From assembly GCA_002163005.1 (NCBI GenBank), contig MAAF01000076.1, forward strand, positions 1 to 64,000: DNA of 64,000 nt, in the 5' to 3' direction. The translations under genes and the position numbers were made by a program. Shown piece after piece: positions 1 to 64,000 of the stretch (within the stretch, counting starts at the first letter, position 1; every line of letters begins with the position of its first letter). This DNA is from Colwellia psychrerythraea. Lineage in GTDB: Bacteria; Pseudomonadota; Gammaproteobacteria; Enterobacterales; Alteromonadaceae. Under the pieces are notes generated by a model. The model did not search any database, was not told the origin of the DNA, and saw nothing but the letters and a program-made list of their open reading frames with translations.

Positions 1-65
1 ACTACAACCAATTCAATTAAGGTAAATCCTTTTTGATTTGCTTTCATATTCATACTACTTTTCAT
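1..65 (-). CDS. mshA: MSHA major pilin MshA-like, N-terminal fragment (cut by window edge)
   Basis: Only the first 21 codons are present. On the minus strand the reading starts MKSSMNMKANQKG and continues FTLIELVV, a class III (type IV pilin) leader. The prepilin peptidase would cut after the Gly and methylate the Phe, with Glu at +5. A GGAAGAAG ribosome site sits just before the ATG at 65; ATGs at 53 and 47 are weaker alternatives. It follows mshB, where mshA lies in known MSHA loci, so this is probably the major pilin. The fragment alone cannot separate MshA from a minor pilin such as MshC. Confidence 0.75.
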   Translation of the reverse strand, partial: MKSSMNMKANQKGFTLIELVV

Positions 66-130
66 ACTTCTTCCTCAATTTACGAACGAATTAAATTTGA
101 TTTGACTTGATTTAAACATTTTAATCAATT

Positions 131-814
131 TTACGGTTGTTTCTTATTTATATAAATAATCACCGAGCTATTTGCAGGTTGATAACTAAAGCTATTGCCG
201 ACACCGGTTAAAGACGATGGGGCAATGTAAGCACCATCGCTATTACGCGCTAACGTTTCTTTCAAGTAATAATGACACAAAGTAGCAGAGCCACTGCCAG
301 AAACATTGGCTAAATATCGAAAACTACCATCAGCATTAATATCGGCAACACTACTAGCCAGTAATGGTGGTTGCTGTAATAAACTATTCCATACACTAAT
401 ACAGTCCGAAATAGCCATGCTCTTATTACCATTTATGCCGGAACGACTGTCAATACCAACAACATATCCAGGGCTAATGGTCGGAGAGGTAGTGCGATCT
501 TCACTAGTTAAATACACGATAGTACCGTCATAATTAACCATGTTAATATCATTAGTATCTTTTGGACGAGCTTCGACTTCCCATTGTGAACGAGCTAATG
601 ACACGCCTGTGGCAAAACCGCCTGCCATACCTTCTATATTTGCCTGTTTAGCTTGTTCTGTTAAATCAATAAACTTAGGAATAGCGGTTGCCGCCAAAAA
701 TCCTAAAATAACGACAACAATGACCAGTTCAATTAAGGTAAAGCCTGCCTGATTTTGACTACTGCGGATAACGCTATTGCGAACAACCCTGCTGTGAATA
801 TTGCTTTTTATCAT
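131..814 (-). CDS. mshB: MSHA minor pilin MshB
   Basis: Type IV pilin-like protein with a QAG|FTLIELVIVVVILG class III signal, hydrophobic N-terminal helix and Glu at +5 of the mature protein. The C-terminal globular part holds two cysteines (in SDCISVW and TLCHYY) that could form the D-region disulfide. The ATG at 814 is preferred because AAGG lies about 8 nt upstream of it. An in-frame ATG at 841 would add nine residues and has no clear ribosome site. It lies between mshF and the mshA-like gene, as mshB does in Vibrio and Shewanella. The leader of about 24 residues is long but within the range seen for MSHA pilins. Confidence 0.85.
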   Translation of the reverse strand: MIKSNIHSRVVRNSVIRSSQNQAGFTLIELVIVVVILGFLAATAIPKFIDLTEQAKQANIEGMAGGFATGVSLARSQWEVEARPKDTNDINMVNYDGTIVYLTSEDRTTSPTISPGYVVGIDSRSGINGNKSMAISDCISVWNSLLQQPPLLASSVADINADGSFRYLANVSGSGSATLCHYYLKETLARNSDGAYIAPSSLTGVGNSFSYQPANSSVIIYINKKQP

Positions 815-841
815 TGTGACAACCTTGTTATATGAACCCAT

Positions 842-1026
842 ACTTTAACTTAATCACGCTACGTATGAGTTTCAAATTTAAACTTTAACTGGCCTAGCCG
901 TGAATATTAACATTATGATTCAGAGCTATCCATATTTCAACGTAGAATAGACGTAATTAGTTGTACTAACGCAAAAAATTATGATTTTCACGTAAAAAAA
1001 GATTACTTACTTACGTACGTTGTAAA
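842..1026 (-). promoter_or_regulatory. Intergenic region before the MSHA structural pilin genes
   Basis: This 185-bp AT-rich gap between mshF and mshB is the largest gap inside the MSHA locus. In studied MSHA loci the structural pilin genes have their own promoter, so this is the natural place for one. I could not pick a convincing -35/-10 pair. Short repeats (TACGTACG and AAGTAAGTAA on the minus strand) are visible near its upstream end. Confidence 0.3.
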
Positions 1027-1518
1027 TTAATTAACCTGCTTTACTTTTCCTGTGTCACTACGATAATAAAAATATTGTCCATTAGCAATACTATAGCGAC
1101 ATAACCGTCCGTTTTTAATAGAGTTATCCTTAATTTCAATGGCTATTATTTTTGACTTCACCACCTGTAATGGCATGGCTAATACTTGTTGCCAAATTTG
1201 ATGGCAAGCCAAGCTAGTATATTCATTATCTACCCAACCCATTTCATTAACGCGAATAAACTCCCTGGTATTACTGTTTAATCGATTCAACACCACTGTA
1301 TTGGGTTGCTTGTCCATGAGCCATTGTCCGTGTACCACGTTAACTTTGCTGGTAAAACTTTGTGCTAAGCCCACAAAGGCGGTATTCGTTATCTTTACTT
1401 GTTGGCTAAAAAAAACATCAACCAACAACTTCATCATGATGGCAACGATTACCACAACGACTATAAATTCAATCATTGAACGCTGTTTTTTATCAGTATA
1501 GTTAGGTGCTTTCTCCAT
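1027..1518 (-). CDS. mshF: MSHA biogenesis protein MshF
   Basis: A 163-residue protein with a pilin-like N-terminus: a short charged head (KKQRS), then a long hydrophobic helix at about residues 15-40. It lacks the canonical Gly|Phe cleavage motif, reading RSMIEFIVVVVIV, so processing by prepilin peptidase is uncertain. Two cysteines (LACHQIW and RLCRYS) recall the C-terminal disulfide of pilins. It starts 10 bp after the mshG stop and precedes mshB, the normal mshG-F-B order. Identification rests mainly on position and size. Confidence 0.75.
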   Translation of the reverse strand: MEKAPNYTDKKQRSMIEFIVVVVIVAIMMKLLVDVFFSQQVKITNTAFVGLAQSFTSKVNVVHGQWLMDKQPNTVVLNRLNSNTREFIRVNEMGWVDNEYTSLACHQIWQQVLAMPLQVVKSKIIAIEIKDNSIKNGRLCRYSIANGQYFYYRSDTGKVKQVN

Positions 1519-1528
1519 GAATTTTCAA

Positions 1529-2755
1529 CTAACCTTGCATCGCCGAGGCCATATCCCACATAGGGGTAAAAATACCTAATGCTAACACCAGTACCATAGC
1601 AGCAACGACCACTAAGAGTAGCGGCTCAATTCTTGCTGTTAGCGTTGCCAAGTCATAATCAACTTCGCGTTCGTAATAATCCCCCACCTCGGTAAGTAAT
1701 TCATCAACTCGGCCGGTTTCTTCACCTACAGCCACCATTTGTAAAACTAAAGGCGTAAATAAGGCACTGGCGACAGCAGAGCGCAATAAGCTTTCTCCAC
1801 TTTCGATACCTTGACGCATGGCAGAAATTTTTTCCTGCATATAACTATTATCAACAGCCTCAGCTACAAGTGTTAACCCAGTGGTCATGGGTACGCCCGC
1901 TTTCAATACGATGGCAAAACTATGAGAGAAACGCGCTAAAATTGAACGCTCGATAATACTACCGATAATTGGTATTTTTATCTTACGCCTGTCCCACTGA
2001 TATCGTCCTTTTTTTGTTTTTAGCGATTCTTTAATCATAATTAAAATCACAAAAAGGCCAAGTAACATGTAGTGCCAATAGTTAATAAATAAATTTGAAC
2101 TAGCAATAATAAATCGCGTAGCAAACGGTAGCTCTGCTCCTAAGCGAGTAAACATGTCAGCAAACGTTGGAATGACAAAGATATTTAAAATGACCATGGC
2201 TGAAGCTATGGCAATTAGCACCATACTGGGATAGCGTAATGCGGCTTTAATACGTTTACGGGTATCTAATTCGCGTTCAAGGTAAGTGGTTAACTTTAAA
2301 AAAGCTTGATCTAATTGGCCGGTATTTTCACCCACATGCACCAAAGAAACAAAAAGATGGTCAAAAATTTTAGGGTGACTATTTAACGCTGAAGAAAACG
2401 TATAGCCACCTTCAAGTTGTTTTCCTATATCCGTTAATGCTTTTTTTAGCGCCGTTGAATTTGCTGATTCAACCATGCCATTAATTGCCCGTAATATCGG
2501 CACACCTGAACGCATTAAGGCATACATTTGTCGACAAAAGACTATTAATTCTTCTAAGGAAACGCGACCATTGTTGAGTAACTCAAAGACATCAGTACTC
2601 GCAGTATTATTGCCTGTTTTCACTGCGATAATAGAGATAGGAGTAATACCCTTTTTAAATAGCTTTTCTGCGGCAACATCTAAATTAGCAGCTTCGATGC
2701 TGTCTTTTACTTGGCTACCGCTGGCATTTCGCCCTGTATAATTAAATGATGCCAT
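1529..2755 (-). CDS. mshG: MSHA biogenesis inner-membrane platform protein MshG
   Basis: GspF/PilC-family polytopic protein of 408 residues, the usual length. Two GspF domains are visible (about 70-195 and 275-397), each with the recurring E-G-ESL/GYTFSSAL and F-VGEETG/HVGENTG signatures. Predicted membrane segments lie near 176-200, 226-243 and 375-400. It would form the inner-membrane platform turned by the MshE ATPase during pilus assembly. It sits 53 bp downstream of mshE and 10 bp upstream of mshF. Confidence 0.93.
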   Translation of the reverse strand: MASFNYTGRNASGSQVKDSIEAANLDVAAEKLFKKGITPISIIAVKTGNNTASTDVFELLNNGRVSLEELIVFCRQMYALMRSGVPILRAINGMVESANSTALKKALTDIGKQLEGGYTFSSALNSHPKIFDHLFVSLVHVGENTGQLDQAFLKLTTYLERELDTRKRIKAALRYPSMVLIAIASAMVILNIFVIPTFADMFTRLGAELPFATRFIIASSNLFINYWHYMLLGLFVILIMIKESLKTKKGRYQWDRRKIKIPIIGSIIERSILARFSHSFAIVLKAGVPMTTGLTLVAEAVDNSYMQEKISAMRQGIESGESLLRSAVASALFTPLVLQMVAVGEETGRVDELLTEVGDYYEREVDYDLATLTARIEPLLLVVVAAMVLVLALGIFTPMWDMASAMQG

Positions 2756-2808
2756 AAAACTCTCTATGCTCTAACATACGTTACTTGCTTAAACTTTTAT
2801 TAAGCTGA

Positions 2809-4521
2809 CTAATTAATATCAATGGTTTCAACTAGGCGTAATACTTCTTCTACTGTGGTAACACCGGTAGCTGCATATTCAAAAGCCGCTTTCGCTAATG
2901 GCGTAAAACTAGGGCTCTCCTTCGCTAGCTTACCAAATAGTTCACTGTCATTACGCTTTAAAGCAGCCATCATACCTTCATTCATTTCAAGTAGTTCAAA
3001 GACACCAACTCGCCCTTTATAACCAGTATAGTGACAGGTTTGACAACCCTTACCCTGCATAAACTGGCTACTTCTAGCCTGCTCGCCTGCTAAGTTTGTT
3101 AACCAAAACAGTTCTTGTTCATCCGCTTGATAGGCAATGGCACATGAATCACAGACTCTACGGACAAGTCGTTGAGCTACCACGGCTCTTAATGCACTAC
3201 CCACTAAAAATCCAGCTGCACCCATATCAATTAAACGTAAGGCACTCGTGATAGCATCATTAGTATGCAAGGTTGATAACACTAAGTGACCCGTTATTGC
3301 GCCTCGTAAACCTATTTCTACCGTTTCTTGATCTCGCATTTCACCCACCATCATAATGTCGGGATCTTGACGAAGTGCGGTACGTAAGATACTTGAAAAA
3401 GTTAAATCAATCTTAGTGTTAATTTGTACTTGGTTAATACGAGGTAAACGATACTCAACCGGGTCTTCAGCCGTGATGATTTTTTTGCTGGCTTCATTTA
3501 GTTCATTTAAAGCGGCATATAATGTCGTGGTTTTACCGCTACCTGTAGGGCCTGTAACTAAAACCATGCCGTGAGGACGATGAATTTGTAGACGCACACG
3601 TTTGACAATATCTGCCGGCATCCCTGTTTGCTCAAGTGATAATAGACCTGCAGATTGGTCTAATAATCGCATTACAACCGATTCGCCGTATTGAACCGGC
3701 ATAGTAGACATACGCACATCAATGTTATGACCACTGATATCTAAATTGAAACGACCATCTTGTGGAATACGCTTTTCTGATATATCAAGACCCGCCATCA
3801 ATTTGAGACGAAGCACCATAGCAGAAGCTATTTTATTTTCTTTGAGAATTTTTTCCTGTAAGACACCATCAATACGCTGACGGATACGCAGTTGATGTTC
3901 TTCTGGCTCAATATGAATATCTGAAGCGCGCATTTGCACCGCATCTTCAAATACAGATTGCAGTAACTTACCAACGGTAGCATCACCCCCCTCATCAAGA
4001 AAGGTCGTTGCGAGGTCAAAACTTGACGATTCTTCATACTCTTCTTCTAGCTGACTGGCAAACGATTCAATTTCAGCCGTACGACGGTATAAACTATCGA
4101 AGGCATCAAAAATCTGAGACTCCATGACTACCGCAAGCTCAATACGCTTAGGCGACAACATACGCTCTAACTGATCTAAGCCACTTAAATCAGCAGGATC
4201 ACTCATCCCTAATAACACTGAAGCGCCTTTGTCTTCAATAATTAAGGCTCTTAAGCGTCTAGCGTGCACTTCAGGCAGTAAGCTGGCAACATTAGATGAT
4301 ATTTTATGTTGAGAAATATCCATAAATGGCACATCTAATTGCTGTGCCAAAAACTCTAACAACTGTCTTTCAGATAAGTAATTGAGCTCAATTAAGGTAT
4401 CACCGAGTTTACGGCCCGTTTGCTTTTGACTTGATAACGCCTGCATAAGTTGTTCATTGGAAATGATACCTTTATCAACCAATAAGTCACCTAAACGCAT
4501 CTTTAATTTGGGAGCTGCCAT
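2809..4521 (-). CDS. mshE: MSHA pilus extension ATPase MshE
   Basis: GspE/PilB-family hexameric ATPase of 570 residues that powers pilus extension. The N-terminal MshEN domain has two copies of the cyclic-di-GMP-binding pattern, starting at R9-L10-G11 and at K38-L39-G40 (Lys in place of the first Arg in the second copy), each ending in L-x3-L-x2-Q form. The catalytic core has Walker A GPTGSGKT at 324-331, an Asp box, Walker B near 389-397 (IMMVGEMRD) and a His box (STLHTND). Two CxxC pairs (C457/C460, C493/C496) form the zinc site typical of the family. Pilus assembly is therefore probably controlled directly by cyclic-di-GMP. Confidence 0.95.
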   Translation of the reverse strand: MAAPKLKMRLGDLLVDKGIISNEQLMQALSSQKQTGRKLGDTLIELNYLSERQLLEFLAQQLDVPFMDISQHKISSNVASLLPEVHARRLRALIIEDKGASVLLGMSDPADLSGLDQLERMLSPKRIELAVVMESQIFDAFDSLYRRTAEIESFASQLEEEYEESSSFDLATTFLDEGGDATVGKLLQSVFEDAVQMRASDIHIEPEEHQLRIRQRIDGVLQEKILKENKIASAMVLRLKLMAGLDISEKRIPQDGRFNLDISGHNIDVRMSTMPVQYGESVVMRLLDQSAGLLSLEQTGMPADIVKRVRLQIHRPHGMVLVTGPTGSGKTTTLYAALNELNEASKKIITAEDPVEYRLPRINQVQINTKIDLTFSSILRTALRQDPDIMMVGEMRDQETVEIGLRGAITGHLVLSTLHTNDAITSALRLIDMGAAGFLVGSALRAVVAQRLVRRVCDSCAIAYQADEQELFWLTNLAGEQARSSQFMQGKGCQTCHYTGYKGRVGVFELLEMNEGMMAALKRNDSELFGKLAKESPSFTPLAKAAFEYAATGVTTVEEVLRLVETIDIN

Positions 4522-4529
4522 AATCTGTC

Positions 4530-5783
4530 CTACTGTCCTATTACTTGTATGCGTTGCTTAACAAAGTTTTCTGAAGAAACGGATAAATCATTTTTTGTTA
4601 GTGCTTTTTTATAAGCCATACTGGCCAACTCAAATTGACTATTTTTATCGTACAAAACGGCTAAACCTAGCTGCCAACGACCTATATCAGGTTTCATCGC
4701 TATTAACATTTTATACGCATCAACGGCTACTTTATTTTGTTGGGCTTGCTGTGCGGTATTTGCCAGCATAACTTGATATTGCTCATCTTTTAGCTGCGCA
4801 AGCGGCTTCAGTGTATTCAGCGCAGCCTTAAATTGCCCTTGCTTTAAATGAATACGCGCTTTCATTTGACGTAAGCTGCTGTCTTTAGTATTTAAAGCAA
4901 TACCTTGTGATAACAAATTCACCGCATCTTGATAAGCTTGACGGCCAAACCATAAAGCAGCCAGTTTTTTACGCGTTTGGCTATCTCTGGGCCTGATGAT
5001 AACCACATCTTCCAGTAGTTTTTCAGCCTGCCCGACTTGCTTCGCGGCTAATGCTTTTTCAACCAGTGTTAATTTTTGCTCTGCCAGTTCATCCGCCGAC
5101 AATTGACGTCGTGACACCGACATTTTATTTATTTTTGGTTCGGATTTGGGTTTGACGGTAGCAGTATGACTATGGCCTGAGGTATCCCCAGAGTGACTAT
5201 GAGTATCGGCAATAACTTCAGCTTTCTTAGCAGGTGTTATGTTGCTAACGCTATTACTGAGCAAAGGTTTGGCCGCTATTATTTGTGTACTAGCCTCAGC
5301 ACGTTTATTTGATGATACTTTAGCTACATTACTTGGTTTAGTACTTTGGCTATTTACCTGCACTCTTTTTTGTTGATTCTCTTGCTTATATTCTGCCTTA
5401 AGCCCTTGGCTAGGCTCTGGTTTATTCTCAGATTTAGTGACTTGAATACTTATTGGATCTTGGTGAGTTTTATTTTCGCTGCTGCTTATTTTATTGGAAG
5501 TATTCAGCTGTCTATTTATAGCATCGGGTCTATTTTTTGCTGAAACACTTTCAACAGCAGTAGCTCTATAAGTAATTTGCTGAGCTTTTAAAGCATTATT
5601 TTCACTAATAAGTTGCCAAACATAAAAGCTAATAAAACAAACAGCTAAGACACAGATGCCAGTAACAACAGCAATTTTAATTGGGGAATGGGTAGCCGCG
5701 ATACTGCCTGACTGCGTAGAGTGGGCATTAAGCTCAAGACTGCGTTGTTCGAGATCCTTCAACATCTGATTAATAACACTCAT
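4530..5783 (-). CDS. mshN: MSHA biogenesis TPR protein MshN
   Basis: A 417-residue bitopic protein with a short cytoplasmic N-terminus (MSVINQMLKDLEQRS), one membrane helix at about 34-54, a long polar Ser/Lys/Asn-rich linker to about 225, and tetratricopeptide-like helical repeats to the C-terminus. The MLKDLE-Q-R start is typical of MshN and related secretion proteins. The start codon overlaps the mshM stop by 4 bp (ATGA), so the two are translationally coupled. It probably bridges the inner-membrane platform and the MshL secretin. Confidence 0.88.
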   Translation of the reverse strand: MSVINQMLKDLEQRSLELNAHSTQSGSIAATHSPIKIAVVTGICVLAVCFISFYVWQLISENNALKAQQITYRATAVESVSAKNRPDAINRQLNTSNKISSSENKTHQDPISIQVTKSENKPEPSQGLKAEYKQENQQKRVQVNSQSTKPSNVAKVSSNKRAEASTQIIAAKPLLSNSVSNITPAKKAEVIADTHSHSGDTSGHSHTATVKPKSEPKINKMSVSRRQLSADELAEQKLTLVEKALAAKQVGQAEKLLEDVVIIRPRDSQTRKKLAALWFGRQAYQDAVNLLSQGIALNTKDSSLRQMKARIHLKQGQFKAALNTLKPLAQLKDEQYQVMLANTAQQAQQNKVAVDAYKMLIAMKPDIGRWQLGLAVLYDKNSQFELASMAYKKALTKNDLSVSSENFVKQRIQVIGQ

Positions 5784-6682
5784 AACTTAATCACCAAAGC
5801 ATAATAAGCTAACAATAAAATACTCAATGCCCCTAAAAATGAAAAAGCTAACAGGCTTACCTTTGAGCTTTGCTCAATGCTTTCAGTATCCTTTACTGCA
5901 GCGTTTAGTAATTTCATCGTCATTTTGTAATGTCCTTGACCATAAGCAAGCATTAGCATTTTGTGGCACAACACATTAACCAAGCGTGGAATGCCTTTGC
6001 TAACACGAGCAATACTTTTACATATCCTTACAGGAAAAAGCTCTGCGCCTTTATACCCTGCTACTTGTAACCTATGTTGAATATATTGCTGTACTTCAGG
6101 TGCATTCATTGGCCTTAATTTATAGGCAAAGGTAATGCGCTGTTTTAATTGTCTGAATTCTGTTTTGGCTAAACGCTCATCTAATTCTGGCTGCGCAAAC
6201 AACACTACCTGTAATAACTTTCGTGTTTCTGTTTCTAAATTGGTAAATAATCTTAACGCTTCCAAACTATCTTCGGGTAACGCTTGTGCTTCATCAAGTA
6301 TCAGCACTACCGAATGTCCCTGACTATGTAACTCTAATAAACGCGTTTGAATACGCTGAGTAAGCAATTGCACTGACATGCGTTGCGCTTGTTTCACGCC
6401 AAGTTCTACGGCAACAGCTCGTCTTAATTCATCAGGATTTAGGTAAGGATTTGGGATGTACGCTGTAACAAAGTGTTTCGGTATTTCGTTAAGCAGTTTT
6501 CGACACAACAAGGTTTTACCTGTACCGACTTCACCAACGACTTTAATGAAACCTTCCCCTGTTTGCAGAGCTGTTGATAGCACGGCTAATGCTTCATCAT
6601 GCATGGCCATCGGCAAATAAAAATTTGTATTAGGAGTTAAGGTAAAAGGCAACTCTCCTAAGCCAAAATGATATAAGTACAT
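5780..6682 (-). CDS. mshM: MSHA biogenesis AAA ATPase MshM
   Basis: A 300-residue ExeA/GspA-like AAA ATPase. Walker A is GEVGTGKT at 50-57 and Walker B is LILDEAQ around D130-E131. A sensor-like Q-R-I segment follows (LKQRITFAYKL), and one membrane helix lies near the C-terminus (about 277-297). Proteins of this type help insert or assemble the secretin through the peptidoglycan. It is coupled to mshN and lies 54 bp after mshL. Confidence 0.9.
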   Translation of the reverse strand: MYLYHFGLGELPFTLTPNTNFYLPMAMHDEALAVLSTALQTGEGFIKVVGEVGTGKTLLCRKLLNEIPKHFVTAYIPNPYLNPDELRRAVAVELGVKQAQRMSVQLLTQRIQTRLLELHSQGHSVVLILDEAQALPEDSLEALRLFTNLETETRKLLQVVLFAQPELDERLAKTEFRQLKQRITFAYKLRPMNAPEVQQYIQHRLQVAGYKGAELFPVRICKSIARVSKGIPRLVNVLCHKMLMLAYGQGHYKMTMKLLNAAVKDTESIEQSSKVSLLAFSFLGALSILLLAYYALVIKL

Positions 6683-6736
6683 AGAAACTCTACTCAGTGA
6701 ACTAATTACGCTAAATCAAACAAAAAATCCATATGC

Positions 6737-8563
6737 TTATTTGTCATTTTTTGCTGAATTTTGTTCCGCAGCTTGGCAAACATTATGCTCTTTTGCATAT
6801 TCCGCATCGGCGCATTGCGCTTGGCATTCTTGCGTTAACTTGCCCTCATTGGATAACTCACACGCTTCAACTTCTTCCGGAAACCATTTCGTTAATAAGC
6901 TGCGTGCATCTTGTAATTGATTTTTCCAAGTGTCTTGGCCAACTACAATGGGTTTGAGCATAATAACTAATTCGCGTTTTTGCGACTTTTGCGACTTGTT
7001 CTTAAATAACTCACCAAGGAAAGGAATATCACCTAATATTGGGGTTTTAGATTCTATATCAATTTTATAGGTTTCAATTAAACCACCAATAACGACGACT
7101 TCACCCGAGTGAGCACGAATAATGGTATCTGATTCTCGAACGCTACTTTGTGCAAGTGGCAATACCAATTGTTCACTACCGATTTGAATCGTTTTGTTTT
7201 GCTCTTCAGTGATTGTCACTGAAGGGTGAACATGCAAAATAACACTACCGTCTTTACTAATCTGTGGTGTGACGTCTAACGCGATGCCTGAGAAAAATGG
7301 GGTTAACTCAACTTCTGGTGTTGTTGTCGTTGAAGTACCTGTGGTGGTAGTACTGGAAACTTCAGTAACAAAATACTCATCTTCACCTACTTTAATAACC
7401 GCTTTTTGGTTATTTGTTGCGGTAATACGCGGGCTTGAAAGTACTTGAACATTGCCTTGTGTTTGTAAAAGCTCGATAACACCTGAAAAGTCACTACCAC
7501 TGGTTTGTTTACTAAACGCCATGGTATTAACACCACCAATGGTATTCGAAATAACATTACCTACAACATTACCTGTGGTTGAGTAAACAATGTCTGCACT
7601 GCCAACTTGATCAAGCACTTTATTCCATTTAATTCCCTGCTGAAAATCATCATTTAGGGTCACTTCCATTATCTTCGCTTCAATAATTACTTGGCGATGT
7701 AAGTGACTTTCGGTTGCTGTTATAAACTTCTTAACCGCAGTAATTTCTTGTGGTAACGCTCGTACTGTTACCAAACCTGCTTGTGGTGAAACGATAACTG
7801 AACGACCTTTACCCGTGCCAACAAAAGCGGTTAATGACTCTTTCAATTCATCCCAGAAATTGGACTCATTTTCGGTATATAAATTGATACCGCTATTCTG
7901 GTTGTTCGAACCACTATTACCACTTTGGTTGTTGTTACCACCATTATTATTATTATTACTATTATTATTGCCGTTACTGCTATTGCCGCTGTTAGGATCG
8001 TTTTCCGAGACGCCACCAGAATTGATAGTGGTACTCGATGAACCAAAGCGTTTAAGGAATAAGTAATTTAACGCAATAGTTTCGGTACGTATGCCTGGAG
8101 GAAAAACTTTTACTATGTTGCCACGGCGAATGATTTCATAACCATATACCTCTTCAACAACTGATAAAGCTTCTGATAAGGTAACATTATTCAAGCTTAA
8201 CGATATTTGTCCGATTACATCCGGATGAATAACTACGTTATAACGTGAGCCTCTAACAATGGCTTGGAAAAAGTCTTTTGCATCAACTTCTGTCGCTGAA
8301 ATTTCCAAGCGCTTTTCCGCTAACATGCCTTGTTTAGCCTGATTCATGCCATTTAACATCAGCTCTTGCTGTACTGAGTTTGGCACTTGCATTAATGGTT
8401 TCGGCCCATTAAAACTTCTTGTTTCGTTAATCGCCGCATCTAAATTTTCTTTTATTTCGACAGCGTCTTTAGGCACTGATTGACAGCCTACTAAGGCAAA
8501 GAATAACGCTGACAAAGCAATGTTTAATTTTAGTTTTTTCATAGGGGGACTTGTTATTATCAT
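6737..8563 (-). CDS. mshL: MSHA outer-membrane secretin MshL
   Basis: PilQ/GspD-family secretin of 608 residues forming the outer-membrane pore for the pilus. A lipoprotein signal is present (LFFALVG-C at C27), then a secretin N-domain (about 86-150), an Asn/Ser/Gly-rich linker (about 181-226), and the C-terminal secretin domain with the VVIGGLIE and PILGDIPFLGELF motifs. The ATG at 8563 overlaps the mshK stop as TAATG. An internal ATG at 8542 (MKKLKLN) would give a cleaner signal peptide and is an equal candidate. A Cys-rich tail after the secretin domain is unusual: four Cys in the last 60 residues. Confidence 0.93.
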   Translation of the reverse strand: MIITSPPMKKLKLNIALSALFFALVGCQSVPKDAVEIKENLDAAINETRSFNGPKPLMQVPNSVQQELMLNGMNQAKQGMLAEKRLEISATEVDAKDFFQAIVRGSRYNVVIHPDVIGQISLSLNNVTLSEALSVVEEVYGYEIIRRGNIVKVFPPGIRTETIALNYLFLKRFGSSSTTINSGGVSENDPNSGNSSNGNNNSNNNNNGGNNNQSGNSGSNNQNSGINLYTENESNFWDELKESLTAFVGTGKGRSVIVSPQAGLVTVRALPQEITAVKKFITATESHLHRQVIIEAKIMEVTLNDDFQQGIKWNKVLDQVGSADIVYSTTGNVVGNVISNTIGGVNTMAFSKQTSGSDFSGVIELLQTQGNVQVLSSPRITATNNQKAVIKVGEDEYFVTEVSSTTTTGTSTTTTPEVELTPFFSGIALDVTPQISKDGSVILHVHPSVTITEEQNKTIQIGSEQLVLPLAQSSVRESDTIIRAHSGEVVVIGGLIETYKIDIESKTPILGDIPFLGELFKNKSQKSQKRELVIMLKPIVVGQDTWKNQLQDARSLLTKWFPEEVEACELSNEGKLTQECQAQCADAEYAKEHNVCQAAEQNSAKNDK

Positions 8564-8937
8564 TAATTAGCTACCGTATTTTCTACGACGTTACTTTTAA
8601 AACCTTTACTTTTAAAAACATTAATTTTCAACCGTTTAGATTTACTACGTAAGATCACGCTATGACTGTTAATTGCGGTGATGCGATACTCACCAACATA
8701 GTCAAACATTTTGTATATTTTGCCATTAATAACTGCAGTATGAATACCATCACCATGAATGATTGAGCTCAATACGAAGCCACCATCACGCTTTAACTGG
8801 TTATGACTGCCTGAGCCATTAACACCGAATGGACGAGTGGGGTCAACATCACCAGCAAAACTTACCGATGAAGCCAGTACTATTACCACAACACCTAAGC
8901 CTACAGTTAACAATGAATTAAAGTGAGTCTTAAACAC
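8563..8937 (-). CDS. mshK: MSHA biogenesis protein MshK (PilP-like)
   Basis: A small 124-residue exported protein with a hydrophobic signal segment (about 8-28, ending SVSFAG) followed by DPTRPFG, a motif seen at the start of mature PilP/MshK/GspC-type periplasmic proteins. Size, position between mshJ and mshL, and the beta-rich GSGSHNQL...VILRSKSKRL part fit MshK. It overlaps mshJ by 8 bp and mshL by 1 bp. It probably links the inner-membrane MshJ complex to the MshL secretin. Confidence 0.85.
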   Translation of the reverse strand: MFKTHFNSLLTVGLGVVVIVLASSVSFAGDVDPTRPFGVNGSGSHNQLKRDGGFVLSSIIHGDGIHTAVINGKIYKMFDYVGEYRITAINSHSVILRSKSKRLKINVFKSKGFKSNVVENTVAN

Positions 8938-9622
8938 CGATAAACTCCTTTTTCAATCCTAAGCTATAGATAGTTATGTCGACTTCGCCACGTGGATATT
9001 CTTTGACTTCGAATTTAAAGTTTTGCCAAAAAAACTTCCACGTTAACTGTTCAAGTTGCTGTAAGTAATTACGTAATTGAAAATATTTACCTGACAATTT
9101 AATCTTAATACCATGCTTATATAAATTTAAGCCAAGTTGCTCGGCTGTTGGCGAGTGCTTTTCTGCATCAGCGCTAGGTTGATCTACGCTTAAATTTAAT
9201 AAGGGTTTAGCGCCTATTAATTCAAAGGAAAGTAACGACACACCAGGCTCTAATTTAAGCAGTTTAAGTAAGGCTTCACGCATTTCGCTAGGGCTAATGA
9301 GATCTGTCGTCAAAAGCACTAACTGATTATCAATGTTGGCTAGCTTAGTTTCAAGTTGAGCAATTTGTTTAATAGTGCTTACATTAGGATCTTGCTGTAA
9401 TGCTTTTTGATATTCTTTAATAGAGAAATTAAGGGTTTGATTACCCGACGTCATCGCTCGACTTTGTTTATCAAGCGTGATTATTTTGGCACTTTTATCA
9501 TCAATAAAAAAATATGAAATAATAAAAAATATTGCCACTACCCCTGTAAGCAAGAGTAAAAACTGCTCTCGGCTTGTCAGTTGAAGGAATTTATTACTAG
9601 TGTTTCTCCATTGCTCTTTCAT
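8930..9622 (-). CDS. mshJ: MSHA biogenesis protein MshJ (PilO-like)
   Basis: A 230-residue bitopic protein with a cytoplasmic N-terminus (TSREQFLLL, like GspM/PilO), one membrane helix at about 20-40, a coiled-coil stretch (about 45-105) and a ferredoxin-like periplasmic domain with the L-x-GKYFQLRNYLQQLEQL pattern typical of PilO/MshJ. It overlaps the PilN-like gene by one base and mshK by 8 bp, so it belongs to one transcript with them. Confidence 0.87.
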   Translation of the reverse strand: MKEQWRNTSNKFLQLTSREQFLLLLTGVVAIFFIISYFFIDDKSAKIITLDKQSRAMTSGNQTLNFSIKEYQKALQQDPNVSTIKQIAQLETKLANIDNQLVLLTTDLISPSEMREALLKLLKLEPGVSLLSFELIGAKPLLNLSVDQPSADAEKHSPTAEQLGLNLYKHGIKIKLSGKYFQLRNYLQQLEQLTWKFFWQNFKFEVKEYPRGEVDITIYSLGLKKEFIGV

Positions 9623-10224
9623 TAGCCTTCACCCCCTGCTGCTACGGAGCTAACGACAAACTCGGTAATATCCTGCTCATTTTTGTCCAGTTTAAACTGG
9701 ACAAACGCCTTGCCTGATAATAATCGAGATTGCTTAAAACCAGCTAACCAGGCAGGTACCGCTTGAGGTGTTCGCGCTAGTCCGGTAAAGCTCATATTTT
9801 TAGCATCAATACTAATCGTTTGTAATCTAATATCTTTATGATGCATCGCAGACAAGTCGTTCATTGCCATAACAAAACCGCCGGCAAAGGTCTCATTTGA
9901 GTCAGTGAGCTTATGTAATAATGCATCTTTATGCTGCATCACCAACTTTATTGTATCAAGATCTCTTTTCAATTTTGGTGATACCTGCCTATTTTGCAAT
10001 TGTGACTCTAGTTGCTTAGCAAGTTTTTGTTTTTGTTGTTGCTCTTTTAACAAACCATCATATTTCGCCGCTGACTGACTGTAATTGAGTTCAGTAACAA
10101 TAGTCCAAATCAACATCAGAAATAACAAACCAACCCAAACACTCACGATTCGTGTAAGTGTTAACAAAGGTTTTTCAGGGAAAAGCTCAGCCTGTAATAA
10201 ATTAATACTCTGTTTAGTTGCCAT
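9622..10224 (-). CDS. PilN-like MSHA biogenesis protein (MshI2 type)
   Basis: A 200-residue protein starting with a cytoplasmic peptide of the QSINLLQAELFPEKPLLTL kind. PilN proteins use the same I-N-L-L motif to contact their PilM/MshI partner. A membrane helix (about 25-46), a coiled coil and a small periplasmic domain follow. In several Alteromonadales this gene is split from MshI and annotated as MshI2 or PilN-domain protein. It overlaps mshI upstream by 11 bp and mshJ downstream by 1 bp. Confidence 0.85.
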   Translation of the reverse strand: MATKQSINLLQAELFPEKPLLTLTRIVSVWVGLLFLMLIWTIVTELNYSQSAAKYDGLLKEQQQKQKLAKQLESQLQNRQVSPKLKRDLDTIKLVMQHKDALLHKLTDSNETFAGGFVMAMNDLSAMHHKDIRLQTISIDAKNMSFTGLARTPQAVPAWLAGFKQSRLLSGKAFVQFKLDKNEQDITEFVVSSVAAGGEG

Positions 10225-11185
10225 AATGTGCCCCCGCTAAAACTTCTGCCTCGGTATGGTAAGGAACATTATCTAAACTAGCGCCAATAGCCGCAGCATA
10301 TTCTCTATGTTGATGATACGGACGAGGTAATTCCAGTAAACTCACTGGTACTGCTGAATTCTCAGCTAATTTTTCAATAAATACATCTTCTAAATCAATA
10401 GGTAGTAACACTTTGATTGCTTTTATAGGTGCTTGTTTTAACTGACGCTCAAAGTAATCTGTAGATCGTTGAATTTCTAAACTAATATCATCAATAATGG
10501 AAAAGGATAATTCTTCTGCTGATTTACTGCCAATTTGGGCAAACCCACGTAAACGACGTTGAAAAAATATTTTTTTCTGTTTAACAATTAATAAAACAAT
10601 CTCTTCGTTAGGCTGCTGGCAAACTAATAAATTCGCATCGTTTTGCGGCGCTAATAAATTAGCAAAAGCAAATTCTTGGGTAGTGATTGCGCTTACCTTC
10701 ACTGCGCCTTGCTCTGTAGCTTCCACGAGTTTTTTTAATTCATCTAATGACGCACAAACTACATTGATTTTTTCCTTGCCGCCAGCAAGAAGTGGCGCAT
10801 CATAATAATCTAACACCATATTATTCGGCGATATGCTAACCAAGTCTTTAATTTGCCATTTTAAAGCACTGTTCATTTCAGCGTCAGGTAAACTTGGTTT
10901 GTCTATTTGTACAACTTGAGATTGCGCTTCATTGAGTATTAGGCAAGCAGCGCCTTCAAGCTCACATTTATTATGCAGTGTTTGGATGGCTTTTGGAAAA
11001 TTAGCTGAGTTAGCTTTTTCGTGCTCAAAGATAACTGTGATCGCCGTACTTCCATCAGCTGTATTATCGGATTTTTGCTGAGGAATTGAGCACAAGGAGA
11101 CACCCTGATGTTGAAAAGCAATACCAAGACGCTGATTTGAACTATTTTTTGAAAAAAGTTGGCTTATTTTCGTTAAAAATGACAT
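10214..11185 (-). CDS. mshI: MSHA biogenesis protein MshI (PilM-like actin-fold)
   Basis: A 323-residue cytoplasmic protein with a PilM/actin-like fold: LPDAEMNSALKWQIKDLV near residue 90 and LEIQRSTDYFERQ near 230 are typical of PilM and MshI proteins. It is the first gene of the MSHA transcript seen here. mshH, found upstream of mshI in Vibrio, is not present. A 259-bp divergent gap separates it from the plus-strand PLP enzyme and should hold the main MSHA promoter. Confidence 0.87.
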   Translation of the reverse strand: MSFLTKISQLFSKNSSNQRLGIAFQHQGVSLCSIPQQKSDNTADGSTAITVIFEHEKANSANFPKAIQTLHNKCELEGAACLILNEAQSQVVQIDKPSLPDAEMNSALKWQIKDLVSISPNNMVLDYYDAPLLAGGKEKINVVCASLDELKKLVEATEQGAVKVSAITTQEFAFANLLAPQNDANLLVCQQPNEEIVLLIVKQKKIFFQRRLRGFAQIGSKSAEELSFSIIDDISLEIQRSTDYFERQLKQAPIKAIKVLLPIDLEDVFIEKLAENSAVPVSLLELPRPYHQHREYAAAIGASLDNVPYHTEAEVLAGAHYGN

Positions 11186-11444
11186 TTATCTGCAATATCG
11201 CACCAAAGCTAAAATTGTTAACAATACTACCCTTTGTTACACAGGTAGGGCAAGCATTACTAATGACGATTAATTAAGTTTATTAGTCATTTATAGTACT
11301 AAGGGTCTTGTGAATTATTAATGATTTTTTAATTAAAAAAAGATATTCTGTTAAAATAATGACAGGAAGAAAAGTCATGTTAAGGACTGTTATCGTTTAT
11401 AATAGTATCCAACATGTTATTAATTAATCTTTCAATAAATAATT
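11186..11444. promoter_or_regulatory. Divergent promoter region between mshI and the PLP enzyme
   Basis: A 259-bp AT-rich gap that must hold start signals for both divergent genes. A perfect 12-bp palindrome ATTGTTAACAAT lies at 11214-11225, about 30 bp upstream of the mshI start. The heptamer CATGTTA occurs twice closer to the plus-strand gene. No convincing -35/-10 pair was picked by eye. Confidence 0.4.
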
Positions 11445-12404
11445 ATGCATAACCCATTGTCAATATTACAAAAATTAGAACACCCTCTCTTTGATAAATA
11501 CAACCTTGATGTTCGAGTAAAGCGTGATGATTTACTGCATAACATCATATCAGGCAATAAATGGCGCAAACTAAAATACAACCTAGAGCAGCTTAAAGCT
11601 AACGATTACCAAGGTGCACTAACGTTTGGCGGTAGTTACTCCAATCATATTCATGCTTTTGCTTACGCATGTAAGCAACAAAACATCCCCTGTATTGGCG
11701 TTATTAGAGGAGAAGCTAACTATGCGAGTAACTTTACGTTAAGCTGGGCAAGGCACTGGGGCATGCAATGTCACTTTGTCGACAGAAAAACATATCGTCG
11801 CCGTTTTGAGACTAGCTTTATTGGTGAACTAAAAGCCTTATATCCTAATTACTTTGTTATCCCTGAAGGTGGTAGTAACTCTCTTGCTATACCTGGCGTA
11901 GCCGAAATTTTGACCGAATTAAATAACCAAGTAGATTTTGATACTTTAATGACTCCAGTGGGCAGTGGAGGTACGCTAGCCGGTCTAATTTCAGGCGACA
12001 GTGCCGCCAATCAGAAACAACATAAAATTTTAGGTATTGCGGTATTAAAACAAGCAGAATATTTGATTGACGACATTAAGTGCTTACTTACCGACGAAGC
12101 CAAAAACCATGATAACTGGCAGTTATTAACCAACTTTCACCGCGGTGGTTATGGTAAGTTCAGTGCGGATGATGTTAAGCGAATCATAACATTCAACCAG
12201 CAAACTGGCGTGTGCTTTGAGCCAATTTATTCAGGTAAAATGGTATTAGCTTTACTTGATTTAATCGTTCAAGGTTATTTTAAGCAGCAAGAGCGTATTG
12301 TTTTATTGCACACAGGTGGATTACAAGGCCTAGGCGGCATGATAGAACAAGATAGGTTAGATGCCAAAGATTGGCCACCACTGGCTAAAATTGGCAATCA
12401 ATAG
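11445..12404 (+). CDS. PLP-dependent D-cysteine desulfhydrase / ACC deaminase family enzyme
   Basis: A 319-residue fold-type II PLP enzyme. The Schiff-base lysine is K39 in SGNKWRKLKYN, preceded by VKRDDLLH. The cofactor-binding GGSYSNH loop is at about 62-68 and a glycine-rich PVGSGGTLAG phosphate loop lies in the middle. These are shared by 1-aminocyclopropane-1-carboxylate deaminases and D-cysteine desulfhydrases. Marine gammaproteobacterial members are more often desulfhydrase-like, but the substrate cannot be assigned from sequence alone. It stands alone between two minus-strand operons. Confidence 0.85.
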   Translation: MHNPLSILQKLEHPLFDKYNLDVRVKRDDLLHNIISGNKWRKLKYNLEQLKANDYQGALTFGGSYSNHIHAFAYACKQQNIPCIGVIRGEANYASNFTLSWARHWGMQCHFVDRKTYRRRFETSFIGELKALYPNYFVIPEGGSNSLAIPGVAEILTELNNQVDFDTLMTPVGSGGTLAGLISGDSAANQKQHKILGIAVLKQAEYLIDDIKCLLTDEAKNHDNWQLLTNFHRGGYGKFSADDVKRIITFNQQTGVCFEPIYSGKMVLALLDLIVQGYFKQQERIVLLHTGGLQGLGGMIEQDRLDAKDWPPLAKIGNQ

Positions 12405-12467
12405 GCCTTTACTCATTTCACTAACTTAATAAGCAACTTTAAGCCCAATAATTGATGAAGCCAAGAG

Positions 12468-13223
12468 CTAAAACCTTAATGCATAACGACCTTGGTTATC
12501 TGGACGACCAATAAAAGATAAAGCTGATCTCAGTTGAGAAGGAAACTTAGCGCCGGGTTTTAAGTACCCGTTACCTGATACTTTTTGAGTTGCTAAGGAT
12601 AAAACTCCATCAAAACTCAAACCTAAGTTGTTCTTAGGGGATACCTTGGTTACCAAATTCCCTTTATTGCAACTTATTTCAGCTGAAAATTTACCTAGCT
12701 TAATATTTTGCTCTAAAGCAACCACACCAGCACGCGACCATGAAACATCACCTTGTGCTTTTAAACATGACAATTGATTACCCGTGACTATAACTAGCTC
12801 TGATAAAAACAACTCAACATTTCCTTGAGCACTAAGAGGAATAGGTAAGGGCAACTGCTTTGCAATATCATTCGCTGATATAAAGAGCTCTACCTCAGTT
12901 AAAGCAAGCTGCTCAGAAGAAACCGTCAGATTAAGTTTTCCTTCAGGTCCTGACAACATGGCATCACCAAAAGCAACTTGAATACTTGGAGAAAGACTAA
13001 ACAGTGACCAAAAACTCACCGTTGTTTTTACTCTTTCAATAGCATTATTATTTACCGTTACCCGTACAATTTCACCTTGCCAAATGGATCCTGAAACACC
13101 TTGCAGTGCTATATCTTTAGGCAATTGAATATTATTAATGACCAATGCTAGCGGAGTATTTGCTACTAAAAATGCGATATAGCTACTTAAAAAAATTGCC
13201 GTAAAGGCAAACCACTTCTTCAT
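12468..13223 (-). CDS. gspN: Type II secretion system protein GspN
   Basis: A 251-residue protein with one N-terminal membrane helix (about 5-24) and a beta-rich periplasmic domain. GspN hallmarks are the A-x-V-x-G-SIWQGE motif (GVSGSIWQGEIV near 42-54) and the C-terminal GRPDNQGRYALRF. It is the last gene of the gspC-N operon and lies 42 bp after gspM. GspN is not needed in every T2SS; its role in the machine is unclear. Confidence 0.92.
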   Translation of the reverse strand: MKKWFAFTAIFLSSYIAFLVANTPLALVINNIQLPKDIALQGVSGSIWQGEIVRVTVNNNAIERVKTTVSFWSLFSLSPSIQVAFGDAMLSGPEGKLNLTVSSEQLALTEVELFISANDIAKQLPLPIPLSAQGNVELFLSELVIVTGNQLSCLKAQGDVSWSRAGVVALEQNIKLGKFSAEISCNKGNLVTKVSPKNNLGLSFDGVLSLATQKVSGNGYLKPGAKFPSQLRSALSFIGRPDNQGRYALRF

Positions 13224-13265
13224 GAAAACTCTCAGTTATTTATATTATGGTTAACGCGCTGGTAA

Positions 13266-13736
13266 TTATAATCTTGTTAAGTGTAAGCGTCGTACTTTGA
13301 CCTCACCAGCACTATCACCTCGTGTTAAATCAATGGCTTTCACTTGCAAACCTTCTTTATTAGCTAAATGTTCAAGCCAAAACAACAGCTGGGTAAAAGG
13401 TGTGCTATCTATCCATACTTGTAAGTCATCTCCTTGAGGCTGCGTACGCGTGATGGTTAATTTATAGGTTTTTGCACTTCGATTAGCGACACTTGAAATG
13501 CTACCACTGAGTTTTGATTTACCACCTGAGCGTTTAGCTTGCTGATACAAAACGGTATTTTCTTGTACCCAAGTTAACAATTCCTGCTGCTTTACTAACT
13601 TCTTGTTAGCCTCAGTTAAGCTGTTATTTATCGGCTGCCATATAGCACTATAAAAAACAAATATAATAAAAAACAAAGCCATCACTGTAACAAGACGCTG
13701 TTCTCTAGTATTTAGTTGTTGCCACCATGCTTTCAT
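13266..13736 (-). CDS. gspM: Type II secretion system protein GspM
   Basis: A 156-residue bitopic protein starting MKAWWQQLNTREQRLV, a typical GspM start, with a membrane helix at about 17-36 and a small periplasmic ferredoxin-like domain ending in VRRLHLTRL. GspM pairs with GspL in the inner-membrane assembly platform. The start codon overlaps the gspL stop as TAATG, so translation is coupled. Confidence 0.93.
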   Translation of the reverse strand: MKAWWQQLNTREQRLVTVMALFFIIFVFYSAIWQPINNSLTEANKKLVKQQELLTWVQENTVLYQQAKRSGGKSKLSGSISSVANRSAKTYKLTITRTQPQGDDLQVWIDSTPFTQLLFWLEHLANKEGLQVKAIDLTRGDSAGEVKVRRLHLTRL

Positions 13737-15079
13737 TATGATGCTCCTTTATTACTTCGTTGCTTGGCCGACCTGTTTTTCTTATTTGACTGGTTCTTCG
13801 TTCCTTTATTACTACCATTATTAGTAATACTGAAAGAACCTGTTACTTGATCACCTTGATTACTTTGTGAGCCTTGCTTAACCACTAAATTGGCTGCAGC
13901 TAAGGCAATACTAAATTGTTCAAAAGCTTGATAATCTTTCGCTGTTGCTTGAATACGCAATTCTTGTCGCTTACCATCAAACTTTAACGACTCTGGTTTT
14001 AATGCTGGCACTTTAGCAAAGGCGGGTTGTAATTTAGCAAGCATAGCTAAAAAACCTTGCCTATCACCAACACCACCTAGCAAGGCTAATTCTCGATTCA
14101 ATTGGGATTTTATTGTTGAAATCCGCACGCGTTTTGTTTTTGGAAATGCTTTTTTATAACTGGCAACAATGTTTTGTTTAACTTTTTCTTGCTCTGCATT
14201 TAACTGCCATAGCTGCGCACTTTTATGACCTAAACTAAGCAGCAGGGCAAATAGGGCTACACCTGCCACCCACAACCATTGTCTCCCTGCATGACTGCGG
14301 CTTTCTTTAATCTTGTATTGGCCTTGCAGTAAATTAAAGTGATTTGACTTACTGCCATAATTCGACGCCAGTAAAGCTAAAGGCAATTCTTCTGGCATGG
14401 TGCTGGTATTAAGTTTTTCACTATAAGCTAATGGAGAATAAGCTTCGATAAGAATACTATGAGGCTGCTCACTATCCCCTGCACTCTCAGATTGCTTAGC
14501 AGAAGCCTGGCACTGTAATTGCCATGCATTGGCATCGACAGCAAAGCCTTGCCAAAGATTTTGACGAACAATCACTTGCTCTTGATTTGTATCACCAAGC
14601 GCAATGGCACTCCAACCTTCGGTAACAACTGGCATAGCTAATACATCGGGTAAAATAGTGTCAGTTACAATGTCTGCATCCGCCAACCATGATATCCATT
14701 GTTGCATCTGACTATGAGCAACAATAGCGGTAAAACAATTGTTTCCTTGGTCATCACTCGCTAAGTCGGCATAAGCAAAAAATAGCTGCTCAACGTCTTC
14801 TGCTAAAGTATCTTCTAACATATAGGGCGTTGCTAAGCGCATTGCTCTGGAAGATTTTGCTGGAACTTTTAACGATTTTAAAAGTACATCACAGCCAGGC
14901 ACCAATATTTTTACCTGCCGTTTATCAGCTTTATCGGTAAGTTCACTGAGTTGCTGCACACTTTTTAGTTCACCACTGGCAATAATTTCTTGCGTTTTGC
15001 TGCTAGTTTCAGCCACGATTAACCAATGAACGGTATCGTGCGCTTGACTTCCTAGACGGATAAATAATGTTTCTGTCAC
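13736..15079 (-). CDS. gspL: Type II secretion system protein GspL
   Basis: A 447-residue bitopic protein. The N-terminal actin-like cytoplasmic domain (about 1-240) recruits the GspE ATPase, a membrane helix lies at about 269-286, and a periplasmic ferredoxin-like domain follows. The last 30 or so residues (from about 415) form a Ser/Asn/Lys-rich basic tail that usual GspL proteins lack. The gene overlaps gspK by one base upstream and gspM by one base downstream. Confidence 0.93.
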   Translation of the reverse strand: MTETLFIRLGSQAHDTVHWLIVAETSSKTQEIIASGELKSVQQLSELTDKADKRQVKILVPGCDVLLKSLKVPAKSSRAMRLATPYMLEDTLAEDVEQLFFAYADLASDDQGNNCFTAIVAHSQMQQWISWLADADIVTDTILPDVLAMPVVTEGWSAIALGDTNQEQVIVRQNLWQGFAVDANAWQLQCQASAKQSESAGDSEQPHSILIEAYSPLAYSEKLNTSTMPEELPLALLASNYGSKSNHFNLLQGQYKIKESRSHAGRQWLWVAGVALFALLLSLGHKSAQLWQLNAEQEKVKQNIVASYKKAFPKTKRVRISTIKSQLNRELALLGGVGDRQGFLAMLAKLQPAFAKVPALKPESLKFDGKRQELRIQATAKDYQAFEQFSIALAAANLVVKQGSQSNQGDQVTGSFSITNNGSNKGTKNQSNKKNRSAKQRSNKGAS

Positions 15080-16185
15080 TAGTTACGCCCTATAGTACGA
15101 CTAATTACTTGAATTTGTTGTGTATTACTAACTTTCATTATTGAACTCATAGAAAAATAGCTATTATTAAAACGAGCACTGGCTTTCAATTTAAAATATT
15201 TACTATCAATATCGAACTGTGCTTTTTGCCACTTTGCCATATTAATCTTTGTTAGTTCTTTCAACTTAAAAAAATCTGCTACATTTTCATAACCTGAACT
15301 ATCGCGTGCACTCAGCACTTCTTGCGCATCTTCTAAACTTGAGTCAAGCAAAGCTTGCAATAATTCAGGTTTTTCTGCATCGAGTGTGTTGATATTTATT
15401 AAATGCTGAGCATTTTGTGGCAGTACGCATACATAGGGCGTCAATGCTAAAATAACTGCTGGGGTAAAATGTTCAATTAACCTTAGTTCGTTAACACTGC
15501 CTAAATAACTATTCGCTGCAAGATAAGGAAACTCACGTGATGCATAGTCATTATCCTCTGCGCCACCTGAGCCCGTTATCATATCATTACTATCTAACCA
15601 ATCGGTCAACGCATTTACCATAGCTTCGGCTTCAAAACTGCCAATACCTTCAATGTTTAAGTTAACGATGAGCGCCTCTAACACGGTTGCTGCCGGCAGT
15701 TGCTTACTATTGCCTGAATTACGTCCAGAACTATTTGATGAAGCTGTTGCACTTTTCGTCTTATTTTTCGGTGTTGAAGAGCTGCCTGTTCCACTTTCAG
15801 CCTCAGCTTTTGTTTTTGCTTCCGGATGTAATGCATTTAGATTCAAACAACTTTGTAAATCACTAATTTCACCACTTATCTCACCAAAATCGACAGGATA
15901 ATTACTGCCTTCTTCAGCCCAGATTTGTTCCAGATGAGTGACCTTTGGCTCATCTTTAAACGCTTTAATTAACACTCTTTTGGTAAACGCTTCTGCACCC
16001 AGTGCATACCAATACGCTTGCTGGTTATAACTGATATTAGTACTACGCTGCATTTGTGTTTGCAAGCGGGTCGTCATTTGCGCCGCAATAATGGATGCTA
16101 AAGCAACGATAAGCATCACGGTAATTAAAGCAACACCTCGCTGGCCTCTTCTATTGCAGCTACGTGATATGAGTTTAATAACCAT
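15079..16185 (-). CDS. gspK: Type II secretion minor pseudopilin GspK
   Basis: A 368-residue minor pseudopilin. The leader is cut after QRG (residue 17) to give VALITVMLIV; position +5 is Thr, not Glu, as expected for GspK, which caps the pseudopilus tip. The helix-hairpin-helix-like LININ...EVLSARDSSGYENVADF part is typical of the family. A Ser/Thr/Lys/Asn-rich low-complexity insert at about residues 122-164 is not part of the standard fold. It overlaps gspJ and gspL by one base each. Confidence 0.93.
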   Translation of the reverse strand: MVIKLISRSCNRRGQRGVALITVMLIVALASIIAAQMTTRLQTQMQRSTNISYNQQAYWYALGAEAFTKRVLIKAFKDEPKVTHLEQIWAEEGSNYPVDFGEISGEISDLQSCLNLNALHPEAKTKAEAESGTGSSSTPKNKTKSATASSNSSGRNSGNSKQLPAATVLEALIVNLNIEGIGSFEAEAMVNALTDWLDSNDMITGSGGAEDNDYASREFPYLAANSYLGSVNELRLIEHFTPAVILALTPYVCVLPQNAQHLININTLDAEKPELLQALLDSSLEDAQEVLSARDSSGYENVADFFKLKELTKINMAKWQKAQFDIDSKYFKLKASARFNNSYFSMSSIMKVSNTQQIQVISRTIGRN

Positions 16186-16847
16186 CAGCCAGTCTTACTC
16201 TGTTCATCAGCAGCAAGGTCACCTGCCACTAAAAACTGACGACGAATTAAACCATAATCCAGCGTTTCAATTTCAATGGCAATTGCTTGCGGTAGTGTTT
16301 TCCCTGACCAATTTTTTTGCCACTTGCTGCCATCATAAAATTCAAACGACAAACTAATTACTTGCGTTATTAAGGGTCTTATTCTTGGCTCTTGCCCCAC
16401 AACCGCATCAACAAAATTATAATGTAAACGCTCTAGGGTTTCATCAACCAGTCGATAAGCAACGCTTTGCATATCACCGCGTGGTAACAATAACCCTGGA
16501 TTAGTCCACCCATTTCGTACAAAAGCAATAGCCTGTTCATCGGCTAAAAAGCTATCATCTGCGGTTTGTAAAAAGTGATTACTGGGTGCTTCGCCATTAA
16601 TACGCATAGTACGTTTTGCTATTTGGGTAAAATCACGTTCCATTAATAAAAAGGCACGTTGTAATTCATTCTGTCTTTCACTACGCATTTTTGAATTTTC
16701 ATCACCACGTAAAACGGTATCAAAAATGGTAAAACTGGCCAAACTCACCACTGAAAAGATGGCAATTGCGATCAGTACTTCTAGTAAAGTAAAACCTCGC
16801 TGACCGGATTTAACAACAGCATTAGCCTGATAAGTGCATAGTTTCAT
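16185..16847 (-). CDS. gspJ: Type II secretion minor pseudopilin GspJ
   Basis: A 220-residue minor pseudopilin with signal GQRG|FTLLEVLIAIAIFS and Glu at +5. Downstream features typical of GspJ include the R-x2-E-x-QRAFLLMERDFTQ helix and the EFYDGSKWQKNW strand. With GspI and GspK it forms the tip complex that starts pseudopilus assembly. It overlaps gspI and gspK by one base each. Confidence 0.93.
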   Translation of the reverse strand: MKLCTYQANAVVKSGQRGFTLLEVLIAIAIFSVVSLASFTIFDTVLRGDENSKMRSERQNELQRAFLLMERDFTQIAKRTMRINGEAPSNHFLQTADDSFLADEQAIAFVRNGWTNPGLLLPRGDMQSVAYRLVDETLERLHYNFVDAVVGQEPRIRPLITQVISLSFEFYDGSKWQKNWSGKTLPQAIAIEIETLDYGLIRRQFLVAGDLAADEQSKTG

Positions 16848-17230
16848 CAGGGTTTATCCTGAGCTAGATAAGTCATAAGGCTAGCGTTAACTAACTCATC
16901 ATCTTCGTTTAATCGAACTTGCATATTCACGGCACGTAGCTCTTTAGTCGCTGTTTTAATAACCTTCTGCTGCCAATACCAGGTTCTGCCCGCCATCTCG
17001 ACTTTGCCTTTACGGTTATTTTTTGGCGGCCAGGTTTTATCTAAACTCACTTCAACAAGTTGGTTAGAGGCTACCCAGTTAGCAAACATTTTCTCTTCTA
17101 AATGGCTAATATGGCGATAATTATTATCGGCAACACCGAGCAGTGCTACGCCAGCAATAGCAAAAACTGCCATGGCTAACATGACTTCAATAAGGGTAAA
17201 TCCACGCTGCTTGCTCAAGTTAATTATCAT
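16847..17230 (-). CDS. gspI: Type II secretion minor pseudopilin GspI
   Basis: A 127-residue minor pseudopilin with leader MIINLSKQRG|FTLIEVMLAMAVFA. The ATG at 17230 is chosen because it gives a standard leader and has AAGGG about 11 nt upstream. A TTG at 17248 would add six residues and is less likely. The body has the conserved A-x-NQLVE pattern and an RTWYWQQ strand. It overlaps the gspH 3' end by 11 bp. Confidence 0.92.
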   Translation of the reverse strand: MIINLSKQRGFTLIEVMLAMAVFAIAGVALLGVADNNYRHISHLEEKMFANWVASNQLVEVSLDKTWPPKNNRKGKVEMAGRTWYWQQKVIKTATKELRAVNMQVRLNEDDELVNASLMTYLAQDKP

Positions 17231-17852
17231 CAAGCACGGGCCCTTCAATCGTTAATGGCACACTGTATATACCCGTGACGCGATAAGCTAAACCTTCAGC
17301 GTCTTCAATATAAGCAAACTCTTGTGTTAAACGAAAAGTGACACTAAAAGGGCTAAGATCTCCGCCGGAGAGAATATACACTTGCGGGATTATTTTTTTT
17401 TCTCGCTCTTCTTTCGAGAGCAAAGTGAAGTCGTCTTCATCTTTTTCTTTAAACGTATCGGCATCAAAGAGCATAGGCTCTTCAATGGGTAAATCATCAA
17501 GTTCTATACTGAGTTCTATTTCTTCAGGTAAAGTGACATTGGCTTGCCAATCTTGTTCTGGAATTTCAGCCCACTGTGTACCGTCATAACCAACAAACTG
17601 ATAGCTATCTTTTTTAACGATTAAACCTAATTCAATATTATTGAGCATGCCATACTCAGCAGCCACTTCAAAAATAGCTGCAAAACGAGCACTCTCATGC
17701 TTTAACTTATCCTCAGGATTATTGCCGGAAAAGTTAAATTGCACCAAACTGGCCATAAGACCAATCAGCACTACAACCACCATCACCTCAATTAAGGTAA
17801 AGCCGCGATTTTTTACTATTGATGATGCTCGGTTTAATGGTTTTAGCTTCAT
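17220..17852 (-). CDS. gspH: Type II secretion minor pseudopilin GspH
   Basis: A 210-residue minor pseudopilin with signal VKNRG|FTLIEVMVVVVLIGL and Glu at +5. The C-terminal domain has the FAAIFEVAAEYGMLNNIELGL helix-strand seen in GspH. It follows gspG after a 130-bp gap that contains a long inverted repeat. An acidic loop (KEKDEDDF near 140) is a local feature. Confidence 0.92.
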   Translation of the reverse strand: MKLKPLNRASSIVKNRGFTLIEVMVVVVLIGLMASLVQFNFSGNNPEDKLKHESARFAAIFEVAAEYGMLNNIELGLIVKKDSYQFVGYDGTQWAEIPEQDWQANVTLPEEIELSIELDDLPIEEPMLFDADTFKEKDEDDFTLLSKEEREKKIIPQVYILSGGDLSPFSVTFRLTQEFAYIEDAEGLAYRVTGIYSVPLTIEGPVLDDN

Positions 17853-17880
17853 AATATAATGAGTTACGTTTTAACTTTAA

Positions 17881-17964
17881 GCTGTAAAGATCAATTAAAA
17901 GGAAAATGCACGGAGTTGACGCTAGTCAATGAGTGCAATTGACGCCTTAATTGATTTTTACAGC
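17881..17964 (-). repeat. 84-bp inverted-repeat block between gspG and gspH
   Basis: The ends 17881-17898 (GCTGTAAAGATCAATTAA) and 17947-17964 pair over 18 bases with one mismatch. Inside, TTGAC-gcta-GTCAA forms a second small hairpin at about 17915-17929. The minus-strand transcript would fold into a long stem just after gspG and before gspH. It could stabilise the gspG message, act as a partial terminator that gives excess GspG, or be a small mobile repeat. No run of U follows the stem, so it is not a standard terminator. Confidence 0.6.
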
Positions 17965-17982
17965 AACAAGGTAAGACAGAAA

Positions 17983-18414
17983 CTATTGGAAGTCGCCTAA
18001 ATTCCAGTTACCAATATCATCTTCTGTTCCGGCTTCGCCATCTGGACCTACTGAAAAAACATCCATTTTCCCCTGTTCGCCTGGATTCAATAATACATAC
18101 TCATTGCCCCAAGGATCTTTTGGTAAACGTTTAATGTAACCATCTTCAGGAAAACGACGTGGCTCTGGCTCAATATCAGTTTGATCAACTAACGCCTCTA
18201 AACCTTGTTCAGTCGATGGGTAATCGTAATTATCCATTTTATATAAGCTCAAAGACGTTTCTAGCGCGGTGACATCTGATATGGCTTTTTGCATATTGGC
18301 ACGCTCTTGGCTGCCCATTAAATTAGGCACAACCATGCTGGCTAAAATACCCAAAATAACAATAACCACCATCACTTCTAGTAAAGTGAAACCTTGTACT
18401 TTTTTCATGTTCAT
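17983..18414 (-). CDS. gspG: Type II secretion major pseudopilin GspG
   Basis: A 143-residue major pseudopilin, the usual length. The leader is MNMKKVQG and the mature start FTLLEVMVVIVILGILAS has Glu at +5. The family signature runs through DNYDYPSTEQGLEALV and the C-terminal loop DPWGNEYVLLNPG...SVGPDGEAGTEDDIGNW, which holds the calcium-binding acidic residues. It forms the shaft of the pseudopilus. Gaps of 59 bp to gspF and 130 bp to gspH flank it. Confidence 0.97.
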   Translation of the reverse strand: MNMKKVQGFTLLEVMVVIVILGILASMVVPNLMGSQERANMQKAISDVTALETSLSLYKMDNYDYPSTEQGLEALVDQTDIEPEPRRFPEDGYIKRLPKDPWGNEYVLLNPGEQGKMDVFSVGPDGEAGTEDDIGNWNLGDFQ

Positions 18415-18473
18415 ATTGCTTTCCTAACGTCTGATAAATTATATAATGACAGTGATACTGCCGGAAATTAGTT

Positions 18474-19715
18474 TTAACCCCCCACTAGGCTATTAAGTTG
18501 TAAAATGGGCTCTAAAATGGCCATCACAATAAAGAGTACAACACCCGCCATACCGACCATAAGCGCGGGTTCAAATGCTTTTAAAGAAATACTCACTAAA
18601 GCATCAAATTCTCTATCTTGGTTATCTGCAGCGCGGCCTAACATATGCTCTAATTGACCACTTTTTTCACCACTCGCTATCATGTGCAACATCATAGGAG
18701 GAAATAACTTCGTTTGCTCTAACGACACACGCAAGCTAGCACCCTCGCGCACTCTATCGGTAGATGTTTTTACTTGTTGTTTAATATATAAGTTATCGAG
18801 CACTTCACCTGATATTCTCATACTTTCTAACAAAGGCACGGCACTTGCTGTTAAAATGCTTAATGTACGAGCAAAGCGTGCGGTATTAATGCCTCTAGCA
18901 ACTTTCCCAATACCTGGTATCCTTAATAAATACTGATGAAAGGCCATTTCAAAATGAGGTTTTTTCAACAATTGTGAAAACAACAATATCAGTGCAGCAA
19001 CTAATACCACCAGCACTAAGCCATAATCACGAAGAAAGTCACTACTGGCAATGAGGAACTGGGTAGTGCCAGGCAAGTTCTCACCCATGTGTTCAAACTG
19101 ACCAACAATTTTCGGTACTACTGCCGTTAACAGAATAGCAATTACGCCAACAGCCACAACCGTCATTATAATAGGGTAAACAAGTGCTTGGATAAGTTGC
19201 GAGCGCATCTCTTGACGTTTCTCGGTATAGTCAGCTAAACGATTAAGCACCTTATCAAGGTGTCCTGATTTTTCTCCAGCCGCCACCATAGCGCGATACA
19301 AGCGATTAAATACTTTAGGGTATTCCGCCATGCTTTCAGATAAACCATAACCTTCTGTCACTTTAGTGCGTACCCCCATGATCATGCTTTTAATGCGATT
19401 TTTCTCACATTGTTCAGCAACAGCCATTAAGGATTCTTCTAAAGGTAAACCGGACTCAACTAAGGTGGCAAGTTGGCGAGTAATAAGGGCTAACTCTGCA
19501 GCCGAGACTTTACCACCAGCGCTTTGGCCAAAACTAGTCGAGAAACCTGTTTTCTCACTGGCCGCCTTGCTCTTGGCTAATGTGGCGGTAACGTCAGTTG
19601 GCATTAAACCTTGGTCACGTAATAAACCACGCACCTGCCTTGGCGTATCACCTTCGATAACGCCCTTTTTAATTTTACCGCGACTATCTACTGCTTGGTA
19701 TTCAAATGCTGCCAT
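18474..19715 (-). CDS. gspF: Type II secretion inner-membrane protein GspF
   Basis: A 413-residue polytopic protein beginning MAAFEYQAVDSRGKIKKGVIEGD, a standard GspF start. Two GspF domains (about 75-197 and 277-400) carry repeated GEKSGHLD and GEKSGQLE signatures. Three membrane segments lie near 175-198, 228-246 and 378-402. It is the inner-membrane platform that couples the GspE motor to pseudopilus growth. An 88-bp gap separates it from gspE. Confidence 0.96.
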   Translation of the reverse strand: MAAFEYQAVDSRGKIKKGVIEGDTPRQVRGLLRDQGLMPTDVTATLAKSKAASEKTGFSTSFGQSAGGKVSAAELALITRQLATLVESGLPLEESLMAVAEQCEKNRIKSMIMGVRTKVTEGYGLSESMAEYPKVFNRLYRAMVAAGEKSGHLDKVLNRLADYTEKRQEMRSQLIQALVYPIIMTVVAVGVIAILLTAVVPKIVGQFEHMGENLPGTTQFLIASSDFLRDYGLVLVVLVAALILLFSQLLKKPHFEMAFHQYLLRIPGIGKVARGINTARFARTLSILTASAVPLLESMRISGEVLDNLYIKQQVKTSTDRVREGASLRVSLEQTKLFPPMMLHMIASGEKSGQLEHMLGRAADNQDREFDALVSISLKAFEPALMVGMAGVVLFIVMAILEPILQLNSLVGG

Positions 19716-19803
19716 AAATCCTTAAATCACTTACTAATCTTATTTATGTATTTACTATATTGCTTCACAGAAAATAATTACGCCGTGGTTTCTTCTGGTA
19801 ACA

Positions 19804-21324
19804 TTAATCTTCACGAGTAACGCGTAAAACCTCTTCTAAGGTGGTTTTACCTAACATCACTTTATCAAAACCATCTCGTCGGATACTGGCATTGGCTTTA
19901 CGGGCATATTTCTCAATGGCCTGCTCACCATGGCCATTGTGGATAATTTCTCTTACTTGTTCATCGACCGGTAATAACTCATGAATGCCCATACGACCAC
20001 GATAACCTTTAAAACTACATTCTGCACAGCCAACCGCACGGTAAATTACCGCTTGGTTATCTTCAGGCAGGGCTAATAAATGCCGCTCTTCTTCATCGGG
20101 TAAATGACTTTCTCGGCAATGTGGGCAAATGGTCCGTACTAAGCGTTGTGCTAATACACCTAATAAACTTGAAGAAAGTAAAAATGGCTCTACCCCCATA
20201 TCTTCCATACGTGTTATAGCGCCCGCGGCGGTATTAGTATGTAGAGTAGATAATACCAAGTGACCGGTTAAACTGGCTTGCACTGCAATTTGCGCGGTTT
20301 CTAAATCGCGAATTTCACCCACCATCACTACATCAGGATCTTGACGCAAAATAGCGCGTAACCCACGAGCAAAAGTCATATCCACTTTGGTATTAACTTG
20401 GGTTTGTCCTATGCCTTCAATGGCATATTCTATCGGGTCTTCGCAGGTTAAAATATTACGTTCTTTGGCATCAATTTGCATTAGGCCAGCATAGAGTGTG
20501 GTACTTTTACCTGAGCCAGTTGGCCCAGTGACTAAGATGATGCCATGAGGTTTTTCAATAAGGGTAGAGAAGTTGCCACGGTTTGTATCTGTCATGCCAA
20601 GGTCTTTCAAATCTAAACGGGCGGCATTTTTATCAAGTAAACGCAACACCACTCGTTCACCATGGCCTGTTGGCATGGTTGAGACACGCACATCAACAGC
20701 ACGACCACCTATACGCAATGAGATTCGACCATCTTGTGGAATACGTTTTTCGGCGATATCTAGTTTTGCCATCACTTTAATGCGTGAAACCAGTAAAGAC
20801 GCCAATTTTCGATTCGGCTTAAGTACTTCACGCAATACACCATCGACACGAAAGCGAATTTGTAAGGTATTTTCAAAAGTTTCAATATGAATATCAGAAG
20901 CACTTTCTTTGATGGCTTCACTGAGCATGGCATTGATCAGCTTGATAATAGGCGCATCATCTTCATTTTCAAGTAAGTCTTCGCTTTCAGTAAATTCGTC
21001 GGCAAGGGAATATAAATCGACTTCATTGCCTATATCTTCCATCATTTGCTGTGCTTCAGAAGAGTCTCTTTGGTAAGCTTGCGTTAACAGTAATTCAAAC
21101 GCTGGTGTCTGTAAAAAATCAAACTCAAATGGCGCCTTGAGTATGCGACGTATCTCGAGAATAATATCAAAATTAACATCGGCCAAGCAGTGTAAAATAT
21201 AACCACCACTTTCTTCATCGGTTGAGATGAGCACGCTATGGCGTTTAGCGAACGCAAACGGCAATAACCAAGTGCTACTCACTTGTGCTTCATCAATCGC
21301 AGTTACTGCTACTTCATCAGACAT
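19804..21324 (-). CDS. gspE: Type II secretion ATPase GspE
   Basis: A 506-residue hexameric ATPase powering pseudopilus assembly. Walker A is GPTGSGKS at 267-274, Walker B is in VVMVGEIRD near 332-340, and the His box is STLHTNTA. The zinc-binding CxxC pairs are C400/C403 and C433/C436. The N-terminal domain that binds GspL is present; the MshEN cyclic-di-GMP motifs of MshE are not. Its ATG overlaps the gspD stop as TAATG. Confidence 0.97.
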
Positions 21325-23402
21325 TATTGTGTATCTTCTGTTGATGTCGGTGGTTTAGGTAACTCCGTATCTTTATTGCCAATTTTTTTCTGATACTCAT
21401 CAAATGATGGTGGTAAGGTGAGGTTATCTTGCCACTGCGGTAATATTGGCATATTTTCATTACTCATTAACGACAAACCTTCCTCGTGCTTACGGATTTG
21501 ATCTGCACGAATATAGTTATATTTTGATTCACTGATCTCTGTCATTAAAGCAGAATCTCGCACAATAGTAGCACGTAAAAACACCATTAAATTACGTTTA
21601 CGTGTGGTATTACTGGTTGATTTAAATAAATGACCTAGGATTGGAATATCACCAAGTATTGGCACCTTTTGCACACTTTCTTGTACGTCTTCATCAATCA
21701 AGCCACCTAGCACTACCGTATCACCACTGTCGGCCATCACGGTCGTTTTAATTTCTCTTTTGTTGATTGATATATCGACCCCCGTGGTACCACTTACTGA
21801 AGAAACTTCTTGTTCAATAATTAATTGTACTGCGTTACCTTCATTAACCTGTGGCGTAACACGAAGTTTAATCCCCACTTCTTGGCGGTCTACTGTTTGA
21901 AATGGATTAGAGTTATTACTACCAGTTTGAGAGCCAGTGATAATAGGTACTTCTTGACCAACAATAAAATAAGCTTCTTCATTGTCTAAGGTAGTAATAC
22001 TTGGCGTAGCGAGAATATTTGAATTAGTATCACTGCTCACCGCATTGACAATAGCGCCCCAGTCATTTTTAGCAATACCAAACATCATACCGCTTACATT
22101 ACCGAGTACTTGAGCAAGAATACTGTAATCACCGTCAGTCGAAGGATTTGTTGTAGTTACAGGATTACCATTTGAGTCAATGGTCGTAACTGTATTTCCT
22201 GGCTCACCTTCTGCTGCTTGAACACCGGCAGCCACCGACGAAATGCTGGCAGGGCCATTAGTAAACTGAGTAAAACCACCTGCCTCGTTATACCACTGAA
22301 CACCTAAGCTGACACCGTCACTTTCAAATACTTCAACAATAATGGCTTCAACGAGTACTTGCGCGCGGCGTACATCTAATTGACGAATGACGGCCTCTAA
22401 TGAACGCAACATATCTGGTTGTGCAGTAATCACTAACGCATTGGTTGACTCATGCGCTTCAATACTTACGTCACGTTTATTACTGCTGCGTGTTTTCGTT
22501 TTTGCTGTTTTGGCTTCAGAGGCGATAGAGTCACTAACGCCTTGCAGCACTTTAACTAAATCTTCCGCTTTCGAGTATTTAAGGTAATACACGCGAGTAT
22601 TACCGTTACTTTCTAATTCACTGTCTAAACGTTTAACTAGGCGTGCCACACGCTCACGGGCTTTTACTTCACCACTAACAATGACACTATTAGAGCGATC
22701 ATCAGCAACTATTTTAGGAATTAAAAAAGTAGGTTGGCCTGATTTGCCGCTGGTAGGTTTGTTCATCGCTTCAATAATACGTACCATTTCACCCGCTGAA
22801 GCATACTTAAGTTTAATAATTTCGACATCTTGATCACCGGCTCTGTCAACGCGTTCAATAATTTTCACCAGTCGATTAACGGTTGATGCTGTACCCGTTA
22901 ACATAATAACGTTAGCAGGGTCGTAGTTAACTACATTACCACCACCCGCTTGGTCTGATAATTGTCGTAAAAGCGGTACTAATTCGCGTACCGTAACATT
23001 TTTCACTTCAACAACACGGGTAACCATCTCATCACCCATGATATTACTTTTATCGCCTACAACAGGGATAGCAGCTGTTTTCGCATCTTTATTACGAATA
23101 ATTTTGACAATGTTATTGTCCATTTCGACCGCAGCATAGCCGTAAACCTCAAGCACATTGAGAAAGAACTGGTAGTATTGTTTTTCTGATAATAAATCAT
23201 AACTACGGACATTGATTTTTCCGCGTACATTGGGATCAACTATCATAGTTTTTTTCAAGTTTTTACCGACAATGTTTACAAATTCGGTAATTTCAGTGCC
23301 CTTAAAATTCGGAGAATATTGTGCGGCACTCGCTTGACCAACGAAACATAAGCAATTGATGGCTATCGCTGTCGTTAGAATGAGTAAAAACTTTTTCATC
23401 AT
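21324..23402 (-). CDS. gspD: Type II secretion outer-membrane secretin GspD
   Basis: A 692-residue secretin. A Sec signal peptide is cut after QASA (about residue 26). N0 follows ([20 protein letters not shown]), then three N1-N3 KH-like repeats and the secretin domain with [17 protein letters not shown] Ser/Lys-rich spacer ([12 protein letters not shown]) and a Thr/Asn-rich loop near 400-427 lie in the usual variable places. It builds the outer-membrane channel for folded exoproteins. No pilotin gene is adjacent. Confidence 0.97.
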
Positions 23403-23511
23403 TAGGGTATCTCTGCTTTATTATTTTATTCAATAATCTTTATTAGAAAATCTTTAATCTATAATTTTATAGCGTAATTGTTACGTTAATTAAGACGGTT
23501 AACCTATTAAC

Positions 23512-24462
23512 TTAATCTAAGCTAATAAGTATCTCAGTCAAATTACCTTGGCGATCAACCAATAATGAAATATCACGGGCTTTTTTCATCTCTGTCATCG
23601 CCTGCATTGCCTGTATCGGGGCAATTAAATCAAAACCATTCATTTGAACGGCTACATCACCTGCTTTTAGGCCTGAAAGTTTGAAAAATTCAGGTTTTTT
23701 ACCTGGGCGAAGTGTGTAACCTATTATATCTCCGTCCTTACGCTTGGGTGAAATCCGTAAATAATCGCCTATTTTTGCCGGATCTTTAGAAAGCTCAGAT
23801 CGTAAGTTTTTCGCTGTTGCTGTTAATTCTTTATTGTTTCTTTGATCAACAACACCCAAACCTGAAGATTTTGGCCCAATATTAGACCTATTTTTTCTCG
23901 GGTCTGCTTTATTAGCAACAACTCTAGCTGGCTGACTATAATCAAAACCATCAAGCATCAAGGTTTCTAGGCGACCCGAATGCTTAATTATCACGCGGTC
24001 CATTAATACTTGTTCAAGATTAGCACGTGTACCAATGATTATATCGCCAATACCGTAGGTATCTTGCTTACCTTGGTTTTCAATAATGGCGGCAGCGATA
24101 GATGTATCATCACTTGCGACTAGACCGGTCAACACTAAATTTAATTTGGTTTCTGGCACATTGGCCATTTCAATTTCAGCCGCGTCATCAACATTTTCAT
24201 TATATTGACCAAAAAGGTTAAGCGATTGAATTTTAGCAACATCAATTGCCTTATTTACTTTATTGGGATTGAAGTTTTTCGAGATACCATTAATTATTGT
24301 GTTTTGACCGGATTGTGATTGGGATATAACCGACCAAGTAATTTTTGCACTTATATAAGCAATATAAACTAATAATAATGCCATCACAAATTGCGCAACT
24401 CGTCGATGACCTAGTTGAGAGAATAATGATGCGAACGCTGTCATGTTAGTGGGAAATGCCAT
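23512..24462 (-). CDS. gspC: Type II secretion protein GspC
   Basis: A 316-residue bitopic protein with a cytoplasmic N-terminus, a membrane helix at about 22-43, an HR domain (LNLFGQYNE to IIKHSGRLETLMLDGF, about 85-172) that contacts GspD N0, and a C-terminal PDZ domain (GYTLRPGKKPEFFKLSGLKAGDVAVQMNGFDL). It is the first gene of the gspC-N operon; a 432-bp divergent gap upstream must carry the operon promoter. Confidence 0.95.
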   Translation of the reverse strand: MAFPTNMTAFASLFSQLGHRRVAQFVMALLLVYIAYISAKITWSVISQSQSGQNTIINGISKNFNPNKVNKAIDVAKIQSLNLFGQYNENVDDAAEIEMANVPETKLNLVLTGLVASDDTSIAAAIIENQGKQDTYGIGDIIIGTRANLEQVLMDRVIIKHSGRLETLMLDGFDYSQPARVVANKADPRKNRSNIGPKSSGLGVVDQRNNKELTATAKNLRSELSKDPAKIGDYLRISPKRKDGDIIGYTLRPGKKPEFFKLSGLKAGDVAVQMNGFDLIAPIQAMQAMTEMKKARDISLLVDRQGNLTEILISLD

Positions 24463-24894
24463 AGCTACTAATATTGTTATTATTTTGAAATAATCTATCC
24501 ATCATAGCCGAAACTGAATGTTAGATTTTTGTTAAGTAAATACGAATGATACTTGACCGCAAGGTTAGCAACAAGTCATAGCCCGAATTTTTAAGCGCTT
24601 TGAGCAAATTAAATAGTAATTAAGTCGCTAAAGCTAGGCTCTGTTGAGTATTATTTTCGTAGAGTGACTAGGCTACTCACTACTCGCCGCGATTAAAACG
24701 CTTTGCTCTATTAAAATAAGCGAACGAAATTCAACCACAAAAGTTCAACAGCCCCTAATGCTATAAAATCTGTTATAACCGTTATCAATAATACCTCACT
24801 AATATTTCACTAATACGACACTTTGAATACTAACGGCTATATGTTAATTTTCAGACCAGTATATTTAATATAAGTTCCAGCTTTCAGGTTTATT
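24463..24894. other. 432-bp divergent intergenic region between gspC and hslR
   Basis: No gene is supported here. It must hold promoters for the gsp operon (leftwards) and hslR-hslO (rightwards). The middle part, about 24636-24755, looks like a small repeat: it begins GGCTCTGTTGA and ends TCAACAGCCCC, which are imperfect inverted repeats. I did not find a convincing heat-shock (sigma-32) promoter for hslR. Confidence 0.5.
24636..24755. repeat. Putative small inverted-repeat element
   Basis: The ends AGGCTCTGTTGA (from about 24636) and TCAACAGCCCC (24745-24755) pair with one bulge. The interior holds a weak hairpin around GTAG...CTAC (24659-24683) and is more GC-rich than its surroundings (TCGCCGCG). 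No second copy lies in this window. It resembles a dispersed intergenic repeat, but this rests on shape alone. Confidence 0.35.
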
Positions 24895-25299
24895 ATGTCA
24901 ACAAGTCAACATCCTCAAAATAACTCAACTCGTTTAGATAAATGGCTTTGGGCAGCAAGATTTTATCGAACTCGCGCTATTGCCAAACAAATGATTGATG
25001 GCGGAAAGGTTTTTTATAATGGCCAACGCACTAAGTCGGGAAAAGCCGTATCAATCGGTGATATAATAAAAATTCGACAAGGGTTCGAAGAAAAAGAAGT
25101 CACGGTTATTGCCTTAGCAGATAAACGCAGTGACGCTACTTTTGCTCAAACCTTATATCAAGAAAGTAAACAAAGTATTGAAACCCGTGAGAAAAATTCT
25201 CTAGCACGTAAACAAGGCATTTTGCTTAGCCCTGCTAGTGATACTAAACCAGATAAAAAACAACGTAGAAAACTACGTGAATTTAAAGAAAGGATCTAA
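24895..25299 (+). CDS. hslR: Heat-shock ribosome-associated protein Hsp15 (HslR)
   Basis: A 134-residue S4-domain protein. The S4 RNA-binding fold spans about residues 14-75, starting TRLDKWLWAARFYRTRAIAKQMIDGGKV and continuing NGQRTKSGKAVSIGD. A basic C-terminal tail (KKQRRKLREFKERI) follows. Hsp15 binds free 50S subunits that carry a stalled nascent chain and helps recycle them after heat stress. It sits 5 bp upstream of hslO, so the two form an operon. Confidence 0.95.
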   Translation: MSTSQHPQNNSTRLDKWLWAARFYRTRAIAKQMIDGGKVFYNGQRTKSGKAVSIGDIIKIRQGFEEKEVTVIALADKRSDATFAQTLYQESKQSIETREKNSLARKQGILLSPASDTKPDKKQRRKLREFKERI

Positions 25300-25304
25300 T
25301 TGCC

Positions 25305-26177
25305 ATGAGCCAATTCAATGTATTAAACCGCTATTTATTCACCGATGCCCATGCCCGCGGTGAACTCGTACAATTAAGTAGCAGCTTTAAAAGTATTATT
25401 AAAAACCATAACTACCCGGCGGGCGTAGAAAAATTATTAGGTGAACTGCTCAGTGCCACTTGCCTATTAACAGCAACACTAAAATTTGAAGGTGACATCA
25501 CAGTGCAATTGCAAGGTGACGGTCCTGTTGGTTATATGTCGGTTAGCGGTAACAACAAACAGCAAATGCGTGGTATTGCTAAAATGGCAGAAGAAACATC
25601 TGCTGAAACACTGCAAACATTAATTGGTAAAGGCACTATGATTATCACCATACGCCCTAGCGTTGGTGAAGCCTATCAAGGTGTTGTTGCATTAGATAAA
25701 GCTACTCTTGCTGATTGCTTAGCGCATTACTTTGAAGTTTCTGAGCAAATTCCCACTAAAATCTGGCTATTTAGTGACACCGAGCAGCAATTAACTGCAG
25801 GTGCTTTAGTGCAATTATTACCTGATGGCAACGGAAGTATTGAAAACAAAGAACAACAGCAAAGTGATTTTGAACACTTATGTCAGCTCACTAATACTAT
25901 CAAAAGTGAAGAAGTCTTTTCATTAGAAGCTGAAGCATTGCTTTATCGTTTATATCACCAAGAAAAAGTCAATATATTTGAGCCACAAAAGGTTAGCTAT
26001 GTATGTGGTTGTTCCGCAGATAAATGTCTATCGGCAATATCGCAAATAGAGCCAAGTGAAATTAAAGCTATATTAGCAGAACAAGGTAAAATTTCGATGA
26101 CCTGTGATTACTGTATCACTACTTATGATTTTGATGAACTCAGCTTGAAAAGTTTCATTTCGAAAGTTAATCATTAA
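25305..26177 (+). CDS. hslO: Redox-regulated chaperone Hsp33 (HslO)
   Basis: A 290-residue cytosolic holdase chaperone activated by oxidation. The redox switch is intact: C234-x-C236 and C267-x2-C270, 30 residues between the pairs, which bind zinc in the reduced form. The N-terminal domain holds the GDGPVGYMSVSGN and GKGTMIITIRPS signatures. It is in an operon with hslR, as in many gammaproteobacteria. Confidence 0.97.
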   Translation: MSQFNVLNRYLFTDAHARGELVQLSSSFKSIIKNHNYPAGVEKLLGELLSATCLLTATLKFEGDITVQLQGDGPVGYMSVSGNNKQQMRGIAKMAEETSAETLQTLIGKGTMIITIRPSVGEAYQGVVALDKATLADCLAHYFEVSEQIPTKIWLFSDTEQQLTAGALVQLLPDGNGSIENKEQQQSDFEHLCQLTNTIKSEEVFSLEAEALLYRLYHQEKVNIFEPQKVSYVCGCSADKCLSAISQIEPSEIKAILAEQGKISMTCDYCITTYDFDELSLKSFISKVNH

Positions 26178-26220
26178 AAAAAACACCTTTTTTATCGCAA
26201 TAATCAATCAAAACACACTA

Positions 26221-26258
26221 TATTAATTATCACTTATTCCATAAAGTGATAATTAATA
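26221..26258 (+). terminator. Perfect 15-bp hairpin after hslO
   Basis: TATTAATTATCACTT at 26221-26235 pairs without mismatch with 26244-26258, leaving an 8-nt loop. It lies 43 bp after the hslO stop. No U-run follows, so it may be an mRNA 3' stabiliser or a protein-binding site rather than an intrinsic terminator. Confidence 0.4.
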
Positions 26259-26358
26259 GCTAACCCACACACCTCCACAGCCCCTTACTTACCTACCATA
26301 ACGAATTAAAAACCAAAATAAAGGTAACATTCATGGTAACCATTCATGCTAGTTATAG

Positions 26359-26370
26359 TGAAAACTTTCA
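26359..26370. promoter_or_regulatory. Candidate operator palindrome 1 upstream of pckA
   Basis: TGAAAACTTTCA inside the longer perfect palindrome GTGAAAACTTTCAC (26358-26371). It resembles LacI-family operators such as the Cra site TGAAACGTTTCA, differing in the two central bases. It is 143 bp upstream of the pckA start and 78 bp from the second copy. Confidence 0.5.
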
Positions 26371-26436
26371 CATTAAAGCATTTTTTACTTTCGTTTTGTT
26401 CGCGATTATCCTAAAATACCCACAATGAAGACAGCC

Positions 26437-26448
26437 TGAAAACTTTCA
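26437..26448. promoter_or_regulatory. Candidate operator palindrome 2 upstream of pckA
   Basis: Second exact copy of TGAAAACTTTCA, inside CTGAAAACTTTCAG (26436-26449). It lies 64 bp upstream of the pckA start and downstream of the TAAAAT -10 candidate, a place where bound protein would repress. Two sites 78 bp apart could also support looping. Confidence 0.5.
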
Positions 26449-26512
26449 GCACGTAATTCATCACTTATATTACTTAAAATAGAAATTTGTCATACTTAGG
26501 AGTGAACTTGCT

Positions 26513-28123
26513 ATGACCGCCCCGAAAAACTCAATTGATTTGTCACAATACGGCATCAACGATGTTAACGAAGTTGTTTATAACCCATCGTATGAGTTAC
26601 TTTTTAGTGAAGAAACTAAAGCTGGCCTTGATGGCTTTGATAAAGGCGTAGTAACTGAGCTTGGTGCAGTTAATGTAGACACGGGGATATTTACCGGTCG
26701 CTCTCCTAAAGATAAATATATTGTTCGCGATGACGTAACTCGCGATACAGTGTGGTGGTCTGATCAAGGTAAAAATGACAACAAAGCCATGACTCCTGAA
26801 ACATGGGATCACTTAAAAGGCTTAGTAACCACACAACTTTCTGGTCAACGTTTATTTGTTGTTGATACTTTTTGTGGTGCTGATGAAGCAACACGCTTAA
26901 AAGTACGTTTCATTACACAAGTAGCTTGGCAAGCTCATTTCGTTAAAAACATGTTCATTCGCCCTTCTGATGCAGAACTTGAAAATTACGAACCTGATTT
27001 CGTGGTAATGAACGGTGCGAAAACAGTTAATGATAAATGGGAAGAGCAAGGTTTAAACTCAGAGAACTTTGTTGCTTTCAACTTAACTGAAAAAATTCAA
27101 TTGATTGGCGGTACTTGGTACGGCGGCGAGATGAAAAAAGGTATGTTCTCAATGATGAACTACTACCTTCCATTACAAGGCATTGCTTCAATGCATTGTA
27201 GTGCAAACGTTGGTGAAGATGGTGATACTGCTATCTTCTTCGGTTTGTCTGGCACAGGTAAAACAACACTTTCTACAGATCCTAAACGTCAACTTATCGG
27301 TGATGATGAACACGGTTGGGATGACAATGGTGTATTTAACTTTGAAGGTGGCTGTTACGCTAAAACAATCAACCTAAGCAAAGAAAATGAACCTGATATT
27401 TACAATGCAATTCGTCGTGACGCTTTACTAGAAAACGTTACTGTTGATGCAAATGGTAAAATCGATTTTGATGATAATTCAAAAACAGAAAACACACGTG
27501 TTTCTTACCCAATTCATCATATTGATAACATTGTTAAGCCTATTTCACGTGCTGGTCATGCGAAAAAAGTTATTTTCTTAACGGCTGATGCTTTTGGTGT
27601 TTTACCACCGGTTGCTAAGTTAACACCAGAACAAACAGAGTATTACTTCCTTTCAGGATTTACAGCTAAATTAGCAGGTACTGAACGTGGTATTACAGAG
27701 CCAACGCCTACTTTCTCAAGTTGTTTTGGTGCGGCTTTCTTAAGCTTACACCCAACGCAATATGCAGAAGTTCTACATAAACGTATGGATGATGCAGGCG
27801 CCGAAGCTTACCTTGTAAATACTGGCTGGAACGGTACTGGCAAGCGAATTTCTATCAAAGCAACTCGTGCTATTATTGATGCGATCTTAGATGGTTCAAT
27901 TGATGATGCAGAAACAGAAATCATCCCGTTATTTAACTTAGAAGTTCCTAAAGTTTTAGCCGGTGTTGAGGGTGATATCCTTGATCCTCGCAATACTTAT
28001 GAAGATGCAAGTGTTTGGAATGATAAAGCTGTAGATTTAGCGAACCGTTTTGTTAATAACTTTGAGAAGTTTACAGATACTGACAACGGTAAAGCATTAG
28101 TTGCTGCTGGTCCTCAGCTATAA
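26513..28123 (+). CDS. pckA: Phosphoenolpyruvate carboxykinase (ATP)
   Basis: A 536-residue enzyme, the family length, converting oxaloacetate and ATP to PEP, CO2 and ADP in the first step of gluconeogenesis. Visible motifs are [11 protein letters not shown] near 61-71, the kinase-1a P-loop [11 protein letters not shown] at 244-254, the metal site GDDEHGWDD and the ATP-site residues of [10 protein letters not shown]. It is monocistronic with a strong terminator after it. Together with fbp in the same window it supports growth on amino and organic acids. Confidence 0.98.
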
Positions 28124-28172
28124 AGTAATGAGTTCAAGGCTATTGCTGAAATAGCCTTATTCAAGAGACGAT

Positions 28173-28207
28173 AAAGCCAGATGTTAAGTTATTAACATCT
28201 GGCTTTT
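28173..28207. terminator. Bidirectional intrinsic terminator between pckA and envZ
   Basis: AAAGCCAGATGTTAA at 28173-28187 pairs perfectly with TTAACATCTGGCTTT ending near 28205, followed by a T-run; the mirror-image A-run allows it to work on the minus strand too. It separates convergent pckA and ompR-envZ. Confidence 0.9.
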
Positions 28208-28242
28208 TATTATTTTGAATTCAGGTACCTAAATTAATGTAA

Positions 28243-28269
28243 TTGGTATAGTTGGTATAATTGGTATTA
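28243..28269. repeat. Three tandem 9-bp TTGGTATA(N) units
   Basis: TTGGTATAG, TTGGTATAA and TTGGTATTA follow each other at 28243, 28252 and 28261. The last overlaps the envZ stop codon. Function unknown; possibly slippage expansion. Confidence 0.7.
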
Positions 28270-29559
28270 TTTAAACACTAGAGGAAGATAAACTTTTGCT
28301 TGTAAGCCACCCGATGGTTTATTAGAGAGTTCAACTTTACCACCATGAGTATCAACTATACGCTTTATTATTGCTAAACCTAAACCGCTGCCCTCTGTTC
28401 CCCTAGCAGTATCTCCTTGAGTAAAAGGTTGAAATAATCGTTCGATATCAGCCTCAGGAATACCTGCACCATTGTCACTGACAATGAAGAAAGCATAGTC
28501 GCTTTCTACACCGGTGAACACTTCAATTTTATCTTCGGTATAACGAATGGCATTTTGCACTAAATTTGCCAGCGCGCGTCTAACGGCCACATGGCGTAAA
28601 GGGATTTTAATGCACTCACCAGGATGAAAAATTATCAACCTATCACTTGGTGTTTCAACGTTCAGCACTTCGTCAACAAGCACATTTAAGTCACCGAGCT
28701 CTGCTTTATCTTTTGAGTCATGACGAATGTAATCAATAAATTGGTCGATAATATTATTCATATCATCAATATCAGTTTCAATACCTTCTTTAAGAAAGTC
28801 ATCTGACTCATTCATCATTTCACTAGCTAAACGGATACGGGTCAAAGGCGTACGTAAGTCGTGAGAAATACCCGCCATTAATAAATTACGATCTTCTTCC
28901 AGCTGCTTAATGCCTTTAGACATGTGATTAAAGGCTTGAGTTACCGCCATAACTTCTGAGGTACCGCGCTCAACAAGTGGATCAGGAAAATCACCTCGAC
29001 CAACATCTTCTGCTGCTATTTCTAATGACTTTAGCGGCCGATTAAGCTGCCGAACAAAAACCCAACCGCCCATAACACTTAATAAACCAATAACAATCAT
29101 AAAGAATATTAACGGCGAAAAACTCCCTTTTTCCATACCTATTAACGGAATTTTTACCCAGAGGTGTGGCGCCTGAGGTGCTCGTATCCAAAAAAGATAC
29201 TCATCGCCTTGTGAAATTCTCACTTCAGCTGGCCCACCAAGCAATGCGGACATTTGTTCAGATCGATAAGGATACAATCCTGCATTAGCTAAACCAAACT
29301 TGTAGGCATCTTCTTCACGATAAACACCAATGCCCGTTTCATTATGAAATGCCTTCGCCATTTTTGGGCTTAACTTGGCATCATCAATATCAATGAAAAC
29401 AACGCGTACCTGTTTAGCCAACAGTTGATTCATTTGTTGCTGGTTTGGCTCAATAACATAGAGCGCAAAAGAAATGTAGGAAACAATTTGATTGATAAAC
29501 AGTAAAAAACCGATCAATAAAACCGTTTGTCCAAAAGCACTTCGTGGCAATATTTTCAT
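28267..29559 (-). CDS. envZ: Osmolarity sensor histidine kinase EnvZ
   Basis: A 430-residue membrane histidine kinase. Membrane helices lie at about 10-33 and 150-170 around a periplasmic loop, then a HAMP linker (about 171-222), the H-box [11 protein letters not shown] with phospho-acceptor H233, the N-box [10 protein letters not shown], and G-boxes DNGAGIP and [11 protein letters not shown]. The H-box and the tight pairing with OmpR identify it as EnvZ. It starts 26 bp after ompR in the same transcript. Confidence 0.94.
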
Positions 29560-29585
29560 ATTAATGACTTAACTTAAAAGAATAA

Positions 29586-30320
29586 CTAAGCAGGACTACC
29601 ATCGGGCACAAAGACATAACCTAAGCCCCAAACCGTTTGTAAGTATCTTGGTTTCGCAGGGTCTTCTTCAAGCATTCGACGCAGTCGTGATACTTGAACG
29701 TCAATACTACGCTCGAGTGCTGAATAATCTCTACCACGCGCAAGATTCATCAATTTATCACGGGATAACGGCTCTCTCGGGTGAGTAACTAATGCTTTAA
29801 GTACGGCAAATTCACCACTGGTTAACGGCATACTAATATCGTCTTTTTGCATTTCACGGGTAGCTAAATTTAACTGGTAACCACCAAAGCTAATAACATT
29901 TTCTTCTAGTGCAGGTGCCCCAGGAGCTTCTTGAGTACGACGACGTAATACGGCTTTAATACGGGCAAGTAATTCTCTTGGATTAAAAGGCTTAGGCATA
30001 TAATCATCTGCACCTAGCTCTAAGCCAATAATACGGTCAACCTCGTCACCTTTAGCGGTTAACATTACAATAGGAATATTATTAGAATTTTGACGTAAAC
30101 GGCGACAAATTGATAAACCATCTTCGCCGGGTAACATTAAATCGAGTACTAATAAATGAAAGTTTTCACGTTCAAGCAGACGATCCATCTGTTCGGAATT
30201 AGCAGCACTTCGTACCGTAAAACCTTGTTCAACTAAATAACGCTCTAACAATGAGCGCAAACGCATGTCATCATCTACTACTAAAATTTTAGGTGTTTCT
30301 TGAGTCATATGTTGTTTCAC
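29586..30320 (-). CDS. ompR: Two-component response regulator OmpR
   Basis: A 244-residue OmpR/PhoB-type regulator. The receiver domain has the acidic pocket VVDDD (14-18), phospho-acceptor D60 in LVLDLMLPGEDG and the conserved LTAKGDE and PKPFNPREL segments. A winged-helix DNA-binding domain follows (LTSGEFAVLKAL...LSRDKLM...RSIDVQVSRLRRMLEEDP). It would control porin and envelope genes with EnvZ. The ATG at 30308 (MTQETPK) is an alternative start. Confidence 0.96.
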   Translation of the reverse strand: MKQHMTQETPKILVVDDDMRLRSLLERYLVEQGFTVRSAANSEQMDRLLERENFHLLVLDLMLPGEDGLSICRRLRQNSNNIPIVMLTAKGDEVDRIIGLELGADDYMPKPFNPRELLARIKAVLRRRTQEAPGAPALEENVISFGGYQLNLATREMQKDDISMPLTSGEFAVLKALVTHPREPLSRDKLMNLARGRDYSALERSIDVQVSRLRRMLEEDPAKPRYLQTVWGLGYVFVPDGSPA

Positions 30321-30451
30321 CTTGCTCGATTTGTTTTTTATTATAAATATATGCCGTTACTATAAGTGATATTGCTTACAATAAGAAACTGGCAAAAGGA
30401 AAAGCCCCTAAGTATTTGTTACAATTTATGTAATTCCTAAGCTAGCTTAGG

Positions 30452-30970
30452 TTATTTTAAATAATGAATACTTTGCTCTGTTACACATTGAGTAAAACTT
30501 TTCTTGCGCTCGCTATGTGAAAGAGAAGATATCGCTTGCTTAACTAATTGCATCTTTTGATCTCGATCTGCTTTAGGTAAATGAGCAAGTTGCTCATGAA
30601 AGCAACCTAACAAACCAAAATTTAATGCCAAGTCTGATTGCATGGTATCTTCACCTAAACAGCTGTCTAGCTTTTCTGCCAAGGTGTTTTTATCCATTTC
30701 GGTGATTAAGTAGTTTAGCTTATAATCGACTTTGTCGGTTTTTCTCACCTGATTACACATAAAAAACATATCAGCAACCGCAACAACAGGAATTAATTGT
30801 TGATGCTGTTTACTAAAACGTTTTTTCAACCAGTCATTTTGAGCCTGCTCATTGCTAGGATTAACATCAACTGAAGTGCTCGCTGAGTTTACAGAATAAA
30901 GCCACCATGCTTGGCTGGGTAAAGCATAACAAGCAAGAACAACTAATAACAATTTTAACAGTATTTTCAT
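30452..30970 (-). CDS. Secreted protein of unknown function
   Basis: I do not recognise this 172-residue protein. The start at 30970 gives a good Sec signal peptide (KILLKLLLVVLACYALPSQA|WW). The mature part is mostly helical and holds four cysteines in MCNQV, DSCLG, LGCFH and TQCVT, which may form two disulfides in the periplasm. An in-frame ATG at 30997 lies inside a repeat element and spoils the signal peptide. The repeat end (30972) touches the start codon, so the element itself forms the 5' leader. It is probably a separate transcript from ompR. Confidence 0.6.
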   Translation of the reverse strand: MKILLKLLLVVLACYALPSQAWWLYSVNSASTSVDVNPSNEQAQNDWLKKRFSKQHQQLIPVVAVADMFFMCNQVRKTDKVDYKLNYLITEMDKNTLAEKLDSCLGEDTMQSDLALNFGLLGCFHEQLAHLPKADRDQKMQLVKQAISSLSHSERKKSFTQCVTEQSIHYLK

Positions 30971-30971
30971 A

Positions 30972-31238
30972 TATACCCGTTCCACTTGAAGATGCATGAT
31001 TCAGCTGGAATTAGAAACGCCTTCAGGCAAGGCATTGATTGAAGAGAATAGTTATTCTATTGTCGAAATCAATAACGCAGCATAAAGCGTTTATAAACCA
31101 GCCCCTTGGGGAAGGCTGAGCAAATCATACTCTACGTTACATTTCTTTTTAAGGGAATGACCCTTAATGAAAAAATGCGCCTTGATTATGAATCGCTCAT
31201 ACTTCCTGAAACGAGCATATTCAAGTGGAGCTGGTATA
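30972..31238. repeat. Structured intergenic repeat, copy A (267 bp)
   Basis: Terminal inverted repeats TATACCcGtTCCACTTGAA (30972-30990) and its partner 31220-31238 match at 17 of 19 bases. Inside are two nested hairpin domains. Domain 1: AAACGC (31015-31020) with GCGTTT (31087-31092), ATTGATT (31034-31040) with AATCAAT (31067-31073), and an apical AGAATA/TATTCT. Domain 2: GGAAG-TGAGC (31110-31121) with GCTCA-CTTCC (31195-31206), topped by AAGGG-aatga-CCCTT (31151-31165). It shares GGCAAGGCATTGATT and AATCAATAACGCAGCAT with copy B at 61306-61571. No coding potential was seen. Confidence 0.85.
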
Positions 31239-31345
31239 ACTAGGCTCTAACAAATATAAATTGAATTCGATCTCTCTTGAGATATTGTGCATCACAGCTA
31301 AAACTAAGTATAGTTAACTTATGTTTAAAAAATGTAGGAAGTAAT

Positions 31346-31822
31346 ATGCCCAACTCACTAAAAACCTTAGCGAACCTATTATTAATAACCATGGCATTAT
31401 TGTTCACTTTTAAAAGTGCACACGCGAGTGGACCAGTAAATGAATTTGAACAAGCGATGGAACAATACAAAGGTAAAGTCGTGTATGTAGATTTTTGGGC
31501 TTCTTGGTGTATTCCTTGTCGAAAATCTTTTCCATGGATGAATACCATGCAAGCAAAACATCAAGACCAAGGTTTTGTGGTGCTGAGCATTAACCTAGAT
31601 GCAGAGGAAACATTAGCAAAGAAGTTTTTGAAACTGGCCCCAGCTAACTTTGCCATTATTTATGATGCAAAAGGAAAGTTAGCGCAAAAGTTTAAATTAA
31701 AAGGCATGCCTAGCAGTTACTTATTTGATCGCCAAGGTAAACTCATTAGTGCCCACACTGGTTTTAATGGTAAAAAGCAACAACAGTATGAACAGGAGAT
31801 ATCACAAGCATTAGCACGATAA
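31346..31822 (+). CDS. Periplasmic TlpA/ResA-like thioredoxin
   Basis: A 158-residue exported thioredoxin-fold protein. The ATG at 31346 has a strong AGGAAG ribosome site 5 nt upstream and gives a signal peptide ending KSAHA|S. The redox centre is WASWCIPCRKSFPWM, and the cis-Pro loop is KGMPSSYLFD, as in TlpA/ResA reductases. It would pass electrons to periplasmic disulfides, for example in cytochrome or metalloprotein maturation. It faces the PepSY and FMN-binding genes, which are also extracytoplasmic redox proteins. Confidence 0.88.
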   Translation: MPNSLKTLANLLLITMALLFTFKSAHASGPVNEFEQAMEQYKGKVVYVDFWASWCIPCRKSFPWMNTMQAKHQDQGFVVLSINLDAEETLAKKFLKLAPANFAIIYDAKGKLAQKFKLKGMPSSYLFDRQGKLISAHTGFNGKKQQQYEQEISQALAR

Positions 31823-31841
31823 TAAGTATGCCGATTAGAAG

Positions 31842-31882
31842 GCAGTAATTGAGCAAAGGAAAATCTTGTCAAACATTACTGC
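31842..31882. terminator. Weak terminator-like stem between convergent genes
   Basis: GCAGTAAT (31842-31849) pairs with ATTACTGC (31875-31882), followed by TGTTTT. The 25-nt loop is long, so termination strength is doubtful. It lies between the convergent thioredoxin and PepSY genes. Confidence 0.35.
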
Positions 31883-31897
31883 TGTTTTCATAGTCTA

Positions 31898-32677
31898 TTA
31901 TTTTCTCGTATTTTTGGTGTATTTCACCCAGATATAAAGTCCACTTATTGATAAGAGAATCAATAACAATGCAATAAAATCCATAAAGAACACGCCAATA
32001 TCACCGAGAATACGACCACTATGACTATCAATAATAATACGTTCTAGTGTTAAAAATTGAGCGCGATAAGCCAGTTCGGCCTGTTGTATTTTATCGTCAG
32101 ATGCAAGTTCAGATTGCAACCATTTTGGTGTATTTATTGGTTGAATAACTTGCCAATCAAAAAAATCACCGTCTGTTTGATAATAACCATTTGCACTATC
32201 AACTATCACTTGGCCATTATTAATACTCATTGCTTTTATCATTTCAGGTACACCTGACTCAGTACCAAGCATATCAACTAACTCACCGTTAAGGTTGTAT
32301 AGTAAAATACTTTGGCGAGTAGCTATAACAAATACTTTTTGCTGATTATGTTGCAAGAATAACTGACCAACACTAACAATTTTGGCATCGCTTTCAAACA
32401 ATAAGTGGCCCTCAAGCCAGACGCTATTATTAACTACCTGAATAGTTTTTTGTTGATAGAAACGAACATCGTGGGGGACGGAAATACCATAATAATCAAG
32501 TAGCAGAGTACTTTTAATGGGTTGGTGCGCCAAGGATAAACCATCGGTATGGTTAAGAGCGACTCCCGTAACAGATAAAAAAACAATAAAAAACGCAGCA
32601 AATACGCCCAGTTTTCGATGCCACTTTCTAAAGGTACGATTTAGTTGTTGAGAGAATGGTTTAACAGTTTTTTTCAT
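31898..32677 (-). CDS. PepSY-associated transmembrane protein
   Basis: A 259-residue inner-membrane protein. The N-terminus FRKWHRKLGVFAAFFIVFLSVTG is the typical first helix of PepSY_TM proteins, with conserved HR...G and a following ALNH. A periplasmic domain (about 45-225) ends in LERIIIDSHSGRILG before a C-terminal helix (about 228-250). Such proteins commonly move electrons across the inner membrane to periplasmic flavin or iron acceptors. It follows the FMN-binding gene by 103 bp on the same strand. The exact substrate is unknown. Confidence 0.8.
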   Translation of the reverse strand: MKKTVKPFSQQLNRTFRKWHRKLGVFAAFFIVFLSVTGVALNHTDGLSLAHQPIKSTLLLDYYGISVPHDVRFYQQKTIQVVNNSVWLEGHLLFESDAKIVSVGQLFLQHNQQKVFVIATRQSILLYNLNGELVDMLGTESGVPEMIKAMSINNGQVIVDSANGYYQTDGDFFDWQVIQPINTPKWLQSELASDDKIQQAELAYRAQFLTLERIIIDSHSGRILGDIGVFFMDFIALLLILLSISGLYIWVKYTKNTRK

Positions 32678-32780
32678 AAATATGCAGCAACTAAATAAAG
32701 GCTTATAAGCTTTTAAAGCAAGAGAGTAAAAAATAAGTCGTTATTTTGCCTGAGCATGTTCATTTTAGCTAGTATCTGTT

Positions 32781-33293
32781 TTAAAGAGTGACTTTACTAT
32801 TTAACCACAGAGCAAGTCTGGCAACTTTTGTGGTTGCTCTTACCGACAAGGTTGCACCGGTAATGCCATCAATATGTTGACTAAGCGTGTTATCTTTTGT
32901 CAGTGTTGCACGCGTAAATTGTTCACTATAAAAATCATGACGCACTTCATCGCCTCGGGTTTCTCTAAAAGTAAGCACTTTGAGCTGTTTAATTGCATCT
33001 TTGTGAATATGCACGGCAATAGTGATTGGTTTTTCTTTACCTACCTCATTTAGAATCCAGACGTTATCATTAGCTTCTTGCCAGTAACGTATTCGCATAC
33101 GACTATATTTATGACTAAGAATTTCTGCAATAGTTTCTTTATCTTCCGCACTTAACCACAAGACTTGCACAGCAGGCACTTGCTCAGTAAAAATTCCCTT
33201 AAGGAATTCCTCAGATGTTTGATATACCCCTTTAGCCATAACATTCATCGCTAAAATACAGTATAAAAGTACCAACAATAAAAACTTCTTCAC
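32781..33293 (-). CDS. Exported FMN-binding (flavinylated) domain protein
   Basis: A 170-residue exported protein. The GTG at 33293, with AAGAG upstream, gives a signal peptide MKKFLLLVLLYCILAMNVMA. An upstream ATG at 33341 would run through the porin terminator hairpin and is rejected. Near the C-terminus DGITGATLSV (TGATLS at 145-150) matches the covalent flavinylation motif of NqrC/RnfG-type FMN-binding domains, where ApbE links FMN to the last Ser or Thr. No apbE gene is in the window. Its neighbours suggest electron transfer outside the cytoplasm. Confidence 0.85.
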   Translation of the reverse strand: MKKFLLLVLLYCILAMNVMAKGVYQTSEEFLKGIFTEQVPAVQVLWLSAEDKETIAEILSHKYSRMRIRYWQEANDNVWILNEVGKEKPITIAVHIHKDAIKQLKVLTFRETRGDEVRHDFYSEQFTRATLTKDNTLSQHIDGITGATLSVRATTKVARLALWLNSKVTL

Positions 33294-33319
33294 AAGTTTA
33301 CTCTTAACTTTTAATAAAT

Positions 33320-33355
33320 AAAAAAGCTCAACACTGCACAAGACAAAGTTGAGCT
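33320..33355 (-). terminator. Intrinsic terminator downstream of the porin gene
   Basis: On the minus strand AGCTCAAC (33355-33348) pairs with GTTGAGCT (33332-33325) and is followed by a T-run (33324-33320). It ends the porin transcript before the FMN-binding gene, although read-through is possible. Confidence 0.75.
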
Positions 33356-33383
33356 ACTTAGCTTAACAGATTATCAATGTTAA

Positions 33384-34562
33384 CTAAAACTGATAACCAA
33401 AACCTAGGTTGAAGCCTTTTGAGTCTTTAGAACCACCCAAGTCTTCATAATCCGCTTTTAACACTACGTCTTCATGTAAGAAATAGCTAATACCAACATT
33501 TGTTGATTCAACAGTGGTTGAATCGCTATTACCTGCGTTGTTGTCATATTCTGCATAGCGAGCAAAAACGCCTACTTTTTCACTTATTCTATAAGAAGGT
33601 TCAACATACCAACCTGTTTGCTCATCACGACCTAACGCTTTTGCTTCATCACCATTGATGTCCCAACGCGCGTATAAAGCACGAATGGTGAAATCATTAA
33701 CTTGATAAACAGCATGCGCTTCAAGTAATGTTGCATCTGCTGTATCAATAGGGGCGTCAAAATTATTGCCACCTTGAGTAATATCCGTTTGATACTGTAC
33801 CGTTGCTGCTAGCTCTAAACCAGTAATTGCTGTGTATTTAACACGACCAGTATAAGCAAGGTTTTCTGCCGTTGCTTTAGCCACTTTTTGACGACCGTTA
33901 CGAATTTTAAAGTCATCACCAACTTCTAAACCACTAGTCACTGCACCATCAAGACTTACACCGCCTACTGGCTTATAATTAAATGATAAACCAGCTTCCC
34001 ACCATGTAGCAGGAATAATGTTTTTCTCAACACCGTTACGTTCAACACCATAGAATGTTGGTGGCTCATGCGTTTCATTGATAATGCCTACAGGGATTAA
34101 GAACAAACCAACTTTAGAGCTTGTCGCTTCATTAATATCAACTTCAACATAGGCTTGTTCAAGTTCAACTTCCCCTGATTTTCCTTCACCGGCAATAGAA
34201 TGCTCTAGCTCAAATTCAGAGAAAAAACGTACGCTATCAGAAAACTCATGCCCGAAAAACAATACAAAACGGTGAAAATCTATCTTGGCATCTTTATCTT
34301 CATAGTTGTTGTAATGTAACTCGCCGTAGCCACCAATTGTAGTGTTAGCAAACATACCGCCAGCACTTTCAGTAACTACTTCAACTTGATCAGCAGTTGC
34401 TTCAAGTTTTTTTTCTGTTTCATCTAAACGTTGTTCTAGTGACTTAAGCACTTCTTGTTGTTGAGTAATGACTTTACGTAATTCAGTCGTTTCTTCGCTA
34501 GCGATAGCAGCATTACTTGTAAGCAATGTCGCAATAACCGAGGCAATTAATGTTTTTTTCAT
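33384..34562 (-). CDS. LbtU-like outer-membrane porin
   Basis: A 392-residue outer-membrane protein. The signal peptide ends NAAIAS, and a trimerisation-type coiled coil (about 23-65, TELRKVITQQQEVLKSLEQ) precedes the barrel. The barrel starts NTTIGGYGELHYNNY and closes with the C-terminal aromatic LGFGYQF. This layout is that of the LbtU family of siderophore porins and related OprP-like proteins. It may import ferric chelates or anions without TonB. An FNR-like box lies about 120 bp upstream. The substrate is not established. Confidence 0.75.
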   Translation of the reverse strand: MKKTLIASVIATLLTSNAAIASEETTELRKVITQQQEVLKSLEQRLDETEKKLEATADQVEVVTESAGGMFANTTIGGYGELHYNNYEDKDAKIDFHRFVLFFGHEFSDSVRFFSEFELEHSIAGEGKSGEVELEQAYVEVDINEATSSKVGLFLIPVGIINETHEPPTFYGVERNGVEKNIIPATWWEAGLSFNYKPVGGVSLDGAVTSGLEVGDDFKIRNGRQKVAKATAENLAYTGRVKYTAITGLELAATVQYQTDITQGGNNFDAPIDTADATLLEAHAVYQVNDFTIRALYARWDINGDEAKALGRDEQTGWYVEPSYRISEKVGVFARYAEYDNNAGNSDSTTVESTNVGISYFLHEDVVLKADYEDLGGSKDSKGFNLGFGYQF

Positions 34563-34682
34563 GTTATTTATCCAGAAAGTTATGTTATTTAATGTGACTT
34601 ATATTTATTTTGCGACATTAAACCACAAACCAAACAAGAATCAATAGTATTTGCATTATTTATTAGATTAAAAAGTTCTTTA

Positions 34683-34696
34683 TTGATTTAAATCAG
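34683..34696. promoter_or_regulatory. FNR-like binding site upstream of the porin gene
   Basis: TTGATTTAAATCAG matches the FNR/EtrA consensus TTGAT-N4-ATCAA at 9 of 10 half-site bases. It lies 121 bp upstream of the porin start and below the mscS terminator, so it belongs to the porin promoter region. Anaerobic control of the porin is inferred. Confidence 0.5.
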
Positions 34697-34727
34697 ATAA
34701 ATTGTAGGTAAATATGCTACTAAAACG

Positions 34728-34764
34728 AAAAAACCTATTCCAGTTACACTGAAATAGGTTTTTT
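34728..34764. terminator. Intrinsic terminator downstream of mscS (symmetric)
   Basis: AAAAAACCTATT (34728-34739) pairs with AATAGGTTTTTT (34753-34764), extended by CAGT-tac-ACTG at the tip. A-run and T-run on both sides allow function in either direction; mscS ends 43 bp upstream of it on the minus strand. Confidence 0.9.
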
Positions 34765-34806
34765 AAGTAATACCGATTTAATTAATTGCTATAAGAATGC
34801 AATTAA

Positions 34807-35634
34807 CTATTTTTGTTGTATATGTACATCACGTTGTGGAAATGGAATGCTGATACCTGCTTTATCAAATTCAATTTTCACTTTTTCCATCATATCGAAG
34901 TAAATACCCCAGTAATCTTCTGCATTCGCCCAAGGACGAACGAATAAATTTACTGAACTTTCACCGTGTTCACCAACCCAAATATCGACTGCTTGGTCTT
35001 TAAGTACACGTTTATCTGCTTCAATTATTGTGCGTAAAAGTGCTTTTGCTTTGGCAATATCATCGTCATAACCAATACCAAAAACCATATCAACACGACG
35101 CGTACCGTTAACATTAATATTGGTTACACAACCGTTTGATAACAAACCATTTGGAATAATAATACGTTGATTGTCAAATGTTTTTAGGATGGTATTAAAA
35201 ATTTGAATTTCTTCAACACTGCCAACATAACCTTGCGCTTTAATAGCATCACCATTTTTAAATGGACGGAATAATAAGATTAATACGCCACCAGCGAAGT
35301 TAGCCAAACTACCTTGCAACGCCAAACCAATTGCTAAACCAGCAGCACCTAAAATAGCAATAAACGAAGCCGTTTGAATGCCAAGCATAGAAGCAAGAAT
35401 AATAATTTGAATCGCTTTTAATAACGTACTTAAAATACTTAATAAAAACTGGTGTAAGGTAATCTCAACCTTTTTCTTTTCTAGTCCTTTACCTACTAGG
35501 CCAAGCACTCTTTTGATAATAAAATTACCGACGAAATAAACAACGATGGCTAATAAAAATTGTACACCGAATTGCAGTCCCATCTCACCAAGCATTTGCA
35601 TATAATGTTCGATTTTTTCTATATTGATTTCCAT
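34807..35634 (-). CDS. mscS: Small-conductance mechanosensitive channel MscS
   Basis: A 275-residue MscS-type channel with three membrane helices (about 20-40, 62-82, 90-112). The pore-lining TM3 has the Gly/Ala pattern GAAGLAIGLALQGSLANFAGGVLIL, followed by FRPFKNGD and the beta domain with IFNTILKTFDNQRIIIPNG. Length and motifs match E. coli MscS rather than larger MscK types. It relieves turgor on osmotic downshock. It is monocistronic, with its own terminator. Confidence 0.95.
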   Translation of the reverse strand: MEINIEKIEHYMQMLGEMGLQFGVQFLLAIVVYFVGNFIIKRVLGLVGKGLEKKKVEITLHQFLLSILSTLLKAIQIIILASMLGIQTASFIAILGAAGLAIGLALQGSLANFAGGVLILLFRPFKNGDAIKAQGYVGSVEEIQIFNTILKTFDNQRIIIPNGLLSNGCVTNINVNGTRRVDMVFGIGYDDDIAKAKALLRTIIEADKRVLKDQAVDIWVGEHGESSVNLFVRPWANAEDYWGIYFDMMEKVKIEFDKAGISIPFPQRDVHIQQK

Positions 35635-35839
35635 GAAAATGATATCCTAAGCCATGTTAAATAATAGTTAATATTAAGGTTAACCTTTAATTTACAATTG
35701 TAAGCTTTCTACAAAATGGTGTAAATTATAATCCACTTTATTTTCAGCCTTCAGTACATACTATTACCCGTGTGACATTCAAAATGTTTGAGTATAACAA
35801 CACCATAAATATTAAACCTAACAAGGAACGTCCTTAATT

Positions 35840-38395
35840 ATGGCAACCCCGCTATCTTTTTTTACTCACAAATTTTTTAAAATATTGTTAGCTTTATACT
35901 TGGGCTTATTTTTATGCATTTGGCTGATTTCGTCACCGGTAGCTAAACACTTTATCAACCCAATTTTAGCTGAACACCAATTACAACTGTCAGATGACGC
36001 GAGTATTCGGTTTAATCCCTTTTTAATGCGTTTCACCCTAAGTGATATAGACTTATCAAGCACAAAAAGCAAGCAGCAAGAGACTGTGTTTGCCTTGGAA
36101 GAATTAACATTACAAGTGGCTTTATGGCAATTAGCATTTGATAAAATTGTCTTGAGTGAATTTTCACTTACCCGAGGTACATTAAAAGTCACTCAGCATG
36201 ATGATGATCTGATTATTGCCGGCATAAAAATTCCTCCGTCAACGGAAGATACAGAACTTACTGCAGAGCAAGTTAACGACCAAGCAAATGAAGAAACGGT
36301 TAATGAACCCAGAACCAGTATTCCTTATCAACTGGTATTACCTAATTTTCTCTTGAGTCAGTTTCATATTGAAATAGAAAGAAACAACCAAAAAGCAAAA
36401 AGAAAAACTCATCACATAGAGATTGAACAACTCACATTAAGTCAAATAAAAGCAACCGAAACTAAGCAAGAAGGTAATTTATCATTGATCGCTTTGGTTG
36501 ATAAAACCCAGTTAAAACTTTCTGCGAATACACAATTAGTATCAGGTAAAGGTGATATCCGCAGTAACTTACTTATCAATAACTATCCTATTGATAAATT
36601 AGCACCGTATGTTGAACAACTTACTGAATTAAAAGGCTCTCTTTCTTTTAATAGTCAACAAACAGTGACCCTTGCTGAACAAGGTATGAATTTTAAAGTA
36701 CAAAAAGCCAGCTTAAAGTTACAAGATTTATTGTTAGGTTTAGCTGAACAAAATTTTACTCTTCAAACCTTACAACATAATTTTTCTGATGTTGCTGTTC
36801 ACTTACAAGACAACAAGATTACTCACCTAGCAGGTAATAGTAGTATAAAGCTAACTGATGCTCTGCTTAGCCAAAATGAAAGCAAAGCAATCATTACCGC
36901 CTTTAAACAACTTAGTCTAGATGATATCAATTTTGTGTTAGATGATGAGCCCAGTATTGATATTACTGATATAGTAATGGATGACTTACTTTTCTCTAAA
37001 AAAGCGACATTAGCTGATGCTGTAGCCGAAAAAGCGATGGATAGAATTAACAAACTTGCTGCGGAAGATGGACTTGATATCGCTGCTGATGCCATTGTGA
37101 AGCTGCCGCCAGTGATGCAACTAAAACAATTAACGGTAAACAACTTACACATCCACGAAAAAAGTATTGATATCAATAGTATTATTTTTGACACCTTAGT
37201 TGGTGAGATTATTATTAAGGAAAACAAAGATATTGCTAATTTAATTGTTTTGGATGATAAAACAAGCGAACAAAGCTCTGCACAGCCTACTGTTACAGAG
37301 GAAGTCGCTGCTATTGAATCAGAAATAAAATCAAAAGAGGCAGAAGCGAACCGTGATGGCTTTGTTTTCAGCTTCAAAGAACTTCGTTTTATTAATGAAA
37401 ACTCTTTGGCTTTTACTGACTTTAGTGTTGATCCAATCTATCAACGTACTTTATTTCTAGACACCTTAAATGTCGGAGCTTTAAGCAATAGCAAAGAGAA
37501 AAAACAGGAGCAAACCCCTTATACCCTTGCGGGTCGTAGTAATAAGTACGCCAACTTCAGCTTATCAGGCTATTTACAACCGTTCTCGGAACTTGCCACT
37601 TACCATATTGAGGGGGATTTCAAAGAATTTTCGTTACCTGCTATTTCTTCATACCTGAAAGCTTCAACAGGTATTGAAGTGAAAACAGGCCAACTAAATA
37701 CCGCTTTAGATTTAAGCCTTACTGGTGATGAAGTTGAGGGGAATATTATCGTACTGCTACAAGCGCTAGAAACAAGTTTAGTTGATAGTGATGAGGCGGG
37801 TAACCTAATTGATCAAGGTGCATTACCATTAAATATGGCAATGGGCATGCTAAAAGATGGTGATGGTAATGTAGAGCTCGATGTCCCGCTAAGTGGCTCT
37901 ATCTCAGATCCAAAATTTGGTTTAAGTAGTATTGTTACCTTGATTACCAAAAAAGCTATTATGTCTGCGACACAAGATTATTTAATGACCACTTTTGTCC
38001 CTTATGCCAACATAGTATCTATTGCAATAACTGCTGGTGAATTCGCCTTAAAGTTACGCTTTGATGATTTAGAATATCAAGTTAAGCAAATTGAGCCTGA
38101 TAATAGCCAAAGCGCCTACTTAAAAGACTTCATTGCCTTAATGCAAGACAAAGAAGATACCCGTATAACAATTTGTGCTATCAGCACACCAGCAGATATA
38201 GGCCTAAAAGCCGGTATTTCTGTAGAAAACAAAGCAGATATTAAGAAATTACTCGACCTTGGCGAGCAACGTGAGCATGCTTTTAAAGACCATTTAATTG
38301 AACAAGGTAAAATTGATTCATCACGTATTTTATTCTGTAAGCCTCAAATAGACAGCGATGAAGGCGCAATACCACGTATTGGAATATCCGTCTAA
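35840..38395 (+). CDS. DUF748 (AsmA-like) envelope protein
   Basis: An 851-residue protein with one N-terminal membrane helix (about 12-32) and a very long beta-rich periplasmic part. The DUF748 pattern is visible in FSLSGYLQPFSELATYHIEGDFKEFSLPAISSYL and VELDVPLSGSISDPKFGLSSIV. A C-terminal OmpA-like segment (about 785-851, with R-x2-AFKDHLIEQGKIDSSRILF) may contact peptidoglycan. AsmA-like proteins are thought to help move lipids between membranes or to set outer-membrane assembly. Specific function unknown. Confidence 0.82.
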   Translation: MATPLSFFTHKFFKILLALYLGLFLCIWLISSPVAKHFINPILAEHQLQLSDDASIRFNPFLMRFTLSDIDLSSTKSKQQETVFALEELTLQVALWQLAFDKIVLSEFSLTRGTLKVTQHDDDLIIAGIKIPPSTEDTELTAEQVNDQANEETVNEPRTSIPYQLVLPNFLLSQFHIEIERNNQKAKRKTHHIEIEQLTLSQIKATETKQEGNLSLIALVDKTQLKLSANTQLVSGKGDIRSNLLINNYPIDKLAPYVEQLTELKGSLSFNSQQTVTLAEQGMNFKVQKASLKLQDLLLGLAEQNFTLQTLQHNFSDVAVHLQDNKITHLAGNSSIKLTDALLSQNESKAIITAFKQLSLDDINFVLDDEPSIDITDIVMDDLLFSKKATLADAVAEKAMDRINKLAAEDGLDIAADAIVKLPPVMQLKQLTVNNLHIHEKSIDINSIIFDTLVGEIIIKENKDIANLIVLDDKTSEQSSAQPTVTEEVAAIESEIKSKEAEANRDGFVFSFKELRFINENSLAFTDFSVDPIYQRTLFLDTLNVGALSNSKEKKQEQTPYTLAGRSNKYANFSLSGYLQPFSELATYHIEGDFKEFSLPAISSYLKASTGIEVKTGQLNTALDLSLTGDEVEGNIIVLLQALETSLVDSDEAGNLIDQGALPLNMAMGMLKDGDGNVELDVPLSGSISDPKFGLSSIVTLITKKAIMSATQDYLMTTFVPYANIVSIAITAGEFALKLRFDDLEYQVKQIEPDNSQSAYLKDFIALMQDKEDTRITICAISTPADIGLKAGISVENKADIKKLLDLGEQREHAFKDHLIEQGKIDSSRILFCKPQIDSDEGAIPRIGISV

Positions 38396-38460
38396 ATTAT
38401 GGCTATCAATAATAGTTCAATGTAGTAATATCAATTAGTTAAAATATAAGGAGATTTAAA

Positions 38461-39309
38461 ATGAAAGGATTTACTAAGTTTTTCATAGCGCTATTGTTGC
38501 CATTACTTTTAACTAGTAATGCTTCAATTGCAGCGCAAGTAGCAACAACTGACAAAGAGAAAATAACAAATCAGCACGGTAAATTAGTCTGGGCTGACCT
38601 TTACACCGGAGATGTTGAGGCTTCACTTAAGTTTTATCACGACACTTTTGGCTGGACAGTTAAAGAATTCGCTAAAGAGCAGGCAAAATATCATTTACTG
38701 TACGATAATGGTCAAGCCATTGCTGGCGTACTTGCTCGTGATTCAAAGCGTAATAAAACAGATAATGCCTTATGGGTTGGTAGTATAGATACTGATAATG
38801 TCTCTAGCAGAAGTGAATTAGCGGCTAAAAACAATGCCACTATAATATTGGCACCTCATGATTTTACCCTTTATGGTAAAAGATCGGTATTAGCTGATCC
38901 ACAGGGCGGCGTTATTGCACTGCTTGAGTTGGACCTGATCAACAAAAACCATAAAAAAATAAGTAATAAATGGGATTGGGCTCAGTTATTTAGCACTAAT
39001 ACCAAGCAAGCCGCTTTATTTTATCAAGACACTTTTGGTTACAGCTTAGAACCCATTAATGCCAAAAAAGATAGCTTCTTTTTAATTCAGGCAGAAATGA
39101 TTCAAGCAAGCATTGTAAAACTACCTGAAACATTTGAGCAAAGAGATCGTTGGGTCAACTTTATTGAAGTTAACAAGCTCAACACTGTACTATCAAAAGC
39201 GACAGCCAATGGCGCAACGGTTATTTATCACCCAAAAAACAGAGGTTTAGCCATTATTGCTGATCCTAATGGCGCATTACTTGGTTTAACACAGCAGGAG
39301 AGTGAATAA
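38461..39309 (+). CDS. Exported VOC (glyoxalase-like) protein
   Basis: A 282-residue protein with a Sec signal peptide ending NASIAA|QV and two vicinal-oxygen-chelate modules: LVWADLYTGDVEASLKFYHDTFGW (about 40-63) and WDWAQLFSTNTKQAALFYQDTFGY (about 172-195). The tandem-module layout is like proteins annotated as hydroxylase or antibiotic-resistance-like VOC enzymes. Most VOC proteins are cytosolic, so export is unusual. The metal ligands cannot be assigned with confidence. Its stop overlaps the next start as TAATG. Confidence 0.78.
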   Translation: MKGFTKFFIALLLPLLLTSNASIAAQVATTDKEKITNQHGKLVWADLYTGDVEASLKFYHDTFGWTVKEFAKEQAKYHLLYDNGQAIAGVLARDSKRNKTDNALWVGSIDTDNVSSRSELAAKNNATIILAPHDFTLYGKRSVLADPQGGVIALLELDLINKNHKKISNKWDWAQLFSTNTKQAALFYQDTFGYSLEPINAKKDSFFLIQAEMIQASIVKLPETFEQRDRWVNFIEVNKLNTVLSKATANGATVIYHPKNRGLAIIADPNGALLGLTQQESE

Positions 39310-39536
39310 TGAAACAACTTAAGACCTTATTACTCATATCTACTGTCGTTATTGTTACCTCCTTTTTGACCGCGTGTGAAAATACCCATGTAAGTGGCTC
39401 AATGAGCTATGGTATGGGATATGGCGCGGGTTATCCAATGTACTATGGCAATGGTTATCATCGTCATACTAACGTTGTTGTTGTTAAGCCATCTAGAAAT
39501 AACCGCTCTCGACCTAGCCGATCCAAGAGACGTTAG
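39309..39536 (+). CDS. Small Gly/Tyr-rich lipoprotein
   Basis: A 75-residue lipoprotein with lipobox SFLTAC (Cys at about 23). The mature part is Gly/Tyr/Met-rich (SYGMGYGAGYPMYYGNGY), then His-rich (HRHTN), and ends in a basic Arg/Ser tail (SRNNRSRPSRSKRR). It is translationally coupled to the VOC gene. No function is assigned; the tail could bind polyanions such as LPS or nucleic acid. Confidence 0.7.
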   Translation: MKQLKTLLLISTVVIVTSFLTACENTHVSGSMSYGMGYGAGYPMYYGNGYHRHTNVVVVKPSRNNRSRPSRSKRR

Positions 39537-39587
39537 TCTAGACAGGTTATTTTATCTATTGTTACGCATAATTGAAGAGAATTACTT

Positions 39588-40376
39588 TTGAAAATAATGA
39601 CTCGCCAAGATAATTTTATTTATCTCACTTTTGCTTTAATTTTATTATTACTTGGTACGTCGTTAGCTCAGCAGTTTTTTGAAGGTTCCGTGCAACGCTT
39701 AGTGCAGTCTGCCACCATAGTGACGTTATTAGTTGCTGTTTGGGGAGTTGATTCAAAAGATTTCGTTCTGCGTAAAACCTTTATTTTTCCCATCGCTATT
39801 TTATTCTTTTCTTTTTTTGGTGCTTGGCTTGATGATGCTGGCTTTGACCAAGTTTATTTACTGTTGCTATTAAGTTTCTTTATCTCAAGTGCTCTACGCA
39901 CGGCTAAACAAGTATTATTTACTGGTGATATTGATGGTAATAAAATTTTAGGGGCTATTTGTTTGTATTTATTAATGGGGCTAATTTGGGCGGTACTATA
40001 CACCTTGGTACAACTGACTTTTCCTGGTTCATTTACTAACATAAGCAGTAACAATGAATGGTTTAGTTTATTCCCTGACTTTATCTATTTTTCCTTTGTT
40101 ACTATCACGACGTTAGGTTTTGGCGATATTTCGCCTGTTTTACCTATTTCAAGATTTTTAGTTTATTTTGAAGCAATAGTTGGGCAGTTTTACTTAGCGA
40201 TATTAGTGGCGAGTTTAGTGGGTTCACATATGAGTAATTTCGGAGCAAACAATAATTCACCTCAACAAAAGTCACCTCAACATAAGTCACCTAAAAATAG
40301 CTCAGCTAAAACGAGTTCATCTAACAAGAATTTATTCAACAATGCTCCTAGTGACAAATCCACCAAGCAAACATAA
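39588..40376 (+). CDS. Ion channel of the two-TM potassium-channel type
   Basis: A 262-residue membrane protein with about six hydrophobic segments. The pore region FVTITTLGFGDISPV near residue 178-192 matches the K+ selectivity filter, with GFGD in place of GYGD, followed by the inner helix. The C-terminal tail from about 218 is a low-complexity Ser/Pro/Lys/Asn stretch with repeated QQKSPQHKSPK. It starts at TTG 39588 behind AAGAGA, or at ATG 39597. No RCK (TrkA-N) regulatory domain is present. Confidence 0.8.
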   Translation: MKIMTRQDNFIYLTFALILLLLGTSLAQQFFEGSVQRLVQSATIVTLLVAVWGVDSKDFVLRKTFIFPIAILFFSFFGAWLDDAGFDQVYLLLLLSFFISSALRTAKQVLFTGDIDGNKILGAICLYLLMGLIWAVLYTLVQLTFPGSFTNISSNNEWFSLFPDFIYFSFVTITTLGFGDISPVLPISRFLVYFEAIVGQFYLAILVASLVGSHMSNFGANNNSPQQKSPQHKSPKNSSAKTSSSNKNLFNNAPSDKSTKQT

Positions 40377-40405
40377 TAATAAGTAATTAACGTAAGGAAA
40401 CTACC

Positions 40406-41518
40406 ATGAAAAACCAACAAGAGTTAACCAGTGATCAGGCATTTAACCGCCGAGTTATTGATATCGCCATTAAGCTTGCTGCCATGGCGATGATCATTCT
40501 ATGGTGTTTTTCTATTATTAAACCATTTATCTTAATTACCATTTGGGCTGCTATTTTAGCTGTCGCTTTATATCCTTTACACGAAAAGCTCACTGCAACA
40601 CTTAAAGGTAATAAAAAACTCGCTTCAACCATTGTTGCCATTGTTGGGATATCAATTATCGCTATCCCATCAATTAACCTATCTGCTTCTGCTATTGATT
40701 CTGCTCAACATGTCTATACGGGGATTGAAGAAGGCACTTTAAAAATTCCAGCTGCTGATGAAAGCATTAAAGAATGGCCACTCGTGGGTGAGAAACTTTT
40801 CAACTTTTGGCAAGATGCTTCTCAAGATATTCAAAAAGTTGCAGGCCAATATCCTGAACAACTAAAATCTATTTCAAGCACTTTATTGTCAGCTGTAGCA
40901 GGTATTGGTGGCGGTATATTACAGTTTATTGTTTCGTTGATTATTGCGGTAGTGTTTATGGCAAAATCAGCCCCATTACATCAAGGTCTGAGTAAGTTGA
41001 TGCGTCGCTTGATGAATGACTTTGGCGACAGAACAATTAGTACCACTATTGCTACTATTCGTAGTGTTGCTACTGGCGTACTTGGCGTTGCAGTTATTCA
41101 ATCACTAATATCTGGTGTTGGTTTAATGATTGCTGATATTCCTGGCGCTGGTATCTGGGCAATTGCCGTGCTTATTTTAGCTATTGCACAATTACCGCCC
41201 ATTCTAATTTTAGGGCCTATTGCAGCGTATTATTTCTCTGTAGCAGACACCACACCAGCCATCGCCTTTTTAATCTTTAGCATTATTGTTAGCGCTAGTG
41301 ACGCTTTCTTAAAACCACTATTTTTAGGACGTGGTATGAGCATCCCAATGTTAGTTATTTTACTCGGCGCTATTGGCGGTATGCTACTTTCAGGTATTAT
41401 TGGTTTGTTTGTCGGCGCGGTAGTATTAGCGTTAGGTTATGAATTAATGATGGATTGGTTAAGCCATACGCCAGCGAGTAAAGAAATAAAGAGTGAGGTT
41501 GAGCAGAGCGAGTCTTAA
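40406..41518 (+). CDS. ydiK: AI-2E family transporter (YdiK-like)
   Basis: A 370-residue polytopic protein with about eight membrane segments. The family pattern is seen in IWAAILAVALYPLHEKL near 50-65 and in the C-terminal GRGMSIPMLVILLGAIGGMLLSGIIGLFVGAVVLALGYEL. AI-2E exporters include YdgG/TqsA, YdiK and Na+/H+ exchanging members, so the substrate is open. It follows the channel gene by 29 bp, suggesting cotranscription, and ends at a strong terminator. Confidence 0.88.
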   Translation: MKNQQELTSDQAFNRRVIDIAIKLAAMAMIILWCFSIIKPFILITIWAAILAVALYPLHEKLTATLKGNKKLASTIVAIVGISIIAIPSINLSASAIDSAQHVYTGIEEGTLKIPAADESIKEWPLVGEKLFNFWQDASQDIQKVAGQYPEQLKSISSTLLSAVAGIGGGILQFIVSLIIAVVFMAKSAPLHQGLSKLMRRLMNDFGDRTISTTIATIRSVATGVLGVAVIQSLISGVGLMIADIPGAGIWAIAVLILAIAQLPPILILGPIAAYYFSVADTTPAIAFLIFSIIVSASDAFLKPLFLGRGMSIPMLVILLGAIGGMLLSGIIGLFVGAVVLALGYELMMDWLSHTPASKEIKSEVEQSES

Positions 41519-41568
41519 GCTTAATATCTCTACGGCTCACCTTGAGCAATGACGTAGTTAATCGCATA

Positions 41569-41608
41569 AAAAAAGCGGTATAACCAGTAAGGGTTAGGCC
41601 GCTTTTTT
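41569..41608. terminator. Intrinsic terminator after the YdiK-like gene
   Basis: AAAAAAGCGG (41569-41578) pairs with CCGCTTTTTT (41599-41608), with an inner TAACC/GGTTA stem at the tip. The T-run follows on the plus strand and the A-run mirrors it, so it can also end the convergent GH3 operon. Confidence 0.9.
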
Positions 41609-41675
41609 GTGTCTGTTTATTTATAAATAAAGTCAAACGAAGCTAACTTATACCAATCGGATTAATCCAAGAAGG

Positions 41676-43691
41676 TTAATTTTTCAGGGTTACAGGTAAC
41701 TTACCTCGTGCCATATTTTTAGTAAAAATAACCGCCATACTGGCATTAAATCCTGGGCTTATACTCTGCTTTTTTTCACTCTCATAAATTCTATCGTCAA
41801 AATTTAACAACACAGTATCGGCCAGTTCACTGTACTCATTTATTAAAAATGGTGAGCCCTTAGCAATAAGAATTGAGGGTGTTCCTAGTTTTCCGGCTAG
41901 TGTTAATTGCTGTTTTAATAACGTTGCATAGGTCAGTTTTTCCTGTTGCTGAGCAGCACTACCATAGCTTGGCGTTAAATCGTCCATTCCGCCTAAATCA
42001 ACTAAACTCGCCGTTTTAATATCGACAGTAGCAATAACCACATCTGCTTCACTTAGCAGCGACCTCATTTGCTTATCAGTCTCGGCTGTATCAGCAAGAA
42101 AGTGGCTAATAGTGATATTTTTAACTTCACTTGCTGGCAATATTGTTGCTAAGACGCTATTTGCCGCATAGGTTAACGCGACTAGTTCTTGTTGGTTTGC
42201 AACGACAAAATGCAATCGTTTGATGCCAGCAATATTAAGAGGTAACAGCTGATTATTTTTCAATAATGTTATGGCAGCATTGGCAAGCGCTTGCTCTGTA
42301 ATAATATGATTTTCATTGGCAATAACAGTGTTAGCCAATAGCAATTGCTGCGCTACTGATTCTTTGGACACTTCAACATATTGCTTCTTATAACGGTTTA
42401 ATCTCACAACAGATTGCTCAAATTCAGTTAACTGATATTCATTGTGCTCAATACGCGTTGCTAAGACCTTAGCGACTTTTTTAATAAAGTTATAAAACTT
42501 GTCTATATCCTCTGGTGTTCTCACCTTAAATGACATCACCGCAAGATCGGCACCCGCAACAAAGGTTTCAACGACAGCCTCAACATCAGTAAAAAAATGA
42601 GTAATACCCGCCATATCAAGGGCATCTGTAGCAATAATGCCATCAAATCCCATTTTTTCTCTTAACAATTTCGTTAAAATTTTGCGAGACATAGTAGCGG
42701 GACGAATTAGTTTTTCACCACTTTTACTGACAAATAAACTATTATCAAGGGCTGGATACTGAATATGTGCCGTCATTATCATGGCTGGATTAGCGTGTTC
42801 AATAGCCCAAGCAAAAGGGGCAAGATCAACCTTATCTATAGTCGCTCGATCATGGTTAACTCGGGGCAAACCTAAATGACTATCAACGTGCGTATCACCA
42901 TGACCAGGAAAGTGCTTCAACGTGGCCATCACACCTTGCGCTTGAATGGCTGTTACCGCGCTAGCACCAAGCTCTGCTACCTGGCTAGCTGACTCACCAA
43001 AAGATCGTGTATTAATCACGGGGTTATCAACATTGGTATTTACATCAACTACAGGGGCATAGTTATTATTGATACCTAAGGCTTTTAGCTCTTTTGCAAT
43101 AACCATATTAACTTGCGCAGCAAAGTGAGTGCCATGTTGAAGATAGCTAGCTCCGATGGCCATATTCCCCGCAAAGCCAGTCATTTTAGCAAAACGAGCC
43201 ACTCGGCCGCCCTCTTGATCCATTGAGATAATCAAGGGTTTGCCTTGCACTGATTTTACTGCTGCTTGTTGAATATCATCGGTTAACTTAACCACTTGTG
43301 CTATCTCTTGCACATTTTCAGCAAACAAGACGATACCACCAACATTACTGGCGCTAATCATCTGTGCAAGCTCTTTGGGTAGTTCAGTCACTGCTTGTCG
43401 GCAATGTTTTGACGTTGGCACACTGGCCTTGCCATTTATATCCGGACAAAAGTATCGAATATCGAGAGACATTCTTTGGGCGATTTTTCGCTCAAATTGA
43501 GTAAATGCTGAAGTGCTCGTGGTCTTATTGGTCATATTTTTTTCTGTTGCCTGACTTTGACAAGCGCTAAGCGCAATGGAAACTATCATTATTAGCGCGC
43601 TTGGCACTCGGTAAATTCGCTTATTACTCAATAAAATACTCGGCAAGTAACTCGGTATAGAAATAGGTACATTATTTGGTAAATAGTCCAT
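41676..43691 (-). CDS. Secreted GH3 beta-N-acetylglucosaminidase-like lipoprotein
   Basis: A 671-residue glycoside hydrolase family 3 protein. The lipobox is SIALSAC (Cys at about 44). From the ATG at 43691 the signal region is long; a TTG at 43631 (SNKRIYRV) would give a standard lipoprotein signal and is a fair alternative. The N-terminal barrel has the NagZ-type catalytic loop KHFPGHGDTHVDSH and the nucleophile loop ATDALDM. A second GH3 C-terminal domain (from about 450) makes it longer than cytosolic NagZ (about 340). It probably releases GlcNAc from chitin or peptidoglycan fragments outside the cytoplasm. Confidence 0.87.
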   Translation of the reverse strand: MDYLPNNVPISIPSYLPSILLSNKRIYRVPSALIMIVSIALSACQSQATEKNMTNKTTSTSAFTQFERKIAQRMSLDIRYFCPDINGKASVPTSKHCRQAVTELPKELAQMISASNVGGIVLFAENVQEIAQVVKLTDDIQQAAVKSVQGKPLIISMDQEGGRVARFAKMTGFAGNMAIGASYLQHGTHFAAQVNMVIAKELKALGINNNYAPVVDVNTNVDNPVINTRSFGESASQVAELGASAVTAIQAQGVMATLKHFPGHGDTHVDSHLGLPRVNHDRATIDKVDLAPFAWAIEHANPAMIMTAHIQYPALDNSLFVSKSGEKLIRPATMSRKILTKLLREKMGFDGIIATDALDMAGITHFFTDVEAVVETFVAGADLAVMSFKVRTPEDIDKFYNFIKKVAKVLATRIEHNEYQLTEFEQSVVRLNRYKKQYVEVSKESVAQQLLLANTVIANENHIITEQALANAAITLLKNNQLLPLNIAGIKRLHFVVANQQELVALTYAANSVLATILPASEVKNITISHFLADTAETDKQMRSLLSEADVVIATVDIKTASLVDLGGMDDLTPSYGSAAQQQEKLTYATLLKQQLTLAGKLGTPSILIAKGSPFLINEYSELADTVLLNFDDRIYESEKKQSISPGFNASMAVIFTKNMARGKLPVTLKN

Positions 43692-43703
43692 TAAAGACAG
43701 AGC

Positions 43704-44360
43704 CTACTTACTAAAAGCGAGAACATATTTTACCAGCTTATTGATACCTACTGCCGCTTCACTGATCGATTCAGCCAGCATATAGGCTGGTGTTGTCACT
43801 ATTTTATGTGCTTCATCAACGACTACATCAGCAACATCACAATCGATATGAATTAAACCTTTGGCAGCAATTAATTTAGCAGTCGCATTATCTTTGCCAA
43901 TAGTTCCTTTCACGCCTGCTGGATAAATCAGCGGTAGTAAAGCAGGCGCTATACACATAAAACCTGCTGGCTTTTCTACCTTAGCAAAAGCTTTAGCTGC
44001 GGTTAATACTTGCTCGTTAACACTATAGTTATCATTGTCTAAAGCAAAGCTACTTAAATTCTTTGCCGCGCCAAAACCACCAACAAAGATGATGGCATCA
44101 AACTCTTTTTCATTCAGTTCTATCAAATCTTCTACATCGCCACGACCAATGCGCGCCGCTTCAACCAATACATTACGGCTTTCATCTTCGCTCACTTCAC
44201 CCGTAAGGTGATTAATAACATGGTGCTGAGCTATATTTGGCGCAAAACAACGATAAGTGGCGCCCTGCTGGGCTATCGCTAATAAGGTAATGACTGCTTC
44301 TTGAATTTCACTGCCATCATAAACACCACAACCACTAAGAATAACCGCTATATTTTTCAT
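43704..44360 (-). CDS. elbB: Isoprenoid biosynthesis glyoxalase ElbB
   Basis: A 218-residue DJ-1/PfpI-superfamily protein. It begins with ILSGCGVYDGSEIQEA and contains the nucleophile-elbow region GFMCIAPALLP and FVGGFGAAKNLSSFA, all hallmarks of ElbB. ElbB has glyoxalase activity and is linked genetically to isoprenoid synthesis in E. coli. It starts 20 bp after the MFS gene and 12 bp before the GH3 gene, so it belongs to their operon. Confidence 0.93.
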   Translation of the reverse strand: MKNIAVILSGCGVYDGSEIQEAVITLLAIAQQGATYRCFAPNIAQHHVINHLTGEVSEDESRNVLVEAARIGRGDVEDLIELNEKEFDAIIFVGGFGAAKNLSSFALDNDNYSVNEQVLTAAKAFAKVEKPAGFMCIAPALLPLIYPAGVKGTIGKDNATAKLIAAKGLIHIDCDVADVVVDEAHKIVTTPAYMLAESISEAAVGINKLVKYVLAFSK

Positions 44361-44380
44361 TTTTAATCCTTTCTTTCTAG

Positions 44381-45664
44381 CTATTTTTTATTGCTAAACC
44401 ATACCATTAGCTGACAGCATAATACTACCAACACAGCAAAGAACATTAACAAGGCAAACGGCTTAGCGCTGCCATCATAAAAGAACGCTAAAATAGGCCC
44501 CGCAAGCGCGCCAATTCCCCAGCGAAGGGTACCAATAACCGCCGTTACTGTTCCTGAATGCGCGGGGAATTTAGTTAGAATTAAGGCATCGCTATTTACC
44601 GCTATCATGGAAATACTGCCCATTAGCGGAAAAATAGCCACCACCGTATAGATTAACGATAATTCAAATACATTCACCAGCATCAATGCTGTTGCAGCCA
44701 TTGTTGCTAGGGTTAAGCCAAACCGTAACATTGCCCTTGAACCTTTACGTACTACAAAACGGGTATTGGTAAAATGTGCCGTCATTAACGCTAAAATATT
44801 TAAAGCAAACAACAAGCTAAAAGTATATTCTGACACATCAAAAATAGTTAAATAGACAAAAGGAATCGCGGTAATGTAAGCGAAAAAAGCCAATGAGATC
44901 ATCATTGATGAAATGATATCTAGTCGGGCTTCCGCATTGCTCAGCACAATTTTGTAGCGCTGTATAAAGCTCATCTCTGTTTTTTTAACAGCGGGCCCTT
45001 TTGGCAAAACCACATCACTCGAATTTGGTAGATAATAACTCACCAGCAACAGTACAATGAGACTGTAAGCAGCTAATACATAAAAGATAAGTTGCCAACT
45101 GTGTGCCAATAACAACACACTGCCTATGCTCGGCGCTATCATAGGTGCTAACATCATGATCATGCTGACATATGATAGCCCTTTCGCGGTATCCTTACCG
45201 TAATACTCACGCACTGCACCCGGAACAACGACTGTTGCGGCACTGCTGACAAAAGCTTGAAAGAATCTAACGGTAAGAAATTGTTCTATATTACTCACAA
45301 AAGGTAATAGTAGACTGGCGATAAAAAATCCGCCGATACCCAGCAGAACAAGGGTTCGACGCGGGTGTTTATCTGCCATAGGACCAAACAATATTAAACC
45401 AAGCGCATAACCCAATAAATAAATGCTTAAGCTATTTTGCACCATGCTCATGGGTGTATTTAAATACTCAGCTAGCGTAGGCATAGCGGGTAAATACATA
45501 TCTACCGCTAAAGGGGAAACGGCTAATATTGAAGCTAATAGGGGTAATAATAACTTCAAAGGTACTTTAAGCTGCGCTGATGCTTCCGCCATATCACCAT
45601 GCTTTATTGCTATATCAGTGTTTAGTACATTCTTACTTTGCTTGGCATTATCTGGCGCTGTCAT
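44381..45664 (-). CDS. Bcr/CflA-family drug-resistance MFS transporter
   Basis: A 427-residue permease with 12 predicted membrane segments. The Bcr/CflA family start AVDMYLPAMPTLAEYLNT near 52-69 is clear, as is the motif-A-like loop GPMADKHPRRTLVLLG. The start overlaps the MocR stop by 4 bp (ATGA), so the two are coupled. It likely exports a drug or small metabolite in answer to the adjacent regulator. Confidence 0.9.
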   Translation of the reverse strand: MTAPDNAKQSKNVLNTDIAIKHGDMAEASAQLKVPLKLLLPLLASILAVSPLAVDMYLPAMPTLAEYLNTPMSMVQNSLSIYLLGYALGLILFGPMADKHPRRTLVLLGIGGFFIASLLLPFVSNIEQFLTVRFFQAFVSSAATVVVPGAVREYYGKDTAKGLSYVSMIMMLAPMIAPSIGSVLLLAHSWQLIFYVLAAYSLIVLLLVSYYLPNSSDVVLPKGPAVKKTEMSFIQRYKIVLSNAEARLDIISSMMISLAFFAYITAIPFVYLTIFDVSEYTFSLLFALNILALMTAHFTNTRFVVRKGSRAMLRFGLTLATMAATALMLVNVFELSLIYTVVAIFPLMGSISMIAVNSDALILTKFPAHSGTVTAVIGTLRWGIGALAGPILAFFYDGSAKPFALLMFFAVLVVLCCQLMVWFSNKK

Positions 45665-47136
45665 TGTTTTTCCATCAGCTGTGCTGTTTTTTGTTTGCTC
45701 GTGAATTCGTACACTAATTTACCTAATACCTTAATGGCCATTTCAACATTTTCCCCCCATTGCACGCCATAACTTACCCGCATGTAATTTTGATACTTTC
45801 CTGACGGAGAAAATATTGCCCCTGGAGTAAAACTTACTCCTTGCGCCAATGCTTGTTGAAAAAACTCACCCGTTTTAACATGTGATTGACAACGTAACCA
45901 AAGCACACTGCCCCCTTGGGGTTTTGAAATGCACACTTCTTTAGGAAAGTGTTCAGCAATTAACGCCCGCATACGCTCACAGTTATATGCAAGGGTTTTA
46001 CGCAAGACACAAAGGTGACGATCATAATCGCCACTTAGTAAGTACTCATTCAATGTCCATTGTTGCAACATAGATGTTGAACTTGATTGTGCTCTTTTTA
46101 TTCGTTTCGCCTGCTCTTCAAACTTACCAGGCAATAGCCAACCAATGCGATAGCCTGGTGCCGCTGTTTTGGAAAATGAAGAACACGTCATCACCAGTCC
46201 TTTTTCAGAATACAACTGCGCAGGTTTTGGTTTGTTATCGGTAAAGTATATTTCGCTATAAACCTCATCTTCAATTAATGGAATATCATGTTGCTCTAAT
46301 AGCGAAACCATCGCTTGGCGTTGTTCATCAGTTTTCATTGAACCTAACGGATTGTTTATCGCCGTTGAAAATAAACAGGCAGTAATGTCATGCTGATTAA
46401 TAGCCTCGGCTAAATCTTCGACACAAACACCGTCTTCTGTACAGGTATAAACTTCAAGTGCTTTCATACCTAATGTTTCAATCAATTCGATCATGCCAAA
46501 AAAGCACGGCGATTCAATCGCAATAATATCACCGCGGTTGGCGACACATTGCAGCGCAATGGAGAGTGCTTCTTGCGCGCCATTGGTGATGACAATGTCG
46601 TCTGGATTTGTCTCAACACCTTGGTCTTGATAGCGAAATGCCAGTTGCATGCGTAATTTGGCATCGCCAGTTACTGGGCCATAGCTTACCGCCTTTTCTG
46701 ATACTTTACTTAAGACTGAGCGCATCAGTCTGGCAAGGGTTTTATCGGGCGGATGTGCTTGAATAGGATTTGAGATCCCCAAGGCTACAGTATTAGGTAA
46801 ATGCACCGCCGCATGAACTTGTTCAATCATACTGCGACCTTGCACTTCCACAGGATCACACTGCGCCCACTTTGCAGGTCTTGGCTTAAGCGTGCGTGCT
46901 TGCATTGCCTGCAAGTAGTAACCTGATTGTGGCTTTGCACAGACTTGTCCTTGTCGCTCTAATTCAATATAAGCCTGCTTAACCGTTGGTACACTTATAT
47001 CAAACTGGCTACTTAGTTTACGTAAACTAGGTAGCTTATCCCCTGGGTGTAACGCACCTATTTTTTTTTGGTGTTCAATAAAATCAATTACTTGTTGATA
47101 CAAATATGCCGAAGAACTTTTATCTAATAATTTCAT
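45661..47136 (-). CDS. MocR-type PLP-dependent transcription regulator
   Basis: A 491-residue GntR/MocR regulator. The N-terminal winged helix (about 8-76) has GDKLPSLRKLSSQFDISVPTVKQAY, and the C-terminal part is a fold-type I aminotransferase-like domain with SSFSKTAAPGYRIGW (putative PLP lysine K323) and NNPLGS. It heads the operon with the MFS exporter, elbB and GH3 genes and faces the divergent EamA exporter. It probably controls one or both exporters. Confidence 0.9.
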   Translation of the reverse strand: MKLLDKSSSAYLYQQVIDFIEHQKKIGALHPGDKLPSLRKLSSQFDISVPTVKQAYIELERQGQVCAKPQSGYYLQAMQARTLKPRPAKWAQCDPVEVQGRSMIEQVHAAVHLPNTVALGISNPIQAHPPDKTLARLMRSVLSKVSEKAVSYGPVTGDAKLRMQLAFRYQDQGVETNPDDIVITNGAQEALSIALQCVANRGDIIAIESPCFFGMIELIETLGMKALEVYTCTEDGVCVEDLAEAINQHDITACLFSTAINNPLGSMKTDEQRQAMVSLLEQHDIPLIEDEVYSEIYFTDNKPKPAQLYSEKGLVMTCSSFSKTAAPGYRIGWLLPGKFEEQAKRIKRAQSSSTSMLQQWTLNEYLLSGDYDRHLCVLRKTLAYNCERMRALIAEHFPKEVCISKPQGGSVLWLRCQSHVKTGEFFQQALAQGVSFTPGAIFSPSGKYQNYMRVSYGVQWGENVEMAIKVLGKLVYEFTSKQKTAQLMEKQ

Positions 47137-47315
47137 TTTTATGGCCTTTCTACCAACAACAACTGTATAGGTTACATTTTCATATTTTTGTATATGTTAT
47201 TAAATCAAAATATCATTACAATGTCACGCTTATCCTCTTAACCCCTTCCGCATAAAGAAGTGACTACTTTTTTATACGGATTAGAATAAGTCCTACTTAT
47301 GGAGTGGCAAAGTTA
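47137..47315. promoter_or_regulatory. Divergent MocR/EamA promoter region with direct repeats
   Basis: TGTATAGGTTA (47164-47174) and TGTATATGTTA (47189-47199) are direct repeats, 10 of 11 matching, 25 bp apart start to start. MocR regulators often bind direct repeats in divergent promoters, so this is a likely operator for the adjacent regulator. Confidence 0.5.
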
Positions 47316-48245
47316 ATGAACAATACTCTTTTATACCTAATTACCGTCCTAATCTGGGGATCAACTTGGATAGCTATTAATTACCAATTAGGTGATGTCG
47401 CGGCTGAAGTATCTCTTGTTTATCGATTTGGATTAGCTGCTTTATGCATGTTCGCTTACTGTCGCTTCAAGAAATTACCGTTGGAGTTTTCCGCCAAACA
47501 ACATGTGCAACTCTTTGCTTTTGGTTTAACTCTGTTCGGCTTTAATTATTATTTACTTTATAACGCACAGGCCCATATTAATTCAGCATTAACCAGTATT
47601 GCTTTCTCCACGTTGATGATGGTGAATATTCTCAATGCACGTGTTTGGTTTAAAACTCGCATTTCAAGCCAAGTTTATTACGGTGGCGCACTTGGCTTAA
47701 TGGGTATTGTTACCTTGTTTTGGCCACAAATAAGTAATGTGCATTTTGGTGACAGTACTTTACTGGGCTTAGGTTTGTGTCTAATTGGCGTATTCTTCGC
47801 GTCTACCGGCAACATGATATCTATCAAAAATCAGCACGACAAAATGCCCGTACTACCCGCCACGGCTTGGGGCATGATGTACGGCAGCCTATTTATGTTC
47901 GTTGTTGCGATTGTTCAGGGGCAAACTTTTAACTTTTCTTATACCTTTGAGTACATCAGCTCATTGTTGTATTTATCAATATTCGGTTCTGTTATTGCTT
48001 TTGGTTGTTATTTAACCTTATTAGCTCGTATCGGTGCACATAAGGCCTCTTACGCCACGATTATGTTTCCCGCAGTCGCTGTGGTTATCTCAAGCTTTTT
48101 CGAAGGTTTTATCTGGGATAGTTATACATTTATTGGCTTAAGTTTGATGTTAGCAGGTAACTTAGTAGTACTCGCCAAACCAGGTATGCTAAAACGTTTC
48201 AACTCTACGAGTTTAAAACAGGTGAACTGTAGTGATGCAAAATAA
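47316..48245 (+). CDS. EamA-family (DMT) exporter
   Basis: A 309-residue permease with ten predicted membrane helices in two EamA repeats. The first repeat starts LLYLITVLIWGSTWIAINYQLG, a usual pattern, and the second begins at about 150. The ATG at 47316 has GGAG about 11 nt upstream; a GTG at 47304 would add four residues. It is transcribed away from the MocR regulator, which suggests control by it. The substrate is unknown; amino acid or drug export is typical. Confidence 0.88.
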   Translation: MNNTLLYLITVLIWGSTWIAINYQLGDVAAEVSLVYRFGLAALCMFAYCRFKKLPLEFSAKQHVQLFAFGLTLFGFNYYLLYNAQAHINSALTSIAFSTLMMVNILNARVWFKTRISSQVYYGGALGLMGIVTLFWPQISNVHFGDSTLLGLGLCLIGVFFASTGNMISIKNQHDKMPVLPATAWGMMYGSLFMFVVAIVQGQTFNFSYTFEYISSLLYLSIFGSVIAFGCYLTLLARIGAHKASYATIMFPAVAVVISSFFEGFIWDSYTFIGLSLMLAGNLVVLAKPGMLKRFNSTSLKQVNCSDAK

Positions 48246-48293
48246 ATTTGCTTAAATTAATCGCGTTAGCCATGTTAAAGCAAAGCACAAACT

Positions 48294-48302
48294 TGCTATA
48301 AT
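48294..48302 (+). promoter_or_regulatory. Extended -10 promoter element upstream of fbp
   Basis: TGCTATAAT carries a perfect TATAAT (48297-48302) with the extended -10 TG one base upstream. No strong -35 is needed or seen. It is 61 bp upstream of the fbp ATG. Confidence 0.55.
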
Positions 48303-48363
48303 AATGACAGACTAAACTAATTCAAACTTAGCCAACCAACTTTAAAGTAATTTAGGTAACCTA

Positions 48364-49332
48364 ATGCAACGACTAGCCCCAGCTTTACGTCAAGACAATG
48401 TACCTCTTGATTTAATTTCATTAATAAAAACTATTTTAGCGGCCACGAAAGAGATTTCGTTTCGTGTTAGCCAAGGCCACTTAGGTGACGTGATGGGCTC
48501 AACCCTTGATGAAAACATTCAAGGCGAAGTTCAGAAACAATTAGATGTGGTTGCCAATGAGTTATTCAAAGATATTTTACTTGAGTCTGGTTTCGTTAAA
48601 GCTATTTCATCAGAAGAAGAAGATCACTCAGTTGCTGGTGATGAAAATGGAAAATATATTGTTTCTTTTGATCCCCTCGATGGTAGCTCAAACATAGACA
48701 TCAATTCATTGATTGGTACTATTTTTTCTATTCATGAAGCGCCTAAAGATATTGCTGCTGGTGATGATGACATGTTCAAGCAAGCCGGTGACAAGCAAGT
48801 ATGTGCTGGTTATGTGCTTTATGGTCCATCAACTATGTTAGTGATGACTACAGGCAGCGGTACGCACTTTTATGTATTAGATAGAACTCATGGCGGTTAC
48901 CTTTTGGTAGAGCGCAATGTACAAGTCCCTACCGATACGCAAGAGTTTGCCATCAATATGTCTAACCAGCGCTTTTGGCAAGCACCTATGCAAAATTACA
49001 TTGGTGATTTACTTGCCGGTGATACTGGCCCACGCGAGAAAAACTTTAATATGCGTTGGATAGCTGCCATGGTAGGTGATATTCATCGTGTTTTATGTCG
49101 TGGTGGTATTTTCACTTACCCTGCCGATAGCAGAAAGCCTGAGCAACCATACAAACTACGTTTAATGTATGAAGCTAACCCAATGGCATTTTTACTTGAG
49201 CAAGCGGGTGGTTTAGCCATGACCAGTGAAGGTCGTATTATGGATATAGAACCAGATAGCATCCATCAACGTGTTGAAGTTATTATGGGCTCTAAGAATG
49301 AAGTTGAGAAATGCTTAAGCTACTATAAGTAA
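48364..49332 (+). CDS. fbp: Fructose-1,6-bisphosphatase class I
   Basis: A 322-residue enzyme that hydrolyses fructose-1,6-bisphosphate in gluconeogenesis. Metal-site motifs are SSEEED (near 80) and [11 protein letters not shown] (about 101-111); the substrate loop includes [27 protein letters not shown] and the C-terminal E-Q-A-GG-A region. It is monocistronic, with a terminator after it. Confidence 0.98.
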
Positions 49333-49355
49333 GGTTTACAGAGAAATAAGATTAA

Positions 49356-49393
49356 TAAAAAAGGCTTATTGTTTTAAACAATAAGCCTTTTTT
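49356..49393. terminator. Bidirectional intrinsic terminator between fbp and the YdgA-like gene
   Basis: AAAAAAGGCTTATTGTTT (49357 onward) pairs almost perfectly with AAACAATAAGCCTTTTTT, giving a strong stem with T-runs on both strands. It serves two convergent genes. Confidence 0.92.
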
Positions 49394-49434
49394 ATATTTA
49401 TTAGCCAAGCTCAGTTTAGTATGTTCTTGAAAAG

Positions 49435-50724
49435 CTATAACTGAAACGCTTTTCCATTAACAGTTAGTTGACTTTGGACATATTTGGCTTCAACAGTAAT
49501 TTCATTATCTTGGCGGGTTAAGTAACCTTGTTTAACAAAGTTATCCACCATAGAAGCCATACCTAATTTACTTAGGAATGCCATAGGTACTTTACCTTTA
49601 GCATCGGCTTCTAAAGCCTTAATTAAGGCCATTGAATTCAAATTAGCACTATCAAATAAATATTTATTGATAGTAAAATTAAATTCACTCGCGATCTTCC
49701 CTTCATCAGTAACAACACTTAGATCTGTTATTTTCAAATTGGGATCTTTGGCGAGGATTTTTTCTGCAACTGTTGATAGCGCTTTTAGGCTTTCTTCAGA
49801 GTCATATTCACCTGAAGCATTAACGGACAAGTTAGCCATAGCCGTATTTAACTCTTGCAAAGCATGGACGTCAATATTAGCTAACAGTATCGCTACGTTC
49901 GGCTCTTTAAAATATTGTCCTGAAGCGCTAATTTCTTTCGCTTGATAGTTTAACGCAAGCGCTAATAAATCATTTTCTAATGAAACCTCACTAGTTAAAA
50001 CGGCTCCATCTAGAGAAAAAACTTTACTGTTATCGTTATAAACATTAATCCCTGCAACTGTAAAAGTGGCATCGCCTGTTAGGATTGCCGTTCCTGCAAG
50101 ATAATCACCGCTAACAACTTTTTGCTTAGTAGACATATCGACAGCGCCAATGACCAGGCGTTCATCCTGTCCTTTAACATCAAGACCTTCCCAAGAAAAA
50201 TCGCCAATGATATGCTCATTATTAATTAAGGTAAATTGGGCTGAAGATGGCTCAGAGACAATTACGCTATCAACATCTTGATAAGTTATTTTATCAGTAT
50301 CAATGAAGGTGGTAACTTCTTTACTAAAGCTCAGTAATGCACCGACATGCAGTTTTTCGTTAATAATATCAACTATGCTTTCATCTAGTTCAAGCGCTGA
50401 GAACTTGAATTTTACCGCTGAATAGCCTAAGCCCAAATGCCAATTTTTCTCTGTAATGATTACAGGGCCAAAAGAGATATTTTCTTCTACGATAATAGTC
50501 ACCTCATTGATGCTATTATCTTCTAAGGCTATTTTCATTTCTGACACGACATCAGCGCCGAACCAACCACTGCTATATTGACTGGTTGTTAAGGTGATGC
50601 CATCCGTTTCATTAAGTGTTGCAAGTACTCGTTGACGTTCTGTTTCAACCATAGAGCCAATAAATTTTGGCGCAATTAGCAAACTAACTAAGATTAAAAC
50701 TATAGCGATATATATTTTGTTCAT
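49435..50724 (-). CDS. YdgA-family (DUF945) protein
   Basis: A 429-residue protein with an N-terminal signal or membrane segment (IAIVLILVSLLIAPKFIGSMV) followed by a long beta-rich domain. The DUF945 features are visible: the GW-FGADVVSEMKI segment near 55-70 and the C-terminal K-M-V-D-x-FV-x-QGYLTRQDNEI. The family is found in the envelope of gammaproteobacteria; its role is not defined. It starts 47 bp after the rlmB stop. Confidence 0.85.
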   Translation of the reverse strand: MNKIYIAIVLILVSLLIAPKFIGSMVETERQRVLATLNETDGITLTTSQYSSGWFGADVVSEMKIALEDNSINEVTIIVEENISFGPVIITEKNWHLGLGYSAVKFKFSALELDESIVDIINEKLHVGALLSFSKEVTTFIDTDKITYQDVDSVIVSEPSSAQFTLINNEHIIGDFSWEGLDVKGQDERLVIGAVDMSTKQKVVSGDYLAGTAILTGDATFTVAGINVYNDNSKVFSLDGAVLTSEVSLENDLLALALNYQAKEISASGQYFKEPNVAILLANIDVHALQELNTAMANLSVNASGEYDSEESLKALSTVAEKILAKDPNLKITDLSVVTDEGKIASEFNFTINKYLFDSANLNSMALIKALEADAKGKVPMAFLSKLGMASMVDNFVKQGYLTRQDNEITVEAKYVQSQLTVNGKAFQL

Positions 50725-50771
50725 TTTTTAAATTCCCTTTTAAAATAACTTTTAAGTTCAATTCTCCATTA

Positions 50772-51527
50772 TCAAATTGAACGTTGGCGTACCATTTCAA
50801 ACAAACAGATGCCAGTTGCCACTGATACATTCAAACTCGAAACACTACCTGCCATCGGTAGCTTCACTAGTTGATCACAGTTTTCACGGGTTAATCGGCG
50901 CATGCCTTTACCTTCGGCGCCCATAACAAGTGCCATAGGTCCAGAAAGTTTTACATCATACAAACAAGTATCTGTCTCTCCTGCTGTACCAACAATCCAT
51001 ACACCTTGCTTTTGAAGCTGCTTCATCGTTCTTGATAAATTAGTTACTTGTACTAAAGGCACGCTTTCAACTGCCCCTACAGCAACTTTGCGAACGGTAG
51101 GCGTAATTTGTGCGGCATTATCTTTTGGTACGATAATAGCTTGTACGCCTGCAGCATCAGCATTACGCAAACAAGCACCTAGATTATGTGGGTCAGTGAC
51201 ACCATCTAAAATAAGAAAAAATGGTGCGATTGATTTTTTTTCTGCAGCGAGGATTATGTCGTCTAAGTCATTTTCTGTATAATTTTTACCCGGTCTTACA
51301 CGTGCAACTACACCTTGGTGTTGCTCTCCTTCACTTTTTTCGTCAAGCACTTTACGACTTGCTAATTGCGTACCGATACCGTATTTTCGTGATAAATTAA
51401 TGATTGGCATCATGCGATCATCTTCACGACCTTTTAATAGCCATATTTCAATAAAACGCTCGGGTGCTACGTTAATTAAGGCATTAACTGCATGAATACC
51501 AAAAACTAACTCTTCATTTTTTGCCAT
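50772..51527 (-). CDS. rlmB: 23S rRNA (guanosine-2'-O-) methyltransferase RlmB
   Basis: A 251-residue SpoU-family methyltransferase that modifies G2251 of 23S rRNA. The small RNA-binding domain starts [10 protein letters not shown]. The SPOUT knot has motif 1 [24 protein letters not shown], motif 2 [10 protein letters not shown] and motif 3 [22 protein letters not shown]. It starts 43 bp after the rnr stop; rnr-rlmB is a conserved pair. Confidence 0.97.
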
Positions 51528-51570
51528 GATCTTTCTCTGTCTCTAAATTAATAACCTGAGTGATAAGGAT

Positions 51571-53994
51571 TTACTCTTTTGTCGCGCTTTTACGGGCATT
51601 TTTTCCTGGGCGTTTTTTACGTGCGCTGCGTTTTTTTGCTTTACTCTTTTCTTTTGGTTTGTCTTTGGACTTGTCTTTTTTGGCTTTAGGTTTTTTACTT
51701 GAGTTAGCGTTAGGCTTTGCTTCTATCGTTTTTTTGCTTGAACGCCTAGCTTTATCTGTACCTTTCCCTTTAGTCTTGCCTTGGCTTTCTTCCGCCTCAG
51801 AGCCTTCAAGTCGTAGGTCTATTTTCTTTTCATCGAGGTTAACTGCTGCAACTTGAACCCGAATTTCATCACCAACACGGTACTTTTTGCCACTATTTTC
51901 ACCGGTCAGACACATACGTACGTCATCAAAATGATAAAAATCACGACCAAGAGAAGTGATATGTACTAAACCTTCAATATGTAAATCTTGTAAGCGAACA
52001 AACAGTCCAAAGTTAGTAACCGTTGAAATAACGCCGGTAAAATTATCACCTACATGATCTTGCATAAATTCACATTTGAGCCAATCAGCCACATCACGCG
52101 TTGCTTCATCGGCGCGTCTCTCTGTCATAGAACAATGTTCGCCTAGCTCAATAACTTCCTCTATGGAATATTCATAATTGCCTTCATTGGCATCACTTTT
52201 AGCTTCTTTCTCTAAAATAGCTTTGATCACTCGATGTACCACTAGATCAGGATAGCGACGAATAGGTGAAGTAAAATGACTGTACGATGGTAGCGCTAAA
52301 CCAAAGTGCCCTTCATTATCACTTTGATAAACAGCTTGACGCATTGAGCGTAACAACATGGTTTGAATAAGCTCTTGATCTGGACGACCAGCGACTTTAG
52401 CTAAGATATCACCGTAGTCTCTTGGCTCTGGAGACTCTTTTGAAGGCAGTGATAATCCAAGTTCATTTAAATAGGTGACAAAGTTGCGGTACTTATCTTC
52501 ACTAGGCTTATCGTGAACACGGAACAAGCCTGGTTTTTCATGTTTTTCAATAAATTTGGCCGTCGCAACATTGGCCAAAATCATACATTCTTCAATAATT
52601 TTATGAGCATCATTACGAATTAATGGCACAACACCGGAAATTTTCTTGTTTTCATTAAAAAGAAAAATAGACTCTTGTGTCTCAAAGGCAATAGCACCAC
52701 GTTTAAGGCGAGCATCTGTTAGCGCGTGATACATTTTTTCAAGATTTTTTAAGTCTGGTACCAAAGGTTGGTATTCTTGACAAAGCGCTTCATCGCCATC
52801 GAGAATCGCAGCAACTTTGGTGTAAGTAAAGCGGGCATGAGAACGCATTACTGCAGGATAAAATTTACTGCCTGATAGTTTTCCGGTAGCGCTAACGGTC
52901 ATTTCACAGACCATACATAAGCGATCTACGTCGGGGTTTAGTGAACATAAGCCATTAGAAAGTTTTTCTGGCAACATAGGGATAACTTGGCTAGGAAAAT
53001 AGACCGAGTTACCACGTGATATAGCTTCATCATCTAATGCTGTGCCGTGCTGAACGTAATAACTCACATCTGCAATTGCAACCCATAAACGCCAACCACC
53101 TGATTTTTTCGGCTCACAATAGACTGCATCATCAAAATCTCTAGCATCATCGCCATCGATAGTAACGAGTGGTAGATCACGTAAGTCTTTGCGTGGCAGT
53201 TTAGATGACTCTTCAACTTCATCAGCAATACCAGCCACTTCAGCTTGTACGGTATGCGAAAATTCATGGGGTAAATCATGCGCGCGTAAGGCTATTTCTA
53301 TTTCCATTCCAGGGGCAAGGTGATCCCCTAAAACCTCAATAACTTTACCAATAGCATGAGAGCGTCTAGTGGGTCTTTGTACTAGTTCAACCACTACCAT
53401 TTGTCCGTGTCTAGCACCCATTTTTGTTTGTGGATCAATCAACACTTCTTGTTTGATTTTGCTGTCTTCTGACACAACAGAGCACACATGATGATCAATA
53501 TATAATCGACCAACAATAGGGGCTTTTCTTGGTTCTATAACTTCAAGTATTTTGACTTCTTTACGTCCCTTACGATCGGTACGGTCAACCAAAATTGCTT
53601 GCACAATATCGCCATGAAAGACACGCTGCATCTCATGAGAGGAAATATAAAAGTCTTTACCTCTTTTATCGGTAATAGATGAATCATCAGGAGAAAAGAA
53701 ACCAAAACCGTCACGATGACCAATAACTTTGCCGGTCAGCAGGCTATTTTTTTCCGGCAATGCGTATTGTTTGAATTTATTAAAGATCAACTGACCACTG
53801 TTTTCCATCGCACGTAAACGTCGCTTCAAACCAATAAGTTGATACTCTTCATCATACTTTAGTGTTTTAACTAAGCTATTGAAACTTGGAGGCGGCGAGC
53901 ATTTTTCAATAATTGATAGCAATAATTCGCGTGATGCGACTGGCTTTTCATATTTTTTGGCTTCGCGTTTAGCATGTGGATCGTTATAGGTCAC
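51571..53994 (-). CDS. rnr: Ribonuclease R
   Basis: An 807-residue 3'-to-5' exoribonuclease. Domains in order: N-terminal helix-turn-helix-like (about 20-80), two cold-shock domains (about 85-240), the RNB catalytic domain with the Asp cluster ITIDGDDARDFDDAVY, an S1 domain (about 650-730) and a long Lys/Ser/Arg-rich tail (about 735-807). RNase R degrades structured RNA and is important in cold-adapted bacteria. It is transcribed with rlmB, and motX lies 95 bp upstream. Confidence 0.97.
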   Translation of the reverse strand: MTYNDPHAKREAKKYEKPVASRELLLSIIEKCSPPPSFNSLVKTLKYDEEYQLIGLKRRLRAMENSGQLIFNKFKQYALPEKNSLLTGKVIGHRDGFGFFSPDDSSITDKRGKDFYISSHEMQRVFHGDIVQAILVDRTDRKGRKEVKILEVIEPRKAPIVGRLYIDHHVCSVVSEDSKIKQEVLIDPQTKMGARHGQMVVVELVQRPTRRSHAIGKVIEVLGDHLAPGMEIEIALRAHDLPHEFSHTVQAEVAGIADEVEESSKLPRKDLRDLPLVTIDGDDARDFDDAVYCEPKKSGGWRLWVAIADVSYYVQHGTALDDEAISRGNSVYFPSQVIPMLPEKLSNGLCSLNPDVDRLCMVCEMTVSATGKLSGSKFYPAVMRSHARFTYTKVAAILDGDEALCQEYQPLVPDLKNLEKMYHALTDARLKRGAIAFETQESIFLFNENKKISGVVPLIRNDAHKIIEECMILANVATAKFIEKHEKPGLFRVHDKPSEDKYRNFVTYLNELGLSLPSKESPEPRDYGDILAKVAGRPDQELIQTMLLRSMRQAVYQSDNEGHFGLALPSYSHFTSPIRRYPDLVVHRVIKAILEKEAKSDANEGNYEYSIEEVIELGEHCSMTERRADEATRDVADWLKCEFMQDHVGDNFTGVISTVTNFGLFVRLQDLHIEGLVHITSLGRDFYHFDDVRMCLTGENSGKKYRVGDEIRVQVAAVNLDEKKIDLRLEGSEAEESQGKTKGKGTDKARRSSKKTIEAKPNANSSKKPKAKKDKSKDKPKEKSKAKKRSARKKRPGKNARKSATKE

Positions 53995-54089
53995 TACAAT
54001 GGGTCAATATTTAAGGATAACTGCTTGCCAGTATACCATAAAGTTATTATGGCAAGTCTATTAAGTTGGTCCTTACTGAGAGCTTTGAG

Positions 54090-54725
54090 TTAATTTGTAT
54101 AACTGGTTCTTTTCGCTTGCTCTATTACTTTACTGGGCATTTTACTGGCAAGATCTGACAGTAAGTTACTGATTTTTTTGTGTGTTACTTTATCATCAGT
54201 CAAAGAATGGTGTAATTGAGAATATAGCGCGGGGTAGTCTAACGGGCTACCGTAGCCTTGCTCGTATATATCAGCAAGTCGCATTTGTGCAGCTAAGTTA
54301 TTTGAACTTGCCGCTGTTTTTAAATAAACAATGGCGCGGTCAATATCTACCTGCATAAATTTACCCATATGATAATAACGTCCTAACTGTTCTAAACCTT
54401 CTGCTAAACCCTGATCAGCGGCTAAATGCATATAATGTAGCCCTAGCGGAATGTCTTTTTTAATACAAACACCATAAGCCAACATATCACCCCATAAAAA
54501 TTGATATGAGGGCATATTCGCTTTATTGGCACGTGCTTCAATATCTTGTACTAATTGGCATTCATCAAGCACTACTTGACTTAAATGTTTGTTGTCTTTA
54601 ATTAAATCAAGCAATTGATTATCGGTATAAATCTGCACTGCTTGCAAGTTTTTCTTCATAGCGAATGCTGAATAACTGGCAAACAAAAACATAACAGAGA
54701 TAATAAACAAAAATAATATACGCAT
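54090..54725 (-). CDS. motX: Sodium-driven flagellar motor protein MotX
   Basis: A 211-residue exported Sel1-repeat protein, the same length as Vibrio MotX. The signal peptide ends SAFA. Family-specific stretches include DECQLVQDIEARA, SYQFLWGDMLAYGVC, LEQLGRYYHMGKF and YGSPLDY. MotX forms the T ring with MotY around polar flagella driven by Na+ and PomAB. The position next to rnr-rlmB is the known motX location in Vibrio and Shewanella. No other flagellar gene is in the window. Confidence 0.92.
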   Translation of the reverse strand: MRILFLFIISVMFLFASYSAFAMKKNLQAVQIYTDNQLLDLIKDNKHLSQVVLDECQLVQDIEARANKANMPSYQFLWGDMLAYGVCIKKDIPLGLHYMHLAADQGLAEGLEQLGRYYHMGKFMQVDIDRAIVYLKTAASSNNLAAQMRLADIYEQGYGSPLDYPALYSQLHHSLTDDKVTHKKISNLLSDLASKMPSKVIEQAKRTSYTN

Positions 54726-54973
54726 AAAAATCCTAACTAGGCTAAATCAGCTGACTTCTCTGTATCGGCAAGCAAGCTGCATCTATGAAATTTATTTAAA
54801 TAATATAACCATAGTAAAGCAATTTTGGCGCCAACATAGTATTTTGAGACTATTATCACTATTATTTAGCGTATAGTAAGGGACTCACTAACATTATCAA
54901 TTTGCGGATAGCGTATTTCGGTGAGTTTTAAAAATAATAACTCCTCCATAATTTATTAAGAACGGCGATTGAT

Positions 54974-56143
54974 ATGCTAATTGAAAAAGAGCTTTCTGAG
55001 TTAACCGTAGGCCATTATGTGGTCAAGATTATTCAGCAAGAGGGCTGCTTTTCGTTAACTGCCGCTGGACACATCAAAAGCAAAGCAGTTATTAATCGTC
55101 TCAAAAGCAAAAATGTTTATCGTGTTCTAATTGATGATAGCAAAACATTACTGCCTAGTAACATCGAAGAAATCGTCAATTCAGACAACAACTCCATTGT
55201 TAATAATAAAAACCTTAAGCACGCAAAAGCAATTTTCGATCAGTCTAAGTCTATTCAAAAGAAGTTATTTCATGATGCACTTAGTGGTAGTTGCTTAGAC
55301 TTATCACCCGTAGTGGAAGTCACTAATAAATCAATCGATGCAATATTTAACAGCCCTGATTCACTTGCCTGTATGTTAAATATTCGAGAGAAAGATGAAT
55401 ACCTTTTAGAGCACTCTGTTGCAGTTTCTGTCTATATCACCCTTTTTTCACGTTATTTAGGCCTCGAGAGACCCATTATCGAGCAGCTATCTATTGGGGC
55501 ATTCCTTCATGATATTGGTAAAATAAAAATACCTGATGAAATTCTCAACAAACCCGGTAAGTTGACCGATGATGAATTTACCATCATGAAAACTCATGCA
55601 AACCACTCCATAGATATCATTAAAGAAACGCCTGGCATTAGCGCGCTTAGTCTTGAAGTGGCAGCCTTACATCATGAGAAGCTCAATGGCAGTGGTTATC
55701 CTTTTCAAGTTAAAGAGGAAGACATCAGCCTGTATGGTCGCATGATTGCCATTTGTGATATTTTTGATGCTTTAACAGCTACACGTGTTTATAAAGAAGG
55801 CTTTGCCCACGGTAAAGCTTTTGCCATTTTACGAGAATTAGCCAAGCAAGGGCAGCTAGATTCTATATTGGTTGACCAATTTATTAAATGTGTCGGCGTG
55901 TTTCCCGTTGGTTCATTAGTGCAATTAAAATCAAATAAATTAGCCTTGGTACAAGTGCGCAATGATAAAGACCCAACTAATCCACATGTCCACTCCTTTT
56001 ATAGCGTTAAGCTAAACCAGTTCCTCAACAAACAAGAAATTGATCTATCAGGCAGTGAGGATTCCATTGTAAAAGGTGTCAGAGCAGAAGAGTTCGATCT
56101 TGATATGAAGCAAATTGTCGAGATGTTGCTGATGGAAGGTTAG
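54974..56143 (+). CDS. HD-GYP cyclic-di-GMP phosphodiesterase
   Basis: A 389-residue protein. An N-terminal DUF3391-type domain (about 1-120) is followed by the HD-GYP domain. The HD pair is H179-D180 in FLHDIGKIKIPDEIL and the signature HHEKLNGSGYP (233-243) keeps the GYP. The C-terminal tail after about 300 (VGVFPVGSLVQLKSNKLALV) is standard for the DUF3391-HD-GYP type. All catalytic residues seen are intact, so it should degrade cyclic-di-GMP. It stands alone, divergent from motX. Confidence 0.92.
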   Translation: MLIEKELSELTVGHYVVKIIQQEGCFSLTAAGHIKSKAVINRLKSKNVYRVLIDDSKTLLPSNIEEIVNSDNNSIVNNKNLKHAKAIFDQSKSIQKKLFHDALSGSCLDLSPVVEVTNKSIDAIFNSPDSLACMLNIREKDEYLLEHSVAVSVYITLFSRYLGLERPIIEQLSIGAFLHDIGKIKIPDEILNKPGKLTDDEFTIMKTHANHSIDIIKETPGISALSLEVAALHHEKLNGSGYPFQVKEEDISLYGRMIAICDIFDALTATRVYKEGFAHGKAFAILRELAKQGQLDSILVDQFIKCVGVFPVGSLVQLKSNKLALVQVRNDKDPTNPHVHSFYSVKLNQFLNKQEIDLSGSEDSIVKGVRAEEFDLDMKQIVEMLLMEG

Positions 56144-56174
56144 ACTTTCTAATAAGAGATGATTGCTATATGAG

Positions 56175-56219
56175 AACGTATAACTCAACGAGAGTAAAAT
56201 CTCGCCGGGTTATACGTTA
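56175..56219. terminator. Inverted repeat between convergent HD-GYP and RND genes
   Basis: AACGTATAAC (56175-56184) pairs with GTTATACGTT (56210-56219), continued by CGAGA/TCTCG nearer the loop with a four-base internal mismatch. No T-run follows. It may terminate both genes weakly. Confidence 0.55.
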
Positions 56220-56255
56220 TCCAAACATTGAAAGTAGCACTAAGTAAATAAATAC

Positions 56256-59200
56256 CTAAGCAGCGCTACTTACTTCTTTAACTTGAATACCTTCTTTTTG
56301 CAGAATTATTGTTGCTGTTACCTGTTTATCTTCTTTACGCTTATCCCTTAATACCAATAGACACGGTGTTAATACTAAGGTTAATACCGTAGCAAAAGCT
56401 AGGCCGCCAGCGATAGCGGTTGCTAGCTGTGTCCACCACTGTGTTGACGGTGCACCAAAGACAATCGTACGCTCAAAGAAATCTAAGTTGACCTGTAATA
56501 CCATAGGCAATAAACCCAAAATGGTGGTTATTGTGGTTAACATAACTGGTCGTAAACGCTGCGCACCTGTGCGTAAAATTGCCTCAACCACAGGGTAGCC
56601 TTCTTTACGTAAAACATTGTAGGTATCAATCAAGACAATATTGTTATTGACCACAATACCCGCGAGTGAGATAACACCAATTCCACCCATAACGATGCCA
56701 AACGGTTTTTGAACTAATAATAGTGCTAAAAATACGCCAACGGTTGAGAATATGACGGCGCTTAAAATTAATAGTGCCTGATAAAAGCTATTGAATTGAG
56801 TCACTAAAATCATTGCCATGACAAAAAGAGCGATAGCAAAAGCATTGACTAAAAACGCTTGAGATTCTTGTTGGTCTTCATTTTGTCCCTTCACATCAAT
56901 ATCCACTGACGGGTGTAAACCAAGGCTAGGTAACTGCTCTTGTAAAATAGGTAACTCATTCAATAATTGAGCACCGGCAATTAAGTTCGCCTGCACAGTT
57001 ACAACTCGCTTTGCATCAACACGGCGAATAGTATCAACTTTAGGTGCTGCTTTGCGTTCGACAAAACTGCCAACGGGCACTAAACCTGAAGATGTTTTTA
57101 AACGCAGTGAATCTAGTCGACTTATATTACGTTTTTCCTCTGGAAAACGAACACGAATATCCAATTCATCATCAACATCGTCAGGGCGATATTCACCAAG
57201 TTTTAAACCGTTAGTAACCATTTGCACACTTGAGCCAACTAACGCAGCATCAGCGCCATACGTAGCCGCTTTGTTTCGATCAATAATGAGCTGCCATTCT
57301 ATGCCGGGTTTAGCACCCGTATCTTCTATGTCGGTAAATTTCCCGGATGCTTGCAACGCATCACGTATAATTTTCACCGACTTATCTAGTTCTCCAGGAA
57401 AACGCGAGCTCAATTCAAGTTTAAGATCCTTACCACTTTGCGGACCGTTTTCATTTTTTCTCACTTCAATTTCAACGCCGGCTAAATCATCGGTTAGCTC
57501 GTGAATATTAGCCACTATGTCATCCGCTGAACGTCTTATCTGCCAATCAACAAAGTTTAATTTAAAGGTACCGATTTGGTTATTGCCACCCGTTCGAGTA
57601 TATAAGGTTTCTATCTCCTCTAACGGCAAGATACGCGCTTCTATAGAACGCATAATCACGTCTTTTTCTTTTACCGATAAATCGCCATGAGAGCGCACCA
57701 CCATAGTCGCACTTTGCGGCTCAACCTCAGGGAAAAAGCTCACACCAAGACCTGATGCGCCATAGAGCCACATCACCACAAAAGATATCGCAAAGGTACC
57801 TGCAACTATTTTCCAAGGATGTCCAATAGCCATTGTCAGCACACGAATATAACGACCGGTAAAACCCGATAACTGATTGAATTCTCCCGCTTCAGCATGC
57901 TCTATTTGTTGCTGTTCTTTACTGCTGACAACGCGAGCCTTACCTAAAACCGCGCCTAAAGTGGGTACAAAAATGAGTGCCATTGCTAAGGAGGCTGATA
58001 ACACTGCAATGAGGGTAAAAGGTAAGTACTTCATGAACTCACCCATGATACCTGGCCAAAACATCAATGGCGCAAAGGCTGCTAGTGTTGTTGCCGTTGA
58101 AGCAATAATCGGCCATGCCATACGGCGAGCGGCTGTGCCATAAGCATCACTTTTACTGTGTCCTTCATTCATTTGCCTGTCGGCAAACTCGGTGACAACA
58201 ATCGCACCATCTACGAGCATACCCACTGCCATGATCAAGCCAAATAACACGACAATATTTACTGTCATTCCTGCTAAGGCAATGACTAATATTCCGGTTA
58301 AAAAGGCTCCTGGAATTGCTAAACCAACCAATAAAGCTGTGCGGCCACCTAAAGCGGCAATAATAACAATAACCACCAATAATACCGCTGAAAAAACATT
58401 GTTTTGCAAATCTGTCAGCGTATTTTTAATTTCTATAGATTGATCACCAATATAATCCACTTTGACTTGTTGAGGCCATTTAACGCGACTTTCATTAACA
58501 ATGTCTTTAACTTTTTCAACCGTTTCAATCAAGTTTTCACCAGAGCGTTTTTTAACTTCAATTGATACAGAGCGATGTCCATTTAATCGAGCAAAGCTAG
58601 TAGGATCTTTATACGCACGACGCACTGTTGATACATCTTGAAAGGTAATTACTCGATCGCCATCGACCTTGATAGGCAATTCAAGTAAATCTTGAATATT
58701 TTCAAAAACAGAGGGTACCTTGATGGCAAAACGTCCTTTGCCGGTATCCATCGTACCGGCAGGTACTAAGCGATTATTGCGCTCAACAAGATTATAAATG
58801 TCAGTTTGGTCAAGCCCATAACTCTCCATTAATAAAGGGTCGACAATGATTTCAACCATATCTTCACGGTCACCACCTATCTCAACTTCTAATACTTCTT
58901 GCATGCCTTCGATTTTATCTTTGACGTTCCGCGCTATTGTTATCAAACCTCGCTCAGTAACAGCCCCGGATAATACAACCGTTAGCGCTGCTTCTTGGTT
59001 AGCCATGGTAACTTCATTTACCACCGGCTCTTCAGTCTCATTGGGCAATTTAGCTTTGGCTAAAGTCACTTTATCACGCACATCGGCAAGTGCTTCTTTA
59101 GGATCAAGTCCGGCGATAAATTCTAAGGTAACAGAGGCGTGTCCCTCTCCTGCATTTGAACGCATTTCTTTAATGCCAGCGATAGATTTAAGCTCATTTT

Positions 59201-59405
59201 CCATCGGCCTTACGAGCATACGCTCAGCATCTTCAGGAGAAATACCATCATGAATCATAGACACATAAATAATTGGAATGGTAATGTCGGGATTGGCTTC
59301 TTTAGCAATATTGTTATAAGTCACTGCGCCAGAAATAAGCAGTAGTACAAATAACATCAAAACAGAACGAGTACGCGTCAATGCGGCTTCTATAAGCGTT
59401 AACAT
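56256..59405 (-). CDS. RND efflux transporter permease
   Basis: A 1049-residue AcrB-type resistance-nodulation-division pump with 12 predicted helices and two large periplasmic loops. TM4 reads AVGMLVDGAIVVTEFADR: the first Asp of the AcrB D407-D408 pair is kept (D399) and the second is Gly. In TM10 the AcrB K940 position is Asn (VVNNNIVLID, 918-927). The proton relay therefore differs from AcrB. It follows its adaptor gene by 8 bp; no TolC-like partner is adjacent. Confidence 0.93.
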   Translation of the reverse strand: MLTLIEAALTRTRSVLMLFVLLLISGAVTYNNIAKEANPDITIPIIYVSMIHDGISPEDAERMLVRPMENELKSIAGIKEMRSNAGEGHASVTLEFIAGLDPKEALADVRDKVTLAKAKLPNETEEPVVNEVTMANQEAALTVVLSGAVTERGLITIARNVKDKIEGMQEVLEVEIGGDREDMVEIIVDPLLMESYGLDQTDIYNLVERNNRLVPAGTMDTGKGRFAIKVPSVFENIQDLLELPIKVDGDRVITFQDVSTVRRAYKDPTSFARLNGHRSVSIEVKKRSGENLIETVEKVKDIVNESRVKWPQQVKVDYIGDQSIEIKNTLTDLQNNVFSAVLLVVIVIIAALGGRTALLVGLAIPGAFLTGILVIALAGMTVNIVVLFGLIMAVGMLVDGAIVVTEFADRQMNEGHSKSDAYGTAARRMAWPIIASTATTLAAFAPLMFWPGIMGEFMKYLPFTLIAVLSASLAMALIFVPTLGAVLGKARVVSSKEQQQIEHAEAGEFNQLSGFTGRYIRVLTMAIGHPWKIVAGTFAISFVVMWLYGASGLGVSFFPEVEPQSATMVVRSHGDLSVKEKDVIMRSIEARILPLEEIETLYTRTGGNNQIGTFKLNFVDWQIRRSADDIVANIHELTDDLAGVEIEVRKNENGPQSGKDLKLELSSRFPGELDKSVKIIRDALQASGKFTDIEDTGAKPGIEWQLIIDRNKAATYGADAALVGSSVQMVTNGLKLGEYRPDDVDDELDIRVRFPEEKRNISRLDSLRLKTSSGLVPVGSFVERKAAPKVDTIRRVDAKRVVTVQANLIAGAQLLNELPILQEQLPSLGLHPSVDIDVKGQNEDQQESQAFLVNAFAIALFVMAMILVTQFNSFYQALLILSAVIFSTVGVFLALLLVQKPFGIVMGGIGVISLAGIVVNNNIVLIDTYNVLRKEGYPVVEAILRTGAQRLRPVMLTTITTILGLLPMVLQVNLDFFERTIVFGAPSTQWWTQLATAIAGGLAFATVLTLVLTPCLLVLRDKRKEDKQVTATIILQKEGIQVKEVSSAA

Positions 59406-59413
59406 AATAGCTC

Positions 59414-60598
59414 CTATCCTTGTGTAACAGGGGTTACAGCAGTTTGCTTACCTGCACTAGTACCTACGCTAACATCTGCTTTATCATTTATTTTGTCATC
59501 CGCGCTGTCGAAAATGGCCTCAACTTTATCCCCAGCACGTACGAAGCCTTGACCTAAGACAATAATATCGGCTTGCTCGCCAAGGCCTGTTAACCATATG
59601 CCGTCACTTTCACTTTTAATAATCTCTATTGGTGTAAATTGAACAACAGATTCTTTGACCGATTTAACACCGATGTTACCTTGTTCATCTAAAGCAAGCA
59701 GTGCTGGTGATATTTTTATTGCAGACATTTTGGCTAAGTCTATGGTTAATTCACTGCTCAAGCCCGCCAACAAATACGCCTTTTTATTATCAATTGCCAC
59801 TTCAATTTTAAAGGTATTGGTCGCATCGTTACCCACACTAGCAATGTAACGCAGTTTACCTTGTGCTAGTTCGCCATTTAATAAGCTTACTTGTGCCACT
59901 TGACCAACAGACAACTGACTTATTTGTTGCTCAGTGACATAAGCTCGAACAATAAGCGGGTCTAAATCGGCAATCATGGCAATATCATCACCAGAAGCAA
60001 CATAATCACCAACCTCAACATAACGTGTGTTAAGAATACCGGCGAATGGCGCTTTAATTATAGTATTAGCAATATCTAATTCTAACCCCTTTATTTCAGC
60101 TTTCACTGATTCAAGAGCTGCATATGACTGTGCTAAATGTACTTTCCCTTGATATCCTTGCTGATTTAACTTTAATGCGCCTTGGTACTCTACTTCACGT
60201 TGATTTAATAATGCTTGGCTACGTGTTAATTGCGCAGGTAAGTCATTTAAAGCAATTTTTGCAATAATTTCGCCTTTGGAAACTCTTGAGCCTCTTTTTG
60301 CCAATACTTGAGTAATTTTTCCGTGTACTTCAGCTTTTAATGTCGTGATACGATCTGGTTCAGTACGACCATAAAGCTCAATTGTTTTATGAATGTGCTG
60401 CCCAAGTCGCGTTTCAACTTTAACTCGTGCAATCACCTGCTTTTTGTCATGGTTAGGGATTTCTGCTTTTATCTTAGATTTTTGCTCTGTAACACTAGGG
60501 CCCGAAGCCATCCACAGCACTAAAACAAGGGTAATTAGTGCTGCAATAAGATAAGGACGTTGCGCTAACCAGCTAGATTTCAGGGTAAATTTCATCAT
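59414..60598 (-). CDS. RND efflux periplasmic adaptor (membrane fusion protein)
   Basis: A 394-residue adaptor with an N-terminal membrane anchor (about 15-31), a lipoyl half-motif (AEVHGKITQVLAKRGSRVSKGEIIAKI), a coiled-coil hairpin (about 125-170), the second lipoyl half (TIIKAPFAGILNTRYVEVGDYVASGD) and beta-barrel domains. It bridges the pump to an outer-membrane channel. The acidic C-terminal tail (SADDKINDKADV) is atypical but minor. Confidence 0.93.
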   Translation of the reverse strand: MMKFTLKSSWLAQRPYLIAALITLVLVLWMASGPSVTEQKSKIKAEIPNHDKKQVIARVKVETRLGQHIHKTIELYGRTEPDRITTLKAEVHGKITQVLAKRGSRVSKGEIIAKIALNDLPAQLTRSQALLNQREVEYQGALKLNQQGYQGKVHLAQSYAALESVKAEIKGLELDIANTIIKAPFAGILNTRYVEVGDYVASGDDIAMIADLDPLIVRAYVTEQQISQLSVGQVAQVSLLNGELAQGKLRYIASVGNDATNTFKIEVAIDNKKAYLLAGLSSELTIDLAKMSAIKISPALLALDEQGNIGVKSVKESVVQFTPIEIIKSESDGIWLTGLGEQADIIVLGQGFVRAGDKVEAIFDSADDKINDKADVSVGTSAGKQTAVTPVTQG

Positions 60599-60702
60599 TA
60601 TATCTCCATTTTATCGGCATATAATAACGTGTTTTATAAAGAGGAAATAAACTAAGTTGCAACAATTTGTTTATTTTTGGTGAGTGTCTGCACGCAGAAA
60701 TA

Positions 60703-60729
60703 CAAATGCCGACAAGGTGTCGGCATTTG
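60703..60729. terminator. Perfect 12-bp hairpin downstream of erpA
   Basis: CAAATGCCGACA (60703-60714) pairs with TGTCGGCATTTG (60718-60729) across a 3-nt loop. It lies 61 bp beyond the erpA stop on the minus strand. The following minus-strand sequence is only mildly T-rich, so efficiency is uncertain. Confidence 0.65.
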
Positions 60730-60789
60730 CTTGTCATAACAACATAACTTTGTGCGCTATGTCTATCTAGTCAGTAGGTAACGAGAATG

Positions 60790-61131
60790 CTAGATAGAAA
60801 AAGATGAACCACAACCACAAGTGGTGGTTGCATTTGGGTTATTTACCACAAAACGGCTACCTTCTAAACTTTCAAGGTAATCAACTTCGCCATCAACAAG
60901 GTATTGCAAACTCATAGGATCGATCACCATCATAACGCCTTGCTTTTCAATGGTCATATCGCCGTCATTAACTTTTTCATCAAAAGTAAAGCCATATTGA
61001 AAGCCTGAACAACCACCACCGGTAACATATACACGTAGCTTAAGTGCTGGGTTTTCTTCTTCTGTGATGAGCGATAGAACTTTACTCGCGGCAGAATCGG
61101 TAAATTTAATGGGTAATTCAGGGTTTGACAT
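60790..61131 (-). CDS. erpA: Iron-sulfur cluster insertion protein ErpA
   Basis: A 113-residue A-type carrier with the three conserved cysteines: one in [11 protein letters not shown] (about 43) and two in the C-terminal CGCGSSFSI. ErpA delivers [4Fe-4S] clusters to targets such as IspG/IspH in isoprenoid synthesis. It is a single gene; repeat copy B lies in the 445-bp gap between it and the upstream minus-strand gene. Confidence 0.97.
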
Positions 61132-61576
61132 GGTGCTCTACTTAGTACAACAAAGTACAAAAAAATACGCTACAAAATGGGTGTTTAACAACGAGGCTAA
61201 TTATCTTAAACTTGACTATTTTAGTCAAGTATTATTCTTTACCATAATGATAGCAATCCGTATAAGAAAGTACTCACTGAACGATAATTTATGCGGAGAT
61301 AGTATTATACCAATTCCAATAAGTTTCTTCCCACTCAGCGAGAGTTAAAAGGCTTAGAGGCAAGGCATTGATTGTAGATAATGGTTTTTCCCTTATCAAA
61401 ATCAATAACGCAGCATGTAAGCCTTTTAAACTCGCCCTTCGGGAGCTTTCCAGCGACTCGATAACCGCATAGAATTTCTTTCATATAGAGTGACTATATG
61501 CAAAAAAATTCTATTTGTTCTCAAACCGCTGGTAAGCTCTGAGTGGGAACTAACTTAATGGACTTGGTATTAAGCG
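61132..61576. other. 445-bp intergenic region upstream of erpA
   Basis: More than half is the structured repeat at 61306-61571. The remaining 170 bp next to erpA should hold its promoter; an AT-rich part (61190-61260) with TTGACTATTTTAGTCAAG, a near-perfect inverted repeat at about 61210-61227, lies there. I found no clear IscR site. Confidence 0.5.
61306..61571. repeat. Structured intergenic repeat, copy B (266 bp)
   Basis: The terminal inverted repeats 61306-61338 and 61539-61571 match at 28 of 33 bases (outer part TATACCAATTCCA...). Domain 1: TTAAAAGGCTT (61345-61355) with AAGCCTTTTAA (61419-61429), ATTGATT (61367-61373) with AATCAAT (61400-61406), apical GATAA/TTATC. Domain 2: GAGCTTTCCAGCG (61443-61455) with CGCTGGTAAGCTC (61527-61539), ATAGAATTT (61469-61477) with AAATTCTAT (61506-61514), and CATATAG-agtga-CTATATG (61482-61500) at the tip. 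It has the same plan as copy A with different arm sequences. It lies between erpA and the coiled-coil protein gene. Confidence 0.87.
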
Positions 61577-62296
61577 CTATTGATTGATTTGCCAAGAGAC
61601 ACTTTTTTCTTTCTTGGCATACTTTTGCCAACGCGATTTAGTCAAAATTGCTGAAACTAAGACGTTTTCAGGCGTAAAGTTAGGGGGTAAGGTAAATTCA
61701 CCATTAATAATCTGAAAATATTGAAAACTAAATTTAAGATCTTTTTTGTTCAGCTTTGCTACTTCTGCCAGCTTAAGTTTTACTGGTTTGCCACTTTCTT
61801 GACCTTCAAAGACTAATTCAATATAACCTTTACTATAACGACGTTTTAATTGCTGCTGCACTAAAGTGACTTGAAAATGATATTGATTGGGGATCTTGCC
61901 TGCTACTATATTGACATTTTCAACGAATAAACCTGCGGCTTCTTTTTCAGGTGCCATTATTTTTTCGTAGAAGGCCAATTGCTTTTTCACTTCAAATTTC
62001 TGTTCAGCGGCTTCTTTTAGTAACTCTTGCGCCTTTATATTGGCAAGTTGCTCGACCGTTAGTTCAACTTCTAAGGTGTGAATTCGCGCTATGTTTTCTT
62101 CTTGTTGCTGATAAAGCTGTTCCAGCCTAAGCTTTTGTTGCTCAAGGTTGGTCACTTGAAAGTGGTGATAATAATTACCCACACGGTAGCCGGTAAATAA
62201 ACAAAGACTTATCACTGTTATTAAAAACAAAGCCGATTTAAATGTACCTAAGCGCTCAATAACAACACCAAGATTTATTTTTGCTAACCATTTCAT
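61577..62296 (-). CDS. Coiled-coil inner-membrane protein (DUF6776-like)
   Basis: A 239-residue protein with a short cytoplasmic N-terminus, one membrane helix (about residues 18-40, ALFLITVISLCLFTGYRVG), a coiled coil (about 50-115) and a beta-rich C-terminal domain ending LTKSRWQKYAKKEKSVSWQINQ. The ATG at 62296 is preferred. An in-frame ATG at 62371 would run into the divergent ClC gene and add a second hydrophobic stretch. The layout resembles DUF6776 proteins of Alteromonadales; function unknown. Confidence 0.7.
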   Translation of the reverse strand: MKWLAKINLGVVIERLGTFKSALFLITVISLCLFTGYRVGNYYHHFQVTNLEQQKLRLEQLYQQQEENIARIHTLEVELTVEQLANIKAQELLKEAAEQKFEVKKQLAFYEKIMAPEKEAAGLFVENVNIVAGKIPNQYHFQVTLVQQQLKRRYSKGYIELVFEGQESGKPVKLKLAEVAKLNKKDLKFSFQYFQIINGEFTLPPNFTPENVLVSAILTKSRWQKYAKKEKSVSWQINQ

Positions 62297-62319
62297 TTGT
62301 AAAGTATTATAATCCCGTA

Positions 62320-64000
62320 ATGATAATATCAATCGCAACAATAAGAAAACACTTAGCTTTGCCAAAAACATCTTGGCAAATATGCTTACTTGCCATTATT
62401 GGTGGCGCCGCTTCAGCCTTATTAGTGGTGCTATTTACCCTAACTATTGAAGAAATTCAACGGCTCTACTTAATTAAGCGCGACAACTATAACAGTTTAG
62501 ATGAGGTAAGTCGTTTTCATTTACCTATCATCGGCTCACTTATTATCCTATTAATGGCTTGGTTCACTGGTTATCAATACATACGTACTGGCATCCCCTT
62601 TGTTCTGCATCGGTTAAAAGTAGCTCATGGTATTATCCCCTTTAAAAATACCTTAAATCAATTCTGGGGTAGTGCAGTAGCCTTAGCTTCTGGTTTTTCT
62701 GTTGGCCGTGAAGGGCCCGCAGTACATCTTGGCGCAGCTTGCAGTAGTTATTTAGGTAGCGTACTAAAACTACCCTATAACAGTGTTCGTACTTTATGTG
62801 CTTGCGGCATAGCAGCCGGTATTGCCGCAACATTTAATACCCCTATAGCCGCGGTTATTTTTGTTATGGAAGTGGTCATGCGAGAATACAAAGCTCATGT
62901 TTTTGTACCTGTGATGCTCGCTTCAATTGTTGGCTCTTTGATTACCCGCAGTGTTTTTGGCACCAGTCATAATTTTCAACATTTTAATACCATAGCGCTT
63001 GAACAACAGCATTATTTCTCTTTAGTGTTATTAGCGATAGTCTTAGGGATTTTGGCGGCTGCATTTAATAAGTACCTGGTTGTAATAATTAAAAAAAGTG
63101 TTAAATACCACATAGTACCGCGCTTAATGCTTGCTGCGCTTATTACTGGCACGCTAGGTTATTTAGTCCCTGGTGCTATGGGCACAGGCACAAGTGCAAT
63201 TGATATTTCCTTAACTAACAATCTACCGTTAGGTTTTCTGTTCAGCTTACTTATTGCTAAATTATTAATGACAATGTTCGCCCTAGGTTTAGGTATTCCT
63301 GGTGGCATTATTGGGCCGACCATAAGTATTGGTGCTATTACTGGCGCTCTTGTTGGGGCTATTGTTATACAAGTATTGCCCGGAGAGCAGGTAGGCAGTG
63401 ACTTTATTTTAATGGGCATGGCTGGTTTTATGGCTGCCAGTTTAAATGCACCTCTTGCCACCCTGCTTGCTGTGGTTGAGCTATCAGGTCAACTGGAGCT
63501 AGTTGTTCCTGGCATGATCGTTATTACCATTGCAAGCATTGTATCGAGACAGCTTTGTAAAAATGAATCTATCTTCATCATGCAATTAGATGCGCAAAAC
63601 TTGCTCTACCGCAAACCTCCGGTTGAAGAATCATTGCAAAATATTGGCGCTTTGGCGGTAATGAAAGATAATTTGTTGATTTTAGAACAAGCAAGTCCTC
63701 GTACCATCATCGGAGAACTCCTCAATAGTCATGAGTCGCAATTAATCATTAACAAGGAACCGACTAGCCAAACTGATAAGCTAACTAATTATTATTGGGC
63801 GCAATTAGATGCAGAAATCGTTGATGATGAAGGTGAGGATATCGAACATAATCTCGCTAAAAAACTAATACTGCACAAACTCATTCCACTGAGCCATCAA
63901 GTCACTTTAGCAGAGGCTTATTTGGCACTAGTAGAGCAGCGTTCAGGCGCTGTATATATTTACCATAAAGATATCAATGACTGCATTGGATTGGTGACTT
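62320..64000 (+). CDS. ClC-family chloride transporter/channel with CBS region (3' end cut by window)
   Basis: Open to the right edge, 560 codons. Anion-pathway motifs are RTGIP (usual GSGIP), GREGPAVHLG with the gating Glu, and GLGIPGGIIGPT. The helix after them reads FNTPIAAVIFVMEVV: relative to E. coli ClcA (FNAPLAGILFIIEEM) the proton Glu203 position is Val, as in ClC channels. A cytoplasmic tail from about residue 420 ends in a CBS-like segment (SGAVYIYHKDINDCIGLV). The start at 62320 lies only 23 bp from the divergent gene, so promoter elements must overlap. Confidence 0.9.
   Translation, partial: MIISIATIRKHLALPKTSWQICLLAIIGGAASALLVVLFTLTIEEIQRLYLIKRDNYNSLDEVSRFHLPIIGSLIILLMAWFTGYQYIRTGIPFVLHRLKVAHGIIPFKNTLNQFWGSAVALASGFSVGREGPAVHLGAACSSYLGSVLKLPYNSVRTLCACGIAAGIAATFNTPIAAVIFVMEVVMREYKAHVFVPVMLASIVGSLITRSVFGTSHNFQHFNTIALEQQHYFSLVLLAIVLGILAAAFNKYLVVIIKKSVKYHIVPRLMLAALITGTLGYLVPGAMGTGTSAIDISLTNNLPLGFLFSLLIAKLLMTMFALGLGIPGGIIGPTISIGAITGALVGAIVIQVLPGEQVGSDFILMGMAGFMAASLNAPLATLLAVVELSGQLELVVPGMIVITIASIVSRQLCKNESIFIMQLDAQNLLYRKPPVEESLQNIGALAVMKDNLLILEQASPRTIIGELLNSHESQLIINKEPTSQTDKLTNYYWAQLDAEIVDDEGEDIEHNLAKKLILHKLIPLSHQVTLAEAYLALVEQRSGAVYIYHKDINDCIGLVT

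Follow-up and report, generated by a model that had tools for sequence, protein, structure and literature searches.

Bacterial MITEs are usually regarded as transposon ends with arbitrary filling. REPINs are non-autonomous, high-copy elements that carry a motif on each strand, and REPs have a GTAG head and are not known to duplicate their target. According to the excerpts of the literature available to us, a REPIN comprises two REP hairpins in inverted order (PMC3116915), with REPs of 20-40 nt (PMC3733652); RUP is a short, non-coding intergenic element of 107 bp with a TA target and ends like those of IS630-Spn1 (PMC2229807); ERIC (enterobacterial repetitive intergenic consensus) is 127 bp in length (PMC2229807); ERIC, IRU and RU-1 occur in Enterobacteriaceae and Vibrionaceae (PMC10969869); enterobacterial repeats duplicate TA (PMC2759123); and CIR of Caulobacter has two arms joined by a linker and a conserved RNA fold, lacks a terminal inverted repeat and carries GANTC (PMC2229807).

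Here we analysed 64,000 nucleotides of a Colwellia psychrerythraea contig (MAAF01000076.1 of assembly GCA_002163005.1; hereafter the window), in which a reading made from the sequence only had picked out two non-coding elements, A and B, with one fold and different stems. Both very probably belong to an old, MITE-like superfamily of ~260-bp elements that move as DNA, with folded arms, a transposase presumed to act in trans and a putative factor that reads the arms. New are the internal dyad, the breadth of the family and a division of the element into constant arms and exchangeable ends.

The elements share with RUP and other IS630-driven MITEs, as partly accessible sources describe them, short length, lack of coding capacity, intergenic position, a TA target and, for the Colwellia end types, a resemblance to IS630 ends. 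However, RUP has 107 bp, compared with ~260 bp here with two homologous arms in dyad and compensated stems, and one arm motif occurs here with unrelated ends across a phylum, an interior absent from the RUP descriptions in those excerpts. REPINs are similar in their hairpin dyad, their motif on each strand, their non-autonomy and their high copy number, whereas the present elements have ~98-nt arms, terminal repeats of 20-30 bp and TA or TNA on both sides. The CIR of Caulobacter, to judge from the excerpt, is alike in its two linker-joined arms and conserved RNA fold but differs in lacking the terminal inverted repeat and in carrying GANTC.

ERIC, IRU and RU-1 share a stable hairpin, TA duplication and, by eye, an end sequence like one of the two end types described below (TACCC) only. 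That A and B are ordinary ERIC repeats is nevertheless very improbable: the ends are similar by eye (TATACTC...TTGCA / ...CTTGAAGTATGACGAGTATA) and enterobacterial repeats are reported, in the excerpt of PMC2759123, to duplicate TA, but the one ERIC locus tested (L193) has no arm match, and the 127-bp unit given in the excerpt of PMC2229807 contrasts with the 263 and 262 bp of A and B and their two arms. Vibrio members of the present family may overlap with Vibrionaceae ERIC. On a Yersinia frederiksenii plasmid we noted an ERIC-like repeat of 105 bp (L192:501-605) with TACCC-type ends and no arm match.

Copies A and B and their parts

The two stretches originally described, with lengths of 267 and 266 bp, are present in the sequence, as are the two exact blocks that they share and the stems named for them. 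Their TATACC-type ends are inverted, as had been stated, but the outer TA belongs to the target and the true ends read TACC...GGTA; A is therefore 30974-31236 (TA/TA) and B is 61308-61569 (TTA/TTA). The statement that most other bases differ was slightly too strong (A and B are ~60% identical over their alignment). The two domains are real, although it was overlooked that domain 2 is the motif of domain 1 on the opposite strand. The parts are as follows.

30972..30973, no strand: target TA left of copy A (sequence)
30974..31236, + strand: copy A, 263 bp, TACCC-type ends (sequence, end survey)
30974..31004, + strand: left terminal inverted repeat of A, TACCCGTTCCACTTGAAGATGCATGATTCAG; resembles IS630 ends (Fukatsuia plasmid)
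31007..31103, + strand: arm 1 of A, hairpin motif on the + strand (arm covariance model, 73.4 bits)
31101..31111, + strand: inter-arm mini hairpin of A, GCCCCTTGGGG (sequence, RNA fold, linker survey)
31108..31205, - strand: arm 2 of A, the arm 1 hairpin motif on the - strand (arm covariance model, 76.0 bits)
31206..31236, - strand: right terminal inverted repeat of A (sequence, end survey)
31237..31238, no strand: target TA right of copy A (sequence)
61305..61307, no strand: target duplication TTA left of copy B (sequence)
61308..61569, + strand: copy B, 262 bp, TACCA-type ends (sequence, end survey)
61308..61338, + strand: left terminal inverted repeat of B; resembles IS630 ends of same-genus genomes
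61340..61437, + strand: arm 1 of B, hairpin motif on the + strand (arm covariance model, 98.1 bits)
61435..61443, + strand: inter-arm mini hairpin of B, CCCTTCGGG; the + strand reads UUCG, the - strand a GAA triloop
61441..61538, - strand: arm 2 of B, the arm 1 hairpin motif on the - strand (arm covariance model, 56.1 bits)
61539..61569, - strand: right terminal inverted repeat of B (sequence, end survey)
61570..61572, no strand: target duplication TTA right of copy B (sequence)

As single-stranded DNA, A and B fold far below their dinucleotide shuffles (z of -7.5 and -11.7; 0 of 200 shuffles folded as well in either case). The single plan claimed for both holds and recurs in RNA folds of ten diverse copies, which show a terminal stem, arm 1, a mini hairpin (lacking in some) and arm 2. 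The neighbours of A are a 172-aa ORF without a Pfam match and a thioredoxin-like gene; those of B are a gene for Fe-S biosynthesis and one encoding a DUF6776 protein. At positions 30968-30983, A ends immediately upstream of the likely ATG of a minus-strand ORF (30452-30970); the minus strand reads GGAACGGGTATATATG there, and the terminal repeat of A may provide the ribosome binding site. The ORF caller had set the start of this ORF within A, at 30997.

Copy number, range and movement

The initial picture of two copies is real but incomplete, as the arm covariance model gave at least 150 arm matches in the assembly from which the window comes, corresponding to at least 75 elements. With B as the query, at least 63 matches were obtained in the same genome (41 longer than 100 nt, the other 22 being short matches to the ends; 40 of the 194 candidates were scored), and its 179 TACCC-type end sites suggest that it holds more than 100 elements. 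The final arm model detected no third copy within the 64-kb window.

A covariance model and a search of relatives had been proposed along with the initial reading, which made its case depend on further copies in related genomes; such copies were found. Copy A was matched in all 37 same-genus genomes (its own included) and in 3 of 24 other genomes of the order. Single-arm covariance models, the E-values of which are rough, had matches in 67 of 274 genomes across the class (24%; 55 of 222 genera; 51 families, counted from the list; best E ≤1e-6 in 49 of the 67) for model R1, and in 92 of 299 genomes across the phylum (31%; 39 of 154 genera) for model R2. Fifty-eight of the 92 lie outside the class, and 52 of these belong to one heavily sampled family, f209. 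Across class and phylum, the arm-positive elements are ~260 bp in length and have ends that are unrelated between lineages. A pattern scan of named genomes returned at least 105 stretches, in Colwellia, Shewanella, Thalassotalea, an Endozoicomonas assembly and Alteromonadaceae or Gammaproteobacteria metagenome genomes, and four Pseudoalteromonas plasmid records gave left-half matches. Plasmid searches for distant elements or ends yielded nothing useful. Carriage by phages is not supported: viral contigs had no match to the Colwellia core pattern and phages had none to copy A.

No described family could be named from the sequence, and this stands for the Rfam and literature searches made here. 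In the window searched at the gathering score no Rfam family matched an element, and among 6 + 12 loci searched at E up to 1 no family reached its cut-off on an element, the best scores being 27.8 bits for M23 (cut-off 41.2) and 25.2 bits for mir-301 (cut-off 56). In the literature searched, no such family is described and the conserved-block strings are absent; some members may have been described previously. A and B are apparently members of a large, uncatalogued family of ~265-nt mobile elements.

In the Colwellia genome of A and B, the elements end in inverted TACC...GGTA and are flanked by TA (the A type) or by duplicated TWA (the B type). The core set comprised 181 non-redundant matches, of which 179 could be examined; clear terminal inverted repeats are present in 160, and the other 19 were left out for want of clear ends. 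The distance from ATACC to GGTAT is 261-267 nt in 132 of the 160, irrespective of end sequence. Three of the 160 fall in neither end group. Among the 75 TACCA-type copies, flanking triplets are identical in 56, as against 35% when the flanks of different copies are mispaired (31 TTA/TTA, 24 TAA/TAA, 1 TGA/TGA and no TTA/TAA). Among the 82 TACCC-type copies (with TACTC and TACCT), TA/TA is found in 68 (83%), and mispaired flanks agree about as frequently (81%); taken by itself, the count is evidence of a TA target and not of a duplication. As TA is nearly fixed in the flanks, the duplication for this type rests on empty sites.

In the empty-site search, 159 joined flanks yielded 12 spanning alignments; several of these fall on repeats of one gene of L081, and one is gapped beside the junction. 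Two Shewanella loci (L070 and L115) compared with L081 are clean for one TA, and in L046 a copy is nested inside another copy, for which an uninterrupted copy in L090 fits one TAA. In L081 (Shewanella saliphila), positions 650-2000 hold a gene segment in tandem repetition with element copies; the related segments of L070 and L115 carry a copy at a different site. The single-contig genome G184 has 22 copies with common 24-nt ends, 14 of them with an identical arm score, and TA lies on both sides in 12 of 15 copies inspected.

In the wider set, ends were assigned in 37 of 38 dyads (pairs of a plus-strand arm followed by a minus-strand arm) with at least 20 of 28 end positions paired; one place, covered by L255 and by L219, which lies inside it, enters the dyad, arm-match and end counts twice. 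Thirty-five of these 37 elements have lengths of 255-267 bp and the other two of 280 and 283 bp, too short for a transposase. Their flanks are TA in 25 and TNA in one, with the remaining 11 without an assigned type. Between lineages the end sequences are unrelated, yet the two ends of an element pair at 19-28 of the 28 positions.

It is shown that the copies moved as DNA, with TA or TNA on both sides. The earlier suggestion of a dispersed structured RNA fails in the sense of a non-mobile gene, which is ruled out by the flank duplications, the empty sites and the presence of same-end copies at many sites. Its other suggestion, a non-autonomous element that an enzyme mobilizes in trans, is supported by the duplications, the empty sites, the TA flanks in G184 and the IS630 link described below, with the enzyme indicated for Colwellia at best.

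Several variant forms were also observed. Remnants of 23-46 bp consist of little beyond the two inverted ends, as would result from loss of the hairpin interior in a single deletion (G032:C1:2657884-2657929, G000:C39:122567-122612, G000:C85:64342-64387, L082:2588-2620 and L304:2066-2088). Long copies of 310-313 bp occur in L073 (6600-6912), L022, L067, L087, L093 and others; in L073, L022 and L093, the short loop at the tip of arm 2 is replaced by two additional hairpins (one GCTACATGGATGTAGC-like, one GAGAATGCAGGAGCATATTCTC-like). A 443-bp element in genome G535 (L305:207-649) has the same ends as the 268-bp elements of that genome.

Arm structure, covariation and strand

The interior is a dyad, in which arm 1 carries a hairpin motif on the + strand and arm 2 the same motif on the - strand. 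The motif has a CAAGG/AACGCAG internal loop, and the two-arm consensus runs CAAGGC, a 7-bp stem, an AATGG-TTATT-CCCTT tip, a stem and AACGCAG. In 48 of 54 elements, arm 1 gives a better alignment with arm 2 when arm 2 is reverse-complemented than when it is read directly (mean z of 1.78 versus 0.25). The element of V. tritonius is not among the 48, although by eye its arm 2 is the arm 1 motif on the opposite strand. The fold plan recurs in a 267-bp element of Vibrio campbellii, the interior of which shows little identity; it is kept in V. tritonius and Photobacterium members and is less regular in V. casei.

We found 97 arm matches in 57 sources, a rate that is not an unbiased estimate because most loci, apart from the seven named below, came via model matches; how a locus was found has no bearing on whether it carries a second, inverted arm. 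Seventy-six of the 97 form 38 plus-then-minus pairs (37 distinct), in 37 of which the gap between the arms is 3-5 nt, so that each has two inverted hairpins as in the REPIN definition. Six of the seven sources without known arms (L185, L191, L192, L193, L200 and L201) have no arm match; the seventh, L202, has one weak match (E 0.002).

The claim of compensated stems was examined by covariation. There are 57 cluster representatives, 33 of which were kept in the reference list and 24, without an exact anchor, left out; 29 of the 33 entered alignment A2 and 28 alignment A3. When the arms are taken separately, both-side changes occur in 14 of 35 predicted pairs in arm 1 and in 26 of 29 in arm 2. 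For a pooled set of 110 arms (all representatives of 258-285 nt and five others; alignment A4 holds 71 of the 110), 8 of 4,560 column pairs covary at E≤0.05, all 8 within the 30-pair structure. With distant arms added (186 arms), 26 of 4,465 column pairs do so, of which 25 lie within the 32-pair structure and the 26th sits where the helix would extend outward. These values come from a tree-aware null implemented in our own script after the idea of R-scape, in which per-branch substitutions are replayed at random sites; 60 replicates were run for the 186-arm set, so the floor of E is 0.008. The compensation claimed from two copies is thus borne out by 25 structural pairs. In the distant-arm alignment A6 (from which L216, both L187 arms, L025 and L208 were left out), there are 431 cells with both-side changes compared with 116 (sd 12) in shuffles, and 27 of 29 pairs have such changes compared with 22.5 (sd 1.3). 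The structure, which was derived from A6 itself, pairs 93.9% of cells, and at most 41.2% when slid.

There is strong support for selection on each arm as a folded single strand: both sides of the stems change, whereas the CAAGG/AACGCAG internal loop and the tip are retained. A folded shape that is kept while most letters are replaced probably does something.

Mismatches and fold energies bear on the strand that folds. In folds of the 57 representatives without GU pairs, single mismatches, some of which recur in related copies, number 13 G.T and 40 A.C in arm 2 read on the + strand, an A.C excess that corresponds to wobbles on the - strand; the counts are 10 G.T and 3 A.C in arm 1 and 31 and 26 in the terminal stem. 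Arm 2 folds better as the + strand in only 8 of 50 cases (p 9e-8) and arm 1 in 30 of 50 (p 0.055), and alignment folds agree with these energies. The strand evidence for arm 1 is weak. The arms appear to act as folded single strands, on opposite strands; the terminal stem has no strand preference, so its pairing may merely mirror transposase sites.

These observations also bear on a fold without function, in which the quasi-palindrome would be kept by self-templated repair (template switching at the fork) and the loops by descent. Long palindromes do change by template switching, and the remnants of 23-46 bp suggest deletion at element hairpins. However, such repair predicts equal numbers of G.T and A.C, contrary to the 13 and 40 in arm 2, and should mend the internal-loop mismatches, yet these are among the most conserved columns; it also leaves unexplained why loops are kept across the phylum while stems turn over. 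We give this account almost no credence, and as the sole explanation palindrome self-correction is ruled out by the mismatch asymmetry of arm 2.

Candidate transposases and the reading of the arms

Both Colwellia end types, TACCA and TACCC, resemble IS630 ends. Same-genus genomes carry IS630-family genes (PF13358) with TACCA ends, and a TACCC-end IS630 is present on a Fukatsuia plasmid. Three IS630-family loci of 1,103-1,114 bp (L200, L201 and L202) have TACCA ends, with 15 of 24 positions inverted-repeated and flanks of TTA/TTA, TTA/TTA and TAA/TAA; the other 11 of the 14 PF13358 loci scanned had no convincing TACC-type ends. The IS630 of G011 (1,092 bp, TACCA ends) has matching flank triplets in only 3 of 7 copies, and in the same genome (L166-L179) IS630-family elements form tandem and nested arrays, with the transposase in two frames. 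By eye, five PF01609 loci in G000 and G032 have no matching TACC-type ends. End pairs at insertion-sequence distance in L082 and L081 proved on inspection to be the ends of separate elements or remnants.

PF13358 (DDE_3) matches were obtained in 15 of 39 same-genus genomes, and in G000 only below the cut-off. Elsewhere, DDE_3 was matched in 4 of 15 element-bearing genomes and in none of the other 11, and the IS630 ends of G184 and G259 are unlike the element ends. Neither single-contig genome, G184 or G535, yielded an insertion sequence that carries the element ends (≤3 mismatches). In G184, 44 of 45 end sites form 22 element-sized pairs and one is single, at 3 mismatches; in G535, 14 of 16 form 7 pairs, one of them 443 bp apart, and of the two unpaired sites one is a 23-bp remnant and the other has no partner within 3.7 kb. 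Evidence for an IS630 link is confined to Colwellia, given the lack of an end-sharing insertion sequence in G184 and G535, the 11 of 15 genomes without DDE_3 and the differing ends in G184 and G259. As in MITEs, the elements have terminal inverted repeats and target site duplications and are too short for a transposase; ends similar to those of an autonomous element were found in same-genus genomes and none in G184 or G535.

The same observations can be read another way, with the arms as single-stranded DNA hairpins recognized by one dedicated transposase, co-travelling or conserved, in the manner of RAYT and REP, and with no constraint on the end sequences beyond their pairing. We consider this unlikely. 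It would accommodate ends that are unrelated between lineages yet pair at 19-28 of 28 positions, the absence of a matching insertion sequence from G184 and G535 (≤3 mismatches), the 11 of 15 genomes without DDE_3 and a hairpin dyad as in REPINs. By contrast, the TACCA ends and TWA duplications match IS630 in G014, G020 and G031, and partly in G011, and the TACCC ends resemble another IS630, neither of which is predicted by a rule of pairing only; the profiles covered (DDE_3 and PF01609) gave no candidate protein.

In the explanation that we favour, an element consists of an inverted end, a hairpin arm, a mini hairpin, an inverted copy of the arm and an inverted end. A DDE transposase supplied in trans, of IS630 type in Colwellia, would cut at the ends, which would change between lineages as transposases come and go, leaving the arms as the constant part. 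The arm would be read by a factor found in very many Pseudomonadota, and one motif per strand would make the element independent of orientation, whichever strand is transcribed or is single-stranded at the fork. We see a nearly even prospect that the arm is read as folded single-stranded DNA during transposition or replication; a reading as RNA in cis, for example with a softening effect on the host transcript, is a serious candidate that we hold with reserve; and a reading as neither is improbable. We tentatively propose a phylum-wide selfish element with a folded core present once per strand that a conserved host factor reads, and with ends that serve as exchangeable handles.

Were the arms to work as RNA in cis, transcription in either direction would yield one correct hairpin, which may act, for example, as a put-like antiterminator or as a processing signal that prevents harm from intergenic insertions. 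On the motif strand, G.U exceeds A.C (384 versus 112 cells in 186 arms; 24 of 31 differing pairs), but GU pairs were permitted in predicting the structure behind this count. In 31 of 38 dyads (30 of 37 distinct), one strand of the linker has the sequence C(UNCG)G, although UNCG was found in only 14 of the 57 Colwellia-set representatives; because the opposite strand reads as a C(GNA)G triloop, a loop that is very stable in DNA, the linker cannot tell RNA from DNA. Relative to genes taken as simple ORFs, 159 copies are distributed as 52 --, 37 ++, 28 -+ and 21 +-, with 8 inside ORFs and 13 at edges. Copies lie near genes (median gaps of 25-115 nt), but divergent and convergent sites are common (28 and 21 of 159) and there is no clear orientation preference. 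The 52 versus 37 split rules out a cis-regulatory RNA of fixed orientation. For the arms as RNA in cis, we regard the case as arguable but on balance doubtful.

Returning to arms within a mobile DNA element, the filling is in the present elements the conserved part, with a strong covariation signal and no Rfam family. The elements provide many natural compensated variants together with a covariance model that finds more, and annotators could use them to name many intergenic stretches. They raise the question of which widely conserved factor reads the hairpin, whether it does so in RNA or in single-stranded DNA, and why both strands carry the motif. Near a Shewanella copy, an FMN riboswitch (RF00050, 99 bits) is present at L061:816-991.
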